The position numbers and the translations under genes are program-made. Shown here piece after piece: positions 1-64,000 of a stretch of DNA of 64,000 bases. A model generated the notes under the pieces. It was not told where the DNA came from. It worked only from the letters and a program-made list of their open reading frames with translations, and made no database searches. The DNA is taken from assembly GCF_030372105.1 (NCBI RefSeq), contig NZ_JAUDBQ010000011.1:62001-126000 (forward strand), in the 5' to 3' direction. Within the stretch, counting starts at the first letter, position 1; each line of letters opens with the position of its first letter. The DNA comes from Cellulomonas cellasea. Its GTDB lineage: Bacteria; Actinomycetota; Actinomycetes; Actinomycetales; Cellulomonadaceae.

Positions 1-2
1 GT

Positions 3-521
3 GTGCGGATGCGACCCGAGATCGAGCTCGACGAGGTCCCCGGCCCGGCGCGCGTCGCCCCTTTCAGCGCCGCCTTGACCGCCGAGGTTCGCGCGGCGCG
101 ACGCGATCCGGAGGGCGCCGAGCTCGCCACGGGCCGGTTCGTCGTGCTGCACGACCCAGACGGCCAGGAGGCGTGGGATGGCCGTTTCCGCCTGGTGACG
201 CTGGTGCGGGCCTCGCTCGAGGCGGAGGTCGGATCCGACCCGATGCTCGCGGAGGTCGCCTGGAGCTGGTTCCGGGAGTCGTTCACGGGTGTCGGAGCCC
301 GCGCGCACGCCGCCGGCGGCACGGTGACGCGTGTGCTGTCCCAGAGTTTCGGCGCCCTCGCTGAGCGCCCCGATCAGGTCGACTTGGAGCTCCGGTTCAG
401 CTGGACCGCCCAGGAGGACGACCTGGCGCCGCACCTGCGGGCGTGGAGCGCGCTGCTGTGCAGCGCCGCGGGGCTGCCGCCGATGCCCGCCGGGGTCGTG
501 CCGCTGCCACGGCGCCGCTGA
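3..521 (+). CDS. DUF3000 domain protein, 5' end cut by window
   Basis: A 172-residue protein recognised as the actinobacterial DUF3000 family, of unknown function. The visible N-terminus (RMRPEIELDEVPGPARVAPF) resembles an internal stretch of the family, which is usually somewhat longer, so the true start probably lies upstream of the window; the in-frame GTG at 3 and ATG at 9 are only fallback starts. The protein has no signal peptide or membrane segment. DUF3000 genes typically sit next to an HRDC/RNase D-like gene, as here (two genes downstream). The family assignment rests on overall resemblance and synteny; no catalytic motif is visible. Confidence 0.8.
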   Translation: MRMRPEIELDEVPGPARVAPFSAALTAEVRAARRDPEGAELATGRFVVLHDPDGQEAWDGRFRLVTLVRASLEAEVGSDPMLAEVAWSWFRESFTGVGARAHAAGGTVTRVLSQSFGALAERPDQVDLELRFSWTAQEDDLAPHLRAWSALLCSAAGLPPMPAGVVPLPRRR

Positions 522-557
522 GCCCCCACGCGCCCCTGACGGGCGCGACGTGACGTG

Positions 558-574
558 TGCGACTCCTGGTCGCA
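558..574. repeat. small inverted repeat and direct GTGACGAG repeat upstream of the LuxR-type gene
   Basis: TGCGAC and GTCGCA form a 6-bp stem with a 5-nt loop. Just downstream, GTGACGAG occurs twice around 592-612 with a 14-nt period. This could be a regulatory region for the LuxR-type gene at 690, but the motifs are too short to name a factor. Confidence 0.3.
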
Positions 575-689
575 TGTGTCAGCACCACAGTGACGAGTTC
601 CTGTGACGAGCTGCGGCTGAAGCCTCAAGGTCGGCCCACGCGCTGCCGATGGCTGGGTTACGTCCCACTCTCGTCGCCAGGAGACCCAC

Positions 690-1217
690 GTGAGCATCGA
701 GCCGTTGCGCAGGACTTCGACAGTCGTGCGCGGTGCGCCGCCGGTTGCGCGCCGGTCGCCTGTGGCCGCGCCCGAGCAGCCCCAGGGCCGTCGCGGCTTC
801 GGCCAGATGTGCGTGGTCGTCACCGACCTCGCGGACGGCGACGGCCAGATCTTGGTGCGCAATGTGCGGCGCCGTGGCTCGGGTCGGGTGATCCTGCTCG
901 CGCGGCGGGCGGCACGGCGCGAGCTCGTCGGGCTGCTGTCCGGCGGCCTGCGCGGCGCCGTGGCCGGCGAGGCGCACCCGTCCGTTCCGCAGCCCGCTCC
1001 CGTGGTGGTCGCGCCGGTGCGCGCCGACCTCACGGCACGCGAGCTCGGGGTGCTGGCCCTGGTGGCGGACGGCTGCAGCAACCGACGGATCGGCGAGCAC
1101 TTGGGCCTGTCGGCCCTGACCGTCAAGAGCCACCTCGCGCGCATCTCGCGCAAGCTCGGCACCGGGGACCGCGCCGCCCTGGTGGCCCTCGCGATCCGCT
1201 CGGGCCTCATCCCCTGA
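690..1217 (+). CDS. LuxR-type helix-turn-helix transcription factor
   Basis: A 175-residue cytoplasmic protein. The last about 65 residues form a LuxR/GerE DNA-binding domain (LTARELGVLALVADGCSNRR, then IGEHLGLSALTVKSHLARIS), with the family's usual recognition-helix pattern. The N-terminal half has weak resemblance to a degenerate receiver-like fold but no phospho-acceptor Asp signature that can be assigned, so it may be an orphan regulator. GTG start chosen because an AGGAG motif lies about 7 nt upstream. The gene sits between DUF3000 and the HRDC nuclease gene on the same strand. The regulated genes cannot be inferred from the sequence. Confidence 0.85.
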   Translation: MSIEPLRRTSTVVRGAPPVARRSPVAAPEQPQGRRGFGQMCVVVTDLADGDGQILVRNVRRRGSGRVILLARRAARRELVGLLSGGLRGAVAGEAHPSVPQPAPVVVAPVRADLTARELGVLALVADGCSNRRIGEHLGLSALTVKSHLARISRKLGTGDRAALVALAIRSGLIP

Positions 1218-1296
1218 GCACCGGATCCGGCCACTCCGACGGCCCGTCCCACCGCAGGTCACGCGCGGCGTGCGCCGCGCGACCTCGTCAAGCGCC

Positions 1297-1302
1297 TACG
1301 GT
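1297..1302 (+). promoter_or_regulatory. -10-like TACGGT, leaderless start of HRDC gene
   Basis: TACGGT lies 7 nt before the ATG at 1310. No clear -35 element is seen. The GGAGG-like bases between hexamer and ATG are too close to act as a usual ribosome site. This matches the leaderless pattern seen at many other starts here. Confidence 0.45.
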
Positions 1303-1309
1303 GGAGGTC

Positions 1310-2626
1310 ATGCTCCCCGATCCACCAGGCGCCGGCGGCGCCACGCACGACCCCGCATCGTCCGAGCCGGCGGAGGACGTCCTCCCGGAGCTGACCCTGG
1401 ACCAGGACGTGCCGGCCCCCGTCGAGGTCGTCCCCCTCACTGAGCCCGCCGAGGGCATCCCTCCCGTGATCGACACCCCGCAGGCCCTGGCCCGCGCGGT
1501 GGAGGCCTTCGGCGCGGGCACTGGCCCGGTCGCCGTGGACGCCGAGCGCGCCTCGGGCTACCGCTACGGGCAGCGCACGTACCTGGTGCAGCTGCGCCGC
1601 GAGGGCGCCGGCACCGCGCTCATCGACCCCATCGCGCTCCCTGACCTGTCGGCGATGTCGCAGGCGCTCGTCGGGGTGGAGTGGGTGCTGCACGCGGCGT
1701 CGCAGGACCTCCCCGGGCTCGCCGAGCAGAACCTGCGCCCGTCGCGCATCTTCGACACCGAGTTGGCGGCGAGGCTGCTGGGCCTCGAGCGCGTGGGCCT
1801 GGCGGCCGTCGTCGCGGAGCTCCTCGGGCTGGGGCTCGCGAAGGAGCACTCGGCGGTGGACTGGTCGACGCGCCCGTTGCCGGAGCAGTGGCTGCGCTAT
1901 GCGGCCCTCGACGTCGAGGTGCTCGTCGAGCTGCGCGAGATCTTGGCCGAGCGGCTCGCCGTGGCGGGCAAGGCGGAGTGGGCCGCCCAGGAGTTCGAGG
2001 CGGTGCGGCTCGCGCCGCCTCCCGCGCCCCGGGTCGAGCCGTGGCGCCGGGTCTCCGGCCTGCACGCGATCCGCGACGCCCGGCGCCTCGCGGTGGTGCG
2101 CGAGCTGTGGGAGACCCGCGACGAGAACGCACGCCAGCGGGACATCTCCCCGGGCCGGGTGCTGCCGGACCACGCGATCGTGGCGGCCGCCCAGGCGCTG
2201 CCGAGGTCGGTCCCCCAACTCGTGGCGCTGCCTGCGTTCTCCGGCAAGGGGACCCGCAGGCGCGCCGTGCTGTGGCAGCACGCGATCGACAAGGGCCTGG
2301 CGTTGCCGGACGCGGAGCTCCCCTCGGTGCGGGGCCCGAAGTCCGATGGGCCGCCGCCGCCGCGCGCGTGGGCCGATCGCGACCCGGCTGCGGCCGCCCG
2401 CCTGGCCGTGGCGCGCGATGTCGTGGGCGCCCTGTCGCAGGAGCACTCGCTGCCAACGGAGAACCTGCTGCAGCCCGACCTGCTGCGCCGGCTGTGCTGG
2501 ACGCCGCCGGCGCCACTGGACGAGGAGCACATCGCGGAGTTCCTGACGGCTGGCGGGGCGCGCGAGTGGCAGGTCTCCCTCGTCGCGCCCGCGTTGGCGG
2601 GGGCGTTCGCGGCGGCGGAGGGCTGA
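1310..2626 (+). CDS. HRDC domain-containing 3'-5' exonuclease, RNase D-like
   Basis: A 438-residue protein with an N-terminal DEDDy exonuclease domain followed by an HRDC domain. The metal-binding residues are visible: DAE at about residues 75-77, a second Asp in WVLHAASQDLPGL, and the YxxxD motif in LRYAALDVEVLVEL. The HRDC module (LHAIRDARRLAVVRELWETR and following) is at about residues 250-330, and the C-terminal part contains a second, weaker HRDC-like segment. By family knowledge these proteins trim structured RNAs such as tRNA precursors. The ATG was chosen over longer in-frame extensions because it follows a -10-like hexamer and starts a low-complexity tail that leads into the nuclease domain. 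It follows DUF3000 in the standard actinobacterial order. Confidence 0.9.
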   Translation: MLPDPPGAGGATHDPASSEPAEDVLPELTLDQDVPAPVEVVPLTEPAEGIPPVIDTPQALARAVEAFGAGTGPVAVDAERASGYRYGQRTYLVQLRREGAGTALIDPIALPDLSAMSQALVGVEWVLHAASQDLPGLAEQNLRPSRIFDTELAARLLGLERVGLAAVVAELLGLGLAKEHSAVDWSTRPLPEQWLRYAALDVEVLVELREILAERLAVAGKAEWAAQEFEAVRLAPPPAPRVEPWRRVSGLHAIRDARRLAVVRELWETRDENARQRDISPGRVLPDHAIVAAAQALPRSVPQLVALPAFSGKGTRRRAVLWQHAIDKGLALPDAELPSVRGPKSDGPPPPRAWADRDPAAAARLAVARDVVGALSQEHSLPTENLLQPDLLRRLCWTPPAPLDEEHIAEFLTAGGAREWQVSLVAPALAGAFAAAEG

Positions 2627-2754
2627 GTTCGGCCCTCGGGTGTTACTCACGAGTAACTTGGGGCTAGTGCGGGACCTTCGTCCCGGGTACGGTCGGTTGT
2701 GGCGTGTCTGTCCAGACCGCCGCCCGGACAACGCCGTCCCCGCCTGGAGGTCCG

Positions 2755-4002
2755 ATGCCCAGCGCATCCGCCCGTGCAGTTCGCCCTGTCGTCTTCGTCG
2801 AAGGCGTGCGCACCCCGTTCGGGCGCGCCCGTGACGACGGACTGTACGCCCACACCCGTGCCGACGACCTCGCCGTCAAAACGATCCGCGAGATCCTCCG
2901 CCGCCACCCCGAGCTCCCGCCCGAACGGGTCGACGAGGTGGCCATCGCCGCGACGACCCAGCAGGGCGACCAGGGGCTGACCCTGGGGCGGACCGTGGCC
3001 ATGCTCGCGGGCCTGCCGCGCACCGTCCCCGGGTACGCGATCGACCGGATGTGCGCGGGCGCGATGACGGCCGTGACGTCCACCGCCGCCGCGATCGGCT
3101 TCGGCGCGCAGGACGTGGCGATCGCGGGCGGCGTGGAGCACATGGGCCGGCACCCCATGGGCTTCGACGCCGACCCGAACCCGCGCTTCCTGGCCGAGCG
3201 CCTGGTCAGCACCGACGCGCTCAACATGGGCGTCACCGCCGAGAACCTGCACGACAGGTTCCCGGCCCTGACGCGCGAGCGCGCGGACGCCTACGGGGTG
3301 GCCAGCCAGGCCAAGTACGCCGCCGCGCTGGCAGCCGGCAAGATCACGCCCGACCTGGTGTACGTCGCGCTGCGCGACCCGGAGAACGGGTGGGGCCTGG
3401 CCACCGCCGACGAGCCGCCCCGGCCCGGCACGACCCTGGAGGGCGTCGCGGGCCTGCCGACGCCGTTCCGCGCGGGCGGGCGGGTGACCGCCGGCACGTC
3501 GGCCCCGCTGACCGACGGCGCGGCCTCCTGCCTGCTCGCCGCCGAGGAGACGGCCCTCGAGCTCGGCCTGGCGCCCCGCATGCGCATGGTGACGTTCGCC
3601 TACGCGGGTGTGGAGCCCGAGGTGATGGGCATCGGCCCCGTGCCGGCGACGCGCAAGGCGTTGGAGCGGTCCGGCCTGAGCATCGACGACATCGGCCTGT
3701 TCGAGGTCAACGAGGCGTTCGCGGTGCAGGTGCTCGCGTTCCTCGACGCGTTCGACATCAAGGACGACGACCCGCGCGTCAACGCGTACGGCGGCGCGAT
3801 CGCCGTGGGACACCCCCTGGCGTCGTCCGGGGTGCGGCTCATGACCCAGCTCGCGCGGCAGTTCGCCGAGCGGCCCGACGTCCGGTACGGGCTCACCACG
3901 ATGTGCGTGGGCCTGGGCCAGGGGGGCACGGTGATCTGGGAGAACCCGCACCACCCCGACTACGAGCCCACCGCCACGACGACTGACGGGAGCGACCGAT
4001 GA
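2755..4002 (+). CDS. fadA: thiolase family protein (acetyl-CoA C-acyltransferase)
   Basis: A 415-residue type II thiolase, the last enzyme of fatty-acid beta-oxidation (3-ketoacyl-CoA to acetyl-CoA plus shortened acyl-CoA). Nucleophilic Cys is in DRMCAGAMTAV, the catalytic His pair is in NEAFAVQ and GGAIAVGHPLASSG, and the second active Cys is in TMCVGLGQGG. The ATG is preceded by GGAGG four bases upstream; a longer in-frame GTG start at 2704 has no such site. The stop overlaps the next gene's start as ATGA, so the two are translationally coupled. The fadA-then-fadB order and the multifunctional partner indicate an aerobic beta-oxidation complex. Confidence 0.93.
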   Translation: MPSASARAVRPVVFVEGVRTPFGRARDDGLYAHTRADDLAVKTIREILRRHPELPPERVDEVAIAATTQQGDQGLTLGRTVAMLAGLPRTVPGYAIDRMCAGAMTAVTSTAAAIGFGAQDVAIAGGVEHMGRHPMGFDADPNPRFLAERLVSTDALNMGVTAENLHDRFPALTRERADAYGVASQAKYAAALAAGKITPDLVYVALRDPENGWGLATADEPPRPGTTLEGVAGLPTPFRAGGRVTAGTSAPLTDGAASCLLAAEETALELGLAPRMRMVTFAYAGVEPEVMGIGPVPATRKALERSGLSIDDIGLFEVNEAFAVQVLAFLDAFDIKDDDPRVNAYGGAIAVGHPLASSGVRLMTQLARQFAERPDVRYGLTTMCVGLGQGGTVIWENPHHPDYEPTATTTDGSDR

Positions 4003-6119
4003 CCGCCACCACCGCTGGGCCCCGCCCGGAGCGCGTCAGCCATGCCCTGGTGCGGGACATCCCGCTGCCGGGCGGTGTGGGCACGCTCGCGCTGGTCACC
4101 ATCGACAACGGCTTCGACCACACCAAGCCGACGACCCTGGGGCCGCTGGGCCTCACCGAGCTGCACGTCGCGCTGAGCAGGCTCCAGGACCGTGCCGCCG
4201 CGGGCGAGGTGGTCGCCGTGGGCGTCACCGGCAAGCCGTACTACCTGGCGGCGGGCGCGGACCTGACCGCGGTGACGCACATCGTCGACGAGGCGGACGC
4301 GCGGCACATCGCCGAGCTGGGGCATGCGACGTACCGGATGCTCGGCGAGATGGCCGTGCCGACGTTCGCGTACGTGAACGGCGCGGCGCTGGGCGGCGGC
4401 TTCGAGCTGGCGCTCAACTGCACCTACCGCACCGTGGCCGCGGATGTGACGGCCCTCGCGCTGCCGGAGGCCTTCCTGGGCCTGGTGCCCGGCTGGGGCG
4501 GCTGCTACCTGCTGCCGCAGCTCGTGGGAGTGCGCGGCGCGCTCGAGGTCATCCTCAACCGCCCGCTCGCCAACAACCGGATGACCAAGGCGGCGGAGGC
4601 GGTGCGCCTGGGGCTGATGGACGCGCTGTTCGAGCCCGCCGACTTCCTCGAGCGGTCACTCGCGTGGACGGCCGACGTGCTCACGGGCGCGGAGGTCGTC
4701 GAGCGCCGGGAGATCGAGGGCGCGGACGAATGGGCGGCGGTGATCGCGGGGGCCCGGCAGCAGCTCGACCAGCGGCTGCACGGGGCGCGGCAGGCGCCGT
4801 ACCGCGCGCTCGACCTGGTCGCGGCCGCGCGGGACGCCGATCGGGACGCCGCCTTCGCGGCCGAGGACGACGCGCTGACCGACCTCATCATGTCCGACGA
4901 GTTGCGTGCGGGCCTATACGCCTTCGACCTGACCACGCGGAAGGCCCGCAAGCCCGCGGGGGCGCCGGACCCGTCGCTGGCGCGGCCGGTCCGCACCGTG
5001 GGGATCGTGGGCGCGGGCCTGATGGCCGGGCAGCTCGCGGTGCTCATCGCCCGGCGCCTGAAGGTGCCGGTGGTGATGCGCGAGATCGACGACGAGCGTG
5101 TCGCCGCCGGCCTCGCGGGCATCCGCTCGATGGTCGAGGCGCAGGCGGCCAAGGGACGCCTCAGCCCGGACGAGGCGAACCGGGTCCTCGGGTCCATCAG
5201 CGTGAGCACGGACCTGGGGACGCTCGCGGGCGCGGACCTGGTCATCGAGGCGGTCACCGAGGTGATGTCCCTCAAGCAGCGGGTCTTCGCCGAGCTCGAG
5301 GACGTCATCGCGCCGGACGCGGTCCTCGCGACGAACACGTCGGCGCTGTCGGTCACGGAGATGTCCGCGGGCCTGCGCCACCCCGAGCGGGTGGTGGGGA
5401 TCCACTTCTTCAACCCGGTGGCGCAGATGCCCCTGATCGAGGTGGTGCGCACGCAGGCGTCCGACGACGCGGCTGTCGCCACGGCGTTCGCCCTCGCGAA
5501 GAACCTCGGCAAGACGGCTGTCGGCGTCGCGGACCGGCCGGGCTTCGTGGTGAACCGGCTGCTGCTGCGGATGCTCGCCGAGGTCGCGGCAGCCGTCGAG
5601 GGCGGGACGCCGGTGCAGGTCGCGGACGCGGCGCTGCGGCCGCTCGGGCTGCCGATGGGCTCGTTCGCGCTCATCCAGCTCGTGGGGCTGCCCGTCGCGC
5701 TGCACGTCCTCGGCTCGCTGCACGCCGACCTGGGCGATCGGTACCCGCTCTCCCCCGGGCTCGAGGCCCTGGCGGCCGACGGGCGGCGCGTGGTCCCCGA
5801 GCCCGACGGCCGGGGCGCCGAACTCGATGTGGACCCGGCGATCCAGGACGCCTTCGACGCGCCGCCCAGCGGGTCGCCGCTGGACGGCGCCGGGGTGCTC
5901 GACGCCGTGCTGTCGGGGCTCGCCGAGGAGATCGGGCTGATGCTCGACGAGGGCGTGGTCGACGGACCCGAGCAGATCGACCTCTGCATGATCCTCGGCG
6001 CGGGATGGCCGTTCCACCTGGGCGGCATCACCCCGTACCTGGATCGCACGGGGTACTCCGCGAAGGTCCTGGGACGCCGGCTGCTGGCCGACGGGGTGGC
6101 CAACGTGCCGGGTCGCTGA
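3999..6119 (+). CDS. fadB: multifunctional enoyl-CoA hydratase / 3-hydroxyacyl-CoA dehydrogenase
   Basis: A 706-residue fusion enzyme of beta-oxidation. Residues about 20-230 form a crotonase domain with the oxyanion-hole segments YLAAGADLT and NGAALGGGFELAL and the catalytic Glu region PEAFLGLVPGWGG. From about residue 325 an NAD-binding 3-hydroxyacyl-CoA dehydrogenase domain starts with VGIVGAGLMAGQLA, followed by the substrate motif GIHFFNPVAQMPLIEV and the C-terminal hinge NRPGF-like ADRPGFVVNRLLL. It overlaps the thiolase by four bases. Length and domain order match bacterial FadB alpha subunits. A strong hairpin follows the stop. Confidence 0.93.
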   Translation: MTATTAGPRPERVSHALVRDIPLPGGVGTLALVTIDNGFDHTKPTTLGPLGLTELHVALSRLQDRAAAGEVVAVGVTGKPYYLAAGADLTAVTHIVDEADARHIAELGHATYRMLGEMAVPTFAYVNGAALGGGFELALNCTYRTVAADVTALALPEAFLGLVPGWGGCYLLPQLVGVRGALEVILNRPLANNRMTKAAEAVRLGLMDALFEPADFLERSLAWTADVLTGAEVVERREIEGADEWAAVIAGARQQLDQRLHGARQAPYRALDLVAAARDADRDAAFAAEDDALTDLIMSDELRAGLYAFDLTTRKARKPAGAPDPSLARPVRTVGIVGAGLMAGQLAVLIARRLKVPVVMREIDDERVAAGLAGIRSMVEAQAAKGRLSPDEANRVLGSISVSTDLGTLAGADLVIEAVTEVMSLKQRVFAELEDVIAPDAVLATNTSALSVTEMSAGLRHPERVVGIHFFNPVAQMPLIEVVRTQASDDAAVATAFALAKNLGKTAVGVADRPGFVVNRLLLRMLAEVAAAVEGGTPVQVADAALRPLGLPMGSFALIQLVGLPVALHVLGSLHADLGDRYPLSPGLEALAADGRRVVPEPDGRGAELDVDPAIQDAFDAPPSGSPLDGAGVLDAVLSGLAEEIGLMLDEGVVDGPEQIDLCMILGAGWPFHLGGITPYLDRTGYSAKVLGRRLLADGVANVPGR

Positions 6120-6165
6120 CCTCGGCGACCTGAGCGGCGCAGTGGTCTAGCGCAGTGGCATGGCG

Positions 6166-6198
6166 AGGGCCGCAGCACATCTGGTGTGCTGCGGCCCT
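6166..6198. terminator. bidirectional terminator between fadB and pflA
   Basis: A perfect 13-bp inverted repeat (AGGGCCGCAGCAC and its complement) with a 7-nt loop lies between two convergent genes. No long T-run follows, as is common in actinobacteria. Confidence 0.8.
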
Positions 6199-6221
6199 TG
6201 TCGCGTGTGGGGAGGCTCCGC

Positions 6222-7115
6222 CTAGTAGACGGTGAGCCCGCGCTCGCGGAACTGCTCGCGCACCCGGGCGACGAGCTCGGGCGACGGCGGCTGGGTGTCC
6301 TCGAGCTCGTATTTCAGCCCCAGGGTCTCCCACTTGTCGCGCCCCATCTGGTGGAACGGGAGCACCTCGACGCGGCTGACTGTGGACAGGGTGGCCACGT
6401 AGTCGGCGACGGCCTCGACGTTCTCGGGGGCGTCGGTCAGGCCGGGGACGAGCACGAACCGCACCCAGATCTCGGTGCCGCGCGCGGCGAGTCGGCGCCC
6501 GAAGTCGAGGGTGGGCTGCAGGTCGCGGCCGGTGACCTTGCGGTAGGTGTCGGGGATGCCGGACTTCACGTCCAGCAGCACCAGGTCGATGTCGTCGAGC
6601 ATCTCGTCGGTGCAGTGGGCGCCGAGGTAGCCGGACGTGTCGACGGCGGTGCGGATGCCCATCTCCTTGGCGCCGCGCAGCAGGCGGGCCACGAAGGCGG
6701 GCTGCATGAGCGGCTCTCCGCCGGAGATGGTGAGGCCGCCGCCGGTCACCTCGAAGATGGGCCGGTACCGGGCGACGCGGGCGAGGAGCTCGTCGGCGCT
6801 GATCGGCTCACCACGCCGCATCTCCATGGTGTCGGGGTTGTGGCAGTAGAGGCAGCGCAGCGGGCAGCCGGACAGGAACGCTGTGAGGCGGGTGCCAGGG
6901 CCGTCGACGGCGGTGACGAGCTCCCAGGAGTGCAGGGAGCCCAGCTCGCCGGCGCGCATCTGGGCGAAGCGCTCGCTGCGGGTGGCGTCGGTGGTGTCGA
7001 GCCCCGCGGTGCCCGCGGAGGAGCGCTGGTGGGATCCGCCGATGAGGGGCACGCCGAGCTCGACGACCGGCGCGCCGCAGTCGGTGTCGTGCGGTGCGGT
7101 GCTGGTCGCGTTCAT
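6222..7115 (-). CDS. pflA: pyruvate formate-lyase activating enzyme (radical SAM)
   Basis: A 297-residue radical SAM enzyme that installs the glycyl radical on PflB under anaerobic conditions. The [4Fe-4S]-binding CxxxCxxC motif is in GCPLRCLYCHNPDTM at about residues 80-95, after a WELVTAVDGPGTR segment typical of the family. GGEPLM and later SAM-binding strands are present. The ATG is supported by GAGGAG upstream; this leaves about 45 extra N-terminal residues compared with the enterobacterial enzyme, of unknown role. It lies downstream of pflB on the same strand, separated by a strong hairpin that may set their expression ratio. Confidence 0.95.
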   Translation of the reverse strand: MNATSTAPHDTDCGAPVVELGVPLIGGSHQRSSAGTAGLDTTDATRSERFAQMRAGELGSLHSWELVTAVDGPGTRLTAFLSGCPLRCLYCHNPDTMEMRRGEPISADELLARVARYRPIFEVTGGGLTISGGEPLMQPAFVARLLRGAKEMGIRTAVDTSGYLGAHCTDEMLDDIDLVLLDVKSGIPDTYRKVTGRDLQPTLDFGRRLAARGTEIWVRFVLVPGLTDAPENVEAVADYVATLSTVSRVEVLPFHQMGRDKWETLGLKYELEDTQPPSPELVARVREQFRERGLTVY

Positions 7116-7152
7116 GGCGTGCTCCTCAAAGGCTGACGAGACGGCGGATTGT

Positions 7153-7193
7153 GGGCCGCGACGGACGGTGCTGGGTTCCGTCCGTCGCGGCCC
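7153..7193 (-). terminator. perfect 16-bp hairpin between pflB and pflA
   Basis: GGGCCGCGACGGACGG and its exact reverse complement flank a 9-nt loop, just 3' of the pflB stop and upstream of pflA. It may be a partial terminator or an RNA-stabilising processing hairpin that makes pflB more abundant than its catalytic activase. Confidence 0.75.
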
Positions 7194-7200
7194 GTGCCGG

Positions 7201-9468
7201 TCAGAGGCTGCCGTGGAAGGTCCGCGAGAGCACGTCGAGCTGCTGCTCGCGCGTCAGGCGGGTGAAGTTCACGGCGTAGCCCGAGACTCGGATGGTGAGC
7301 TGCGGGTAGTTCTCGGGGTGCTCCATGGCGTCCTCGAGGGTCTCCCGGTTCAGCACGTTGATGTTGACGTGGAAGCCGGAGGAGACGTTGTACCCGTCGA
7401 GCAGGCCGACCAGGTTGGCGATCTGCTCCTCGCGCGTGCGGCCGAGGCCCGAGGGCACGACCGTGGAGGTGAGCGAGATGCCGTCCATCGACTCGGAGTA
7501 CGGCAGCTTGGCCACCGACAGCGCCGAGGCGAGCATCCCGTGGGTGTCGCGCCCGTTCATGGGGTTGGCGCCCGGTGCGAACGGCTCGCCCTGGCGGCGG
7601 CCGTCGGGGGTGTTGCCCGTGGCCTTGCCGTAGACGACGTTCGACGTGATGGTCAGCACCGACTGGGTGTGCAGCGAGTCGCGGTAGGTCTTCTGCGCGC
7701 GGATCTTCTCCATGAAGGAGCGCACGATGGCCACGGCGATGTCGTCGGCGCGGTCGTCGTCGTTGCCGTAGGTCGGGAAGTCGCCCTCGGTCACGTAGTC
7801 CGTCACGAGGCCGGTCTCGTCGCGCACGGGGCGGACGGTCGCGTACTTGATGGCGGAGAGCGAGTCGGCGACGACCGACAGGCCGGCGATGCCGCACGCC
7901 ATGGTCCGCAGGATGGCCTGGTCGTGCAGGGCCATCTCGAGGCGCTCGTAGGCGTACTTGTCGTGCATGTAGTGCACGCAGTTGAGCGCGTCGACGTAGG
8001 TCTCGGCGAGCCAGTCGAGCAGGGTGTCGAACTTCGCGCTGACGTCGTCGTAGTCGAGGACGTCGCCCTCGACGGGGGCGCTGACGGGCGCGACCTGCTT
8101 GCCGGTGATCTCGTCGCGGCCGCCGTTGATCGCGTAGAGCAGCGACTTGGCGAGGTTGACGCGGGCGCCGAAGAACTGCATCTGCTTGCCGACCCGCATC
8201 GCGGAGACGCAGCACGCGATGGCCGCGTCGTCGCCCCAGGCCTGGCGGATGAGCTCGTCGGACTCGTACTGGATCGCGGAGGTGTCGATGGACACCTGCG
8301 CGCAGAACTTCTTGAACCCGTCGGGCAGGCGGTTGCTCCACAGCACCGTCAGGTTCGGCTCGGGGGCCGGGCCCAGGTTGTAGAGCGTCTGCAGGAATCG
8401 GAACGACGTCTTGGTGACGAGCGGGCGGCCGTCCTCGCCGATGCCGCCGATCGACTCGGTGACCCAGGTCGGGTCGCCGGAGAACAGGGCGTCGTACTCG
8501 GGGGTCCGCAGGAAGCGGACGATGCGGAGCTTGATGACGAGGTCGTCGATGAGCTCCTGCGCCTGCTCCTCGGTGATGACGCCCTCGGCGAGGTCGCGCT
8601 CGAGGTAGACGTCGAGGAACGTGGAGGTGCGGCCCAGCGACATGGCCGCGCCGTTCTGCTCCTTCACGGCGCCGAGGTAGGCGAAGTAGAGCCACTGCAC
8701 GGCTTCGCGGGCGTTGGCCGCGGGCCGGGAGATGTCGTACCCGTAGGAGGCGGCCATGGCCTTGAGCTCCTGCAGGGCGCGGATCTGCTCGGAGTTCTCC
8801 TCGCGGTCGCGGATGACGTCCTCGGTGGAGCGGTCCATGTCGAGGGCGGCGCGCTCGAGCTTCTTCGCGGCGATCAGCGCGTCGATGCCGTAGAGGGCGA
8901 CCCGGCGGTAGTCGCCGATGATGCGGCCGCGGCCGTAGGCGTCGGGCAGGCCGGTGATGATGTGCGAGGAGCGGGCCGCGCGGACGTTCGGCGGGTACAC
9001 GTCGAAGACGCCCTGGTTGTGGGTCTTGCGGTACTCCGTGAAGATCTTCTTGACGTTCTCGTCCGGCTCGTAGCCGTAGGTCTTGAGGGCGCCCTCGACC
9101 ATGCGCCAGCCGCCGTTGGGGATGATCGCGCGCTTCAGCGGGGCGTCGGTCTGCAGGCCGACGATGAGCTCGTTGGCCTGGTCGATGTAGCCGGGGGCGT
9201 GCGACGTGATGGTCGACGGCGTCGAGGGGTCGACGTCGTAGATCCCGCGCTCGCGCTCCTCGGGGAACATCTTGGTGAGTTTCGTCCACACGCCAGTGGT
9301 CCGCTCGGTGGGACCCGCGAGGAACGACGCGTCACCCGTGTACGGGGTGTAGTTGCGCTGGATGAAGTCGCGGACGTCGATGGCGTCGCTCCAGGGTCCG
9401 GCGACGAACGCGCGCCAGGCGGACGCTGTGGCGTCGACGGCCGGCTGCGGGACAGCTGTGGTGGACAT
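7201..9468 (-). CDS. pflB: formate C-acetyltransferase (pyruvate formate-lyase)
   Basis: A 755-residue glycyl-radical enzyme converting pyruvate and CoA to acetyl-CoA and formate in mixed-acid fermentation. The adjacent catalytic cysteines are in [11 protein letters not shown] at about residues 418-419, and the radical glycine is in RVSGYAVNF at about residue 730, both matching the positions in the enterobacterial protein. Length is standard. The ATG follows a GAGGAG site. The neighbouring activase confirms a working system. No formate channel (focA) is next to it. The upstream region holds no convincing FNR-type or Rex-type operator, so oxygen or redox control cannot be assigned. Confidence 0.97.
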
Positions 9469-9485
9469 CGTGTGCTCCTCGGTGA

Positions 9486-13136
<3,651 letters not shown>

Positions 13137-13161
13137 GCCGCGACTCCCATGGTCAGGCGCC

Positions 13162-13167
13162 TAGGGT
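13162..13167 (+). promoter_or_regulatory. -10-like TAGGGT, leaderless start of NUDIX gene
   Basis: TAGGGT lies 7 nt before the ATG at 13175; no separate ribosome site is seen. Confidence 0.45.
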
Positions 13168-13174
13168 GGGGCGC

Positions 13175-13855
13175 ATGAGCGAACCCGAGGCCAGGAGGCA
13201 GCTCGCCGCGCTGTGCGCCACCGGCGGGGAGCGCTGGGCGCAGGCCGGCGTCCGCGCGTTGCGGCAGACGCCCTCGACAGGACGCCCCGCCGCTGTGCTC
13301 GTGCTCTTCGGCGTGCTCGACCACGCGCCCGCGCTCGAGACCGTGTCGTCGGTGGGCAGCGACCTCGACGTCCTGCTGACCCGCCGCTCCGCGACGCTCG
13401 GCCACCACCCCGGCCAGGTCTCCTTCCCCGGTGGGCGCCTGGACCCCGGGGACCGCACCCCCGCCGAGGCCGCGCTGCGGGAGGCCCGCGAGGAGACCGG
13501 GCTCGATCCCGCAGGTGTCGACATCCTCGGGACGCTGCCCCAGGTGCCCGTCACCGTGAGCCGCCACCTCGTCACACCAGTCGTGGGCTGGTGGACCCGC
13601 CCGTCACCCGTCGTCGCCGTCGACCACGCCGAGACCGCCGACGTCTTCCGGGTCCCCGTCGCGGATCTCCTGCACCCCGCGAACCGCCGCACGGCCACCC
13701 TCACCCGTGGCGCCCGCACGTACTCCTCCCCCGCATTCCTCGCCGGCGAGCACGTCGTGTGGGGGTTCACCGCACTGGTGCTGGACGCGATGTTCGACAC
13801 CCTGGGCTGGAACGTGCCGTGGGACGCCACCCGGACGGTCCCCGCGCCCGCCTAG
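13175..13855 (+). CDS. NUDIX hydrolase, CoA pyrophosphatase type
   Basis: A 226-residue cytoplasmic NUDIX hydrolase. The NUDIX box GGRLDPGDRTPAEAALREAR, continuing EETGL, holds the metal-binding REXXEE glutamates at about residues 95-117. The preceding LTRRSATLGHHPGQVSFPGG segment is typical of the CoA/acyl-CoA diphosphatase subgroup (NudL-like), which cleaves CoA to 3',5'-ADP and phosphopantetheine. Substrate is inferred from that motif only. The ATG was chosen by the adjacent -10-like hexamer and by family length. Confidence 0.85.
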   Translation: MSEPEARRQLAALCATGGERWAQAGVRALRQTPSTGRPAAVLVLFGVLDHAPALETVSSVGSDLDVLLTRRSATLGHHPGQVSFPGGRLDPGDRTPAEAALREAREETGLDPAGVDILGTLPQVPVTVSRHLVTPVVGWWTRPSPVVAVDHAETADVFRVPVADLLHPANRRTATLTRGARTYSSPAFLAGEHVVWGFTALVLDAMFDTLGWNVPWDATRTVPAPA

Positions 13856-13925
13856 CGTGTGCGGCCCGCCCGCCGCATCATTCGTGGTCCCCGCCCTCGC
13901 CTCCGCTGAGCCCCCAGGAGCATCC

Positions 13926-14822
13926 GTGGCCGTCCGCCCCGTCGCCGAGCTCGACATCACGCCCGCGCTCGCGGCCCGGCTCGTCTCCGAGCAGCACCCC
14001 GACCTGGCCGGCCTCCCGGTGCGGCTCGTGACGAGCGGCTGGGACAACGCCGTGCTGCGCCTCGGCGACGACCTCGCCATCCGGATGCCGCGCCGGGCCC
14101 GCGCCGCCCAGCTCCTCCTGAACGAGCAGCGCTGGCTGCCGCACCTCGCGCAGGTGCTCGCGGGCGCCGGGCACGTCGGCCTGCCCCTGCCCACGCGGAT
14201 CGGCGTCCCGTCGCCGGAGTACCCGTGGGCGTGGAGCATCGTCCCGTGGTTCGCCGGCCAGTCAGCAGTCACCGTGTCACCACACGATCGGGCCGCCTTC
14301 GCGGAGCCGCTCTCCGACGCGCTCGCCCGCCTGCACGTCCCAGCGCCCGACGACGCGCCGGTCAACACCGTCCGGGGCGTCCCGTTGGCCACCCGCGACG
14401 CCGCGGTCCGCGAACGCCTCGCCACCGGCCCGATCCCCGACGCCGACCGGCTCGCCGCGCTCTGGGAGGACCTGGCCCGCACCCCCCACTGGGCCGGTCC
14501 GCCACTGTGGCTCCACGGCGACGTGCACCCCGGCAACCTGGTGGTCGACGGCGGCCGACTCGAAGCCCTCGTCGACTTCGGCGACGTCACCTCAGGAGAC
14601 CCCGCCACCGACCTCGCAACCGCCTGGCTCACCTTCGACGCCGAGGGACGCAGGCGCTTCCGCCACCGCATGGACGCGCTCCGGGGCCATGACGCCGACA
14701 CGTGGCGCCGCGCTCGCGGGTGGGCGCTCTGCATGGGGACCTCATTGGCCGCGCACTCAGATGACTCCCCTGAGTACGCGGAACTCGGGTCGCACACCCT
14801 GCGGCAGGTCCTCGAAGGGTGA
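13926..14822 (+). CDS. aminoglycoside phosphotransferase-family kinase
   Basis: A 298-residue APH-fold small-molecule kinase. The Brenner motif LWLHGDVHPGNLVV and the downstream metal-binding VDFGDVTSGDPATDLA (residues about 195-225) are intact, and RLVTSGWDNAVLRLGDDLAI is the nucleotide-binding N-lobe. GTG start with AGGAG 6 nt upstream. The family includes drug-modifying kinases but also many metabolic kinases; the substrate is unknown and resistance should not be assumed. The stop codon falls exactly where a truncated old-yellow-enzyme reading frame begins, which suggests that a recombination joined the two. Confidence 0.85.
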   Translation: MAVRPVAELDITPALAARLVSEQHPDLAGLPVRLVTSGWDNAVLRLGDDLAIRMPRRARAAQLLLNEQRWLPHLAQVLAGAGHVGLPLPTRIGVPSPEYPWAWSIVPWFAGQSAVTVSPHDRAAFAEPLSDALARLHVPAPDDAPVNTVRGVPLATRDAAVRERLATGPIPDADRLAALWEDLARTPHWAGPPLWLHGDVHPGNLVVDGGRLEALVDFGDVTSGDPATDLATAWLTFDAEGRRRFRHRMDALRGHDADTWRRARGWALCMGTSLAAHSDDSPEYAELGSHTLRQVLEG

Positions 14823-15360
14823 CCTGCTGCACTCGTTCCTCTCACCGCTGTCGAACCAGCGCACGGACGAGTACGGAGGCGACCTGGCCGGCCGCGCCAG
14901 GATCGTGCTGGAGACGATCGACGCGGTGCGCGACGTCTGGCCCGACGAGCTGCCGGTCATGCTGCGGGTCTCGACGACCGACTGGGTGGCCGAGGATCCC
15001 GAGGACGACCGCGCCGCCTGGACCGTCGAGGACACGATCGAGCTCACCCGGCTGGCCACCGCGCGCGGGGTGGACCTGATCGACGCCTCCAGCGGCGGCC
15101 TCGTCCGGGCGCGCATCCCCCACGACCGCGACTACCAGACTCACTATGCCGGCCAGATCCGTCGCGCCACAGGCGCCACAGTGGCCGCAGTCGGGCGCAT
15201 CGACGACCCGGCATGGGCCACTCACCTTCTCGAGGACGGGGAGGCCGACGCCGTCTTCCTCGGGCGGGCGCTGCTGCGCGACCCGTCGTGGGCGAACGCT
15301 GCGGCTGGCGCGGTCGGTGGCAAGCCCAGGTACCTCGAGCAGTACGCCTACGCCGTGTGA
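14821..15360 (+). pseudogene. decapitated NADH:flavin oxidoreductase (old yellow enzyme family)
   Basis: An open frame of about 179 residues matches only the C-terminal half of an OYE-family (YqjM-like) ene-reductase: LLHSFLSPLSNQRTDEYGGD, then the barrel strands MLRVSTTDW, IDASSGGLV, TVAAVGRIDDP and the phosphate-binding ADAVFLGRALLRDPSW. The N-terminal FMN-binding half and the catalytic His region are absent, and upstream in the same frame is phosphotransferase antisense-free coding sequence of another frame. The homologous part starts within a few bases of the phosphotransferase stop. It has no start codon or ribosome site of its own, so it is called a pseudogene; translation by coupling is not excluded. 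Confidence 0.8.
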
Positions 15361-15371
15361 CCCCGTGGCCC

Positions 15372-15403
15372 GGCGGCTTCGACGAGTCCGGCTCGGAGCC
15401 GCC
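15372..15403. terminator. hairpin after the oxidoreductase remnant
   Basis: GGCGGCT and AGCCGCC pair around a loop that holds a smaller CGAG/CTCG stem. It is a plausible terminator of the former oxidoreductase gene. Confidence 0.45.
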
Positions 15404-15644
15404 GAGCCTCCGTCCGCAGGGGAACGCGTCACCGCTGACGCGCGATCCGAGGCGTTCTCACGCTGCGCTCCTCTACGGCCGGCCCCAACGACCTGAGCCT
15501 GGGCGTCGCGTCCCTCCGTCGTCATTGCCGCTCTTGCTGTGAAGGGTCGGACTCCCCCGGCGGCGTGACCCCATCGGCCAACCCTTGGCGTGTGGGCCTG
15601 TTATCTCTTCGTCAGAAGAGTGCGCCCCGTGCTAGACCTAGCCC

Positions 15645-16526
15645 GTGGACGAGCGCGAGGACCCTGACGACCTGGACGGACGACTGCGCGCCCTCGCGGT
15701 GCGCGCGGCCGAGGGACACTCCCCCGCACGCGCCCGCCAACTCGTCTGGGTCGCTGGCGAACTGACACGCTTCGCGGCACACCGCACTCCCCCGCCCACG
15801 CTTGCCGACCTGCTCGGCGCCGAAGTCGGGCTCCAGTACCTCGAGCTCGCCGGCGCCGGAGCCCTGCGCGCGCGCGGCGGGGGCGCCCAGGCCTCCACAG
15901 CCGCGAGCAACCGGACTCGCAGGGCCTGCCTGCTCCTGCTCGCACGAGCAGCCGGCCTCCCCGAGCCCGACCTCGACCGGCTACCGCTCCCCCCGCTCGC
16001 GATCCGGATCAGCGCGGCCAGCACCCGGCAGGCAGGCGCCGAGCTCGCCACAGAGTCGCTGCGCGGCAGGCAGCTGCCCACCTGGGTGCGGCACGCCCTG
16101 GTGGTCGAGCTCATCGCCGACACCGGCATGCGGGTTGGGGAGCTCGCCGCGCTCGAGGTCGGCGACGTGGACCTCACCGCCAAGACAGTCACCTACGTCC
16201 CGCGGCCGCCAGCCGCTCGCAGCCCGCAACCGCCGCGCACCGTCGCCCTGTCACCCGCCGCACTGCGCGCCGTGCGGGCATGGCTGCCAGTCCGCGCGCG
16301 GCTCACCGAGCTGACGCCCCGCACCTCCGCCCTCCTGGTGTCCGTGCACGGCAACCACGACGGGGACGGGGTGCGCCGCCCTCCGGGGCTCCCACTTCAA
16401 CCACGCGGACTCGCCCGCGCCCACCGCCGGGCCGTCGCGACGCTCAACGCCCGACGCGCCACCGCGGAGCTGGTCCCCGGCACGCTCGGCCTGTTGCGAC
16501 CCGCGGACCAACTCCCACATCCGTGA
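15645..16526 (+). pseudogene. tyrosine recombinase/integrase-like protein lacking its catalytic C-terminus
   Basis: A 293-residue frame. An N-terminal SAM-like core-binding region is followed by a tyrosine recombinase box I (LIADTGMRVGELAALEVGDV) with the first catalytic Arg at about residue 162. After VPGTLGLLRPADQLPHP the frame stops. The HxxR box II is not convincing, and the final H/W and nucleophilic Tyr region is missing. The following about 150 bases contain no matching continuation that I can find in another frame. The GTG has a TAGACC hexamer 6 nt upstream. It may be a degenerate mobile-element or plasmid-type recombinase; alternatively a divergent family whose box II is not recognisable. 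Confidence 0.55.
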
Positions 16527-16641
16527 CGCTGCCGGATCGATCCAGGGCGGCGGACCCCACCACACGACGGCATCAACTGCGGCTCGGTGAGCGCGGCAAG
16601 GCGAGCGACCACGGGTCCGTGTGCTTGTCGGCCGGGCTGTC

Positions 16642-16665
16642 GCCTGCCAGGCTCGCCGACCACGA
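16642..16665 (+). repeat. 24-nt repeat, copy A (upstream of DUF2975-like gene)
   Basis: This 24-nt element differs at two positions from the sequence at 17442-17465, exactly 800 bp away. In the second copy it forms the -10 region and start codon of rtcB; here the ATG position reads ACG. It may be a promoter copy serving the gene at 16686. Confidence 0.6.
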
Positions 16666-16685
16666 ACCACTCCAGCGGAGGCCGC

Positions 16686-17393
16686 ATGCGTCCACCTGTC
16701 GGTCACCGAGCGCGCCGACTGGCCGCCGTCCTCGGGCCAGCGCTTGTCGTCGTCGGGATGGTCGCCACCGCGGTCGGCCTGTATCAGTGGCTCGAGCCGA
16801 CGAGGAATGTGATGGGCGAGGTGGCCGTGCCGATGAGGCTCCACTCCTCAGACGGCATCGGAGCCTGGCTCGTGCTGGAGGTGGGCCTCGTGCCGTACAC
16901 CGCCGTGGAGGTGAGCGGTGTGCCGACCGGCGGCTTGCCTGACTTCGACCACCGATCCGAACCACTGGGGATCGTCGTGGTCCACGCACCCGACGCCTCG
17001 CTCACCGAGCAGTTCCTCGCGCGCGCGGACGTGCTGGTCCGCGGAATCGCCCTCCTCGTCGCCGCGGTGGCGCTCCTCCCCGTGCTCCGCTCGATCGCCG
17101 CGGGGTCGCCGTTCCGGCCCGGGCATGGGCGTCGGCTATGGGTCGTGGCGGTCTGCGTGGTCGCCGGCGCGTATGTGGGCCCTCTGCTGCCGTGGCGGGC
17201 GAGCGCTCTGGTGCTGGATCGGCTCCCGGAGCCCTTCGGCATGACGGCGAGCCCGCCCCACCACGTCGAGGCGTTCGTCGTCGCGGCACTCGTCGTGCTC
17301 ATCGGCGAGGTCCTTCGCGCCGGGCCATCTGACCGACTTCGGTCATCACCCGTCACCCCGTGGCGACGTCCCTCCGACGACCTCGATCCGTGA
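16686..17393 (+). CDS. DUF2975-like integral membrane protein
   Basis: A 235-residue predicted membrane protein with about four hydrophobic segments: near the N-terminus (LGPALVVVGMVATAVGLYQW), about 120-145 (GIALLVAAVALLPVL), about 155-180 (LWVVAVCVVAGAYVGPLLPW) and about 200-220 (VEAFVVAALVVLIGEVLRAG). A conserved-looking SPFRPGHGRRL linker precedes the third segment, resembling DUF2975 proteins. Between segments one and two lies an extracytoplasmic domain of about 80 residues. The ATG follows GGAGG. Function unknown; in other bacteria DUF2975 genes often neighbour a small Cro/CI-type regulator, which is absent here. Confidence 0.65.
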   Translation: MRPPVGHRARRLAAVLGPALVVVGMVATAVGLYQWLEPTRNVMGEVAVPMRLHSSDGIGAWLVLEVGLVPYTAVEVSGVPTGGLPDFDHRSEPLGIVVVHAPDASLTEQFLARADVLVRGIALLVAAVALLPVLRSIAAGSPFRPGHGRRLWVVAVCVVAGAYVGPLLPWRASALVLDRLPEPFGMTASPPHHVEAFVVAALVVLIGEVLRAGPSDRLRSSPVTPWRRPSDDLDP

Positions 17394-17441
17394 CTCGTGC
17401 ACCGGGCCTCCGCGGGTAATCCCCGTGCTGTCCACGTCACG

Positions 17442-17465
17442 GCCTGCCAGGATCGCCGACCATGA
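17442..17465 (+). repeat. 24-nt repeat, copy B (rtcB start region)
   Basis: Second copy of the element at 16642-16665, with two mismatches. It includes the CAGGAT hexamer and the ATG of rtcB. Confidence 0.6.
17448..17453 (+). promoter_or_regulatory. -10-like CAGGAT, leaderless start of rtcB
   Basis: CAGGAT lies 8 nt before the rtcB ATG and no ribosome site intervenes. Confidence 0.4.
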
Positions 17466-18640
17466 CCACAGAGCACCTGTCCAAGCGGCTGATCAACTGG
17501 GCGTCCGTCCTGGACGATCGCGCCCGCGAGCAGGCCATCGCGACGTCGACCCTGCCGTTTGTCTACCCCCACGTCGCCCTGATGCCCGACGCGCACCTCG
17601 GGAAGGGGGCCACCGTCGGGTCCGTGATCCCGACGCTCGGCGCGATCATCCCCGCAGCGGTGGGCGTCGACATCGGGTGCGGCATGATCGCGGTCCGGAC
17701 GCAGTGGGCCGAGGAGCAGGTGCGCGCCGCCGGGCCGCTGTCCGGGCTGCGCGAGTCCATCGAGGCGCGCATCCCGCTGTCTGTCGGCGCGTACAACGCC
17801 CGGCTGACGGAGACGGCCGCCGCCCGGGTCTCGGACCTCGAGGCCAAGGCCCAGCGCGCCGGGTTCGACCCCGACCGCTACGGGCCGAACTGGCGGTTGC
17901 AGCTCGGCAGCCTGGGCTCGGGGAACCACTTCATCGAGGTGTCGGTCGACGAGCTGGGCCGGGTGTGGCTGTTCCTGCACTCGGGCTCGCGGGGCGTGGG
18001 CAACAAGATCGCCCAGCGGCACATCGCCATCGCCGCCGACCTGTGCAAGCGGTGGTGGATCGATCTGCCGGACCCGGACCTCGCGTACCTGGCCGAGGGC
18101 ACTGACGAGTTCTGGGCCTACATCCGCGAGCTGCGGTGGGCGCAGGACTTCGCCGCGGCGAACCGCGAGGAGATGATGGACCGCGTCGTCTCTGCCATCG
18201 GCGAGCACATGGGCGCCCCGGTCGAGGAGGCCGAGCGCGTCAACTGCCACCACAACTTCACCGAGCAGGAGACGCACTTCGGCAAGAAGGTGTGGGTGTC
18301 CCGCAAGGGCGCCATCCGTGCCGGAGCCGGAGAGCCGGGGCTGATCCCCGGGTCGATGGGCACCGCGTCCTACGTGGTGGCCGGCAAGGGCGACGCGCTC
18401 TCGCTGTGCTCGTCGCCGCATGGCGCGGGCCGCAGCCTCTCGCGGTCGGCGGCGAGGCGGCAGTACACGGTCGACCAGCTCCGGGAGGCGATGGCCGGCA
18501 TCGAGTACCGGGACACGGACGCGTTCATCGACGAGATCCCCGCGGCGTACAAGGACATCGACCAGGTGATGGCCGACGCCGCCGACCTGGTCGAGATCCG
18601 CCATGTGCTGCGGCAGATCGTCAACGTGAAGGGCGACTGA
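17462..18640 (+). CDS. rtcB: RtcB family RNA-splicing ligase
   Basis: A 392-residue RtcB-type ligase, which joins 2',3'-cyclic-phosphate and 5'-OH RNA ends using GTP and manganese. The metal-binding and catalytic residues are present: Cys about 73 in GVDIGCGMIAV, His about 155 in SGNHFIEV, the HSGSRGVGN loop, His in NCHHNFTE at about 262, and the His that is guanylylated in the family in SSPHGAGRSL at about 320. It is the shorter actinobacterial subtype. Neither archease nor an RtcR regulator lies nearby. The reaction suggests repair of RNAs cut by toxins or stress nucleases, but the target is unknown. Confidence 0.92.
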   Translation: MTTEHLSKRLINWASVLDDRAREQAIATSTLPFVYPHVALMPDAHLGKGATVGSVIPTLGAIIPAAVGVDIGCGMIAVRTQWAEEQVRAAGPLSGLRESIEARIPLSVGAYNARLTETAAARVSDLEAKAQRAGFDPDRYGPNWRLQLGSLGSGNHFIEVSVDELGRVWLFLHSGSRGVGNKIAQRHIAIAADLCKRWWIDLPDPDLAYLAEGTDEFWAYIRELRWAQDFAAANREEMMDRVVSAIGEHMGAPVEEAERVNCHHNFTEQETHFGKKVWVSRKGAIRAGAGEPGLIPGSMGTASYVVAGKGDALSLCSSPHGAGRSLSRSAARRQYTVDQLREAMAGIEYRDTDAFIDEIPAAYKDIDQVMADAADLVEIRHVLRQIVNVKGD

Positions 18641-18646
18641 CGTGAC

Positions 18647-18681
18647 GAGACCGGCCCCCGCCGCAGCGGGGAGCCGGCCTC
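18647..18681. terminator. bidirectional terminator between rtcB and acnA
   Basis: GAGACCGGC and GCCGGCCTC pair with one mismatch around an inner CCCG/CGGG stem. A second short palindrome (TGACAC/GTGTCA) overlaps the acnA end. Confidence 0.65.
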
Positions 18682-18694
18682 GTGACACGTTGTG

Positions 18695-21514
<2,820 letters not shown>

Positions 21515-21611
21515 TGGGGCTCCTCTTCGCTGGGCGGTCTTGCGGCGGCTGGGTGGCCGTTCGCGGTGGTCCTGGGGCTGCCGCCAGCCTACGCGGCGGG
21601 GTCAGCCTGGA

Positions 21612-21629
21612 TATCTCGACGTCAAGATA
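21612..21629. promoter_or_regulatory. 18-bp near-perfect palindrome upstream of acnA
   Basis: TATCTCGAC followed by GTCAAGATA gives two 9-bp arms with one mismatch. A minus-strand TAGGAT hexamer at 21631-21636 would place a transcription start inside the palindrome. The symmetry suggests a dimeric repressor site controlling aconitase; the factor is not identified. Confidence 0.6.
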
Positions 21630-21717
21630 CATCCTAGCGCCCCGACGCCCGCCCAGCGACACTCCGCCCCACACCACCTCAGCCGACACGACGCCCTCGA
21701 CGGCGCGCCGCCTCGGC

Positions 21718-21897
21718 TCAGCCCTGGGCCTCGCGCTCCGCCGCGACCGCCTCCGCCGCCTTGCGCTCCGCCTCGACCGCGCGCTGATGAGCGCGCTGGT
21801 CGTACTCGGGCGTGCCCTGCTTGTGCAGCTCGATCGTGGCCGCCCTGCTCGCCTCGGCCAGCCGTCGCGCCGCTGCGCTCTCCCCCGCACCCGTCAT
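21718..21897 (-). CDS. small charged helical protein, unrecognised
   Basis: A 59-residue frame, rich in Ala, Glu and Arg, predicted to be almost entirely alpha-helical (for example RAHQRAVEAERKAAEAVAAE). GGGAGGGGAGA lies about 8 nt before the ATG, a strong ribosome site, which is the main support that it is real. No domain is recognised and there is no signal peptide or membrane segment. It is on the same strand as acnA and upstream of it, with the acnA palindrome between them. A longer in-frame start at 22020 exists but lacks a ribosome site. Confidence 0.5.
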   Translation of the reverse strand: MTGAGESAAARRLAEASRAATIELHKQGTPEYDQRAHQRAVEAERKAAEAVAAEREAQG

Positions 21898-22059
21898 GAG
21901 CCCATCTCCCCTCCCGGCCACCCGTGGGCCGGCGACATCCCAGGCTATGACTCCCCCGCCGCGCGCGCGAGGGAGTGGCGGGCCCCGCCGACCGGCACGA
22001 TCGGATGACGACCCGGTCACGTTCGCGTCACTTCGCCGCCGCGCCCCATGCGCGCCGCC

Positions 22060-22065
22060 TAGGTT
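22060..22065 (+). promoter_or_regulatory. -10-like TAGGTT, leaderless start of DUF4349 gene
   Basis: TAGGTT lies 6 nt before the ATG at 22072 with no ribosome site. Confidence 0.45.
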
Positions 22066-22071
22066 GCGGAC

Positions 22072-23019
22072 ATGAGGCCTGACATGCGACGACGCGTCCT
22101 GATCACGAGCTCGATCCTGCTGGTCGCGCTGGTGGCGGCCTGCTCGGCGAGCGGCGACTCCGCGGTCGGCGGCGCGAGCGCCGAGTTCGGCTCAGGGATG
22201 ACCATGACGCAGGAGCAGGCCGGCGGTGGCGACGGCGGCGGCAGTGACGCGGCCGCCGACGAGTCGCTCGCCCTGGGATCGGTCGCCGACACGTCAGCCA
22301 GCCCCCGGGAGGTCATCACGCGGGGTGAGGTCACCCTCGCCGCCGAGGACCCCCGGGCCGCCGCGGCCGCGGTGGTGGCGCTCGTCGAGCGCGACGGAGG
22401 CCGGGTGGACGCGCGCTCGGAGAGTGCCGGCGCCGACGGGCAGGAGGCAGTCGCCTGGCTGACGGTGCGCATCCCGTCCGACGACATGACCTCGACGCTC
22501 ACGGCGCTCGAGGACATCGGCGAGGTCCGCCGAGTCGACCTCACCGCGGAGGACGTGACGGGCGACGTCCAGGACCTCGACGCGCGGATCCGCGCGATGC
22601 GGCTCTCCGCGTCGCGGATGGAGGAGCTGCTGTCACGCGCCACGACGAACTCGGACATCATCTCCGCCGAGAACGCCCTCGCGGAGCGGCAGGCGACCTT
22701 GGAGAGCATGCAGACCCAGCGCGCCCGGATCGCCGAGGAGGTCGCGCTGTCCACGTTGACGATCCAGATCTCCACGACGCCGCTCGTCGAGGCGGGGCCG
22801 CCGTCCACCGGGGGGTTCCTGGGCGGGCTGCAGGCCGGGTGGAACGCGCTCGTGACGGTGCTCGGCGGCCTGCTGGTGGTCGTCGGCGCACTGCTCCCCT
22901 GGGCCGCGCTGGGCGGAGTCCTCGCGGTGGCGGCCGTCGCCGTGGTGCGGGCCGCCCGCCGGCGCCGCTCGGCGGCGGAGGTGTCGGCGTCGGCCGATGG
23001 CGCTGGCGGCGCGATGTGA
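22072..23019 (+). CDS. DUF4349 domain-containing lipoprotein
   Basis: A 315-residue secreted lipoprotein: a positively charged N-terminus, a hydrophobic run and a lipobox LVAACSAS with the lipidated Cys at residue 24. The central DUF4349 domain includes ITRGEVTLAAEDPRAAAAAV, SESAGADGQEAVAWLTVRIP and a coiled-coil stretch at about 175-225 (SRMEELLSRATTNSDIISAE). A transmembrane helix lies near the C-terminus (about 265-300) followed by RAARRRRS. Thus both ends are membrane-attached. Family function is unknown. No partner gene is evident. Confidence 0.85.
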   Translation: MRPDMRRRVLITSSILLVALVAACSASGDSAVGGASAEFGSGMTMTQEQAGGGDGGGSDAAADESLALGSVADTSASPREVITRGEVTLAAEDPRAAAAAVVALVERDGGRVDARSESAGADGQEAVAWLTVRIPSDDMTSTLTALEDIGEVRRVDLTAEDVTGDVQDLDARIRAMRLSASRMEELLSRATTNSDIISAENALAERQATLESMQTQRARIAEEVALSTLTIQISTTPLVEAGPPSTGGFLGGLQAGWNALVTVLGGLLVVVGALLPWAALGGVLAVAAVAVVRAARRRRSAAEVSASADGAGGAM

Positions 23020-23039
23020 GGCAGCGCATGCTCGCCGCA

Positions 23040-23065
23040 GCGCTTGCTCACGGCGCTTGCCCACG
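23040..23065 (+). repeat. imperfect tandem 13-nt repeat
   Basis: GCGCTTGCTCACG is followed directly by GCGCTTGCCCACG. A short CCACGG/CCGTGG hairpin follows at 23061-23077 and may end transcription of the DUF4349 gene. Confidence 0.5.
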
Positions 23066-23093
23066 GCCGCACCGTGGCCGCGGGGCGCACTCC

Positions 23094-23122
23094 TTGACAA
23101 CGTTGTAAAGCGCGGCGAGGGT
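23094..23122 (+). promoter_or_regulatory. probable promoter of the GH127 gene
   Basis: TTGACA (23094-23099) and GAGGGT (23117-23122) are spaced by 17 bp, a good sigma-70-type arrangement. The -35 overlaps a LacI-type palindrome and a second one lies over the likely start site. Confidence 0.55.
23095..23108. promoter_or_regulatory. LacI-family-type operator 1
   Basis: TGACAACGTTGTAA contains a perfect ACAACGTTGT palindrome with the central CG typical of LacI-family operators in actinobacteria. It overlaps the -35 element, so binding would block polymerase. Confidence 0.6.
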
Positions 23123-23124
23123 AC

Positions 23125-23140
23125 GTCGAACGACGTTGTC
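23125..23140. promoter_or_regulatory. LacI-family-type operator 2 (weaker)
   Basis: GTCGAACGACGTTGTC has AACG and CGTT half-sites with one extra central base. Its centre is about 31.5 bp, three helical turns, from operator 1. Confidence 0.4.
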
Positions 23141-23161
23141 CCCCGCACGGCAAGGAAGCCC

Positions 23162-25081
23162 ATGCGCACCCCCTCCCCCCACAGCGGCCCGGTGGCCCCC
23201 CGCGCCGCCGAGCGGCTCGCCCAGCAGCCGCTGCCGGCCAGCTCCATCCGCCTCGACCCCGACGGACACCTGGGCGCCTGGCAGCGCCTCAACGCCGCGG
23301 CGACCATCCCGCACTGCGTCGAGATGCTGGAGGACAGCGGCGCCCTCGACAACCTGCGGCGTGTGGTCGGCCGCGCCGACGGGCCGCATGTCGGCTACAA
23401 CTTCGCGGACTCCGACGTCTACAAGGTGCTCGAGGCGATCGGCTGGGAGATCGGCCGCACCGGGACGGCGGAGTGGGACGGCTTCCTCGACGCGACCCTC
23501 GAGCTGCTCGCCGCCGTGCAAGACGCCGACGGCTACCTCAACTCGTGGGTGCAGGGGACGCGTCCAGACGAGCGGTTCAGCGATCTGCGGTGGTCGCATG
23601 AGCTGTACTGCACGGGCCACCTGGTGCAGGCGGCCATCGCCCTGCACCGCGGCGCCGGGCGCACCGACTTCCTGGACCTGGCCCGGCGCGCGGCCGACCT
23701 CCTGGTGCGCCGCTTCGGTCCCGACGGGCAGATCGGGGTGTGCGGCCACCCGGAGATCGAGACCGCGCTCGTCGAGCTGTACCGCACCACGGCCCACGAC
23801 CCCTACCTGGACCTCGCCCGGCGCATGGTCGACGCGCGCGGCCAGGGCCTGCTGGGACCCGACCGGCTCGGCCCGCACTACTTCCAGGACCATGCCCCGG
23901 TGCGCGCCTCGCGCGAGGCGACCGGGCACGCGGTGCGCCAGGTGTACCTCAACGCCGGGGTGACGGACGTCTACACCGAGCAGGGCGACCCGAGCCTGCT
24001 GGGCGCCATGCGCGATCAGTGGGCCTCCGCCCATGAGCAGAAGATGCACCTCACCGGCGCCCTGGGGTCACGGCACTTCGACGAGTCCTTCGGCGACCCG
24101 TACGAGCTGCCGCCGGACCGCGCGTACGCGGAGACCTGCGCGGCCATCGGCGACGTGATGTGGGGCCACCGCATGCTGCTGGTGGAGGGCGGCTCGAGGC
24201 ACGCCGACGCGATGGAGCGCGCGCTGCTCAACGCGATCGCGGCCGCCGTCGGCGAGGACGGGCGCGCGTTCTTCTACTCGAACCCGCTGCACCTGCGCGC
24301 AGGGCACCGCGAGGAGGAGAACGCCCCATCGCGCCGCACCCCCTGGTACGCCTGCGCGTGCTGCCCGCCGAACATCGCGCGCCTTGTCGCGTCGCTGCAC
24401 GCCTACGTGAGCACCCGCGACGAGGACACGCTCTACGTGCACCTGCTCACCGCCGCCGAGATCGACCTCCCCCCGGGCCTGGGCCAGGGCACGCTGCGCG
24501 TCACGACCGACTACCCGGCGAGCGGCGTCGTCCACGTGGAGCTCGACGGGCGGCTCGCGGACGGCGCGGCGATCGCCCTGAGGACACCCGGTTGGGCCAC
24601 ACAGTGGAGCCTGGCCGTCGACGGGATCGAGGTGGGCGAGCCGGAGGTCCGCGACGGCTACGTCGTCGTGCGGGGCAGCGCATCGGCCCGGCTGCGGGTC
24701 GACCTCGAGCTGGCGATGGAGCCTCGGCTGGTGGCGGCCCACCCACGGGTCGACGCGGTGCGCGGCACGCGAGCGGTGCTGCGCGGGCCCGTCGTCTACT
24801 GCGTCGAGCAGGCCGACCATCCCGGCCAGGGCTCGATCGAGGACCTCGTCCTGCTGCCGGGCGCGGAGATCGGGGTGACGCCCGGGGCGCCGGGCTCGCT
24901 CCCGACGTTGCGCCTGGCAGCCGTCACCCGGCCTGCCGGCGATGCCGGGCTGTACGCCACGGCGCCTGCTGGGGAGCGGGACGTGGCGGCCTGCGAGTGG
25001 GTCGAGGCCACAGCGATCCCGTACGCGCGGTGGGGCAACCGGGAGCCGGGCCCGATGCGGGTGTGGCTCCCCCTGGCCTAG
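23162..25081 (+). CDS. GH127-type beta-L-arabinofuranosidase family protein
   Basis: A 639-residue cytoplasmic protein (no signal peptide) with the (alpha/alpha)6 catalytic domain of glycoside hydrolase family 127 and beta-sandwich modules behind it. The catalytic metal-thiolate set is visible: Glu324 and Cys326 in YAETCAAIG, and Cys400-Cys401 in CACCPPNIA, with spacing close to the characterised bifidobacterial enzyme. The family removes beta-L-arabinofuranosyl units from plant glycans and glycoproteins. The ATG was chosen for the AAGGAAG site upstream. The gene stands alone: no transporter or LacI gene is adjacent, although the promoter carries LacI-type operators. Its stop shares the CTAG tetranucleotide with the convergent regulator. 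Confidence 0.88.
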   Translation: MRTPSPHSGPVAPRAAERLAQQPLPASSIRLDPDGHLGAWQRLNAAATIPHCVEMLEDSGALDNLRRVVGRADGPHVGYNFADSDVYKVLEAIGWEIGRTGTAEWDGFLDATLELLAAVQDADGYLNSWVQGTRPDERFSDLRWSHELYCTGHLVQAAIALHRGAGRTDFLDLARRAADLLVRRFGPDGQIGVCGHPEIETALVELYRTTAHDPYLDLARRMVDARGQGLLGPDRLGPHYFQDHAPVRASREATGHAVRQVYLNAGVTDVYTEQGDPSLLGAMRDQWASAHEQKMHLTGALGSRHFDESFGDPYELPPDRAYAETCAAIGDVMWGHRMLLVEGGSRHADAMERALLNAIAAAVGEDGRAFFYSNPLHLRAGHREEENAPSRRTPWYACACCPPNIARLVASLHAYVSTRDEDTLYVHLLTAAEIDLPPGLGQGTLRVTTDYPASGVVHVELDGRLADGAAIALRTPGWATQWSLAVDGIEVGEPEVRDGYVVVRGSASARLRVDLELAMEPRLVAAHPRVDAVRGTRAVLRGPVVYCVEQADHPGQGSIEDLVLLPGAEIGVTPGAPGSLPTLRLAAVTRPAGDAGLYATAPAGERDVAACEWVEATAIPYARWGNREPGPMRVWLPLA

Positions 25082-25785
25082 GCCCCGTCCTCCTCGTTGC
25101 CGAGCTCGTTGAGGTAGTTGTAGATCGTGAACCGGGTGACCTGGAGCGCCTGGGCGGCGATCTCCACGCTCTCCTTGAGCAGGAAGAAGCCCCGGTCCTT
25201 GAGGTCGCTGACGACTGTGAGCTTGTGCTTCTTCTGCATGAGCTCGACGGGCACGCCGCAGGCGCCGATGGCCTCGGTCAGGAGGTGCTGGGCGAGCTCG
25301 TCGATGTCGCGGACGAAGTTCTCCGCGGGCGGCTCGGCCTGCGCCTCGCTGTCGGAGGCAGGGCTGGCGCCGGGGAGCATGGCCTCGGCGATCGCCTTGA
25401 CGGCCTGCCAGATCATGACGTCGGCGTTGACGCAGAGCGCGGCGACGGGCGTGTCGTTGCTGTCGCGGATGACGATGGTGGTCGAGCGCAGCACACGGCC
25501 GTCAGGCAGGCGCGTCTCGTAGCCGACGGTGGTCGCCAGGGTCCCCTCGGCGGCCTTGCGCAGCAGCATGTCGGTGGAGGGGCTCCCGACGCTGCGGCCG
25601 GTGACGTCCCCGGCGATGGCCACGATCGAGTTGGGCAGCCGGCGCAGGTCGTGCAGGACGACCTCGGCGTCGCCGGGCAGCGTGCCCGCCAGCGGCTCGA
25701 CGAGGGCCGAGAGCACCGCGAGCACGTGCTCCGCCTCGGGTGTCGAAGGTCCTGCGTCGGGTGCGGTTCGCTTTGTCATCCTCAT
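25078..25785 (-). CDS. YheO/DauR-type PAS-HTH transcriptional regulator
   Basis: A 235-residue regulator. Residues about 20-130 match the YheO-like PAS domain (EVVLHDLRRLPNSIVAIAGD, then VCVNADV-like ALCVNADVMIWQAV), and the last about 60 residues are a DauR-type helix-turn-helix (KDRGFFLLKESVEIAAQALQ, VTRFTIYNYLNEL). Relatives control amino-acid catabolic genes such as D-arginine catabolism. It is divergent from tnaA, and the intervening 180 bp hold repeated TTGA-N5-TCAA sites, so it is probably the regulator of the tryptophanase cluster and perhaps of itself. Two ATGs two codons apart are possible starts. Its 3' end overlaps the GH127 stop by two to three bases. Confidence 0.88.
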   Translation of the reverse strand: MRMTKRTAPDAGPSTPEAEHVLAVLSALVEPLAGTLPGDAEVVLHDLRRLPNSIVAIAGDVTGRSVGSPSTDMLLRKAAEGTLATTVGYETRLPDGRVLRSTTIVIRDSNDTPVAALCVNADVMIWQAVKAIAEAMLPGASPASDSEAQAEPPAENFVRDIDELAQHLLTEAIGACGVPVELMQKKHKLTVVSDLKDRGFFLLKESVEIAAQALQVTRFTIYNYLNELGNEEDGA

Positions 25786-25807
25786 GACCCTCTCAACTAT
25801 GTGAAGA

Positions 25808-25836
25808 CCATCATGACACGATGTTGATTAACTCAA
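25808..25836 (-). promoter_or_regulatory. possible promoter of the divergent regulator
   Basis: On the minus strand TTGAGT (25836-25831) is followed after 17-18 bp by TGATGG/GATGGT. The -35 overlaps operator 1, which would allow autoregulation. Confidence 0.35.
25824..25836. promoter_or_regulatory. tna operator 1, TTGA-N5-TCAA
   Basis: TTGA, spacer TTAAC, TCAA. First of four sites in 20-bp register. Confidence 0.65.
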
Positions 25837-25843
25837 ATGCCTG

Positions 25844-25856
25844 TTGAAGTCTTCAA
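25844..25856. promoter_or_regulatory. tna operator 2, TTGA-N5-TCAA, overlaps -35
   Basis: TTGAAGTCTTCAA is a perfect palindrome. Its left arm is also the -35 hexamer TTGAAG of the tnaA promoter. Confidence 0.7.
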
Positions 25857-25872
25857 AGGTTGCCGCTACGCT
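25844..25872 (+). promoter_or_regulatory. tnaA promoter
   Basis: TTGAAG (-35, 25844-25849), a 17-bp spacer and TACGCT (-10, 25867-25872) give a well-formed promoter. A start near 25879 falls just before operator 3, leaving an approximately 90-nt leader. Confidence 0.6.
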
Positions 25873-25883
25873 CCCGACAGGCG

Positions 25884-25896
25884 TTGAGGCTTTCAA
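25884..25896. promoter_or_regulatory. tna operator 3, TTGA-N5-TCAA
   Basis: TTGA, spacer GGCTT, TCAA, exactly 40 bp from operator 2 and just downstream of the likely transcription start. Confidence 0.65.
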
Positions 25897-25903
25897 CGAA
25901 GAG

Positions 25904-25916
25904 TTGAAGTTCTGAC
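25904..25916. promoter_or_regulatory. tna operator 4 (degenerate)
   Basis: TTGA, spacer AGTTC, TGAC: the left half is intact and the right half has two mismatches. It lies exactly 20 bp after operator 3. Confidence 0.4.
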
Positions 25917-25966
25917 GCACCTGGAGCCGGAGCCCCCCGCCCGGCTGCGACATGAGGAGAGGCGCC

Positions 25967-27343
25967 ATGCGGTACATGCCCGAGCCGTTCAAGATCAAGA
26001 TGGTCGAACCGATCAAGATGACCACCCGCGCAGAGCGCGAGGCCTTCATCCGGGACGCCCACTACAACGCGTTCTCGCTCTCGGCCGAGGACGTCTACAT
26101 CGACCTCCAGACGGACAGCGGCACGGGCTCCATGAGCGACTCCCAATGGGGCGCGATCATGCGGGGCGACGAGTCGTACTCCGGCGGCCGCAGCTACTAC
26201 CGGCTCATCGAGGCCGGCAAGGAGATCTTCGGCTACGACTACGTCCAGCCCGTCCACCAGGGCCGCGCTGCGGAGAAGGTCCTCTTCCCGCTGATCGTCA
26301 CGCCCGGCCAGTACGTCATCTCCAACATGTTCTTCGACACCACGCGGGCCCACGTCGGCCTCGCCGGCGGCCGCGCGATCGACTGCGTGTGCCCCGAGGG
26401 CCTCGACTCCGGCGCCTACTTCGACTTCAAGGGCAACATGGACGTGCCCCGCCTGCGGTCGCTGATCGCCGAGCACGGCGCGGAGAACATCGCCGCGATC
26501 GTCATGACGATCACCAACAACAGCGTCGGCGGCCAGCCCGTCTCGATGGCCAACATGCGCGAGACCGCCGCGCTGGCCAAGGAGCACGGCATCCTCGTCG
26601 TCATCGACGCGGCGCGGTACGCCGAGAACGCGTTCTTCATCAAGGAGCGCGAGGCCGAGTTCGCCGACGCCACGCCGCTGGAGATCACGCGCGAGATGTT
26701 CAGCCACGGCGACGTCTTCACCATGAGCGCCAAGAAGGACGCGCTGGTCAACATGGGCGGCATGCTCGCCGTGCGCGAGGACGGGCCGCTCGTCGACGCC
26801 ATCAAGACGCGCGTCATCTCCTTCGAGGGCTACCTCACCTACGGCGGGCTCGCGGGCCGCGACCTCGAGGCCATGACCACGGGCCTCTACGAGGGCCTGG
26901 ACTACGACTACCTGCGCTACCGCATCGGCCAGATGCAGTACCTCGGGGCGCGGCTCGAGGAGGCGGGCATCCCGTTCCAGAACCCCGTCGGCGGCCACGC
27001 CGTCTTCATCGACGCCGGCAAGCTCCTCCCGCACATCCCGTACGACGAGTTCCCCGGCCAGGCCCTCACCGTCGAGTTGTACATCGAGGCCGGCATCCGC
27101 GGCTGCGACATCGGCTCCTACATGATGGACAGGGACCCCGAGACGGGCGAGCAGCAGCGCGCGCCGTTCGAGTTCACCCGGCTGGCCATCCCGCGCCGCG
27201 TCTACACCCAGGCCCACCTCGACGTGGTCGCCGACGCCCTCATCGCCATCCGGGACCGCGCCGCCGGCATCAAGGGCTACCAGATCACCTGGGAGCCCAA
27301 GGTCCTGCGCCACTTCACCTCGCACCTCAAGCCGGTCGACTGA
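25967..27343 (+). CDS. tnaA: tryptophanase
   Basis: A 458-residue PLP-dependent beta-eliminating lyase that splits tryptophan to indole, pyruvate and ammonia. The PLP lysine is in [12 protein letters not shown] at about residue 257. Resemblance to E. coli TnaA is visible throughout: [44 protein letters not shown] and [13 protein letters not shown], the latter containing the tryptophanase-type His near the C-terminus. The tyrosine phenol-lyase Arg signature near the substrate pocket is not present ([10 protein letters not shown] here), which favours tryptophanase. GAGGAGAGG precedes the chosen ATG. Followed by a permease and RidA. No TnaC-like leader peptide is evident in the short leader. Confidence 0.9.
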
Positions 27344-27375
27344 CCGCATCCCCCCACCACCGGACACCGGTGGCG

Positions 27376-27410
27376 GACGAGGGCCGTCGTCACGAGCGCC
27401 GGCCCTCGTC
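27376..27410 (+). terminator. hairpin between tnaA and the permease gene
   Basis: An 11-bp perfect stem (GACGAGGGCCG and complement) with a 13-nt loop. It probably reduces rather than abolishes read-through, since the permease has no obvious promoter of its own. Confidence 0.6.
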
Positions 27411-27453
27411 CTGGCCTCGGCCGCCTTTCAACGACGAAGGGACCTGAACGATC

Positions 27454-28899
27454 ATGAGCACAGAGGCACGCGAGGGAACGGCCAGCGCCGATCCGTCCGT
27501 CGCTCCGACCGGCGGTGAGGATGCCCCCACCACGGAGGGCGGCCTGCGGAGAGGGCTGAAGAACCGCCATATCCAGATGATCGCGCTGGGCGGCGCGATC
27601 GGCACCGGGCTGTTCTACGGCTCGGCGTCCAGCATCGGCATGGCCGGCCCGTCCATCACGCTGGCGTACCTGATCGGCGGCGCGGTGATCTTCCTGATCA
27701 TGCGCGCCCTCGGCGAGATGTCGTGGCACACCCCGGTCTCCGGGGCGTTCAGCCACTACGCCTTCACCAACTGGGGACGCTTCGCCGGGTTCTTCTCCGG
27801 CTGGAACTACTGGTTCAACTACATCGCCGTGAGCATGGCCGAGCTGGCCGTGGTGGGGATCTACGTCAACTTCTGGCTCCCCGACGTCCCGACCTGGGTG
27901 TCCGCCGCGATCTTCCTGCTGATCGTCACGTGCGTGAACCTGGTCAGCGTCAAGGCCTACGGCGAGTTCGAGTTCTGGTTCGCGATCGTCAAGGTCGTCG
28001 CGATCATCGCGATGATCGCCCTCGGCGCCGTGATCGTGTTCTTCGGCGTCGGCCAGACGAGCTCCACCGGGATCTCCAACCTCTGGGAGCACGGCGGCTA
28101 CTTCCCGAACGGCCTGTGGGGCATGGCCACCGCGCTCGTCGTGGTGATGTTCTCCTTCGGGGGCGTCGAGCTCATCGGCATCACCGCCGGCGAGGCGGAG
28201 AACCCGCGCCGCAGCATCCCCAAGGCGATCAACCAGGTTGTCTACCGGATCCTCATCTTCTACGTCGGCGCGATCCTCGTGATGCTCTGCATCTTCCCGT
28301 GGGACCAGATCGGCGAGGGCGGCAGCCCGTTCGTCATCATCTTCGACAACATCGGCATCGCGGGCGCCGCGGCGCTGCTCAACGTGGTGGTCCTCACCGC
28401 GGCGGTGTCCGCGTACAACAGCGGCCTCTACAGCAACGGGCGCATGCTCTACAGCCTCGCGCAGCAGGGCAACGCCCCGAAGTACCTGGGCAAGCTCAAC
28501 CGCAACGGCTCCCCGATGGCCGGGGTGCTGACCTCCTCGGCCGTCACCGCGCTGGCCGTGGTGCTCAACTTCCTGGTCCCCGGGAAGGTGTTCCTCTACA
28601 CGATGGCCGTCGCGCTCATCGCCGGCGTCTTCAACTGGACGATGGTCGTCATCACGCAGATGAAGTTCCGCAAGCGCATCGGCGCCGCCGAGGTCGAGAA
28701 GCTCGGCTTCAAGATGCCGTTCTACCCCGTGTCGAACTACATCGTGCTCGTGTTCCTGGCCGGGGTCGTCGTCCTCATGGCCTTCCTGCCGGACTTCCGG
28801 TACGCGCTGTACGTCGGCCCCGTCTGGGTCGGCATCCTGTACGTCGCCTTCCGGTTCAAGACGAGGTCCGAGCGCCGGCCCGCCCCCGTCGAGAGCTGA
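27454..28899 (+). CDS. amino-acid permease, APC superfamily (AAT family)
   Basis: A 481-residue membrane transporter with about twelve transmembrane helices. The family signature LKNRHIQMIALGGAIGTGLF opens the first helix, followed by GGAVIFLIMRALGEMSWHTP and GAFSHYAFTNWGRFAGF. The C-terminus is short and basic. The subgroup (AroP/PheP/GabP/AnsP) cannot be fixed from sequence alone, but its place between tnaA and ridA suggests tryptophan or another aromatic amino acid. A 40-residue hydrophilic N-terminal tail precedes the first helix. AAGGGA lies about 11 nt before the ATG. Confidence 0.88.
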   Translation: MSTEAREGTASADPSVAPTGGEDAPTTEGGLRRGLKNRHIQMIALGGAIGTGLFYGSASSIGMAGPSITLAYLIGGAVIFLIMRALGEMSWHTPVSGAFSHYAFTNWGRFAGFFSGWNYWFNYIAVSMAELAVVGIYVNFWLPDVPTWVSAAIFLLIVTCVNLVSVKAYGEFEFWFAIVKVVAIIAMIALGAVIVFFGVGQTSSTGISNLWEHGGYFPNGLWGMATALVVVMFSFGGVELIGITAGEAENPRRSIPKAINQVVYRILIFYVGAILVMLCIFPWDQIGEGGSPFVIIFDNIGIAGAAALLNVVVLTAAVSAYNSGLYSNGRMLYSLAQQGNAPKYLGKLNRNGSPMAGVLTSSAVTALAVVLNFLVPGKVFLYTMAVALIAGVFNWTMVVITQMKFRKRIGAAEVEKLGFKMPFYPVSNYIVLVFLAGVVVLMAFLPDFRYALYVGPVWVGILYVAFRFKTRSERRPAPVES

Positions 28900-28910
28900 C
28901 CGGCCGGGCG

Positions 28911-28938
28911 CCTCCGTCAGCGACGCCGCTGACGGGGG
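28911..28938 (+). terminator. hairpin between permease and RidA genes
   Basis: A 12-bp stem including one G-U pair around an ACGC loop follows the permease stop. It is a possible attenuator within the tna cluster. Confidence 0.55.
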
Positions 28939-29000
28939 CCGCCCACCCACCCTCACCGACGGACGTCGCCGCGCCCGCCGTCGAACCACCTGGAGCACCC

Positions 29001-29534
29001 ATGCCCACCACCACACCGCCTGCCGAGCCCGACGCCAGCGGCGCGCACTCGGCCCGGCTCGCCCGCCACGGCCTCGTCCTCCCCGTCGTCGCCTCGCCTG
29101 TCGCCGCCTACGAGCCCGCCGTCCGCTCCGGGGCCTGGGTCTGGACGTCAGGCCAACTGCCACTGGTCGACGGCCGGCTCGACGAGCGCGGCAAGGTGGG
29201 CGACGGCCCCGGCTGCGTCACCCCCGAGGCGGCCACGCTGCTGGCCCGGACGGCCGCCCTCAACGCGATCGCCGCCGCCGCCGCACAGGCCGGGGGCATC
29301 GACCGCATCCGGCGCGTGGTGAAGCTGGTGGGGTTCGTCGCGAGCGACCCGGGCTTCACCGGGCAGCCCGCAGTGGTCAACGGCGCCAGCGAGGTGCTGC
29401 ACGCCGTCTTCGGGGCCGCCGGGGCGCATGCGCGCAGCGCGGTCGGCGTGGCCGCGCTCCCCCTCGACGCCCCGGTCGAGATCGAGCTCGTCGTCGAGGT
29501 CGAGGCCGACGAGAGGGTCGTCACAGGCGGCTGA
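29001..29534 (+). CDS. RidA (YjgF/YER057c/UK114) family enamine/imine deaminase
   Basis: A 177-residue protein of the RidA fold, longer than the usual about 130 residues because of an N-terminal extension of roughly 30 residues. The fold core includes AYEPAVRSGAWVWTSGQLPL, ALNAIAAAAAQAGGIDRIRR, VVKLVGFVASDPGF and VGVAALPLDAPVEIELVVEV. The archetypal RidA deaminase Arg position is not clear, so the exact subgroup is uncertain. RidA proteins hydrolyse 2-aminoacrylate-type enamines, the intermediate released by PLP lyases such as tryptophanase, so the neighbourhood makes biochemical sense. The ATG follows TGGAG. Confidence 0.85.
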   Translation: MPTTTPPAEPDASGAHSARLARHGLVLPVVASPVAAYEPAVRSGAWVWTSGQLPLVDGRLDERGKVGDGPGCVTPEAATLLARTAALNAIAAAAAQAGGIDRIRRVVKLVGFVASDPGFTGQPAVVNGASEVLHAVFGAAGAHARSAVGVAALPLDAPVEIELVVEVEADERVVTGG

Positions 29535-29544
29535 GCCCGCCCGG

Positions 29545-29588
29545 GCCGGCGGCGGGAGGATGGGCGCACCCGTCCTCCCGCTGCCGGC
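29545..29588. terminator. strong bidirectional terminator
   Basis: A 20-bp stem with two G-U pairs and a CGCA tetraloop lies between the convergent ridA-like and RNA methyltransferase genes. Confidence 0.85.
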
Positions 29589-29594
29589 TGACGG

Positions 29595-30863
29595 CTAGCG
29601 GGTCAGAACCGCGACTGCCTCGACGTGGTGCGTCATCGGGAACAGGTCGAAAGCCCGCAGGCCGTCGAGCCGGTAGCCGTGCTCGGCGAAGTACGCCAGG
29701 TCGCGGGCCAGCGCGGCCGGGTCGCACGCGACGTAGACCACGCGCTCGGGCCGCAGCCCGGCGATGGCCTCGACGACCTTGCGCCCGGCGCCGACGCGCG
29801 GCGGGTCCAGGACGACGGCGTCGGCGTGCACGATGCTGCCCTCGGCGTCCTCGAGCATCACGCGGCCGACGTCGCCGGCGTGCAGCTCCACGTTCGACCT
29901 GTCATGCAGGTTGCGCCGCGCGTCCCGCAGCGCCTGCGGGTCGCCCTCGACGGCCACGACCGCCCCAGCGGGGCCGACCGCGTCGGACAGCGGAGCCGTG
30001 AACAGCCCGGCGCCCGCGTACAGGTCCAGCACCGTCCAGCCGTCCACGTCGCCCAGGCCGTCGAGCACCGCCTGCGCGAGCAGCGCCGGGGCCTCGCGGT
30101 GCACCTGCCAGAACCCGGAGGCCGCCACGCGGTACGTGTAGTCCTTCCCGGCGACATGCACGTTCTCGCGGACCGAGGTCCGCGCGTTCGGGCGCGCGTC
30201 GACCCGGCCGCGGCGCAGGTCGAAGGGCTCGCCGTCGACGAGCACCACCGGCGCGTCACCGCCCGCGGGTGCGACGACCTCGATGCGGGACCCGGCCTTC
30301 CAGGTCCGCTCGAACAGCCCGAGCTCCGCGATGGCCTCGTGCGCCAGCGGCATCGAGTCCAGCGCGTGCACGTCATGCGAGCGGAAGCCCGACATGCCCG
30401 CGCGGCCGCTGCCGTCCACCACCAGGTCGATGCGGGTGCGCCAGCCCAGGCCGCCGCGCTCCTCGTCGCCGGGGGCCGCCTCGACCTCCACCTCGCGCTC
30501 CAGGTGGGCGAGCCGCTGCAGCTGCTCGGCCAGCACCGCCGCCTTCCAGGCCCGCTGCCCGGCCAGCGACACATGCGCCAGCTCGCCGCCGCCCACACCG
30601 CCCGGTCCGGCCTCGGGCCACGCTGAGGGCACGCGGTCCGGCGAGGGCTCGAGGATCTCGACCGCGTCGGCCCGCCAGAACGAGGACTTCTCCCCCGTCT
30701 CCGTCAGGCGCGCGCGCACCCGCTCGCCGGGCAGCGTGTGCCGGACGAAGACGACCCGGCCCCCGCGGCCGTCCGCGTCGGCCCCGATCCGCGCGACGCA
30801 ATGGCCGCCATGGGCCACCGGGCCGATCTCGAGCTCGACCATGTCGCCGACGTCAGTAACCAC
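29595..30863 (-). CDS. TrmA/RumA-type SAM-dependent RNA (uracil-C5) methyltransferase
   Basis: A 422-residue enzyme with an N-terminal TRAM RNA-binding domain (MVELEIGPVAHGGHCVARIG) and a C-terminal class I methyltransferase (TVLDLYAGAGLFTAPLSDAV). The nucleophilic Cys is in VYVACDPAALARDL and the general-base Glu in HHVEAVAVL. The Fe-S cysteine cluster of RumA is absent. It methylates uridine-C5 in tRNA or rRNA by family knowledge; which one is unknown. The GTG start overlaps the stop of the upstream transporter gene by 11 bp, and AGGAAC precedes it, so the two are coupled. Confidence 0.88.
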   Translation of the reverse strand: MVTDVGDMVELEIGPVAHGGHCVARIGADADGRGGRVVFVRHTLPGERVRARLTETGEKSSFWRADAVEILEPSPDRVPSAWPEAGPGGVGGGELAHVSLAGQRAWKAAVLAEQLQRLAHLEREVEVEAAPGDEERGGLGWRTRIDLVVDGSGRAGMSGFRSHDVHALDSMPLAHEAIAELGLFERTWKAGSRIEVVAPAGGDAPVVLVDGEPFDLRRGRVDARPNARTSVRENVHVAGKDYTYRVAASGFWQVHREAPALLAQAVLDGLGDVDGWTVLDLYAGAGLFTAPLSDAVGPAGAVVAVEGDPQALRDARRNLHDRSNVELHAGDVGRVMLEDAEGSIVHADAVVLDPPRVGAGRKVVEAIAGLRPERVVYVACDPAALARDLAYFAEHGYRLDGLRAFDLFPMTHHVEAVAVLTR

Positions 30864-32856
30864 GCGTCACCGTTCCTCGCACTGTGTCCTCCATGCCTGT
30901 CTGTCCGTGAGTGGAGGCCAGCTGCCACGGCACGGACGCCACGACGACGCCAGGTGTGAACAGCAGCCTTCCCTTGAGCCGCAGCGCGCTCTGGTTGTGC
31001 AGCAGCTGCTCCCACCAGTGTCCGACGACGTACTCGGGGATGTAGACCACCACGATGTCTCGTGGGCTCTCCCGACGGATCGATCGGACGTACGTGAGCA
31101 CGGGCCGGGTGATCTCGCGGAAGGGCGAGTCGAGCACCTTCAGCGGCACCGGTAGGTCCAGAGCCTCCCATGTCTCGCGCAGCCGTGCGACATCCTCGGC
31201 GTCCACCCCCACCGTCACGGCCTCCAGCACCTGGGGCCGCGCGGCCCGCGCATAGGCGATGGCGCGCATCGTGGGACGGTGCAACTGGGAGACCAGCACG
31301 ATGGCGTGCACGCGGCTGGGCAGGGCGCGCGCCTCGTCGACGTCGTCCCCCAGGGCGAGCTCGGCACGCACCCGGTCGTAATGCGCGCGGATCCCGCGCA
31401 TCAGCATGAACACCACGCCCATGGCGAGGATGGCGATCCACGCCCCATGCGTGAGCTTGGTCACCAGCACGATGAGCAGCACCGTGGCCGTCATCGCCAG
31501 GCCCACGCTGTTCACCACCCGCGAGCGCCGCATCCGTCGCCGGGTGGCCGGGTCGGCGACGGTGCGCAGCTCGCGGGTCCAGTGCTTGACCATGCCGAGC
31601 TGGCTGAGGGTGAAGGAGACGAACACGCCGACGATGTAGAGCTGGATGAGCCGGGTGACTTGGGCGTCGAACGCCCAGATCAGCGCGACGGCGGCAGCCG
31701 CGAGGGTGAGGATGCCGTTGGAGAACGCGAGCCGGTCCCCGCGGGTGTGGAGCTGGCGGGGCAGGTAGCCGTCGCGGGCGAGGATCGAGCCGAGCACGGG
31801 GAACCCGTTGAACGCCGTGTTGGCGGCGAGCACCAGGATGAGCCCGGTGACGACGGAGACGGCGATGAACAGCGCGGGCACGCCGTCGAAGACCGTCTCG
31901 GCGAGCTGGCCGATGACGGGGTGCTGCACGTAGTCCTCGCCGACGGGGACGCCGTCGCGCAGCAGCTGTGACGCGGGGTCCTCGACGTAGTGCACGCCCG
32001 TGGCGCGGGCCAGCAGCAGGATCGACAGGAGCGACGCGCCGGAGATCCCGCCGAGCAGGGCGAGCGTCGTGGCGGCGTTCTTCGACTTCGGCTTGCGGAA
32101 GGCGGGCACGCCGTTGCTGATGGCCTCGACGCCGGTCAGGGCGGCGGACCCGGAGGCGAAGGCCCGCAGCACGAGGAACACCCCGGCGATGCCCATCAAC
32201 CCCTGGTCGAGGTCGGACTGCGGGACGATCTCGAGCGCCGAGCTGGCGGCCTGCGGCAGGTTGCCGCTCAGGTAGCGCACCAGCCCGGTGGCGGCGATGG
32301 CGCCGATGGCCAGCATGTACAGGTACACCGGCGCCGCGAATGCCCGCCCGGACTCCTTCACCCCGCGCAGGTTCGCGATGGCCAGGAGCGTCACCAGGCC
32401 CACCGCGAATGTCGCCTCGTGGCCGCGCAGCTCGGGCAGCGCCGACGCGGCGTACTGCGCCCCGGCGGAGATGGACACGGCGACGGTGAGCACGTAGTCG
32501 ACGAGCAGGGCGCTGGCGACGGTGAGCCCGGCGCGGGGCCCCAAGTTGACGGTGGCGACCTCGTAGTCGCCGCCGCCCGACGGGTACGCGTGCACGTTCT
32601 GCCGGTAGGACGCGATGACCGTCAACATCACCACCACGACGCCCACACCCACCCACGGCGAGATGACCGTGGCGGCGAGGCCGGCGGCGGCGAGGGTCAG
32701 CAGCACCTCGTCGGGCGCGTAGGCGACGGAGGAGAGGGCGTCCGAGGCGAAGACCGGGAGTGCGATCCGCTTGGGCAGGAGGGTATGGCCGAGCCGGTCG
32801 CTGCGGACGGGTCGTCCGAGCACCAGGCGTTTGGCGGCATCCGCGATGTCCGACAC
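30853..32856 (-). CDS. APC-superfamily transporter resembling the KimA potassium importer
   Basis: A 667-residue protein: about twelve transmembrane helices (residues 25-470) and a cytoplasmic C-terminal domain of about 190 residues. It resembles Bacillus KimA (YdaO) along its length: FASDALSSVAYAPDEVLL, ASYRQNVHAYPSGGGDYEVA, VDYVLTVAVSISAGAQYA, SGSAALTGVEAISNGVPAF and LVLAANTAFNGFPVLGSILA, and in the tail LLHNQSALRLKGRL. KimA is a proton-coupled potassium importer inhibited by c-di-AMP. Adjacent TrkA/RCK genes support a potassium role. The GTG was chosen because a TAGCAT hexamer lies 8 nt upstream. Most annotation pipelines would call it an amino-acid permease. Confidence 0.8.
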   Translation of the reverse strand: MSDIADAAKRLVLGRPVRSDRLGHTLLPKRIALPVFASDALSSVAYAPDEVLLTLAAAGLAATVISPWVGVGVVVVMLTVIASYRQNVHAYPSGGGDYEVATVNLGPRAGLTVASALLVDYVLTVAVSISAGAQYAASALPELRGHEATFAVGLVTLLAIANLRGVKESGRAFAAPVYLYMLAIGAIAATGLVRYLSGNLPQAASSALEIVPQSDLDQGLMGIAGVFLVLRAFASGSAALTGVEAISNGVPAFRKPKSKNAATTLALLGGISGASLLSILLLARATGVHYVEDPASQLLRDGVPVGEDYVQHPVIGQLAETVFDGVPALFIAVSVVTGLILVLAANTAFNGFPVLGSILARDGYLPRQLHTRGDRLAFSNGILTLAAAAVALIWAFDAQVTRLIQLYIVGVFVSFTLSQLGMVKHWTRELRTVADPATRRRMRRSRVVNSVGLAMTATVLLIVLVTKLTHGAWIAILAMGVVFMLMRGIRAHYDRVRAELALGDDVDEARALPSRVHAIVLVSQLHRPTMRAIAYARAARPQVLEAVTVGVDAEDVARLRETWEALDLPVPLKVLDSPFREITRPVLTYVRSIRRESPRDIVVVYIPEYVVGHWWEQLLHNQSALRLKGRLLFTPGVVVASVPWQLASTHGQTGMEDTVRGTVTRGY

Positions 32857-32864
32857 GGGAGCCC

Positions 32865-32870
32865 ATGCTA
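32865..32870 (-). promoter_or_regulatory. -10-like TAGCAT, leaderless start of KimA-like gene
   Basis: TAGCAT lies 8 nt before the GTG at 32856 on the minus strand, with no ribosome site. Confidence 0.45.
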
Positions 32871-32960
32871 GGCCTGTCAGGTTCCCCCCGTGCACCGTCC
32901 CTGCGCCCCACCCCGCGCGATCCCCACCGCCGGGGGCCGCGGCGCCCACGTCGCCGGGGG

Positions 32961-32966
32961 TATAGC
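32961..32966 (+). promoter_or_regulatory. -10-like TATAGC of the first trkA gene
   Basis: TATAGC lies 10 nt before the GTG at 32977; only about 90 bp separate it from the divergent KimA-like promoter. Confidence 0.4.
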
Positions 32967-32976
32967 GTGGCCGGTT

Positions 32977-33642
32977 GTGCACTTCGTGATCATGGGCTGC
33001 GGCCGAGTCGGCGCGACCCTCGCCCAGTCGCTCGAGAACCACGGCCACTCCGTGGCCGTCATCGACCAGAACCCCGACGCGTTCCGGCGCCTCGACGCCG
33101 ACTTCGGGGGCAAGAAGGTCACCGGCCTCGGCTTCGACCGCGACACGCTCGTCCAGGCGGGCATCGACGACGCCTACGGCTTCGCGGCCGTCTCGGACGG
33201 GGACAACTCCAACATCCTCGCCGCCCGCGTGGTCCGCGAGACCTACGGCGTCGGCACCGTCGTGGCGCGCATCTACGACCCGCATCGCGCCGAGATCTAC
33301 CAGCGCCTCGGCATCCCCACCGTCGCGACCGTGCGGTGGACGTCCGACCAGGTGCTGCGCCGGCTGCTGCCCATGGGCGCCACGAGCGAGTACCACGACG
33401 CGTCCGGCCAGATCGTCCTCGCCGAGGTCGACGTGCACCCGGGCTGGGTGGGCCGCCCAGTGCGGAGCCTGGAGCTGCTCAGCGGGGCGCGGGTCGCCTA
33501 CCTGACCCGCTATGGCGACGGCATGCTGCCCACCGGCGACAGCGTGCTCCAAGAGGACGACACGGTGCACGTGCTCGCGCGCGCCGACGACCTCTCCGAC
33601 GTGGAGCGCGCCCTCACCAACGCCCCCGAGGAGACAGCATGA
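32977..33642 (+). CDS. TrkA family potassium-uptake regulator (CeoB-like)
   Basis: A 221-residue RCK protein: an NAD(P)/nucleotide-binding TrkA-N domain (HFVIMGCGRVGATLAQSLEN, with Asp in VIDQNP closing the fold) and a TrkA-C domain from about residue 140. It corresponds to the first of the split Trk regulator pair (CeoB/CeoC) in actinobacteria. The GTG start is set by the adjacent hexamer and by the protein beginning directly with the Rossmann strand. It overlaps the next gene by four bases (ATGA). It is divergent from the KimA-like importer, which it probably gates. Confidence 0.88.
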   Translation: MHFVIMGCGRVGATLAQSLENHGHSVAVIDQNPDAFRRLDADFGGKKVTGLGFDRDTLVQAGIDDAYGFAAVSDGDNSNILAARVVRETYGVGTVVARIYDPHRAEIYQRLGIPTVATVRWTSDQVLRRLLPMGATSEYHDASGQIVLAEVDVHPGWVGRPVRSLELLSGARVAYLTRYGDGMLPTGDSVLQEDDTVHVLARADDLSDVERALTNAPEETA

Positions 33643-34313
33643 GGGTCGTCATCGCCGGAGCCGGCTCGGTGGGCCGCTCGATCGCCCGCGAGCTGCTGGG
33701 GCACGGCCACGAGGTCACCCTCGTGGACCGCCAGCCGTCCGCGATGCGCGTCGCGCAGGTCTCCGAGGCGGACTGGCTGCTCGCCGACGCCTGCGAGCTG
33801 TCCACGCTCACCGAGGCCAAGGTCGACGAGTGCGACGTGGTGGTCGCCGCCACCGGCGACGACAAGGCCAACCTGGTCATCTCGCTGCTCGCCAAGACGG
33901 AGTACGGCGTGCCGCGCACCGTCGCCCGGGTGAACAACCCGAAGAACGAGTGGATGTTCGACGAGGCGTGGGGCGTGGACGTGGCTGTCTCGACGCCGCG
34001 CATCATGACGGCGATGGTCGAGGAGGCCGTCGCGGTCGGCGACCTGGTCCGCATCTTCACGTTCCACCAGTCGGGCGCGGGCATCCTCGGGCTGACGCTG
34101 CCCGCCGACTCCCCGCTGGTCGGCAGCCGCGTCGGTCAGGTCGTGTGGCCCACCGACATCGTGCTGGCGTGCATCGTGCGCGACGACCGGCCGATCACCC
34201 CGAGCCCGGACGACACCATCGAGGGCCGCGACGAGCTCCTGTTCGTCACGAGCCGGGACGCGGACGAGCAGGCGTTGGAGCGGATCCTGAACCGCGGACC
34301 AGAAGCCAGCTGA
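33639..34313 (+). CDS. TrkA family potassium-uptake regulator (CeoC-like)
   Basis: A 224-residue RCK protein paralogous to the preceding one: TrkA-N domain opening with MRVVIAGAGSVGRSIARELL and DRQPSA, and a TrkA-C domain (LGLTLPADSPLVGSRVGQVV) from about residue 145. ATGA overlap with the preceding gene indicates co-translation and a probable heteromeric ring. The last 68 bp overlap the 3' end of the DUF3159 gene on the opposite strand. Confidence 0.88.
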   Translation: MRVVIAGAGSVGRSIARELLGHGHEVTLVDRQPSAMRVAQVSEADWLLADACELSTLTEAKVDECDVVVAATGDDKANLVISLLAKTEYGVPRTVARVNNPKNEWMFDEAWGVDVAVSTPRIMTAMVEEAVAVGDLVRIFTFHQSGAGILGLTLPADSPLVGSRVGQVVWPTDIVLACIVRDDRPITPSPDDTIEGRDELLFVTSRDADEQALERILNRGPEAS

Positions 34314-34995
34314 ACCACAGCACGAGCGCCGTCAGCGGCACGCCCATCGCGAGCTTCGCGGTGCCCAGCCACGCCACCTGCCCGGCGAGGTACAGCGGCA
34401 CCTGCACCGCGAGCCGGGCGGCGAACATGCCCGCCCAGGACCAGGTCGCCCACATGTACCGGCGGCGCAGCGCGCGGTCGGAGCGCCAGGCGCCGACCTT
34501 CGACCAGGCGCCGCCGCCCAGCGGCCCGTCGGAGCTCAGCAGGCCCACCACGACGCCGACCACGGGCCAGCGCGCGACCAGCGACGCCACGAACCCGACG
34601 AGGTACGCGATGTTGGTCAGGATCCCGACCAGGAAGTAGTCCTCGGCCTGGCCGGAGCGCCACGCCCAGACCACGCCGATGGCGACGCCGAGCATCCCCG
34701 AGAACGCCTGGGTGGCGGGAGTGCGCTGCACCAGCCGCGCTAGCACCGCGACGACGGCGGCGCCGCCCGCGGCCACCAGCGCCGGGGTGAGCTGCTGCCC
34801 GGCCACGAGGTAGACCACGACGAACAGCAGCCCGGGCGCCACGGACTCGATGAGGCCGCGCACCCCGCCCACAGCCTCGGACAGCGAGAACTGGTCGGCG
34901 GTGATCACCCGCATGCCGCGGGCGCCGCCCTCCTCGGGCTGCGTCAGGTCGTCGAGCGCGGCGACCTCGTCCGCCGGATCGCGGGCGTCACTCAC
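34246..34995 (-). CDS. DUF3159 domain-containing membrane protein
   Basis: A 249-residue membrane protein with about six transmembrane segments (for example APGLLFVVVYLVAGQQLTPA, WPVVGVVVGLLSSDGPLGGG, VPLTALVLWFSWLLVRGSGS), preceded by about 50 hydrophilic residues. DUF3159 proteins are fixed members of the trkA/OB-fold/DUF3710 cluster in actinobacteria; function unknown. It overlaps the OB-fold gene by 8 bp at its 5' side and the trkA gene by 68 bp in antisense at its 3' side. Confidence 0.85.
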   Translation of the reverse strand: MSDARDPADEVAALDDLTQPEEGGARGMRVITADQFSLSEAVGGVRGLIESVAPGLLFVVVYLVAGQQLTPALVAAGGAAVVAVLARLVQRTPATQAFSGMLGVAIGVVWAWRSGQAEDYFLVGILTNIAYLVGFVASLVARWPVVGVVVGLLSSDGPLGGGAWSKVGAWRSDRALRRRYMWATWSWAGMFAARLAVQVPLYLAGQVAWLGTAKLAMGVPLTALVLWFSWLLVRGSGSAPTPARPRPGS

Positions 34996-35356
34996 CGGAC
35001 CGCGGCCGCAGCTCGTAGCGGGGGTTGTAGATCGTCGGGCGGCCCTCGAGCGAGCACACCAGGCCCTCGGCCCGCAGCCGGCGCCCGGGCTCCACGCCGC
35101 CGATGGACCGCCGGCCCAGCCACACGAGGTCGACGGTGCCGCTCCCGTCGTACAACTCGGCCTCCAGCGCGGGCACGCCCTCGCGGGGCCGCAGGGTCAC
35201 CGAGCGCAGCACGCCGGAGACGCTGGCGCGGCGCCGGTCGGCCACGGACGCCACCGGGACGCACCCGGTGGAGCGCAGCGCGTGCTCGCGCTCCTCGTCC
35301 GCCTCGACCTGCTCCTGCGAGGCGACAGCCTTGTGCAGGGCGTCGCGAAGGCTCAT
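34988..35356 (-). CDS. OB-fold nucleic acid-binding domain protein
   Basis: A 122-residue protein with an OB-fold of the tRNA-anticodon/RecG-wedge type: VSGVLRSVTLRPREGVPALE, AELYDGSGTVDLVWLGRRSI and GRRLRAEGLVCSLEGRPTIY. It has no catalytic motif. It overlaps DUF3710 upstream by four bases and DUF3159 downstream by 8 bp, so the three are one operon. The role is unknown; conserved synteny suggests a housekeeping function. Confidence 0.85.
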   Translation of the reverse strand: MSLRDALHKAVASQEQVEADEEREHALRSTGCVPVASVADRRRASVSGVLRSVTLRPREGVPALEAELYDGSGTVDLVWLGRRSIGGVEPGRRLRAEGLVCSLEGRPTIYNPRYELRPRSGE

Positions 35357-36075
35357 CGGATCTCCGTGATCTCGGGGCCACGCGTCGGGGGCTCGAACTT
35401 CGGCGCCGCCGGGCCGGGGACCACGTTCTGGTCCTGGCCGGGCAGGCGCAGCGCGAGCAGGTCGCGCGGGGGCCGGGCCTCGTCGCCGCGCACCACCACG
35501 ATGTCGGCGAACACCTGCTCGAGCGTCTGTGCCGCCTCGGGGTCGACGGCGGCCTTGCCGGTGAGGACCCCGCGCAGGAACCAGCGCGGCCCGTCCCAGC
35601 CGATGAACCGGGCCGGGCGGTGCCCGGTGCGGCCCTCCGCGGTGCGGACGGGAAGCCGGGCCAGCAGCTCGCGGCCGAACGGCCCGGGCAGGTCGTCGGC
35701 CGATCCGCCCTGCTTCGTGACCGACTCGGCGATCTCCTCGCGGATCTCATCCCAGATGCCCTCGGTGCGCGGCGCGGCGAAGGCCTGCACCTGCAGCGAG
35801 GATCCGTCCAGGTTGACCTGCGCGGCCGAGACCACGGACGTCGACTTGTCGATCTCCATCCGCAGCTCCATGCCGGGCACGCCGGGCAGCAGGATCGCGC
35901 CCAGGTCCACCCGCGGACCCGACTCGGGCGCCTCGGCGGCGTCCCACGGGCCACGCCCGCGCTCGGCCGGGCTCGCGTCGTCCACCTCGCTGGAGGCGTC
36001 CGGGGCCGTTGTCACGTCGTCCGCCACCGCATCCTCGGTGTCGTTCGAACGCGCGTCACGCCGGAAAAGGCCCAC
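35353..36075 (-). CDS. DUF3710 domain-containing protein
   Basis: A 240-residue soluble protein. The first about 55 residues are acidic and disordered; the DUF3710 domain follows (RVDLGAILLPGVPGMELRME, then VSAAQVNLDGSSLQVQAFAA and RFIGWDGPRWFLRGVLTGKA). The GTG giving MGLFRRDAR was chosen because homologues begin this way and AAGGGAAG lies upstream; an ATG six codons earlier is less likely. Function unknown. First gene of the DUF3710/OB-fold/DUF3159 operon, facing dut. Confidence 0.85.
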   Translation of the reverse strand: MGLFRRDARSNDTEDAVADDVTTAPDASSEVDDASPAERGRGPWDAAEAPESGPRVDLGAILLPGVPGMELRMEIDKSTSVVSAAQVNLDGSSLQVQAFAAPRTEGIWDEIREEIAESVTKQGGSADDLPGPFGRELLARLPVRTAEGRTGHRPARFIGWDGPRWFLRGVLTGKAAVDPEAAQTLEQVFADIVVVRGDEARPPRDLLALRLPGQDQNVVPGPAAPKFEPPTRGPEITEIR

Positions 36076-36168
36076 CGGAACTTCCCTTCTCACTGGAGGC
36101 CACCAGAGGCCTCCACCTCGACACTAATCCGCTCGCGGCGTCCGACCTAGTGTCGGGCGCGCGGCATG

Positions 36169-36645
36169 TCACACGGAGGGGGCAGCCGCAGCGAGCCATC
36201 CGCCGCTTGAGCCGAATCCACCCTCGCCACGGTCGGAGCCGGGCAGCCGCTCGACCTCCACGAAGCGCGCCCGCTCGACGCGCTGGATCACGAGCTGCGC
36301 GATGCGGTCGCCGCGCCGCAGCTCGATCGGCTCGCTCACGTCGGTGTTCAGCAAGGTCACGGCGATCTCGCCGCGGTACCCGGCGTCGACGGTGCCGGGC
36401 GCGTTGACGATCGTCAGCCCATGCCGGGCGGCCAGGCCCGAGCGCGGGTGCACGAACGCCGCGTAGCCGTCCGGCAGCGCGATCGCGACCCCGGTGGGGA
36501 CCGTGGCGCGGCCCTGCGGGGGGATCGTCACGTCCTCGCGGGCCACGAGATCGGCGCCTGCGTCGCCCGGGTGCGCGTAGGAGGGCGCCGGGAGCGCGTC
36601 GTCGAGCCGGAGGAGGAGGACCTCGAGGGTGGTGTCAGCCGTCAC
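36169..36645 (-). CDS. dut: deoxyuridine 5'-triphosphate nucleotidohydrolase
   Basis: A 158-residue trimeric-type dUTPase converting dUTP to dUMP and pyrophosphate, keeping uracil out of DNA and supplying thymidylate precursor. The conserved motifs are in order: [43 protein letters not shown], and the C-terminal P-loop-like [10 protein letters not shown]. Thymidine kinase lies about 4 kb away. The GTG is leaderless by the TAAGGT hexamer 8 nt upstream. DUF3093 is divergent. Confidence 0.95.
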
Positions 36646-36653
36646 GGTGGCAG

Positions 36654-36659
36654 ACCTTA
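36654..36659 (-). promoter_or_regulatory. -10-like TAAGGT, leaderless start of dut
   Basis: TAAGGT lies 8 nt before the dut GTG on the minus strand. Confidence 0.5.
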
Positions 36660-36702
36660 CCGCTCCCACCTCGGACGGGGACGCCGCGCCGCGTGGGGAT
36701 GG

Positions 36703-36708
36703 GATGCT
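36703..36708 (+). promoter_or_regulatory. -10-like GATGCT, leaderless start of DUF3093 gene
   Basis: GATGCT lies 6 nt before the ATG at 36715, back to back with the dut promoter. Confidence 0.4.
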
Positions 36709-36714
36709 GGTCGC

Positions 36715-37182
36715 ATGCACGACGACGTCTCCCGCCCTGTCCGCAGCGCCTACTCCGAGCGGGTGCTGCCCGGGCCCCTCGGCTGGTTCCTCACCGTGGC
36801 CGCCGGTGGCGTGATGGCCGCCGTCTTCTACCCGGTGAGCACGGCCCTCGCCCTGGCGGCCGGCGTGGTGACGTTCGTCGCCGCCGTGGTGTTCGCCCTG
36901 CGGACCTCTCCCCTGGTGCGCGTCGCCGACGACGAGCTGTGGGTGGGCGAAGCGCACATCCCCCTCGCGTTGCTCGCCTCGCCGAGGGCGCTCGACCGCG
37001 AGCAGACCCGCCACGAGACCGGGCCCGGCTACGACCCGCGCGCCCATGTCGTGCTGCGGGCCTGGGCGGGCACGGCTGTGCGGGTCGAGGTCGTCGACCC
37101 CGCCGACCCGACGCCCTACTGGCTCGTCTCGACGCGGCAGCCCGAGCGGCTCGCCGCGGCGATCGGCGCCGGCAGCCGCTGA
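36715..37182 (+). CDS. DUF3093 domain-containing membrane protein
   Basis: A 155-residue protein with two adjacent transmembrane helices (about 20-65: [37 protein letters not shown]) and a soluble C-terminal domain ([36 protein letters not shown]) resembling a PH-like fold. DUF3093 genes accompany dut and DUF4193 across actinobacteria; function unknown. A perfect 17-bp terminator follows. Confidence 0.85.
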
Positions 37183-37267
37183 CCGCGCGCGCCCGCACCA
37201 GTTGTCACGACCTGCACGGCGGGCACGACCGGGCACTGCCGGGCGCTGCCGGACGCGGGCATGCGTG

Positions 37268-37307
37268 AGGCCGGCAGGCCGGGGTGGAACCCCCGGCCTG
37301 CCGGCCT
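37268..37307. terminator. bidirectional terminator between DUF3093 and DUF4193 genes
   Basis: Two perfect 17-nt arms (AGGCCGGCAGGCCGGGG and complement) with a 6-nt loop. Confidence 0.9.
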
Positions 37308-37354
37308 TCGCGTCGGGCGTCTGTCAGGCGCCGTGGTGGCGCGCCGAGCAGTGG

Positions 37355-37654
37355 TCAGGCAGCGCACTCCGAGCAGACGGGCTGGCCGTTCTTCTCGAAC
37401 GCCAGCTGGCTGCGGTGGTGCACGAGGAAGCAGCGCGTGCAGGTGAACTCGTCCGCCTGCCGCGGGAGCACGCGCACCGAGAGCTCTTCTGAGGAGAGGT
37501 CGGCGCCCGGGAGCTCGAAACCTTCCGCTGCCTCGGTCTCGTCCTCATCCACCACGCCCGAGTTCTTGTCGGAGCGCCGAGCCTGGAGCTCCTGCAGCGA
37601 GTCTTCGCTGAGGTCCTCCTCGGTCTTGCGCGGGGCGTCGTAGTCGGTTGCCAT
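37355..37654 (-). CDS. DUF4193 family protein with zinc ribbon
   Basis: A 99-residue acidic protein. The N-terminus MATDYDAPRKTEEDLSEDSL is the conserved start of the family, and the C-terminus holds a zinc-ribbon pair CTRC and CSEC (about residues 72-97). The ATG was preferred over a GTG four codons upstream because homologues begin at MATDYD. DUF4193 is small, abundant and of unknown function in actinobacteria. Confidence 0.88.
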   Translation of the reverse strand: MATDYDAPRKTEEDLSEDSLQELQARRSDKNSGVVDEDETEAAEGFELPGADLSSEELSVRVLPRQADEFTCTRCFLVHHRSQLAFEKNGQPVCSECAA

Positions 37655-37814
37655 GAGCTGGGTCACACTCCGTGTCGTCGGCGGATCTTCCTATGCGGGC
37701 TCAATGCGTCAGCCTCGACGTTTGTTCCCGTAGCGCTGCGGATTCTGCACTATTTCTCTTGGCCGTGCACACACGGACAAATGACCAACTTCGGACAGTT
37801 GGTGGAAGACGCTT

Positions 37815-38675
37815 TCATTCGTCGCTCGCGGCGCCCATCCGTTCCAGGATCTCCACAAGCTCCGCCACTGTCCCCGCAGGTCCGGCCACTGTCATCTCGG
37901 CATCCGCCTTTCGCCCGTCCAGGCCGGTCAGCACGGCCCCCGCCTCCTGTGCGACCAGCCCGCCCGCAGCCAGGTCCCACGGGTTGAGACCTCGCTCGTA
38001 GTACAGGTCCAGACCACCAGAGGCGATCGAGCAGAGGTCCAACGCCGCCGACCCGATGCGACGAATATCACGCACCTGGGGAAGTACTTCTGCGACGATA
38101 CGCGCCTGTGCGCGGCGCCGCTGGGCAACGTATCCGAATCCCGTGCCGACCAACGACGTCGCGAGGTCCGGCGCGGCATTGATCTGCAGGCGCCGCCCGT
38201 CGAGGCGCGCGCCCAGGCCCCGGCCCGCGGTGTACGTGCGCCCATCCGACACCGACTGCACGCAGCCGGCCACCGCGGTCCACTCCTGCGGGTCGGGCTC
38301 CCCCGCGACCACAGCGACCGAGATCGCGTAGGCCGGGATGCCGTAGAGGTAGTTCACGGTCCCGTCGATGGGGTCCAGGACCCACGTCAGCCCCGTCGTC
38401 CCCGGGACGTAGCCCTCCTCCTCCCCCAGCACGCCGTCGTCCGGCCGGTGCTCGGCGAGCATCTCGCGCAGCAGCGCCTCGGACGCGAGGTCCATCGCCG
38501 TGACGACGTCGATCGGGCTGGACTTCGTGGCCGCGACGTCCACGCGATCAGGCCGGCCGTCGTGGACGAGCCGGCCGGCGGCCCGCGCCAGCGTCTCCGC
38601 GAGGGCGACGAGCTCTTGGGTCATTGCGGCGTCAGGCAGCGCTGCGTCAGGCAGGGGATCCGGTGTCGTGTTCAC
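37815..38675 (-). CDS. inositol monophosphatase family protein
   Basis: A 286-residue magnesium-dependent phosphatase. Metal-binding residues are in GEEEGYV (Glu), WVLDPIDGTVNYLYG (Asp-x-x-Asp-Gly-Thr) and NPWDLAAGGLVAQEAG (Asp). Family members act on inositol phosphates, histidinol phosphate, PAP or fructose bisphosphate; the substrate cannot be settled from sequence. The GTG is preceded by CACGAT six bases upstream, arguing for a leaderless start. Divergent genes do not flank it; the SepH region lies upstream. Confidence 0.88.
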   Translation of the reverse strand: MNTTPDPLPDAALPDAAMTQELVALAETLARAAGRLVHDGRPDRVDVAATKSSPIDVVTAMDLASEALLREMLAEHRPDDGVLGEEEGYVPGTTGLTWVLDPIDGTVNYLYGIPAYAISVAVVAGEPDPQEWTAVAGCVQSVSDGRTYTAGRGLGARLDGRRLQINAAPDLATSLVGTGFGYVAQRRRAQARIVAEVLPQVRDIRRIGSAALDLCSIASGGLDLYYERGLNPWDLAAGGLVAQEAGAVLTGLDGRKADAEMTVAGPAGTVAELVEILERMGAASDE

Positions 38676-38681
38676 CCGTCC

Positions 38682-38687
38682 ATCGTG
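38682..38687 (-). promoter_or_regulatory. -10-like CACGAT, leaderless start of IMPase gene
   Basis: CACGAT lies 6 nt before the GTG at 38675 on the minus strand. Confidence 0.35.
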
Positions 38688-38717
38688 CCCGACGGGGCCC
38701 ACCGGCCGCGCCGCGGC

Positions 38718-39356
38718 TCACACGGCCCTGCGGAACCCCTCCCACGGCCCGGGCGCGTTGAGGTGGAAGCGCATCGCCAGCAGCCGCAGCACGAACACCA
38801 CGGCGACCACGAGCGCCGCGGTGACGCTCGTCAGCACACCCGTCCCCCAGAGGAGGGCCGTCGAGGCGGCGCCCACGAGCGCGGGGACCGCGTACAGCTC
38901 GCGATGATGGAGCACGGCGGGGACCTCGGCGGTCAGCAGGTCGCGCAGCACGCCGCCCCCGACGCCGGTGATCGTCCCCACGAAGACGGCGGCGACCACG
39001 CCCACGTCGAACTGCAGCCCCTTGACGGTCCCGACCACGGCGAACAGCGCCAGTGCGCCCGCGTCGAGCACCGCGATCGTGCGCCGCGCGCGGACCAGTC
39101 GCGGGTGGAAGAAGTACATCGCCACACCGCCGGCGAGCGCGGTGACGATGAACCGCCAGTCCGCGATCGCCACCGGGGGGATGGCGCCGATGAGGACGTC
39201 GCGCATCAACCCGCCGCCGAGGCCCGCGGCCCAGGCGAGGACGAGCACCCCGAACAGGTCGAATCTCTTGCGGACCGCCGCGAGGCCTCCGGAGAGCGCG
39301 CCCACGAAGATCCCCACCAACTCCATGACGGGCTCGAAGGGCAGCTCCGGCAGCAT
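38718..39356 (-). CDS. trimeric intracellular cation channel (TRIC/UPF0126) family protein
   Basis: A 212-residue membrane protein with about seven helices in two repeats of the TRIC fold. The repeat signatures are visible as GFD-like KRFDLFGVLVLAWAAGLGGG followed by LMRDVLIGAIPP, and AGALALFAVVGTVKGL followed by GVGGGVLRDLLTAEVP. Bacterial TRIC proteins are reported potassium-permeable channels; whether this one serves potassium balance with the KimA/Trk genes is speculative. The ATG has a GATGAT hexamer 6 nt upstream. Confidence 0.88.
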   Translation of the reverse strand: MLPELPFEPVMELVGIFVGALSGGLAAVRKRFDLFGVLVLAWAAGLGGGLMRDVLIGAIPPVAIADWRFIVTALAGGVAMYFFHPRLVRARRTIAVLDAGALALFAVVGTVKGLQFDVGVVAAVFVGTITGVGGGVLRDLLTAEVPAVLHHRELYAVPALVGAASTALLWGTGVLTSVTAALVVAVVFVLRLLAMRFHLNAPGPWEGFRRAV

Positions 39357-39362
39357 GCGACG

Positions 39363-39368
39363 ATCATC
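39363..39368 (-). promoter_or_regulatory. -10-like GATGAT, leaderless start of TRIC gene
   Basis: GATGAT lies 6 nt before the ATG at 39356 on the minus strand. Confidence 0.4.
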
Positions 39369-39466
39369 GCAGGGCGCGGCGCGTCCGCCGCGCGGCGCAC
39401 CGGGCCGCTTACCGCCGAACGGGCGACATCGGTGGGAGGCTCTTCGGTGAGCTACAGGGAGGTCTA

Positions 39467-40639
39467 ATGGGTGAGCTCGAGCTGGTGGGCCTGCACGACG
39501 ACGGCGAGCACCTGGTGCTCGCCACGTCCGACGGGCAGCGCTTCCGCCTGCGCATCGACGAGCCGTTGCGCGCCGCCGTGCGCCGCGACCGGCCACAGCT
39601 CGAGCAGCTGCGGTCCGCGCAGGCCGGCGCGCTGAGCCCCCGCGAGATCCAAACCGCCATCCGCGCCGGGCGCACAGCCCAGGAGGTGGCGGACGACGCG
39701 GGCCTCCAGGTCGAGCATGTGCGGCGCTACGAGGGCCCCGTGCTCGCCGAGCGCGCGTTCATCGCGGACCAGGCACGGGCCACCCGGGTGGGCCGCGACG
39801 CGGGCGCGCCCGAGCTCGGCGACCTGGTCACAGACCGGCTCGCCGCCCGCGGCGTCGCACTGGCCACCCTCGCGTGGGACGCGCACCGCCTGCAGTCCGG
39901 CCCCTGGGTCGTCGTCGCGCGCTTCATGGTGGGCGACGCGCCGCGTGAGGCCCGATGGACCTTCGACCCGGCCAAGCGCGTGGTCCTGGCCGACGAGGAC
40001 GAGGCGCGCTGGCTCTCCGAGACGGAGATCGCCGACGAGCCCATCGCCCGGCGTCACCTCGCGGCGGTGCGCGACGTCGTCTTCGATGTCGAGGCCGACG
40101 GCACGCTGCGCCCAGCCGCCGGCGCCCCCGTCGAGCCCGAGCCCGAGCCCGAGGACAAGACCGCTGCCCTGCTCGACGACCTCAGCTCCCGTCGCGGGGT
40201 GCGCCAGCAGCTCGACCTCGACGACGACGAGGAGTGGGAGGGCTTCGGCCCCCCGCACGCCTTCGACTTCGAGTCGAGCGTGCCCGGCGCGCATCCGGTG
40301 GACGCCGACCCGGCCGCCGAGGCGAAGGTGCTGACCCCCGCGCCCGTCCCCGCGGGCGACGTGCCGGCATTGCCGTCGCTGCCCGGCAGCGGGGCTGGGC
40401 ATGAGCGGGCAGCCCGCCCAGAGCGGGCCGCTGCGGCGCCCCAGCTGGCCGACCGCGTCTCGAGCGCGGCGTCCTCAGTGCGTGACGCCCATCCCGCCGG
40501 CAGCCGCCGGCCCGCCGCCGACGTCGCGGTGGCTCCCGCGCAGGACGACGCTCCGGCGTCCGAGCGCCCCAAGGCGCGCAAGGGCCGCGCGAAGGTGCCG
40601 AGCTGGGACGAGATCGTCTTCGGGGCCAAGCCCGAGTAA
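39467..40639 (+). CDS. sepH: septation protein SepH
   Basis: A 390-residue cell-division protein. Residues 1-about 170 form the DUF3071 domain with a helix-turn-helix (LSPREIQTAIRAGRTAQEVA, DDAGLQVEHVRRYEGPVLAE), as in Streptomyces and Mycobacterium SepH, which stimulates FtsZ assembly. The rest is a long Pro/Ala/acidic disordered tail ending with a conserved-looking basic patch RAKVPSWDEIVFG. AGGGAGG lies upstream of the ATG. It stands divergent from the TRIC gene and convergent with thymidine kinase. Confidence 0.92.
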   Translation: MGELELVGLHDDGEHLVLATSDGQRFRLRIDEPLRAAVRRDRPQLEQLRSAQAGALSPREIQTAIRAGRTAQEVADDAGLQVEHVRRYEGPVLAERAFIADQARATRVGRDAGAPELGDLVTDRLAARGVALATLAWDAHRLQSGPWVVVARFMVGDAPREARWTFDPAKRVVLADEDEARWLSETEIADEPIARRHLAAVRDVVFDVEADGTLRPAAGAPVEPEPEPEDKTAALLDDLSSRRGVRQQLDLDDDEEWEGFGPPHAFDFESSVPGAHPVDADPAAEAKVLTPAPVPAGDVPALPSLPGSGAGHERAARPERAAAAPQLADRVSSAASSVRDAHPAGSRRPAADVAVAPAQDDAPASERPKARKGRAKVPSWDEIVFGAKPE

Positions 40640-40647
40640 GCGGGGGC

Positions 40648-41325
40648 TCAGACGGCCTCGGGCTCGGGCGACTCCGCCAGCAGCCCCAGCGTCTGGGGCG
40701 ACGGAGCCGCGGCCTGCGCGGTGCGCGCCGTCTGGCGGCGCACGTGGTGGCGCCGGCACAGCACCTCGTAGCCGACCTCGTCGCCCTCATGGGCGGTGTC
40801 GACGTCGCCGACCACGACCTGCTCGCCCTCGACCACCATCACCCCGCCCACCGTCCTGGCGTTGTGGGTGGCCCGGGCGCCGCACCAGCACAGCGCCTGC
40901 ACCTGCAGCACCTCGACCCGGTCGGCCATCGCGAACAGCCGCGCGGACCCGGGGAACAGCCGGGCGCGGAAGTCGGTGGCGATGCCGAACGCGAACACGT
41001 CCGCCCCGAGGTCGTCCACCACCCGCGCCAACTGGTCCACCTGCTCGGCTGTGTAGAACTGCGCCTCGTCGCAGATGAGGTAGTCCACCGCGCGGCCACG
41101 GGTGCGCCGCTCGACGACCTCAGCCCAGAAGTCGGTGGCGGGGGTCACCTCCTGCGCGGGGACGCTCAGGCCCAGGCGCGAGGACAGCCGCGCCTCGCCC
41201 GAGCGATCGTGCGACGTGAACAGCAGGCCGTCACGCCCGCGGGCGGCGTGGTTGTGGTGCATCTGCAACGCCAGTGTCGACTTGCCGGAGTCCATCGTGC
41301 CTGAGAAGAAGGCCAGCTCAGCCAT
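40648..41325 (-). CDS. tdk: thymidine kinase
   Basis: A 225-residue type II thymidine kinase that phosphorylates thymidine in the salvage pathway. The P-loop is FFSGTMDSGKSTLALQ near the N-terminus, the Walker-B/DEAQ motif is LICDEAQFYTAEQV, and the zinc-binding lobe includes LCWCGARA and VLCRRHH. GGAGG precedes the ATG. A C-terminal tail of about 30 residues beyond the zinc site is longer than in E. coli. It ends 8 bp from the convergent sepH stop. Confidence 0.93.
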   Translation of the reverse strand: MAELAFFSGTMDSGKSTLALQMHHNHAARGRDGLLFTSHDRSGEARLSSRLGLSVPAQEVTPATDFWAEVVERRTRGRAVDYLICDEAQFYTAEQVDQLARVVDDLGADVFAFGIATDFRARLFPGSARLFAMADRVEVLQVQALCWCGARATHNARTVGGVMVVEGEQVVVGDVDTAHEGDEVGYEVLCRRHHVRRQTARTAQAAAPSPQTLGLLAESPEPEAV

Positions 41326-41344
41326 GCGGGTGGTCCTCCGGTGG

Positions 41345-42559
41345 TCAGGCGTGGACGGTGAGGAACGGCACGGACATCTCGATGGGGGTGAGGGATCCGT
41401 GCACCCCCACCAGGTCCATCGACCCCTGGCTCTGGGTGCGCGAGTCCACCACTGTGGCGCGGCCGCGCATCGCGACGACCACGTCACCGATGAGGGGCCG
41501 CACGTGCTCGGCGACGGGACCGAACCAGCCGGCCTCGACGGCGTGGTCGCCCAGGACCACGAACGCCGCGTCCCCGAGGGTCTCGCGCCAGCGCAGCGCC
41601 ACGCCCTCAGCCCGCTCCCGGGCGTCCGGCCCGGGCGCCACGTGCACGTGCAGGGCGCGGGGCTCGCCCGCCACGAGCTGCACGCCCTCGGCGAGGGCCG
41701 GGGTCCGCGCGACGTCCCAGCGCCGCGAGCGGTCCACGTCCACCATCCCGTGGTCGGCCGTGACGATCAGGGTCGTGCCGGTGGGCAGCGAGCGGGCCAG
41801 CCGGCCCAGCTCGCGGTCCAGCGCCGACAGCGCGTCGCCCCACTGCCGCGACCCCCACCCGTGATGGTGTCCGACCTTGTCGACGTCACCCCAGTACAGG
41901 TACACGAGCGCCGGCCCCATGAGCTCGAAGAGGGCCACGTCCACCCGGTCGGCGAGCGCCTCGGCCGCACGGTAGTCGCCCCCGCGCAGCGCGGCCTCGG
42001 TGAGCCCCGAGCCAGCGAACCGGGCGGGCCCCACGCTGGTCACCGGGACGCCCGCCGCGGCGACGCTCTCGAAGACCGTCGTCTCGCGCTGCCACTCGCG
42101 CGCGGGCCCGGCCCCGTCCCACGACACCAGGTTGGCCAGCGCGCCGGTGCGCGGGTTGCGGGCCGTGTAGCCCACCATCCCGGTGCGCCCCGGGGCCGCG
42201 CCCGTGCCGAAGGAGCCGAGCGACGCGGCGGTGGTCGAGGGATAGCCGGCGCTCAACGGCGCGGACGCGCCGAGCAGCGAGCGCAGGAACGGGGCGTGGC
42301 CCGCGCGCTCCGTGAGGTTGTGCTGCCCCAGGCCGTCCACCAGCACGACGCACGCGCGCTGCTGCCGGGGCAGGCCGAGCCGTGCGCGGGCCGCGGCCCC
42401 GCCGGGAACAGGCACGCCGAGGGCGTCCGCCACGGCCGGGAGCACACCGCCGAGGTGGCTCCCCGCGTAATCGGGCGCCACGAGGCCCGCGGCCGCGAGC
42501 TCGCCGGAGGTCGGCGGGGCCAGTGCCGGGCGGGCAGGAGTCAAGGGGTCGGTGCTCAT
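41345..42559 (-). CDS. alkaline phosphatase superfamily nucleotide pyrophosphatase/phosphodiesterase
   Basis: A 404-residue soluble protein of the NPP-type alkaline phosphatase superfamily. The first metal ligand is in [13 protein letters not shown], the nucleophile Thr in GYPSTTAASLGSFGTG, and further ligands in YWGDVDKVGHHHG and VTADHGMVDV. It has no signal peptide, so it would act in the cytoplasm; the substrate is unknown. The ATG overlaps the stop of the upstream DUF5998 gene as ATGA, so they are coupled. Confidence 0.87.
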   Translation of the reverse strand: MSTDPLTPARPALAPPTSGELAAAGLVAPDYAGSHLGGVLPAVADALGVPVPGGAAARARLGLPRQQRACVVLVDGLGQHNLTERAGHAPFLRSLLGASAPLSAGYPSTTAASLGSFGTGAAPGRTGMVGYTARNPRTGALANLVSWDGAGPAREWQRETTVFESVAAAGVPVTSVGPARFAGSGLTEAALRGGDYRAAEALADRVDVALFELMGPALVYLYWGDVDKVGHHHGWGSRQWGDALSALDRELGRLARSLPTGTTLIVTADHGMVDVDRSRRWDVARTPALAEGVQLVAGEPRALHVHVAPGPDARERAEGVALRWRETLGDAAFVVLGDHAVEAGWFGPVAEHVRPLIGDVVVAMRGRATVVDSRTQSQGSMDLVGVHGSLTPIEMSVPFLTVHA

Positions 42560-43131
42560 CGTCCGCGAGCGCTCGCGGCGGAGAGCTGCCGGGCGAAGGA
42601 GGCGGCGGCCCGCACGGCGTCCTGGCCCTCGGCGACGGCGCTGACCCGCACGACGACGTCGTCGGGGGTCAAGGTCCCGGTCAGGCCGTGGTCGGCGTCG
42701 CAGTTCGGGTCGGCGCAGGAGGCGGGCTCGAGGTCCACCCGCGAGACGGCGCCCCATCCGACGGCGAGCGTGAGCTCGGCCGCGAGGTCGCCGGCGCGGT
42801 GCTGCTCGGGGCTCGCCATGACGTGCGTGAGGGCCACCGAGCGGAGCTCGGCGAGTGGCACGGACTCGGTGGTCGCGGCAGCGCTGGCTGACGGGTTCTC
42901 GCTGTCGGCGGGGTGGTCGTCGACGTGCGCGACGACCAGGCGGGTCGGCGTGAGGACCAGCACTGTGACGTGGCGGCGCACCTCGGCCGCGTCGAACGTC
43001 GTCTCGGGGTGGACCAGGTGGGCGACGACCGGCTCGTCTGCGACTGCGATGTCGAGGACGTCGGCGACTAGCTCGGGGTAGTAGCCCGCCCGGTGGAGGT
43101 CCTGGCGGAGGTCGGTGAATGCAGGGGGCAC
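42556..43131 (-). CDS. DUF5998 family protein
   Basis: A 191-residue soluble protein (PPAFTDLRQDLHRAGYYPEL, VLVLTPTRLVVAHVDDHP, SCADPNCDADHGLTGTLTPD) of an actinobacterial family without assigned function. The C-x4-C pattern in the last motif could bind a metal or form a disulfide. It is cotranscribed with the phosphodiesterase-like gene (ATGA overlap) and lies just downstream of the GNAT/acyl-CoA-synthetase gene, a conserved order. The GTG start is the first with a GGTGAGG-like site. Confidence 0.8.
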   Translation of the reverse strand: MPPAFTDLRQDLHRAGYYPELVADVLDIAVADEPVVAHLVHPETTFDAAEVRRHVTVLVLTPTRLVVAHVDDHPADSENPSASAAATTESVPLAELRSVALTHVMASPEQHRAGDLAAELTLAVGWGAVSRVDLEPASCADPNCDADHGLTGTLTPDDVVVRVSAVAEGQDAVRAAASFARQLSAASARGR

Positions 43132-43160
43132 CTCACCATCCTCCCACCTCTGGGCTGGGC

Positions 43161-45896
43161 TCAGGTCGGCAGCGCGCGGCGCGTCCCGTCGGCCCTGTCC
43201 GCCACGGCGAGGTGGGCGCGCGCGCCGAGCACGATGGCTCCGCGCTCGGAGACGACGACGGGGTTGAGCTCCAGGCTCCTCAACTCGGGCAGGTCCTCGG
43301 CGAGCACTGACACGCGGGCGATGACGTCCTCGAGGGCGGCGACGTCCAGCGCCGGCAGGCCCCGGTAGCCGAACAGCCGGGGGGCGGCCCGGGCTGAGCG
43401 GACGAGCTCGGCGACGTCGACGTCCGTCAGCGGCGGCACGCCGTAACTCACGTCGCCGAGCAGGTCGGACGCGTCGCCCGAGAGGCCGAAGCTGATCACC
43501 GGCCCGAACAGCGGGTCCTCGACTGAGCGCACGACGCATGAGGCCCCGCGCGGCACCATGGCCTGCACCTCGAGCGGCGCGCGGCCTGGCTCGGGCGGGT
43601 GGCTCGCGGCGAGTTCGAGGACTTGTGCGGCGTCGGCCCGCAGCTCCGCCTCGTCGTGCACGTCGAGCCGGACGCCGCCCAGGTCGGCGCGGTGCCGCAG
43701 CGTCGGGGCCGTGGTCTTGAGGGCGACGGGCCAGCCGATGCGGCGCGCGGCGTCGACGGCCTCCTGCGGGGTGGACGCCGGGGCTGACTCGAGGATGTCG
43801 ATGCCGACGCAGCCGAGTAGCGCGGTGGTGCGCTCCTGGTCGAGCACGAGGTCCGCCCCGGGGCCGGCGTCGGCGAGCCATGCGGTGACGAGGCGGCGGG
43901 CCGCCCGCGTGTCGGCGCGCGCGGGGTGGACGGGCGACCCGCGCTCGGCGGCGCGCCAGGCGGAGTACCGGGCCGCCTGCCCGAGGGCGAGCACCGCGTC
44001 CTCGGGGGTCGTGTAGGCCGGGACGGTCCACGCCCTGCCGTCGGCGTCCTGGGCGGTGAGGTCGGCGGTGGCGCCGTGCAGCCCGGCGACGCAGGCCACC
44101 GTCGCCCGCCCCGATCCGGCCGCTGCCCGGGCCACGGCGCGCGCGACGCGGGACTCCGAGCTGCCCACCGTCGGGACGTGCACCACGACGACGACGTCGG
44201 TGTCGGGGTCGGCGTAGAGCTCGGCGAGGGAGAGCTCGACGGCCTCGTCGTCGGCGTCCTCGCCGAGGATGACCGCCTGCCCGCCCACGGCGAGCCCGGC
44301 CGCCGCCCCGGCCTCGGCCACCAGCACCGCCATCGGCGCAGAGCTGGCCACGATCGCGGCGCGCCGGCCGCTGGGCAGCGGCTGCAGGGCCAGGAGCTGG
44401 GCGACCTCGAGGAGCTGGTGGGTGTTCTCGACCCGGATCACCCCCGACTGGCGCATGACCTCCTCGAGGGTGCGGCGGGGCGCGTGGGTGGCCCGGACGG
44501 CGTGGCCTGGCGGGACGACCTGGCCGGAGCGCCCGGCGGTGACCACGACGACGGGCTTGACCGCGGCGAGCCTGCGGGCCACCCGGGAGAACTTGCGCGG
44601 GTTGCCGATGGACTCCAGGTACAGGCACGCGACGTCGGTGGACTCGTCGTCATGCCAGAACTGCATGAGGTCGTTGCCGGAGACGTCGGCGCGGTGGCCT
44701 GCCGAGACGAAGCAGGACAGGCCCAGGTCGCGCCGCCGCACCGACCCGAGCAGCGCCACCGCCATGGGCGCGGACTGGCAGAACAGCCCGATCCGGCCCG
44801 GGCCGGGTGGCTCGACGGCCAGTGTCGCGTTGAGCGTGCGGCCCTCGGCGTGCGACAGGACGCCGTAGGAGCCGGGGCCGACGACGCGCATCCCGGCGGC
44901 GTGCGCGGTGCGCAGCAGGGCTCGCTGCCGCGCGAGCCCCTCGGGTCCCGTCTCGGCGAACCCGGCGGACAGGACGACCACGCCGCGCACGCCGAGCGGC
45001 GCGAGGGCCCGCACGGCCGCCACGGACTCCTCGGCCGGGACCGTGAGCACCGCGAGGTCGACGGCGCCGGCCGTGGCGCCCAGCTCGGCCAGGTCGGCCC
45101 ACACGCGCGCGCCGGCTGGCACGTCCCCCGCGAGCGCCCCGACGCCCACGGCGTGCACGTCGACGCCGCGGCTCGTGCGGGCCAGGTCGTCGAGCACGCG
45201 GCGGGTCAGCAGGTCCTCATGCGAGCCCGGGGCCGCGTCCTCGGAGGCCACCACGACCACCGACTGGGCGGTGAGCAGCCCTCGCACGCTCTGCGCCTCG
45301 GCGCGGTGCTCGCGGTCGGCCATCACCGCGAGCGATCGGTCGGTGGGGTCGAGGTCGAAGGCCACGGTGACCACGCCGTCCTCGATGGACTGGCGCACCG
45401 CGTAGCCCGCCTCGCGGAAGACGCCGATCATCTTGCCGTTCTGCGGCAGCACGTCGGCGGTGAACCGGCGCACACCCCGCTCACGCGCCGCCGCCGCCAG
45501 GTGCTCGAGCAGCACCGAGCCGAGGCCGCGCCCGTGGTGCGCGTCCGCGATGTTGAACGCGACCTCGGCCTCGTCGGGCCCCACCCGGTCGTAGCGGGCC
45601 ACCCCGATGATCTGCTCGTCGGCAGTCACTGCGACGAGCGCGACGCGGTCGTCGTGGTCGACGCGGGTGAACCGGGCGAGGTCGCGCTCGGGCAGCCGCG
45701 TGAGGGTCGCGAAGAACCTCAGGTAGGTGGAGCGCTCAGACTGCGCCACGTGGAAGGCCTGCAGGGCGTCGGCGTCCGTGGGCCGGATCGGGCGCACATG
45801 CGTGGTCGACCCGTCGCGCAGGACGACGTCCGCCTCCCAGCCGGCGGGGTACGGCACGGACTGCTCCCCCGGTGCGTCGTCAGTGACCTCGGCCAT
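43161..45896 (-). CDS. GNAT acetyltransferase fused to acyl-CoA synthetase (NDP-forming)-like domains; protein acetyltransferase type
   Basis: A 911-residue fusion. Residues about 15-175 form a GNAT domain ([20 protein letters not shown], acetyl-CoA loop [13 protein letters not shown]). From about 205 come CoA-binding and succinyl-CoA ligase-like domains ([40 protein letters not shown]) and from about 690 an ATP-grasp domain ([20 protein letters not shown]). This is the domain set of Pat-type lysine acetyltransferases that inactivate acetyl-CoA synthetase, with GNAT at the N-terminus rather than the C-terminus as in enterobacteria. In the ligase part, [10 protein letters not shown] replaces the usual ISQSG pattern and no phosphoryl-His can be assigned, so that half is probably regulatory rather than catalytic. 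Protein targets are unknown. Confidence 0.87.
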
Positions 45897-46076
45897 CTGG
45901 CCAGGCTAGTGTGCCGCCGTCCGCGCTCCGGCCATCCGGGCCCCGCGGCGGCCAGGAGCCGCGCGCCGTGCACCGGTCACCCCTGCGCGCACGCGACAAT
46001 GACCCTGCACGGATGCCCGTGCGCCCCACCGAGCAAGCCCCGCGCGGGCCATCAGCACCGAGGAGCCGCATCCCCC

Positions 46077-48542
<2,466 letters not shown>

Positions 48543-48561
48543 GCGCGGCTGGTCCACCAGG

Positions 48562-49317
48562 TCAGGATGCGGGGCGCCCGTCAGGCTCGGGCACGCCCCG
48601 CGTCCTGGCGCCGTCGCCCGTGGGCTCGGCCTCCCGCCTCCGCGCCGCGGCCACGCCGACGACGAGCAGCGCCTGCGCCGCGATGTAGGTGGCCATGACC
48701 CACAGCCCCTGGCGTGGCAGCGCGAGGCCCGCGAACTCGCCAAGGGCGATGAGCGCGTCCGAGAGGAAGAACAGCGCCCCGCCGATCCCGGCGGCCCGGC
48801 TGACGCCGGTGGACAGCACGGACATGGCCAGCAGCAGCAGCCCGTAGACGACCACCGGCGCCAGCAGCGTCCCGGCGGCCGGCGCGCAGGCGGCGACCAG
48901 GCTGACGAAGAGCAGCGCGTACGGGGCCAGGAGCCACGGCCTGCGCAGCAGCGGCGACCCCCGCCAGTCCGGCGCGAAGGCCACGACGTACGCGACCTGG
49001 GCGAGCATGAAGAACGCCACCATGACGAGGAAGGCCGTCGAGCCGTCCGCCAGGTCGGGCGCCGAGTCGCCCAGCCAGGACAGGCCGAGGCCGACGAGCA
49101 CGAGCCTGGCGCGGCGGTCCAGGGGCGCGGGCATGAGCACCAGGAGCACCGGCACGAGCGTGGGCATGAGCAGCCACTGCGTGACGTTCGCGACGTCGAG
49201 GGCGCCTGCCACCTGGCTCACCAGGTGGACGGCCGCCACCAGCCCGAACACCAGCACCGCGGCCCGGGAGCGCCTGCTCCCACGGCCCTGTGTGATCGCC
49301 GCGCGCACCTGGGACAC
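48562..49317 (-). CDS. lysoplasmalogenase (YhhN/TMEM86 family) membrane protein
   Basis: A 251-residue protein with about eight transmembrane helices, matching the YhhN family; the conserved SWLGDSAPDL and FFLSDALIALGEF segments hold the Asp residues proposed to be catalytic. Characterised members hydrolyse the vinyl-ether bond of lysoplasmalogens. GTG start. It is convergent with parC, ending 19 bp from its stop, and the C-terminal about 25 residues are hydrophilic. Confidence 0.82.
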   Translation of the reverse strand: MSQVRAAITQGRGSRRSRAAVLVFGLVAAVHLVSQVAGALDVANVTQWLLMPTLVPVLLVLMPAPLDRRARLVLVGLGLSWLGDSAPDLADGSTAFLVMVAFFMLAQVAYVVAFAPDWRGSPLLRRPWLLAPYALLFVSLVAACAPAAGTLLAPVVVYGLLLLAMSVLSTGVSRAAGIGGALFFLSDALIALGEFAGLALPRQGLWVMATYIAAQALLVVGVAAARRREAEPTGDGARTRGVPEPDGRPAS

Positions 49318-49403
49318 CCGTCACCCGCTCCCCGTCCGGCCCGGGCGCCATCGCCCGAGTTCCCGGCGATGCTAGTGGCAGCGACGCCCGCGAGGCTCCA
49401 GGC

Positions 49404-50435
49404 TCAGATCTCGATGGAGCACATCACCGAGCCGCCATCCACTTCGTAGCCGAGGGCCGCGTACAGGCCGTGCGCGCCCGACGGGTTCGCCGTGTCGACC
49501 CCGAGCCTGGCGAACTCCATGCCGTCCGCGCGGTAGGCGCCCATCGCCCAGCCCAGCAACGCCACGGCTAGCCCTCGCCCGCGCCATGGCCGGCGCACGC
49601 CGAGCAGGCTCGTGTACCCGAAGGTGTGGCCCAGCACGGGCCAGTCCTGCTCGTAGCGCGCGGACATCAGGTACCCCGCGACCTCGCCCGTGGCGTCCTC
49701 GACGACGACCTGGCTCCAGCCGGGCACGAAGGACGCCGAGCGCAGCCCCCACGCCTCGGGGGTCATCGGCTCGCTGCCCCAGTGGTCGGCGAAGGCCTCG
49801 TTGTGCGCGCGCCGCACGGCGTCGTCGAGCTCCGGCGTCCAGGGCGCGAGCGAGAAGCCGTCCGCGAGCGTCGTCGTCGGCAGGTCGTCGGCCAGCGACC
49901 GCCGCATCTCGGTGTAGTAGCGCCTCGGTGTGAAGCCGGCGCCGGCGAACAGCTCGATCCCCCCGTGATGGTCCGCCTCGAGGTAGGTCAGGAGCCGCGC
50001 GGGCAGGTCCTTGCCGGACTCGGCGAGCAGCTGGCGCCCGCGGCCCTCCATCCACGCGACCAGGGCACGGCCCACGCCCCGGCCGCGCGCGTCGGGATGC
50101 ACCCCGCCCTCGAGGAACGCCCGCACGGTGCCCTCGTCACCGGGGCTGGTCGTCACCTGCCCGAAGGCCAGCATCCGGCCGGACGCGTCGAAGCCCGCGA
50201 GCGTGTCCAGCTCCGGACGCTTCCAACTGCCCTCGAACCGCTCGGCCGTCTCCTCGAGGCTGGTCCGGAAGGGGGCCGCGTCGGCGGCCTCGACCGCCCA
50301 GCACAACGCCGCGAGGTCCGCGACATCGGCGGCAGTCAACGGGCGCCACGCCAGGCCCAGCGACGCCGGTGGAAGCGTCGGGGCCTGGGGCGGCTGGGCG
50401 CGCTCGGCCAGGGGGCGCAGCAGATCACTCGTCAT
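49404..50435 (-). CDS. GNAT family N-acetyltransferase with two GNAT-like domains
   Basis: A 343-residue protein with two acetyltransferase folds. The first (about 30-170) has GGVHPDARGRGVGRALVAWM, a complete acetyl-CoA binding loop. The second (about 190-340) has GVRRPWRGRGLAVALLGWAM and the motif B segment RLGVDTANPSGAHGLYAALG. The layout is like that of mycothiol synthase, but residues specific to that enzyme cannot be assigned with confidence, so the substrate is left open. No clear ribosome site precedes the ATG. It lies just downstream of parE. Confidence 0.78.
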   Translation of the reverse strand: MTSDLLRPLAERAQPPQAPTLPPASLGLAWRPLTAADVADLAALCWAVEAADAAPFRTSLEETAERFEGSWKRPELDTLAGFDASGRMLAFGQVTTSPGDEGTVRAFLEGGVHPDARGRGVGRALVAWMEGRGRQLLAESGKDLPARLLTYLEADHHGGIELFAGAGFTPRRYYTEMRRSLADDLPTTTLADGFSLAPWTPELDDAVRRAHNEAFADHWGSEPMTPEAWGLRSASFVPGWSQVVVEDATGEVAGYLMSARYEQDWPVLGHTFGYTSLLGVRRPWRGRGLAVALLGWAMGAYRADGMEFARLGVDTANPSGAHGLYAALGYEVDGGSVMCSIEI

Positions 50436-50486
50436 GGCGCCACTGTCCCCCGTGCCGCCCGGAGCCGTCGAGCGAAATGGCCTGCG

Positions 50487-52613
<2,127 letters not shown>

Positions 52614-52621
52614 GAGGCCTG

Positions 52622-52627
52622 AGCGTA
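52622..52627 (-). promoter_or_regulatory. -10-like TACGCT, leaderless start of parE
   Basis: TACGCT lies 8 nt before the parE GTG on the minus strand with no ribosome site. Confidence 0.45.
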
Positions 52628-52754
52628 ATCGCTCCGACCCACAGCGCCGCGCACGCCGGGCCCGCGTCACGCTCCCGGGTGGGAGAGGTACGCGCGGAGC
52701 GAACCTGGCCCTTCCGAGCCGCTGGTTCTCAGCCTCCGATGGTTTGATGGCTAG

Positions 52755-52976
52755 GTGACTGGGACGACGACTGAACCACTGACCGCAGCCGACCGCTGTG
52801 ACCGCTGCAACGCGCAGGCCTACGTGCGCGTGCTCCTGCCCGTGGGTGAGCTCCTCTTCTGCGCCCACCACGCGCGCGAGCACGGCCCCAAGCTCTCCGA
52901 GATGGCCACGCACGTCCAGGACGAGACCGACCGGCTCCTGGCCGAGCACGGAGCGGGCGCAGGCGCCGCGCGCTGA
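52755..52976 (+). CDS. DUF7455-type small zinc-binding protein
   Basis: A 73-residue protein with a probable zinc-binding site made from CDRC (residues about 15-18) and CAHH (about 36-39), embedded in LTAADRCDRCNAQAYVRVLL and ELLFCAHHAREHGPKL. It resembles the small DUF7455 proteins found between parE and sigA in actinobacteria. GTG start, six bases after TTTGAT. A perfect terminator hairpin follows. Function unknown. Confidence 0.85.
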   Translation: MTGTTTEPLTAADRCDRCNAQAYVRVLLPVGELLFCAHHAREHGPKLSEMATHVQDETDRLLAEHGAGAGAAR

Positions 52977-52985
52977 CCCTCACTC

Positions 52986-53022
52986 CCACGTGCCGACCAC
53001 CGTCCTGGTGGTCGGCACGTGG
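52986..53022. terminator. terminator after DUF7455 gene
   Basis: Perfect 16-nt arms (CCACGTGCCGACCACC and complement) with a GTCCT loop, followed by CGTTTCTG. Confidence 0.9.
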
Positions 53023-53056
53023 CGTTTCTGGGCCTGGCTGACAGACGGGCGCCCGC

Positions 53057-53404
53057 TCAGGCGCGCGGCCGGGTGCTGACGCCCAGCGCGCTCCGCAGCG
53101 CGAATATCAGCTCACGGGCGGCCGCAGCCGCCGCCGGGGACGCCAGGCACGAGTCGAACTGCTGCGCGAGCCCGTAGAACTCCTCCACCGCGTCGACCTC
53201 GGCCAGCACCCTGACCACTGCCGATCCCGCGTCGGGCTCGCTCGCCATCGCGCGCCGCAGGTCGATGGCCATCCGCCGCACCGCCTCGGAGACGTCGCCC
53301 ATCGAGGAGTTCACCCGGTCGAGCATGCCGACCGCGCGGGTGGCGAAGTCCAACTCGTCGTTCACGCGTCCCAGTGCGGCCCGCGCCGCGGCCTCGCTCA
53401 TCAT
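53057..53404 (-). CDS. uncharacterised alpha-helical protein
   Basis: A 115-residue protein, predicted mostly alpha-helical with hydrophobic-heptad character (NDELDFATRAVGMLDRVNSS, EAVRRMAIDLRRAMA, AAAARELIFALRSALGV). No domain is recognised and it has no signal peptide. Two consecutive ATG codons serve as start; GAGGAC-like bases lie about 15 nt upstream, only a fair ribosome site. It sits downstream of sigA on the same strand but after the sigA terminator, so it is probably a separate unit. Confidence 0.6.
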   Translation of the reverse strand: MMSEAAARAALGRVNDELDFATRAVGMLDRVNSSMGDVSEAVRRMAIDLRRAMASEPDAGSAVVRVLAEVDAVEEFYGLAQQFDSCLASPAAAAAARELIFALRSALGVSTRPRA

Positions 53405-53536
53405 CGACGTCCGTCCGTCCTCTCGCTCGTCCTCGCCTCCGCGCTGTGAGCCGGGCGAGCCGGGCGGAGGCCGCGCGAACGGTAGCCGGGCCTGCTGGGA
53501 ACGCCCTCCCGCCCGGGCCCTGGGCCCGGAGCGCGC

Positions 53537-53570
53537 GAACGCCCGGCAGTCGTGTGACTGCCGGGCGTTC
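53537..53570 (-). terminator. sigA terminator
   Basis: Perfect 15-nt arms (GAACGCCCGGCAGTC and complement) with a GTGT loop lie about 35 bp after the sigA stop. Confidence 0.88.
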
Positions 53571-53603
53571 GTGGCCGCGCGAGGCGGCGGATGAGTGCTG
53601 TGC

Positions 53604-55115
<1,512 letters not shown>

Positions 55116-55165
55116 AAACGACCTTTCGGCAGCGAGAGACCCGGATGAAGCACGGGTAGACCAAT

Positions 55166-55171
55166 ATTGTA
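55166..55171 (-). promoter_or_regulatory. -10 TACAAT of sigA
   Basis: TACAAT on the minus strand, the closest match to the consensus in this window. The -35 region at the right distance (GGTCCA) is poor, suggesting that this promoter depends on an activator or on the extended -10. Confidence 0.5.
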
Positions 55172-55282
55172 CCGGGCAGATTCCGGGTTGGACCGTGATC
55201 AGCGCGCGGGGCAGGACGCGCACGGCCTCCCGTGACCCTGTCCGCGCGGGCGCCCAAGGGCGCACTTCTCGTGGAACGGATG

Positions 55283-55317
55283 GCGGGCGCGGAAGATTCC
55301 CGCTTTCGCGCGCCCGC
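55283..55317 (-). terminator. hairpin after the universal stress protein gene
   Basis: A 9-bp stem (GCGGGCGCG and complement) with a 17-nt loop, 30 bp after the stop codon. Confidence 0.45.
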
Positions 55318-55346
55318 TGCCGGTGATGCCGGAGGTTGTGGCGACG

Positions 55347-55745
55347 TCAGCCCGCGGCGGGCTTGACCGCCATCACGGGGCAGGGCGCGTCCAGCAGGAT
55401 GCGCTGCGCGTTGGCGCCGAGGATGAGCTTGCCGACCGGGCTGCGGCGTCGCAGGCCGATGACGATGAGGCTGGCCCCGATCTCCTCGGCGGTCCCGATC
55501 AGGTCCTCGGCGACGTCGCGGCCCCGCGTGAGCAGCCGCACCTCATGCGGGATGTCACGGGAGTCCAGGTCGCGCCGGACGTCGTCGAGCGACGCCTCCA
55601 ACTCCCCGCGCGCCGCGTCGCTGTCGTCGCCGCGGTCGCTGACCACCACGACGAGCCGCTCCTTGCGTGCTTGCGCCTCGACGGTGGCGGCCTCGAGCGC
55701 GGTGCGCCCTTCGGGTGTCGCCAGATAGCCCACCACTATGCCCAT
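55347..55745 (-). CDS. universal stress protein (UspA family)
   Basis: A 132-residue single-domain UspA protein. The ATP-binding type signature is present as GLRRRSPVGKLILGANAQRI near the C-terminus, so it probably binds nucleotide. The ATG has AGGAGGAG 5-12 nt upstream. It is next to sigA but separated by the sigA promoter region. The stress or partner is unknown. Confidence 0.9.
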   Translation of the reverse strand: MGIVVGYLATPEGRTALEAATVEAQARKERLVVVVSDRGDDSDAARGELEASLDDVRRDLDSRDIPHEVRLLTRGRDVAEDLIGTAEEIGASLIVIGLRRRSPVGKLILGANAQRILLDAPCPVMAVKPAAG

Positions 55746-55911
55746 CGGGACTCCTCCTGCGTGCTGTCGCGGATGTCGCGAGCAGGACGCTACCCGAGCC
55801 CACCGCGCACAGCACCCTCCCCGCGCCGGGTCCGCAGCCGGCGCCACGGCCCGGACGCTCGCACGGCCCCCGGCGCGGTCGCCCAGGTCAGCGCCGCGGC
55901 ACGGCGGCCTC

Positions 55912-57048
55912 TCAGCGGCCAGCCGCCCACCCGGGCGGCATCGCCGCCGTGAGCACGTCGTCGAGCAGCACCGCCAACCGGTAGCCCGCCTCGTGGGCGC
56001 GGGCCCGCTCGACCAGGACGCTGGCGCGCACCCCGTCGCCCTGCCACCACGCGAGGAGTGCGAGGAGCGTCAACGCGGGCGCCTGGGACCCGCGGCGACC
56101 GTGGGCCACCAGGCGCTCGAGGGCCTGCGCATGCACGGCCGTGGCGTCTGCGGGTGGCGGCACAGCGTGCGCCGGGTCGACGATCGCCGCGATGGCGCCC
56201 GCCATCTCGCGCCCGGTGACAGCCTCGTCCTCGCGCAGCGACCGCGCGGCCAGGTCGCCGGTGCCGGGCACCAGGGTGACGAGCACGGCGTCGCGCACCC
56301 GCCGGTCGGCCAGGCCCGCCTCGAGCCGGCCCAGCACCGCGGGGCTCACCGCGGCGTCGTCCTGGCAGGGCTCGCGCACGGCGGCGACGCACTGCGTCCA
56401 CGCGTCGAGCGACCGCGCCCGCCAGAGGGCCATGGCCGCGTCGCCCGCCCGCGCGGCGTCCTCCCGCCGGCGGAGCCAGCGTTGGGCGACGCGGGCGACC
56501 GACCGACGCGCCGAGGCGGGCGCCGGCAGCACGCGCGCCACGGCTCCGCGGGAGTCCGCGACGCAGGAGCCCGCGAGCACCATGTGCGCGCCGACGGCCG
56601 TCGACTCGAGCTCGCGGGCCGGGCGACCGCCCGCCGGGCAGCACCCCAGGTCGTCGCAGTCGAGCCGGAGATAGCCGGTCGCTGTCACGACCCACACGGT
56701 CACGTCGCCGAGCGCGGCGGACGCGGCCTCGCGGAAGTGCTCGGCGGCAGCGTGCGCGAGCGTCCCGGAGTTCCCGTGCCGGCGTGGGTCCTGTGCGGTG
56801 TAGAGGACCAGGACGGCGCCCGAGGCGCGATCCGCCCCGAGATGGGCGACGAGGCCGCGGGCGACCCGGGGTCCGGAGGACTGGCCGCCGAGGTCGTCGA
56901 GGTCGACCCGGGCGACGAGGCCGATCCGCCCTCGGGGAGCCCGCAGGCTCACCGCGACGGCGCTCTCATGCGGCTGGAAGCCGAGTTGGTGGGGAAGGTA
57001 GGCGAGGAGCTCGCGCGGCTCGCTGACGCGCAGCGTCGTGGTGTCCAT
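55912..57048 (-). CDS. DUF4192 domain-containing protein
   Basis: A 378-residue soluble protein of the DUF4192 family (LRVSEPRELLAYLPHQLGFQ, ESAVAVSLRAPRGRIGLVAR, AALGDVTVWVVTATGYLRLD). The family is widespread in actinobacteria and has no known function. The C-terminal third contains helical repeats rich in Ala and Arg. The ATG was chosen over a GTG three codons earlier; neither has a strong ribosome site. The GC-rich 166-bp gap to the stress protein gene holds no clear gene. Confidence 0.82.
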   Translation of the reverse strand: MDTTTLRVSEPRELLAYLPHQLGFQPHESAVAVSLRAPRGRIGLVARVDLDDLGGQSSGPRVARGLVAHLGADRASGAVLVLYTAQDPRRHGNSGTLAHAAAEHFREAASAALGDVTVWVVTATGYLRLDCDDLGCCPAGGRPARELESTAVGAHMVLAGSCVADSRGAVARVLPAPASARRSVARVAQRWLRRREDAARAGDAAMALWRARSLDAWTQCVAAVREPCQDDAAVSPAVLGRLEAGLADRRVRDAVLVTLVPGTGDLAARSLREDEAVTGREMAGAIAAIVDPAHAVPPPADATAVHAQALERLVAHGRRGSQAPALTLLALLAWWQGDGVRASVLVERARAHEAGYRLAVLLDDVLTAAMPPGWAAGR

Positions 57049-57191
57049 GGCGCACACACCACCGCGTCGCGTGTCACGGCGCGCGTCCGACGCCGAGGGC
57101 TGTGGACGCCGAGGGGGCGCCAGCCCCTGGGGGCGGCTGGCGCGGGCACGACATCGCGCGGGCGCGACAGTGACCGGTCGGGGCTCCGCGT

Positions 57192-57197
57192 TACGGT
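57192..57197 (+). promoter_or_regulatory. -10-like TACGGT, leaderless start of lipoprotein gene
   Basis: TACGGT lies 6 nt before the GTG at 57204 with no ribosome site. Confidence 0.5.
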
Positions 57198-57203
57198 ACG
57201 CAC

Positions 57204-57773
57204 GTGCGCTCCCCCACCCTGGTCTCCCCGCTAGCCGGACCCATCGCCAGAGCCACCCGCCGATGGGCGCCGGCGTCGCCCGCGCTGCTGCTCGCGGCCA
57301 CGCTCGCGCTCGGCGGGTGCACCGCCTCCGAGCCAGCGGCGCAGGACGCGACGCCCGCCGCGGCGTCCATGACGTCCTCCGCCCCGCAGCCCACCGAGTC
57401 GCTGCTCGAGGAGGACGGCGACGAGCACTCCGCCGTCGGAGCCCTCCCGGACGGCTTCCCGAGCGACCTCGTGCCGGTGCCCGACGACGCCGAGATCCTG
57501 GTCTCGACGCTGCGCCCAGCCGAGGACGGCGGCCTGGGCACGCTCAGCCTGAACCTGCGATCGACCCTCGACGCGGCAGCGCTGGTGGACAGCCTGCGGC
57601 AGCCGCTGCTCGCCGCCGGGTTCGCCGAGGCCACACCGACGCAGGCCGAGCCAGGGCTCGCCGCGCAGACGACGTTCACCCGTGACGGCGGCGAGATGCT
57701 CGTGGTCGGGGTGCTCGACCGGGACGGCGTGCGCACGCTCACCGTCGGCGGCAAGCTCCGCCTGGACGGCTGA
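57204..57773 (+). CDS. putative secreted lipoprotein
   Basis: A 189-residue protein with a twin-basic N-terminus, hydrophobic segment and lipobox LALGGCTAS, giving the lipidated Cys at about residue 38. The mature part has a Ser/Thr/Pro-rich linker then a compact alpha/beta domain (LVPVPDDAEILVSTLRPAED, LRQPLLAAGFAEATPTQ). No family is recognised. It shares the strand with the polyprenyl synthase gene 21 bp downstream, which has its own -10-like hexamer. Confidence 0.75.
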   Translation: MRSPTLVSPLAGPIARATRRWAPASPALLLAATLALGGCTASEPAAQDATPAAASMTSSAPQPTESLLEEDGDEHSAVGALPDGFPSDLVPVPDDAEILVSTLRPAEDGGLGTLSLNLRSTLDAAALVDSLRQPLLAAGFAEATPTQAEPGLAAQTTFTRDGGEMLVVGVLDRDGVRTLTVGGKLRLDG

Positions 57774-57782
57774 CGGGCGACG

Positions 57783-57788
57783 TAGGCT
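57783..57788 (+). promoter_or_regulatory. -10-like TAGGCT, leaderless start of polyprenyl synthase gene
   Basis: TAGGCT lies 6 nt before the GTG at 57795. Confidence 0.5.
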
Positions 57789-57794
57789 GACCGC

Positions 57795-58910
57795 GTGAGT
57801 GCCACCCCCCTGGTCGACGCCGAGAACGTCCGCAGCCGAGTCGATGCCGCCCTGGCCACCCATGTGGAGGCCGTGCGCGAACGCTTGGCGGCGATCAGCC
57901 CCGATGCCGCCCCGCTCGGGGACGCCGTGGAGCAGATGCTGTCGGGCGGCAAGCGGCTGCGCGCGGCGTTCTGCTACTGGGCCTGGCGCGCGCACGGGGG
58001 CGAGCCCGACTCCCCCGCCGCCGAGATGGTCGTCCGCGTCGGGGCGGCGCTCGAGCTGTTCCAGGCCGCGGCGCTGTTCCACGACGACGTGATGGACGAC
58101 TCAGACACCCGCCGCGGGCTGCCCGCCGCGCACCGGGTGTTCGCCGCGCGCCACGAGGCCGAGGGATGGGCTGGCGGGGCCAGGCGCTTCGGCGACTCGG
58201 CGGCGATCCTGCTCGGCGACCTCGCGCTCGTCCTCAGCGAGGAGGCCTTCGCCGCAGCCGTCTCCACGCAAGCCAGCGACCTCGCCGCCCGTGCCCGCGA
58301 GGTCTTCGACGTCATGCGCGCCGAGGTGACCATCGGGCAGTACCTCGACGTGCTGGCCCAGGCCCTGCCTTGGGGCGAGGACCCGGCAGCCGACGAGGCA
58401 CGCGCCCGCGAGGTCGTCCGGGCCAAGTCGGCGCGCTACAGCGTGGAGCACCCGCTCGCCCTGGGCGCCACGCTCGCGGGCGCCGCCCCGGGGGAGGTCG
58501 CCGCGATGCGGGCCGTCGGCCTGCCGCTCGGCGAGGCCTTCCAGTTGCGCGACGACCTGCTCGGCGTCTTCGGCGATCCCAGCGCCACGGGCAAGCCCGC
58601 CGGCGACGACCTTCTCGAGGGCAAGCGCACAGTGCTCGTGGCACGAGCCGTGGCCCGCGCCCGCGCCAACGGCGACGACGCGACGGCCGAGCTCGTCCGC
58701 GCCCAGCTCGGCCGCCGCGATCTCGGGCTGGACGCCGTGCGCGAGCTGGCGACGGCGATCGACGCCACCGGCGCCGCCAAGGACGTCGAGGCGCTCATCA
58801 GCGAGCTCAGCGACCAGGCGTTCGCCGGGCTCGACGCCCTGGCGGTGACCGAGCGCGGGCGCGAGATGCTCATCGCGCTCGGCCACGCCGCCGTCGACCG
58901 GCGGTTCTGA
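57795..58910 (+). CDS. polyprenyl synthetase (trans-isoprenyl diphosphate synthase)
   Basis: A 371-residue all-helical prenyltransferase that condenses isopentenyl diphosphate onto allylic diphosphates. The first aspartate-rich motif is FHDDVMDDSDTRRG at about residues 95-108 and the second is LRDDLLGVFGD at about residue 250. Chain length cannot be read off with certainty; the position resembles the mycobacterial idsA2 locus. Product may feed menaquinone or other prenyl lipids. The GTG is leaderless by TAGGCT. A 9-bp hairpin follows. Confidence 0.9.
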   Translation: MSATPLVDAENVRSRVDAALATHVEAVRERLAAISPDAAPLGDAVEQMLSGGKRLRAAFCYWAWRAHGGEPDSPAAEMVVRVGAALELFQAAALFHDDVMDDSDTRRGLPAAHRVFAARHEAEGWAGGARRFGDSAAILLGDLALVLSEEAFAAAVSTQASDLAARAREVFDVMRAEVTIGQYLDVLAQALPWGEDPAADEARAREVVRAKSARYSVEHPLALGATLAGAAPGEVAAMRAVGLPLGEAFQLRDDLLGVFGDPSATGKPAGDDLLEGKRTVLVARAVARARANGDDATAELVRAQLGRRDLGLDAVRELATAIDATGAAKDVEALISELSDQAFAGLDALAVTERGREMLIALGHAAVDRRF

Positions 58911-58914
58911 GCCC

Positions 58915-58940
58915 GGCGCGCGCCGCCGTCAGCGCGCGCC
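58915..58940. terminator. terminator after polyprenyl synthase gene
   Basis: A 9-bp perfect GC stem (GGCGCGCGC and complement) with an 8-nt loop follows the stop. Confidence 0.7.
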
Positions 58941-59006
58941 CGCCGCACCAGGGCTGAGCCCTCGCGCTGGCCTCAGCCGACCCCGGAGGACCTGGTCACG
59001 CAGTGC

Positions 59007-59420
59007 TCAGAGCAGGGCCTGGGCGACCCGGCGCACCGCGGTCTTCCCGCCGCTGCGCAGCGCGTCGATGGGCCGGGCGGCCAGCGACTCGTCCTCGGTG
59101 AAGAGCCACTGGATCATCTCGGCCTCGTCGAAGCCCGCGTCGCCCAGCACAGTGAATGTGCCCTGCAACGACGCGAGCACCGTCCAGGCGGGCGCGTCGT
59201 CGTCCTGGCGGGTCGGCGCGGAGGGGTTCGCCAGGTGGGCCGGCACGAGGAACGCCTCGGGGACGGACAGCACGCGCGGGTCTCCACGGCGCACGCCCAC
59301 CAGGCGGCCCTCTTGCAGCAGGCGGCGCACCTTGCCGACGTCGATGCCGAGTCGTTCCGCGACGTCGGGGACCGTGAGCCACGCGTCGACGATGTTGTCC
59401 AGGTTTGCACTGTCAGTCAC
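59007..59420 (-). CDS. Rv2175c-type winged-helix DNA-binding protein
   Basis: A 137-residue protein matching Mycobacterium tuberculosis Rv2175c: an N-terminal winged helix (AWLTVPDVAERLGIDVGKVR, RLLQEGRLVGVRRGDPRVL) and a C-terminal domain (GFDEAEMIQWLFTEDESLAA). In M. tuberculosis the protein is a substrate of the Ser/Thr kinase PknL encoded beside it; here a PASTA kinase lies 1.4 kb away with a transglycosylase gene between. The N-terminal MTDSANLD region offers Ser/Thr near the start as a possible phospho-site. GTG is leaderless by TACGCT. Confidence 0.88.
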   Translation of the reverse strand: MTDSANLDNIVDAWLTVPDVAERLGIDVGKVRRLLQEGRLVGVRRGDPRVLSVPEAFLVPAHLANPSAPTRQDDDAPAWTVLASLQGTFTVLGDAGFDEAEMIQWLFTEDESLAARPIDALRSGGKTAVRRVAQALL

Positions 59421-59427
59421 GAGGACA

Positions 59428-59433
59428 AGCGTA
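59428..59433 (-). promoter_or_regulatory. -10-like TACGCT, leaderless start of Rv2175c-type gene
   Basis: TACGCT lies 7 nt before the GTG at 59420 on the minus strand. Confidence 0.5.
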
Positions 59434-59585
59434 CGCACCCGCGCACGTCACCCGTTCGCCAGGAAATGACACGGGGCAATTGCGGCGCTGCGCTTTCACA
59501 ACCCGCGTGCCTCGGATACGTTCGCATTCTGTCACTTGAGTCACTCCGGCCCCATCCATCACTTCAGCATCATGAGGTACCGACG

Positions 59586-60806
59586 ATGACGCAGTCCGCC
59601 ACCGGTCAGCAGTGCGCACAGGCCGCCGCGCCCTCTCCTGCCGAGCCCGGCCGCGCCCTGCGCCGGGGCACCAGCGCAGGCGCCACGCTCGCGCTCGCCG
59701 CGGTCGCCGCCGTGTCCTCGGCGGCGACCGCCCAGGCGGACGAGGCCTACACCGTCCGCCAGGGCGACACCGTGAGCCACATCGCCGCGCGCAGCGGCGT
59801 GAGCGTGCAGGCGATCACGCGCGCCAACTCCCTCGCCGACGCCTCCCGGATCCGCGTGGGCCAGCAGCTCACGATCCCGTCGGGCAGCGCCACCGCGCCT
59901 GCGGCGAGCGCGCCCGCTCCTGCCGCAACCGCCCCCGCGGCGACGCATGCCGTCGTGGCCGGGGACACCGTCTCCGGCATCGCCAAGCGCCACGGCACGA
60001 CGGTCGCGGCCATCGTCAGCGCGAACAACCTGGACTCCCGCGCGCTCATCCGCATCGGCCAGACGCTGACGATCCCGGGGGCCGCGCAGGCCGCCGCCGG
60101 TGGCGCCGCGACGGCCACCACGCCGACGAGGACAGCGTCCGCCGCCACGCACACCGTCGTGGCCGGGGACACCGTCTCGAGCATCGCCAAGCGCCACGGC
60201 ACGACGGTCGCGGCCATCGTCAGCGCGAACAACCTGGACTCCCGCGCGCTCATCCGCATCGGCCAGACGCTCACCCTGCCCGGCACGACGGCGCCGAGCG
60301 CCACCACCGCCACCACCCAGCTCGTCGGCAACACGTTCGCCGGGCGCACCTACGCGGACTCGGTCGTCTCGGCCGCCAACGCCAACAAGGCGACACTGCT
60401 CGCCACCGGCGTGCCATCGAAGGCGGAGATGCAGGCCAAGGTGGCCGCGACCGCCCGCGAGATGGGCGTGGACCCCGCGCTCGCGCTCGCCGTGGCCTTC
60501 CAGGAGTCCGGCTTCAACCACACCGCCGTCTCCCCCGCGAACGCGATCGGCACGATGCAGGTCATCCCCAGCTCGGGCGAGTGGGCCGCGCAGCTCGTGG
60601 GCCGCCCGATCAACCTGCTCGACCCGAACGACAACGTCGTGGCGGGCGTCGCCATCCTGCGGGCACTGGTCAAGAACGCGAACGACCTGCCGACGGCGAT
60701 CGCCGGCTACTACCAGGGCGCCAGCTCCGTGAAGCGCAACGGCATGTACGCCGACACCCGCCGTTACGTCGCCAACATCCAGACGCATATGGCGCGGTTC
60801 CGCTGA
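59586..60806 (+). CDS. secreted LysM and lytic transglycosylase protein
   Basis: A 406-residue cell-wall enzyme: a signal peptide (cleavage likely after TAQA at about residue 51), three LysM peptidoglycan-binding modules at about 54-97, 121-164 and 189-232, linkers rich in Ala/Pro/Thr, and a C-terminal lytic transglycosylase (SLT) domain with catalytic Glu about 306 in AVAFQESGFNHTAVSPANA, followed by IGTMQVIP and GYYQGASSV. It cleaves the glycan strand. The second and third LysM modules are almost identical at DNA level. The ATG has only a weak GAGGTA site. It lies between the Rv2175c-type gene and the PASTA kinase gene, suggesting that the kinase may control wall turnover. Confidence 0.9.
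   Translation: MTQSATGQQCAQAAAPSPAEPGRALRRGTSAGATLALAAVAAVSSAATAQADEAYTVRQGDTVSHIAARSGVSVQAITRANSLADASRIRVGQQLTIPSGSATAPAASAPAPAATAPAATHAVVAGDTVSGIAKRHGTTVAAIVSANNLDSRALIRIGQTLTIPGAAQAAAGGAATATTPTRTASAATHTVVAGDTVSSIAKRHGTTVAAIVSANNLDSRALIRIGQTLTLPGTTAPSATTATTQLVGNTFAGRTYADSVVSAANANKATLLATGVPSKAEMQAKVAATAREMGVDPALALAVAFQESGFNHTAVSPANAIGTMQVIPSSGEWAAQLVGRPINLLDPNDNVVAGVAILRALVKNANDLPTAIAGYYQGASSVKRNGMYADTRRYVANIQTHMARFR
59951..60070 (+). repeat. 120-bp direct repeat, copy 1 (LysM module 2)
   Basis: Matches copy 2, 204 bp downstream, with only about three substitutions. It encodes most of a LysM module. Confidence 0.88.
60155..60274 (+). repeat. 120-bp direct repeat, copy 2 (LysM module 3)
   Basis: Second copy. 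The differences are two adjacent bases that change Gly to Ser in GDTVS[G/S]IAKRH and one late substitution. The linkers on either side are unrelated. Confidence 0.88.
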
Positions 60807-60841
60807 CGTCGCGCCTGACGCTGACCGTCCCCACGCGACCG

Positions 60842-60847
60842 TAGACT
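60842..60847 (+). promoter_or_regulatory. -10-like TAGACT, leaderless start of the kinase gene
   Basis: TAGACT lies 7 nt before the GTG at 60855 with no ribosome site. Confidence 0.5.
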
Positions 60848-60854
60848 TCCGACC

Positions 60855-62813
60855 GTGGGAGCAACCGTCACAGATCCGCTCGTGGGCCGCTTGGTCGACG
60901 GTCGATACGAGGTCGTCTCCCGCATCGCCCGTGGCGGGATGGCGACGGTGTACCTGGCCATCGACCGGCGGCTCGACCGGGACGTGGCGCTGAAGGTCAT
61001 GCACGCGCACCTCGCCGAGGGCACGAGCGGCGCCGCGTTCGTCGCACGGTTCCGCCGCGAGGCGCGGGCCGCCGCCCGGCTCACCCACCCCGGCCTGGTC
61101 GCTGTGCTCGACCAGGGCGTCGATGGCGACATGAGCTACCTGACGATGGAGCACGTCGACGGGTCCACCCTGCGCCGCCATCTCGAGGAGCAGGGGACCC
61201 TGACCGTCGGCGCGGCGCTGCGGATGCTCGAGCAGGTGCTCGACGCCCTGGCCGCCGCGCACCGCACCGACCTGGTGCACCGGGACATCAAGCCCGAGAA
61301 TGTCTTGATCGCCTCGGACGCGCGCGTCAAGGTGGCCGATTTCGGCCTCGCGCGCGCCGTCACCGAGGTCACGTCGACCACCACCGGCACCGTGCTCGGC
61401 ACCGTCGCCTACCTCGCCCCCGAGCTCATCTCCCGGGGGGTGAGCGACACCCGCACCGACGTCTACGCCTGCGGGATCCTGCTCTACGAGATGCTCACCG
61501 GGCGCCAGCCGTACACCGGCGAGACGCCCATCCAGGTCGCGTTCCAGCACGTCAACAACGATGTGCCCGCACCGTCCGAGCTCGTCGCGTGGCTGCCTGC
61601 CGAGGTCGACGAGCTGGTCACCGCGTTGGCCGCGCGCGACCCCGAGGACCGGCCGGTGCACGCCTCCGCCGCCCTCGCGCTGGTGCGCCGCACCCGGGAG
61701 AGCCTCGACGAGGCCACTCTCGACCGCCGGGCCGACGTCGCGCCGGCTCCGGCCCTCCCCCACGACGACGACTCCGACACCGGTGACGCGCTGCTTGGCG
61801 CGCTCACGCCGGACGACTCGATGACCGCCCGCATCCAGCCGGTGCCGGCGGGCGGCACTGTCGCGCTGCCGATCGGGGCCGGCGTCCAGCCCGGCGCCGC
61901 GTCCACCCCAGCCGCCGGAGGCCGCCGCTGGCTCCGCTGGGGCGTGCCCGCCGCGGTGCTGGCCCTGCTCGCCACTGTCGGCACGTGGTGGTTCCTCACG
62001 CTGGGCCCCGGCGCCTACACCACGGTGCCGGCGCTCACCGGCTCCACCGAGTCCGAGGCTGTCGAGATCCTGGACGCGGCGGGCCTGGGCGCCGATCCAC
62101 GGGAGGCCTTCGACGACACCGCGAAGCCTGGCACGGTCTTCGCCACCGACCCGGGCGAGGGCGAGAAGGTCCGCAAGGACGGCGCCGTGTCGTTCACCAT
62201 CTCCCTAGGCCCGGACCTCGTGGCGGTGCCCGAGGGACTCGTCGGCGCGATGCAGGCAGACGCCGCGGCCGCCCTGGAGGCCGCGGACCTGGTCCCCGAG
62301 TACGCCGAGGGCGACCACTACTCCGACGAGGCGCCGAGCGGCATGGTGCTCGCGGCGTCGTCCGAGCCCTCCGCGCAGGTCAACCGCGGCTCGTCCGTGG
62401 TGCTGACCATCTCGGACGGCCCCGAGCCGCTGAGCTTCTTCTCCGTGGTGGGGCTGACGGCGGAGTCGGCCGCCACGGAGCTCGAGGCGGCTGGCCTGGT
62501 GGTGGCCACCGCGCCCGCGTTCTCCGACACCGTGGCGAAGGGGCGCGTCATCTCGCAGAGCCCCGAGGGCGGTGCGACGGGGCATCGGGGCGACACCGTG
62601 ACCCTCACCGTCTCCGACGGGCCGGAGCCCGTGGTGGTGCCCGACGTCTTCGGCCTGCAGTATGAGAAGGCCAAGGAGACGCTGGAGGCCGCCGGGTTCA
62701 AGGTGGCCCGCGAGAACGTCCTCGGCGGCTTGTTCGGCACTGTGCGGGAGCAGAGCGTGGCGAAGGGCGAGATGGCCCCGAAGGGCACGACGATCACCCT
62801 CAAGGTCGTCTGA
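60855..62813 (+). CDS. PASTA-domain transmembrane Ser/Thr protein kinase (PknL/Stk1 family)
   Basis: A 652-residue kinase. The catalytic domain (about 13-275) has the glycine loop RIARGGMATVYLAIDRRLDR, the ATP lysine in DVALKVMHAH, the loop LVHRDIKPENVLI, and the metal DFG in VADFGLARA, so it should be active. A transmembrane helix is at about 358-380 (WGVPAAVLALLATVGTWWFL). Outside are four PASTA modules at about 385-450, 451-520, 521-587 and 588-652, which bind muropeptides or lipid II in characterised kinases. By synteny it corresponds to PknL, with the Rv2175c-type gene as likely substrate. GTG start without ribosome site. Confidence 0.92.
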   Translation: MGATVTDPLVGRLVDGRYEVVSRIARGGMATVYLAIDRRLDRDVALKVMHAHLAEGTSGAAFVARFRREARAAARLTHPGLVAVLDQGVDGDMSYLTMEHVDGSTLRRHLEEQGTLTVGAALRMLEQVLDALAAAHRTDLVHRDIKPENVLIASDARVKVADFGLARAVTEVTSTTTGTVLGTVAYLAPELISRGVSDTRTDVYACGILLYEMLTGRQPYTGETPIQVAFQHVNNDVPAPSELVAWLPAEVDELVTALAARDPEDRPVHASAALALVRRTRESLDEATLDRRADVAPAPALPHDDDSDTGDALLGALTPDDSMTARIQPVPAGGTVALPIGAGVQPGAASTPAAGGRRWLRWGVPAAVLALLATVGTWWFLTLGPGAYTTVPALTGSTESEAVEILDAAGLGADPREAFDDTAKPGTVFATDPGEGEKVRKDGAVSFTISLGPDLVAVPEGLVGAMQADAAAALEAADLVPEYAEGDHYSDEAPSGMVLAASSEPSAQVNRGSSVVLTISDGPEPLSFFSVVGLTAESAATELEAAGLVVATAPAFSDTVAKGRVISQSPEGGATGHRGDTVTLTVSDGPEPVVVPDVFGLQYEKAKETLEAAGFKVARENVLGGLFGTVREQSVAKGEMAPKGTTITLKVV

Positions 62814-62847
62814 GCCGCACTGCGGAGACCCCCAGCACGCTGGAGCA

Positions 62848-62887
62848 TGACTGTGGCCGGGCCCCTTGCGGGGTCCGGCCACAGTCA
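62848..62887. terminator. bidirectional terminator between kinase and DAHP synthase genes
   Basis: An 18-bp stem with one G-U pair (TGACTGTGGCCGG-GCCCC and complement) around a TTGC loop. Confidence 0.88.
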
Positions 62888-62906
62888 GGTCATGCGCGTG
62901 CGCCGC

Positions 62907-64000
62907 TCAGGACTTGCGGAGCAGCTCCACCACCTGGAACGCCATCTCCAGCGACTGCTGGTGGTTCAGGCGCGGGTCCACGAGGGTCTCGTACCGCCGG
63001 GCGAGCCCCGCGTCGTCGATCTCCTCCGAGCCGCCGAGCACCTCGGTCACGTCATCGCCCGTGAGCTCGATGTGCAGCCCGCCGGGCACAGTGCCCAGCG
63101 CGCGGTGCACCTCGAAGAACCCGGCGACCTCGTCCATCACGTCGGAGAAGCGACGGGTCTTGTACCCGCTCGCCGACGTGATGCCGTTGCCGTGCATCGG
63201 GTCGCACACCCAGGTCACCGGACGGCCGTCCGCCGCGACCTTCTCCACGACCGCCGGGAGCAGGTCGCGGATCTTGCCGGCGCCCATGCGGGTGATGAAG
63301 GTGATGCGGCCGGGCTCGGCGTTCGGGTTGAGCTTGTCGATCAACGCGAGCGCGTCGTCCCCGGTCGTGCTCGGGCCGAGCTTGATGCCCAACGGGTTCT
63401 GCACGCGCGAGAAGTAGTCGACGTGCGCGCCGTCGAGCTGGCGGGTGCGCTCCCCGATCCACAGGAAGTGGGCCGAGCAGTCGTACGGCAGGCCGTTGCG
63501 CGAGTCGATGCGCGTCAGCGGCCGCTCGTAGTCGAGCAGCAGCCCCTCATGGCTCGAGAAGAACTCCACGGTGCGCAGCGCGTCGAAGTCGGCGCCGCAC
63601 GCCGCCATGAAGCGGATCGCCCGGTCGATCTCGGAGGCGATCTCGTCGTAGCGCGAGTACGCCGGGTTGGCCATGAACCCGCGGTTCCACTCGTGCGCCC
63701 GCAGCAGCGACGCGAACCCGCCGGTGGTGAACGCCCGGATGAGGTTCAGCGTCGAGGCGGACGTGTGGTACGCCTCGAGCAGCCGCTGCGGGTCGGGCTG
63801 ACGGGCCTCGGGGGTGAAGTCGAAGCCGTTGATGATGTCGCCGCGGAACGCGGGCAGCGTCACGTCGCCACGCGTCTCGGTGTCCGAGCTGCGGGGCTTG
63901 GCGTACTGCCCGGCCATCCGGCCCATCTTGATGACCGGCAGGCTCGCGCCGTAGGTCAGCACGACGGCCATCTGCAGGATCGTCTTGATCTTGTTGCGGA
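62907..64000 (-). CDS. aroG: class II 3-deoxy-7-phosphoheptulonate synthase, 5' end cut by window
   Basis: The C-terminal about 364 residues of a plant-like (class II) DAHP synthase, which condenses phosphoenolpyruvate and erythrose 4-phosphate to start aromatic amino-acid synthesis. The frame stays open to the window edge (RNKIKTILQM before AVVLTYGASLPVIKMGRMAG), and the N-terminal part lies outside. Active-site segments include FFSSHEGLLLDYERPLTR, GIKLGPSTTGDDAL, ITRMGAGKIRDLLPA and WVCDPMHGNGI. Class II enzymes are the usual actinobacterial form and are feedback-inhibited by aromatic amino acids. It is convergent with the kinase gene, as Rv2178c lies near pknL in M. tuberculosis. Confidence 0.95.
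   Translation of the reverse strand, partial: RNKIKTILQMAVVLTYGASLPVIKMGRMAGQYAKPRSSDTETRGDVTLPAFRGDIINGFDFTPEARQPDPQRLLEAYHTSASTLNLIRAFTTGGFASLLRAHEWNRGFMANPAYSRYDEIASEIDRAIRFMAACGADFDALRTVEFFSSHEGLLLDYERPLTRIDSRNGLPYDCSAHFLWIGERTRQLDGAHVDYFSRVQNPLGIKLGPSTTGDDALALIDKLNPNAEPGRITFITRMGAGKIRDLLPAVVEKVAADGRPVTWVCDPMHGNGITSASGYKTRRFSDVMDEVAGFFEVHRALGTVPGGLHIELTGDDVTEVLGGSEEIDDAGLARRYETLVDPRLNHQQSLEMAFQVVELLRKS

Follow-up and report, generated by a model that had tools for sequence, protein, structure and literature searches.

A conserved array of TTGA half-sites between the genes of a PAS_6-HTH_22 regulator and a tryptophanase-type enzyme is very probably the operator of the regulator

The 181-bp gap between the gene of a PAS_6-HTH_22 transcriptional regulator and a divergent tryptophanase-type gene (tnaA) contains an array of TTGA half-sites arranged on a 20-bp pitch, and the same elements recur upstream of relatives of the regulator in many actinobacteria of other genera. 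Comparison of these sequences indicates that the array is very probably the docking site (operator) of the adjacent regulator. In the reading that we consider the most likely one, and hold with fair confidence, the bound regulator would repress an operon comprising tnaA, a permease gene and a Rid-family gene. This predicted operator is new, for a regulator family that is already known.

The pattern TTGA-N5-TCAA has exactly three exact matches in the window (the whole 64-kb stretch of DNA that was analysed), all located in the gap (sites 1 to 3 in Table 1), for a chance expectation of 0.03, and three matches were never attained in 100 dinucleotide shuffles. Genome-wide (3.81 Mb), the pattern was found at 10 places, of which the gap holds three, versus 5 places for a reversed control pattern. 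Perfect copies of the tandem of three half-sites TTGA-N5-TCAA-N7-TTGA, two on the forward and one on the reverse strand, occurred solely within the gap; the next best place in the genome carried one mismatch. Scoring of the 20-bp registers gave 7/8 at 25784, 3/8 at 25804, 8/8 at 25824 and 25844, 1/8 at 25864, 8/8 at 25884 and 6/8 at 25904, registers 25804 and 25864 being empty. Of the features described in the first-pass annotation, the three intact sites were recovered both by the pattern search over 64 kb and by register scoring, and the intact left half at 25904 by register scoring. The 20-bp register also stood as described, although the earlier listing had omitted the near-site at 25784. 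The proposal that the sites lie on the same face of the helix is only approximate: with 10.5 bp per turn, a step of 20 bp lags two full turns by about 34 degrees, and by the same arithmetic a separation of 80 bp amounts to an offset of about 140 degrees. The half-sites of the array can also be read as TCAA-N7-TTGA, at 25833 and 25893. Exact repeat finding across the gap returned nothing at the settings used.

Table 1. Features of the regulator-tnaA region (positions in the window).
Feature	Position	Strand	Basis
PAS_6 (YheO-like) + HTH_22 transcriptional regulator, 235 aa, presumed to bind the array	25078..25785	-	Pfam; sites upstream of relatives
Near-site ATGA-CCCTC-TCAA, 7/8, same 20-bp register, over the regulator start codon	25784..25796	+	Register scoring
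Site 1, TTGA-TTAAC-TCAA	25824..25836	+	Pattern search, register scoring
Alternative TCAA-N7-TTGA unit (TCAAATGCCTGTTGA) from adjoining halves (site 1 right, site 2 left)	25833..25847	+	
Site 2, TTGA-AGTCT-TCAA; left half is the presumed -35	25844..25856	+	Pattern search, locus comparison
Presumed -35 of the tryptophanase promoter, TTGAAG	25844..25849	+	TACGCT after 17 bp; pattern in relatives
Presumed -10, TACGCT, in empty register 25864-25876	25867..25872	+	Locus comparison; consensus scan without match
Site 3, TTGA-GGCTT-TCAA, centre ~11 bp downstream of the inferred start (~25879)	25884..25896	+	
Perfect TCAAC-N5-GTTGA unit from adjoining halves (site 3 right, site 4 left)	25893..25907	+	
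Site 4, 6/8, left half TTGA intact	25904..25916	+	Register scoring
Tryptophanase-type beta-eliminating lyase (tnaA)	25967..27343	+	PF01212 and NCBIfam PRK13238 above cut-off
Amino acid permease; AroP (aromatic permease) is the best model, score under cut-off	27454..28899	+	Pfam, NCBIfam
Rid-family (YjgF / L-PSP) gene, presumed last of the operon	29001..29534	+	PF14588, PF01042; start codon hand-chosen

The regulator matched Pfam families PF08348 (E 2e-27, 95.8 bits) and PF13309 (E 3e-18, 66.1 bits), above the gathering cut-offs of 27 and 29.6, respectively. No credible relative was found among the solved structures compared with it. In the scan of named genomes, its nearest relative was from Cellulomonas timonensis (95% identical). 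Its distribution is patchy: positive genomes numbered 2 of 7 in the genus, 15 of 221 in the family (E 1e-20), 14 of 396 in the order (E 1e-50) and, own genome counted, 12 of 396 in the phylum (E 1e-45). The tnaA product passed the NCBIfam subfamily model PRK13238 (714.7 bits versus a cut-off of 285) and fell below the equivalog cut-offs for tryptophanase (TIGR02617, 595.5 versus 825.8 bits; NF053783, 590.5 versus 750) and for tyrosine phenol-lyase. Its best solved match was tryptophanase 8sij (652 bits), with tyrosine phenol-lyases at 486 bits or less; as judged from these scores, it resembles solved tryptophanases more closely than tyrosine phenol-lyases. The gene located tail-to-tail with the regulator (22997-25081) matched an aceric acid hydrolase model under the cut-off.

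To evaluate conservation, the best 80 of the 236 encoded regulator relatives detected in named genomes were retained and combined with five loci of the family. Three of the resulting 85 upstream regions were too short (L046, L047 and L049), leaving 82, and removal of near-duplicates on the basis of shared 12-mers left 73. Each region comprised 300 bp past the start of the protein match and may include some N-terminal coding bases of the regulator. In this set, TTGA-to-TTGA distances peaked at 20 (12 pairs) and 40 (9), TCAA-to-TCAA distances at 20 (22), 40 (15) and 60 (9), TTGA-to-TCAA distances at 9 (20 pairs), and TCAA-to-TTGA distances at 11 (37 pairs). Seven pairs of scrambled control words gave no distance above 3. 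The 20 occurrences of TTGA-N5-TCAA and 37 of TCAA-N7-TTGA compare with means of 0.27 and 0.28, and a maximum of 2, in 100 dinucleotide shuffles.

Four elements were scored: TTGA-N5-TCAA, TCAA-N7-TTGA, CAAC-N5-GTTG, and a same-strand 20-bp pair. At least one was present in 53 of the 73 upstream regions versus 32 of 1429 other segments of the same loci, a contrast for which the Fisher test assumes an independence that related loci do not have. Among other segments of similar AT content, 22 of 435 were positive. Since the element set, and also the promoter pattern considered below, were defined after the loci had been viewed, counts over the 73 regions do not test the hypothesis independently. 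The 20 regions devoid of any element mostly belonged to relatives under 46% identity. Counted among the 20 are L057, L071 and L076, in which tnaA and the regulator gene are not divergently oriented; sites are present upstream of tnaA itself in L071 and L076. In a small held-out check, four of five members of the order outside the 82 loci, three of the five being from one genus, displayed an element. Conservation in orthologous intergenic regions, which had been proposed as a test of the array, was thus found across genera.

The elements were associated with close relatedness to the regulator of the window: they were detected in 7/7 regions for relatives at 60% identity or more, 30/39 at 50-60%, 11/14 at 46-50%, and 5/13 below 46%. 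Two sets of more remote representatives of the domain family were devoid of elements (0/7 and 0/11). The 11 members of the latter set came from elsewhere in the phylum, three from the same class and eight from outside it, and their uniform lack of elements indicates that the predicted operator is specific to the regulator subfamily. No palindromic element was present upstream of 23 tryptophanase-family genes without a regulator match in their locus, these control homologues being only 36-52% identical to the enzyme of the window and one of them (L136) being read with 256 bp upstream. One of the 23 (L125) has a single 20-bp pair, found only under a broader definition of such pairs. Twenty divergent neighbours of the regulator, picked from the 73 loci for a clear open frame, were assigned by Pfam to SBP_bac_5 peptide-binding proteins (six), amino acid permeases (seven), and other families (seven). 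The motif therefore follows the regulator rather than the enzyme, as it is kept beside unrelated divergent genes and absent beside regulator-less tryptophanases. The attribution of the sites to the adjacent regulator in the first-pass annotation agrees with their recurrence upstream of relatives that have quite different divergent genes. The conserved operator may also offer a way to predict regulons, 13 of the 20 divergent neighbours being peptide-binding ABC proteins or amino acid permeases.

The -35 of the predicted tnaA promoter would coincide with one half-site, the partner half-site lying in the promoter spacer. TACGCT was located, as previously annotated, within the empty register and 17 bp after TTGAAG. 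A generic promoter scanner found no promoter in the gap at a threshold of 9 of 12, so that the promoter call rests on conservation and not on consensus strength. The sequence TTG-N6-TCAA followed by TANNNT after a spacer of 16-17 bp was present in 11 of the 73 upstream regions (0.03 in shuffles), six of them tryptophanase loci and five not. Thirteen tryptophanase loci were aligned on the -35 by eye, and their -10 words were also set by eye. Relative to the -35, half-sites are at -20, 0, +9, +40 and +49 in the window; at -20, 0, +9 and +40 in L005; at -20, 0 and +40 in L018 (Actinotalea); and at -19, 0, +9, +40 and +49 in L003 (same genus). Positions -20, 0 and +40 are common to L001, L005 and L018. 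L019 and L021 keep part of this layout, and L021 has no -10 evident by eye in its gap. The remaining loci (L020, L022, L025, L031, L071, L073 and L076) mainly have in common the site at or near the -35, which is an N6 pair in L031 and a TCAA half only in L073. Use of site 2 as a -35 followed by a -10-like word in an empty register was accordingly seen to recur in other genera.

With transcription starting at about 25879, the centre of site 2 would be at about -29, over the -35 and the spacer, and that of site 3 at about +11. We favour repression because these are blocking positions and because a family member, CfiR, represses the adjacent Rid gene (see below). Dimers of the regulator would bind palindromes of TTGA half-sites on the 20-bp pitch, and protein bound to the site just downstream of the start would block the polymerase. 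A small molecule originating from amino acid catabolism and sensed by the PAS domain would release the regulator, the candidate inducers being tryptophan, indole, or the aminoacrylate or imine removed by Rid proteins. The earlier suggestion that polymerase is held in the gap between bound regulators is not favoured, as a half-site is itself the -35 and another site lies just past the inferred start.

The same regulator and sites could instead mediate activation, dimers at sites 1 and 2 contacting the polymerase. These sites lie upstream of and over the -35, and the weak -10 would fit an activated promoter. We nonetheless consider activation unlikely in view of the blocking positions of sites 2 and 3, of the recurrence of a half-site at +40 or +49 in L001, L003, L005, L018, L019 and L021, and of the repressor role of the one family member whose effect was described in the literature searched (PMC4519771). 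Under the preferred reading, repression by occlusion, autoregulation is likely, because the array also covers the upstream region of the regulator's own gene. The word CATGAT is present on the minus strand at 25810-25815, and the same or a similar word is found in L018 and L003. It may serve, inside the array, as the -10 for transcription of the regulator gene itself, as would suit autoregulation.

The palindrome that forms the unit of the array was evaluated by counting chains of TTGA or GTTGC half-sites and their complements read on a lattice of 9- and 11-bp steps. In regions from the family, isolated tail-to-tail pairs (36) outnumbered isolated head-to-head pairs, TTGA-N5-TCAA (11), and 16 longer chains were present. 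The typical tail-to-tail unit, TCAAC-N5-GTTGA (TCAA-N7-TTGA, TTGC being accepted after G), is the commonest in the family. For this reason, TTGA-N5-TCAA is probably not the basic unit that the first-pass annotation had taken it to be, although the head-to-head pair is the commoner one at the -35 of tryptophanase loci. Dimers would recognise either a single one of the two palindromes, the other arising as a junction, or both pairings alike. Successive half-sites switch strand at the 9- and 11-bp steps, about one being offered per helical turn. An extended proposal combines a continuous array of regulator, in place of isolated dimers, with one half-site per turn and both pairings used, a -35 that is a half-site, a -10 in the empty register, and a PAS domain reading the imine or aminoacrylate removed by Rid; taken as a whole, it is doubtful. 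If true, it would imply, for a little-studied family, an operator logic shared across actinobacterial uptake and breakdown of peptides, amino acids and tryptophan. Its ligand component is a weak guess, because tblastn searches using two Rid queries placed a Rid gene close to the regulator in just 15 of 80 loci (best 80 of 236 relatives). The counts were 13 of 68 among loci of at least 8 kb and 9 of 80 with one Rid query alone. The Rid gene was rejected on this basis as a universal neighbour, the link being partial.

The FNR box is TTGAT-N4-ATCAA, that is, TTGA-N6-TCAA. A different regulator, such as a protein of the FNR/CRP type, could therefore be considered as the user of the sites, given the resemblance of the half-sites and the N6 pair of L031. 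Spacing led us to reject an FNR-type box, since all three sites of the window have N5, not six bases, and distance 9 is enriched across loci (20 pairs), whereas 10 is outside the eight commonest distances, the lowest of which has 3 pairs. The lack of palindromes beside the 23 tryptophanase-family genes without a PAS-HTH regulator, and their presence with the regulator beside unrelated genes, make any such protein very improbable. Chance or AT-rich promoter debris, for which it may be said that TTGA is the start of a -35, was rejected as next to inconceivable on the basis of the three sites for 0.03 expected, the shuffled 73-region sets, the AT-matched segments and the conservation across genera.

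The E. coli tna operon consists of a tryptophanase gene followed by an amino acid permease gene, and is controlled by attenuation involving the leader peptide TnaC. The operon of the window has the same tryptophanase-permease order, but differs by its dedicated divergent regulator and by the lack of a leader ORF containing Trp. In the 94-bp tnaA leader, the sole stopped ORF of at least 5 codons is 7 codons long and lacks Trp; in the absence of a Trp-containing peptide, TnaC-like attenuation was rejected. The array is also a candidate means of regulating tryptophanase where no TnaC leader exists. Tandem operators in which palindromes at fixed spacing cover promoters of amino acid metabolism genes are used by TrpR, ArgR and TyrR; the array of the window resembles these in its fixed spacing and differs in the protein and the half-site.

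PAS_6-HTH regulators amounted to 1816 sequences by 2015, according to PMC4519771, and no published binding site or operator for the family was found in the literature searched. The conserved operator would provide this family with a testable half-site and points to promoter occlusion as the likely mechanism. In Campylobacter jejuni, deletion of the gene for CfiR (Cj1387c), a YheO-like PAS_6-HTH regulator, was described as raising the adjacent Rid protein cj1388, indicating repression (PMC4519771). The terms "binding site" and "palindrom" are absent from the main text of that paper. CfiR has the same kind of domain pair as the regulator of the window and is likewise encoded beside a Rid/L-PSP gene, as described in the same source; unlike the locus of the window, its locus has no tryptophanase. 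According to PMC7789669, DauR (PA3864) of Pseudomonas aeruginosa combines PF08348 and PF13309, as does the regulator of the window, and regulates an amino acid catabolic operon. It differs in controlling D-arginine catabolism, and no operator for DauR was found in the literature searched. DauR is a repressor. A ChIP-exo experiment used E. coli YheO, as stated in PMC6892915, and PMC10717218 concerns an MmyB-like PAS protein.

Sites matching TCAAC-N5-GTTGA with one mismatch were too common in the genome (108 forward versus 44 for a control pattern) to be read as second targets. Three candidate places for such targets were noted, two that look intergenic and a third at the 5' end of an open frame. 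At position 84860 of contig C29 of the same genome (G000; L138:1461), an intergenic TCAACAACTTGTTGACAACGGTGTGTTGA with several TTGA half-sites precedes a small open frame, and could be a second target or the site of another regulator. On contig C1 of G000 (215156-215199; L137:1357-1400), TCAACGTTTCGTTGA and TCAAGCCACAGTTGA, 29 bp apart, are located just before an open frame and are a possible further target. Upstream of distant PAS_6-HTH_22 regulators, L142, L143 and L148 share a different stretch, CTAACAGA...AGACAAATTGT or close variants, which is perhaps the operator of another subfamily.
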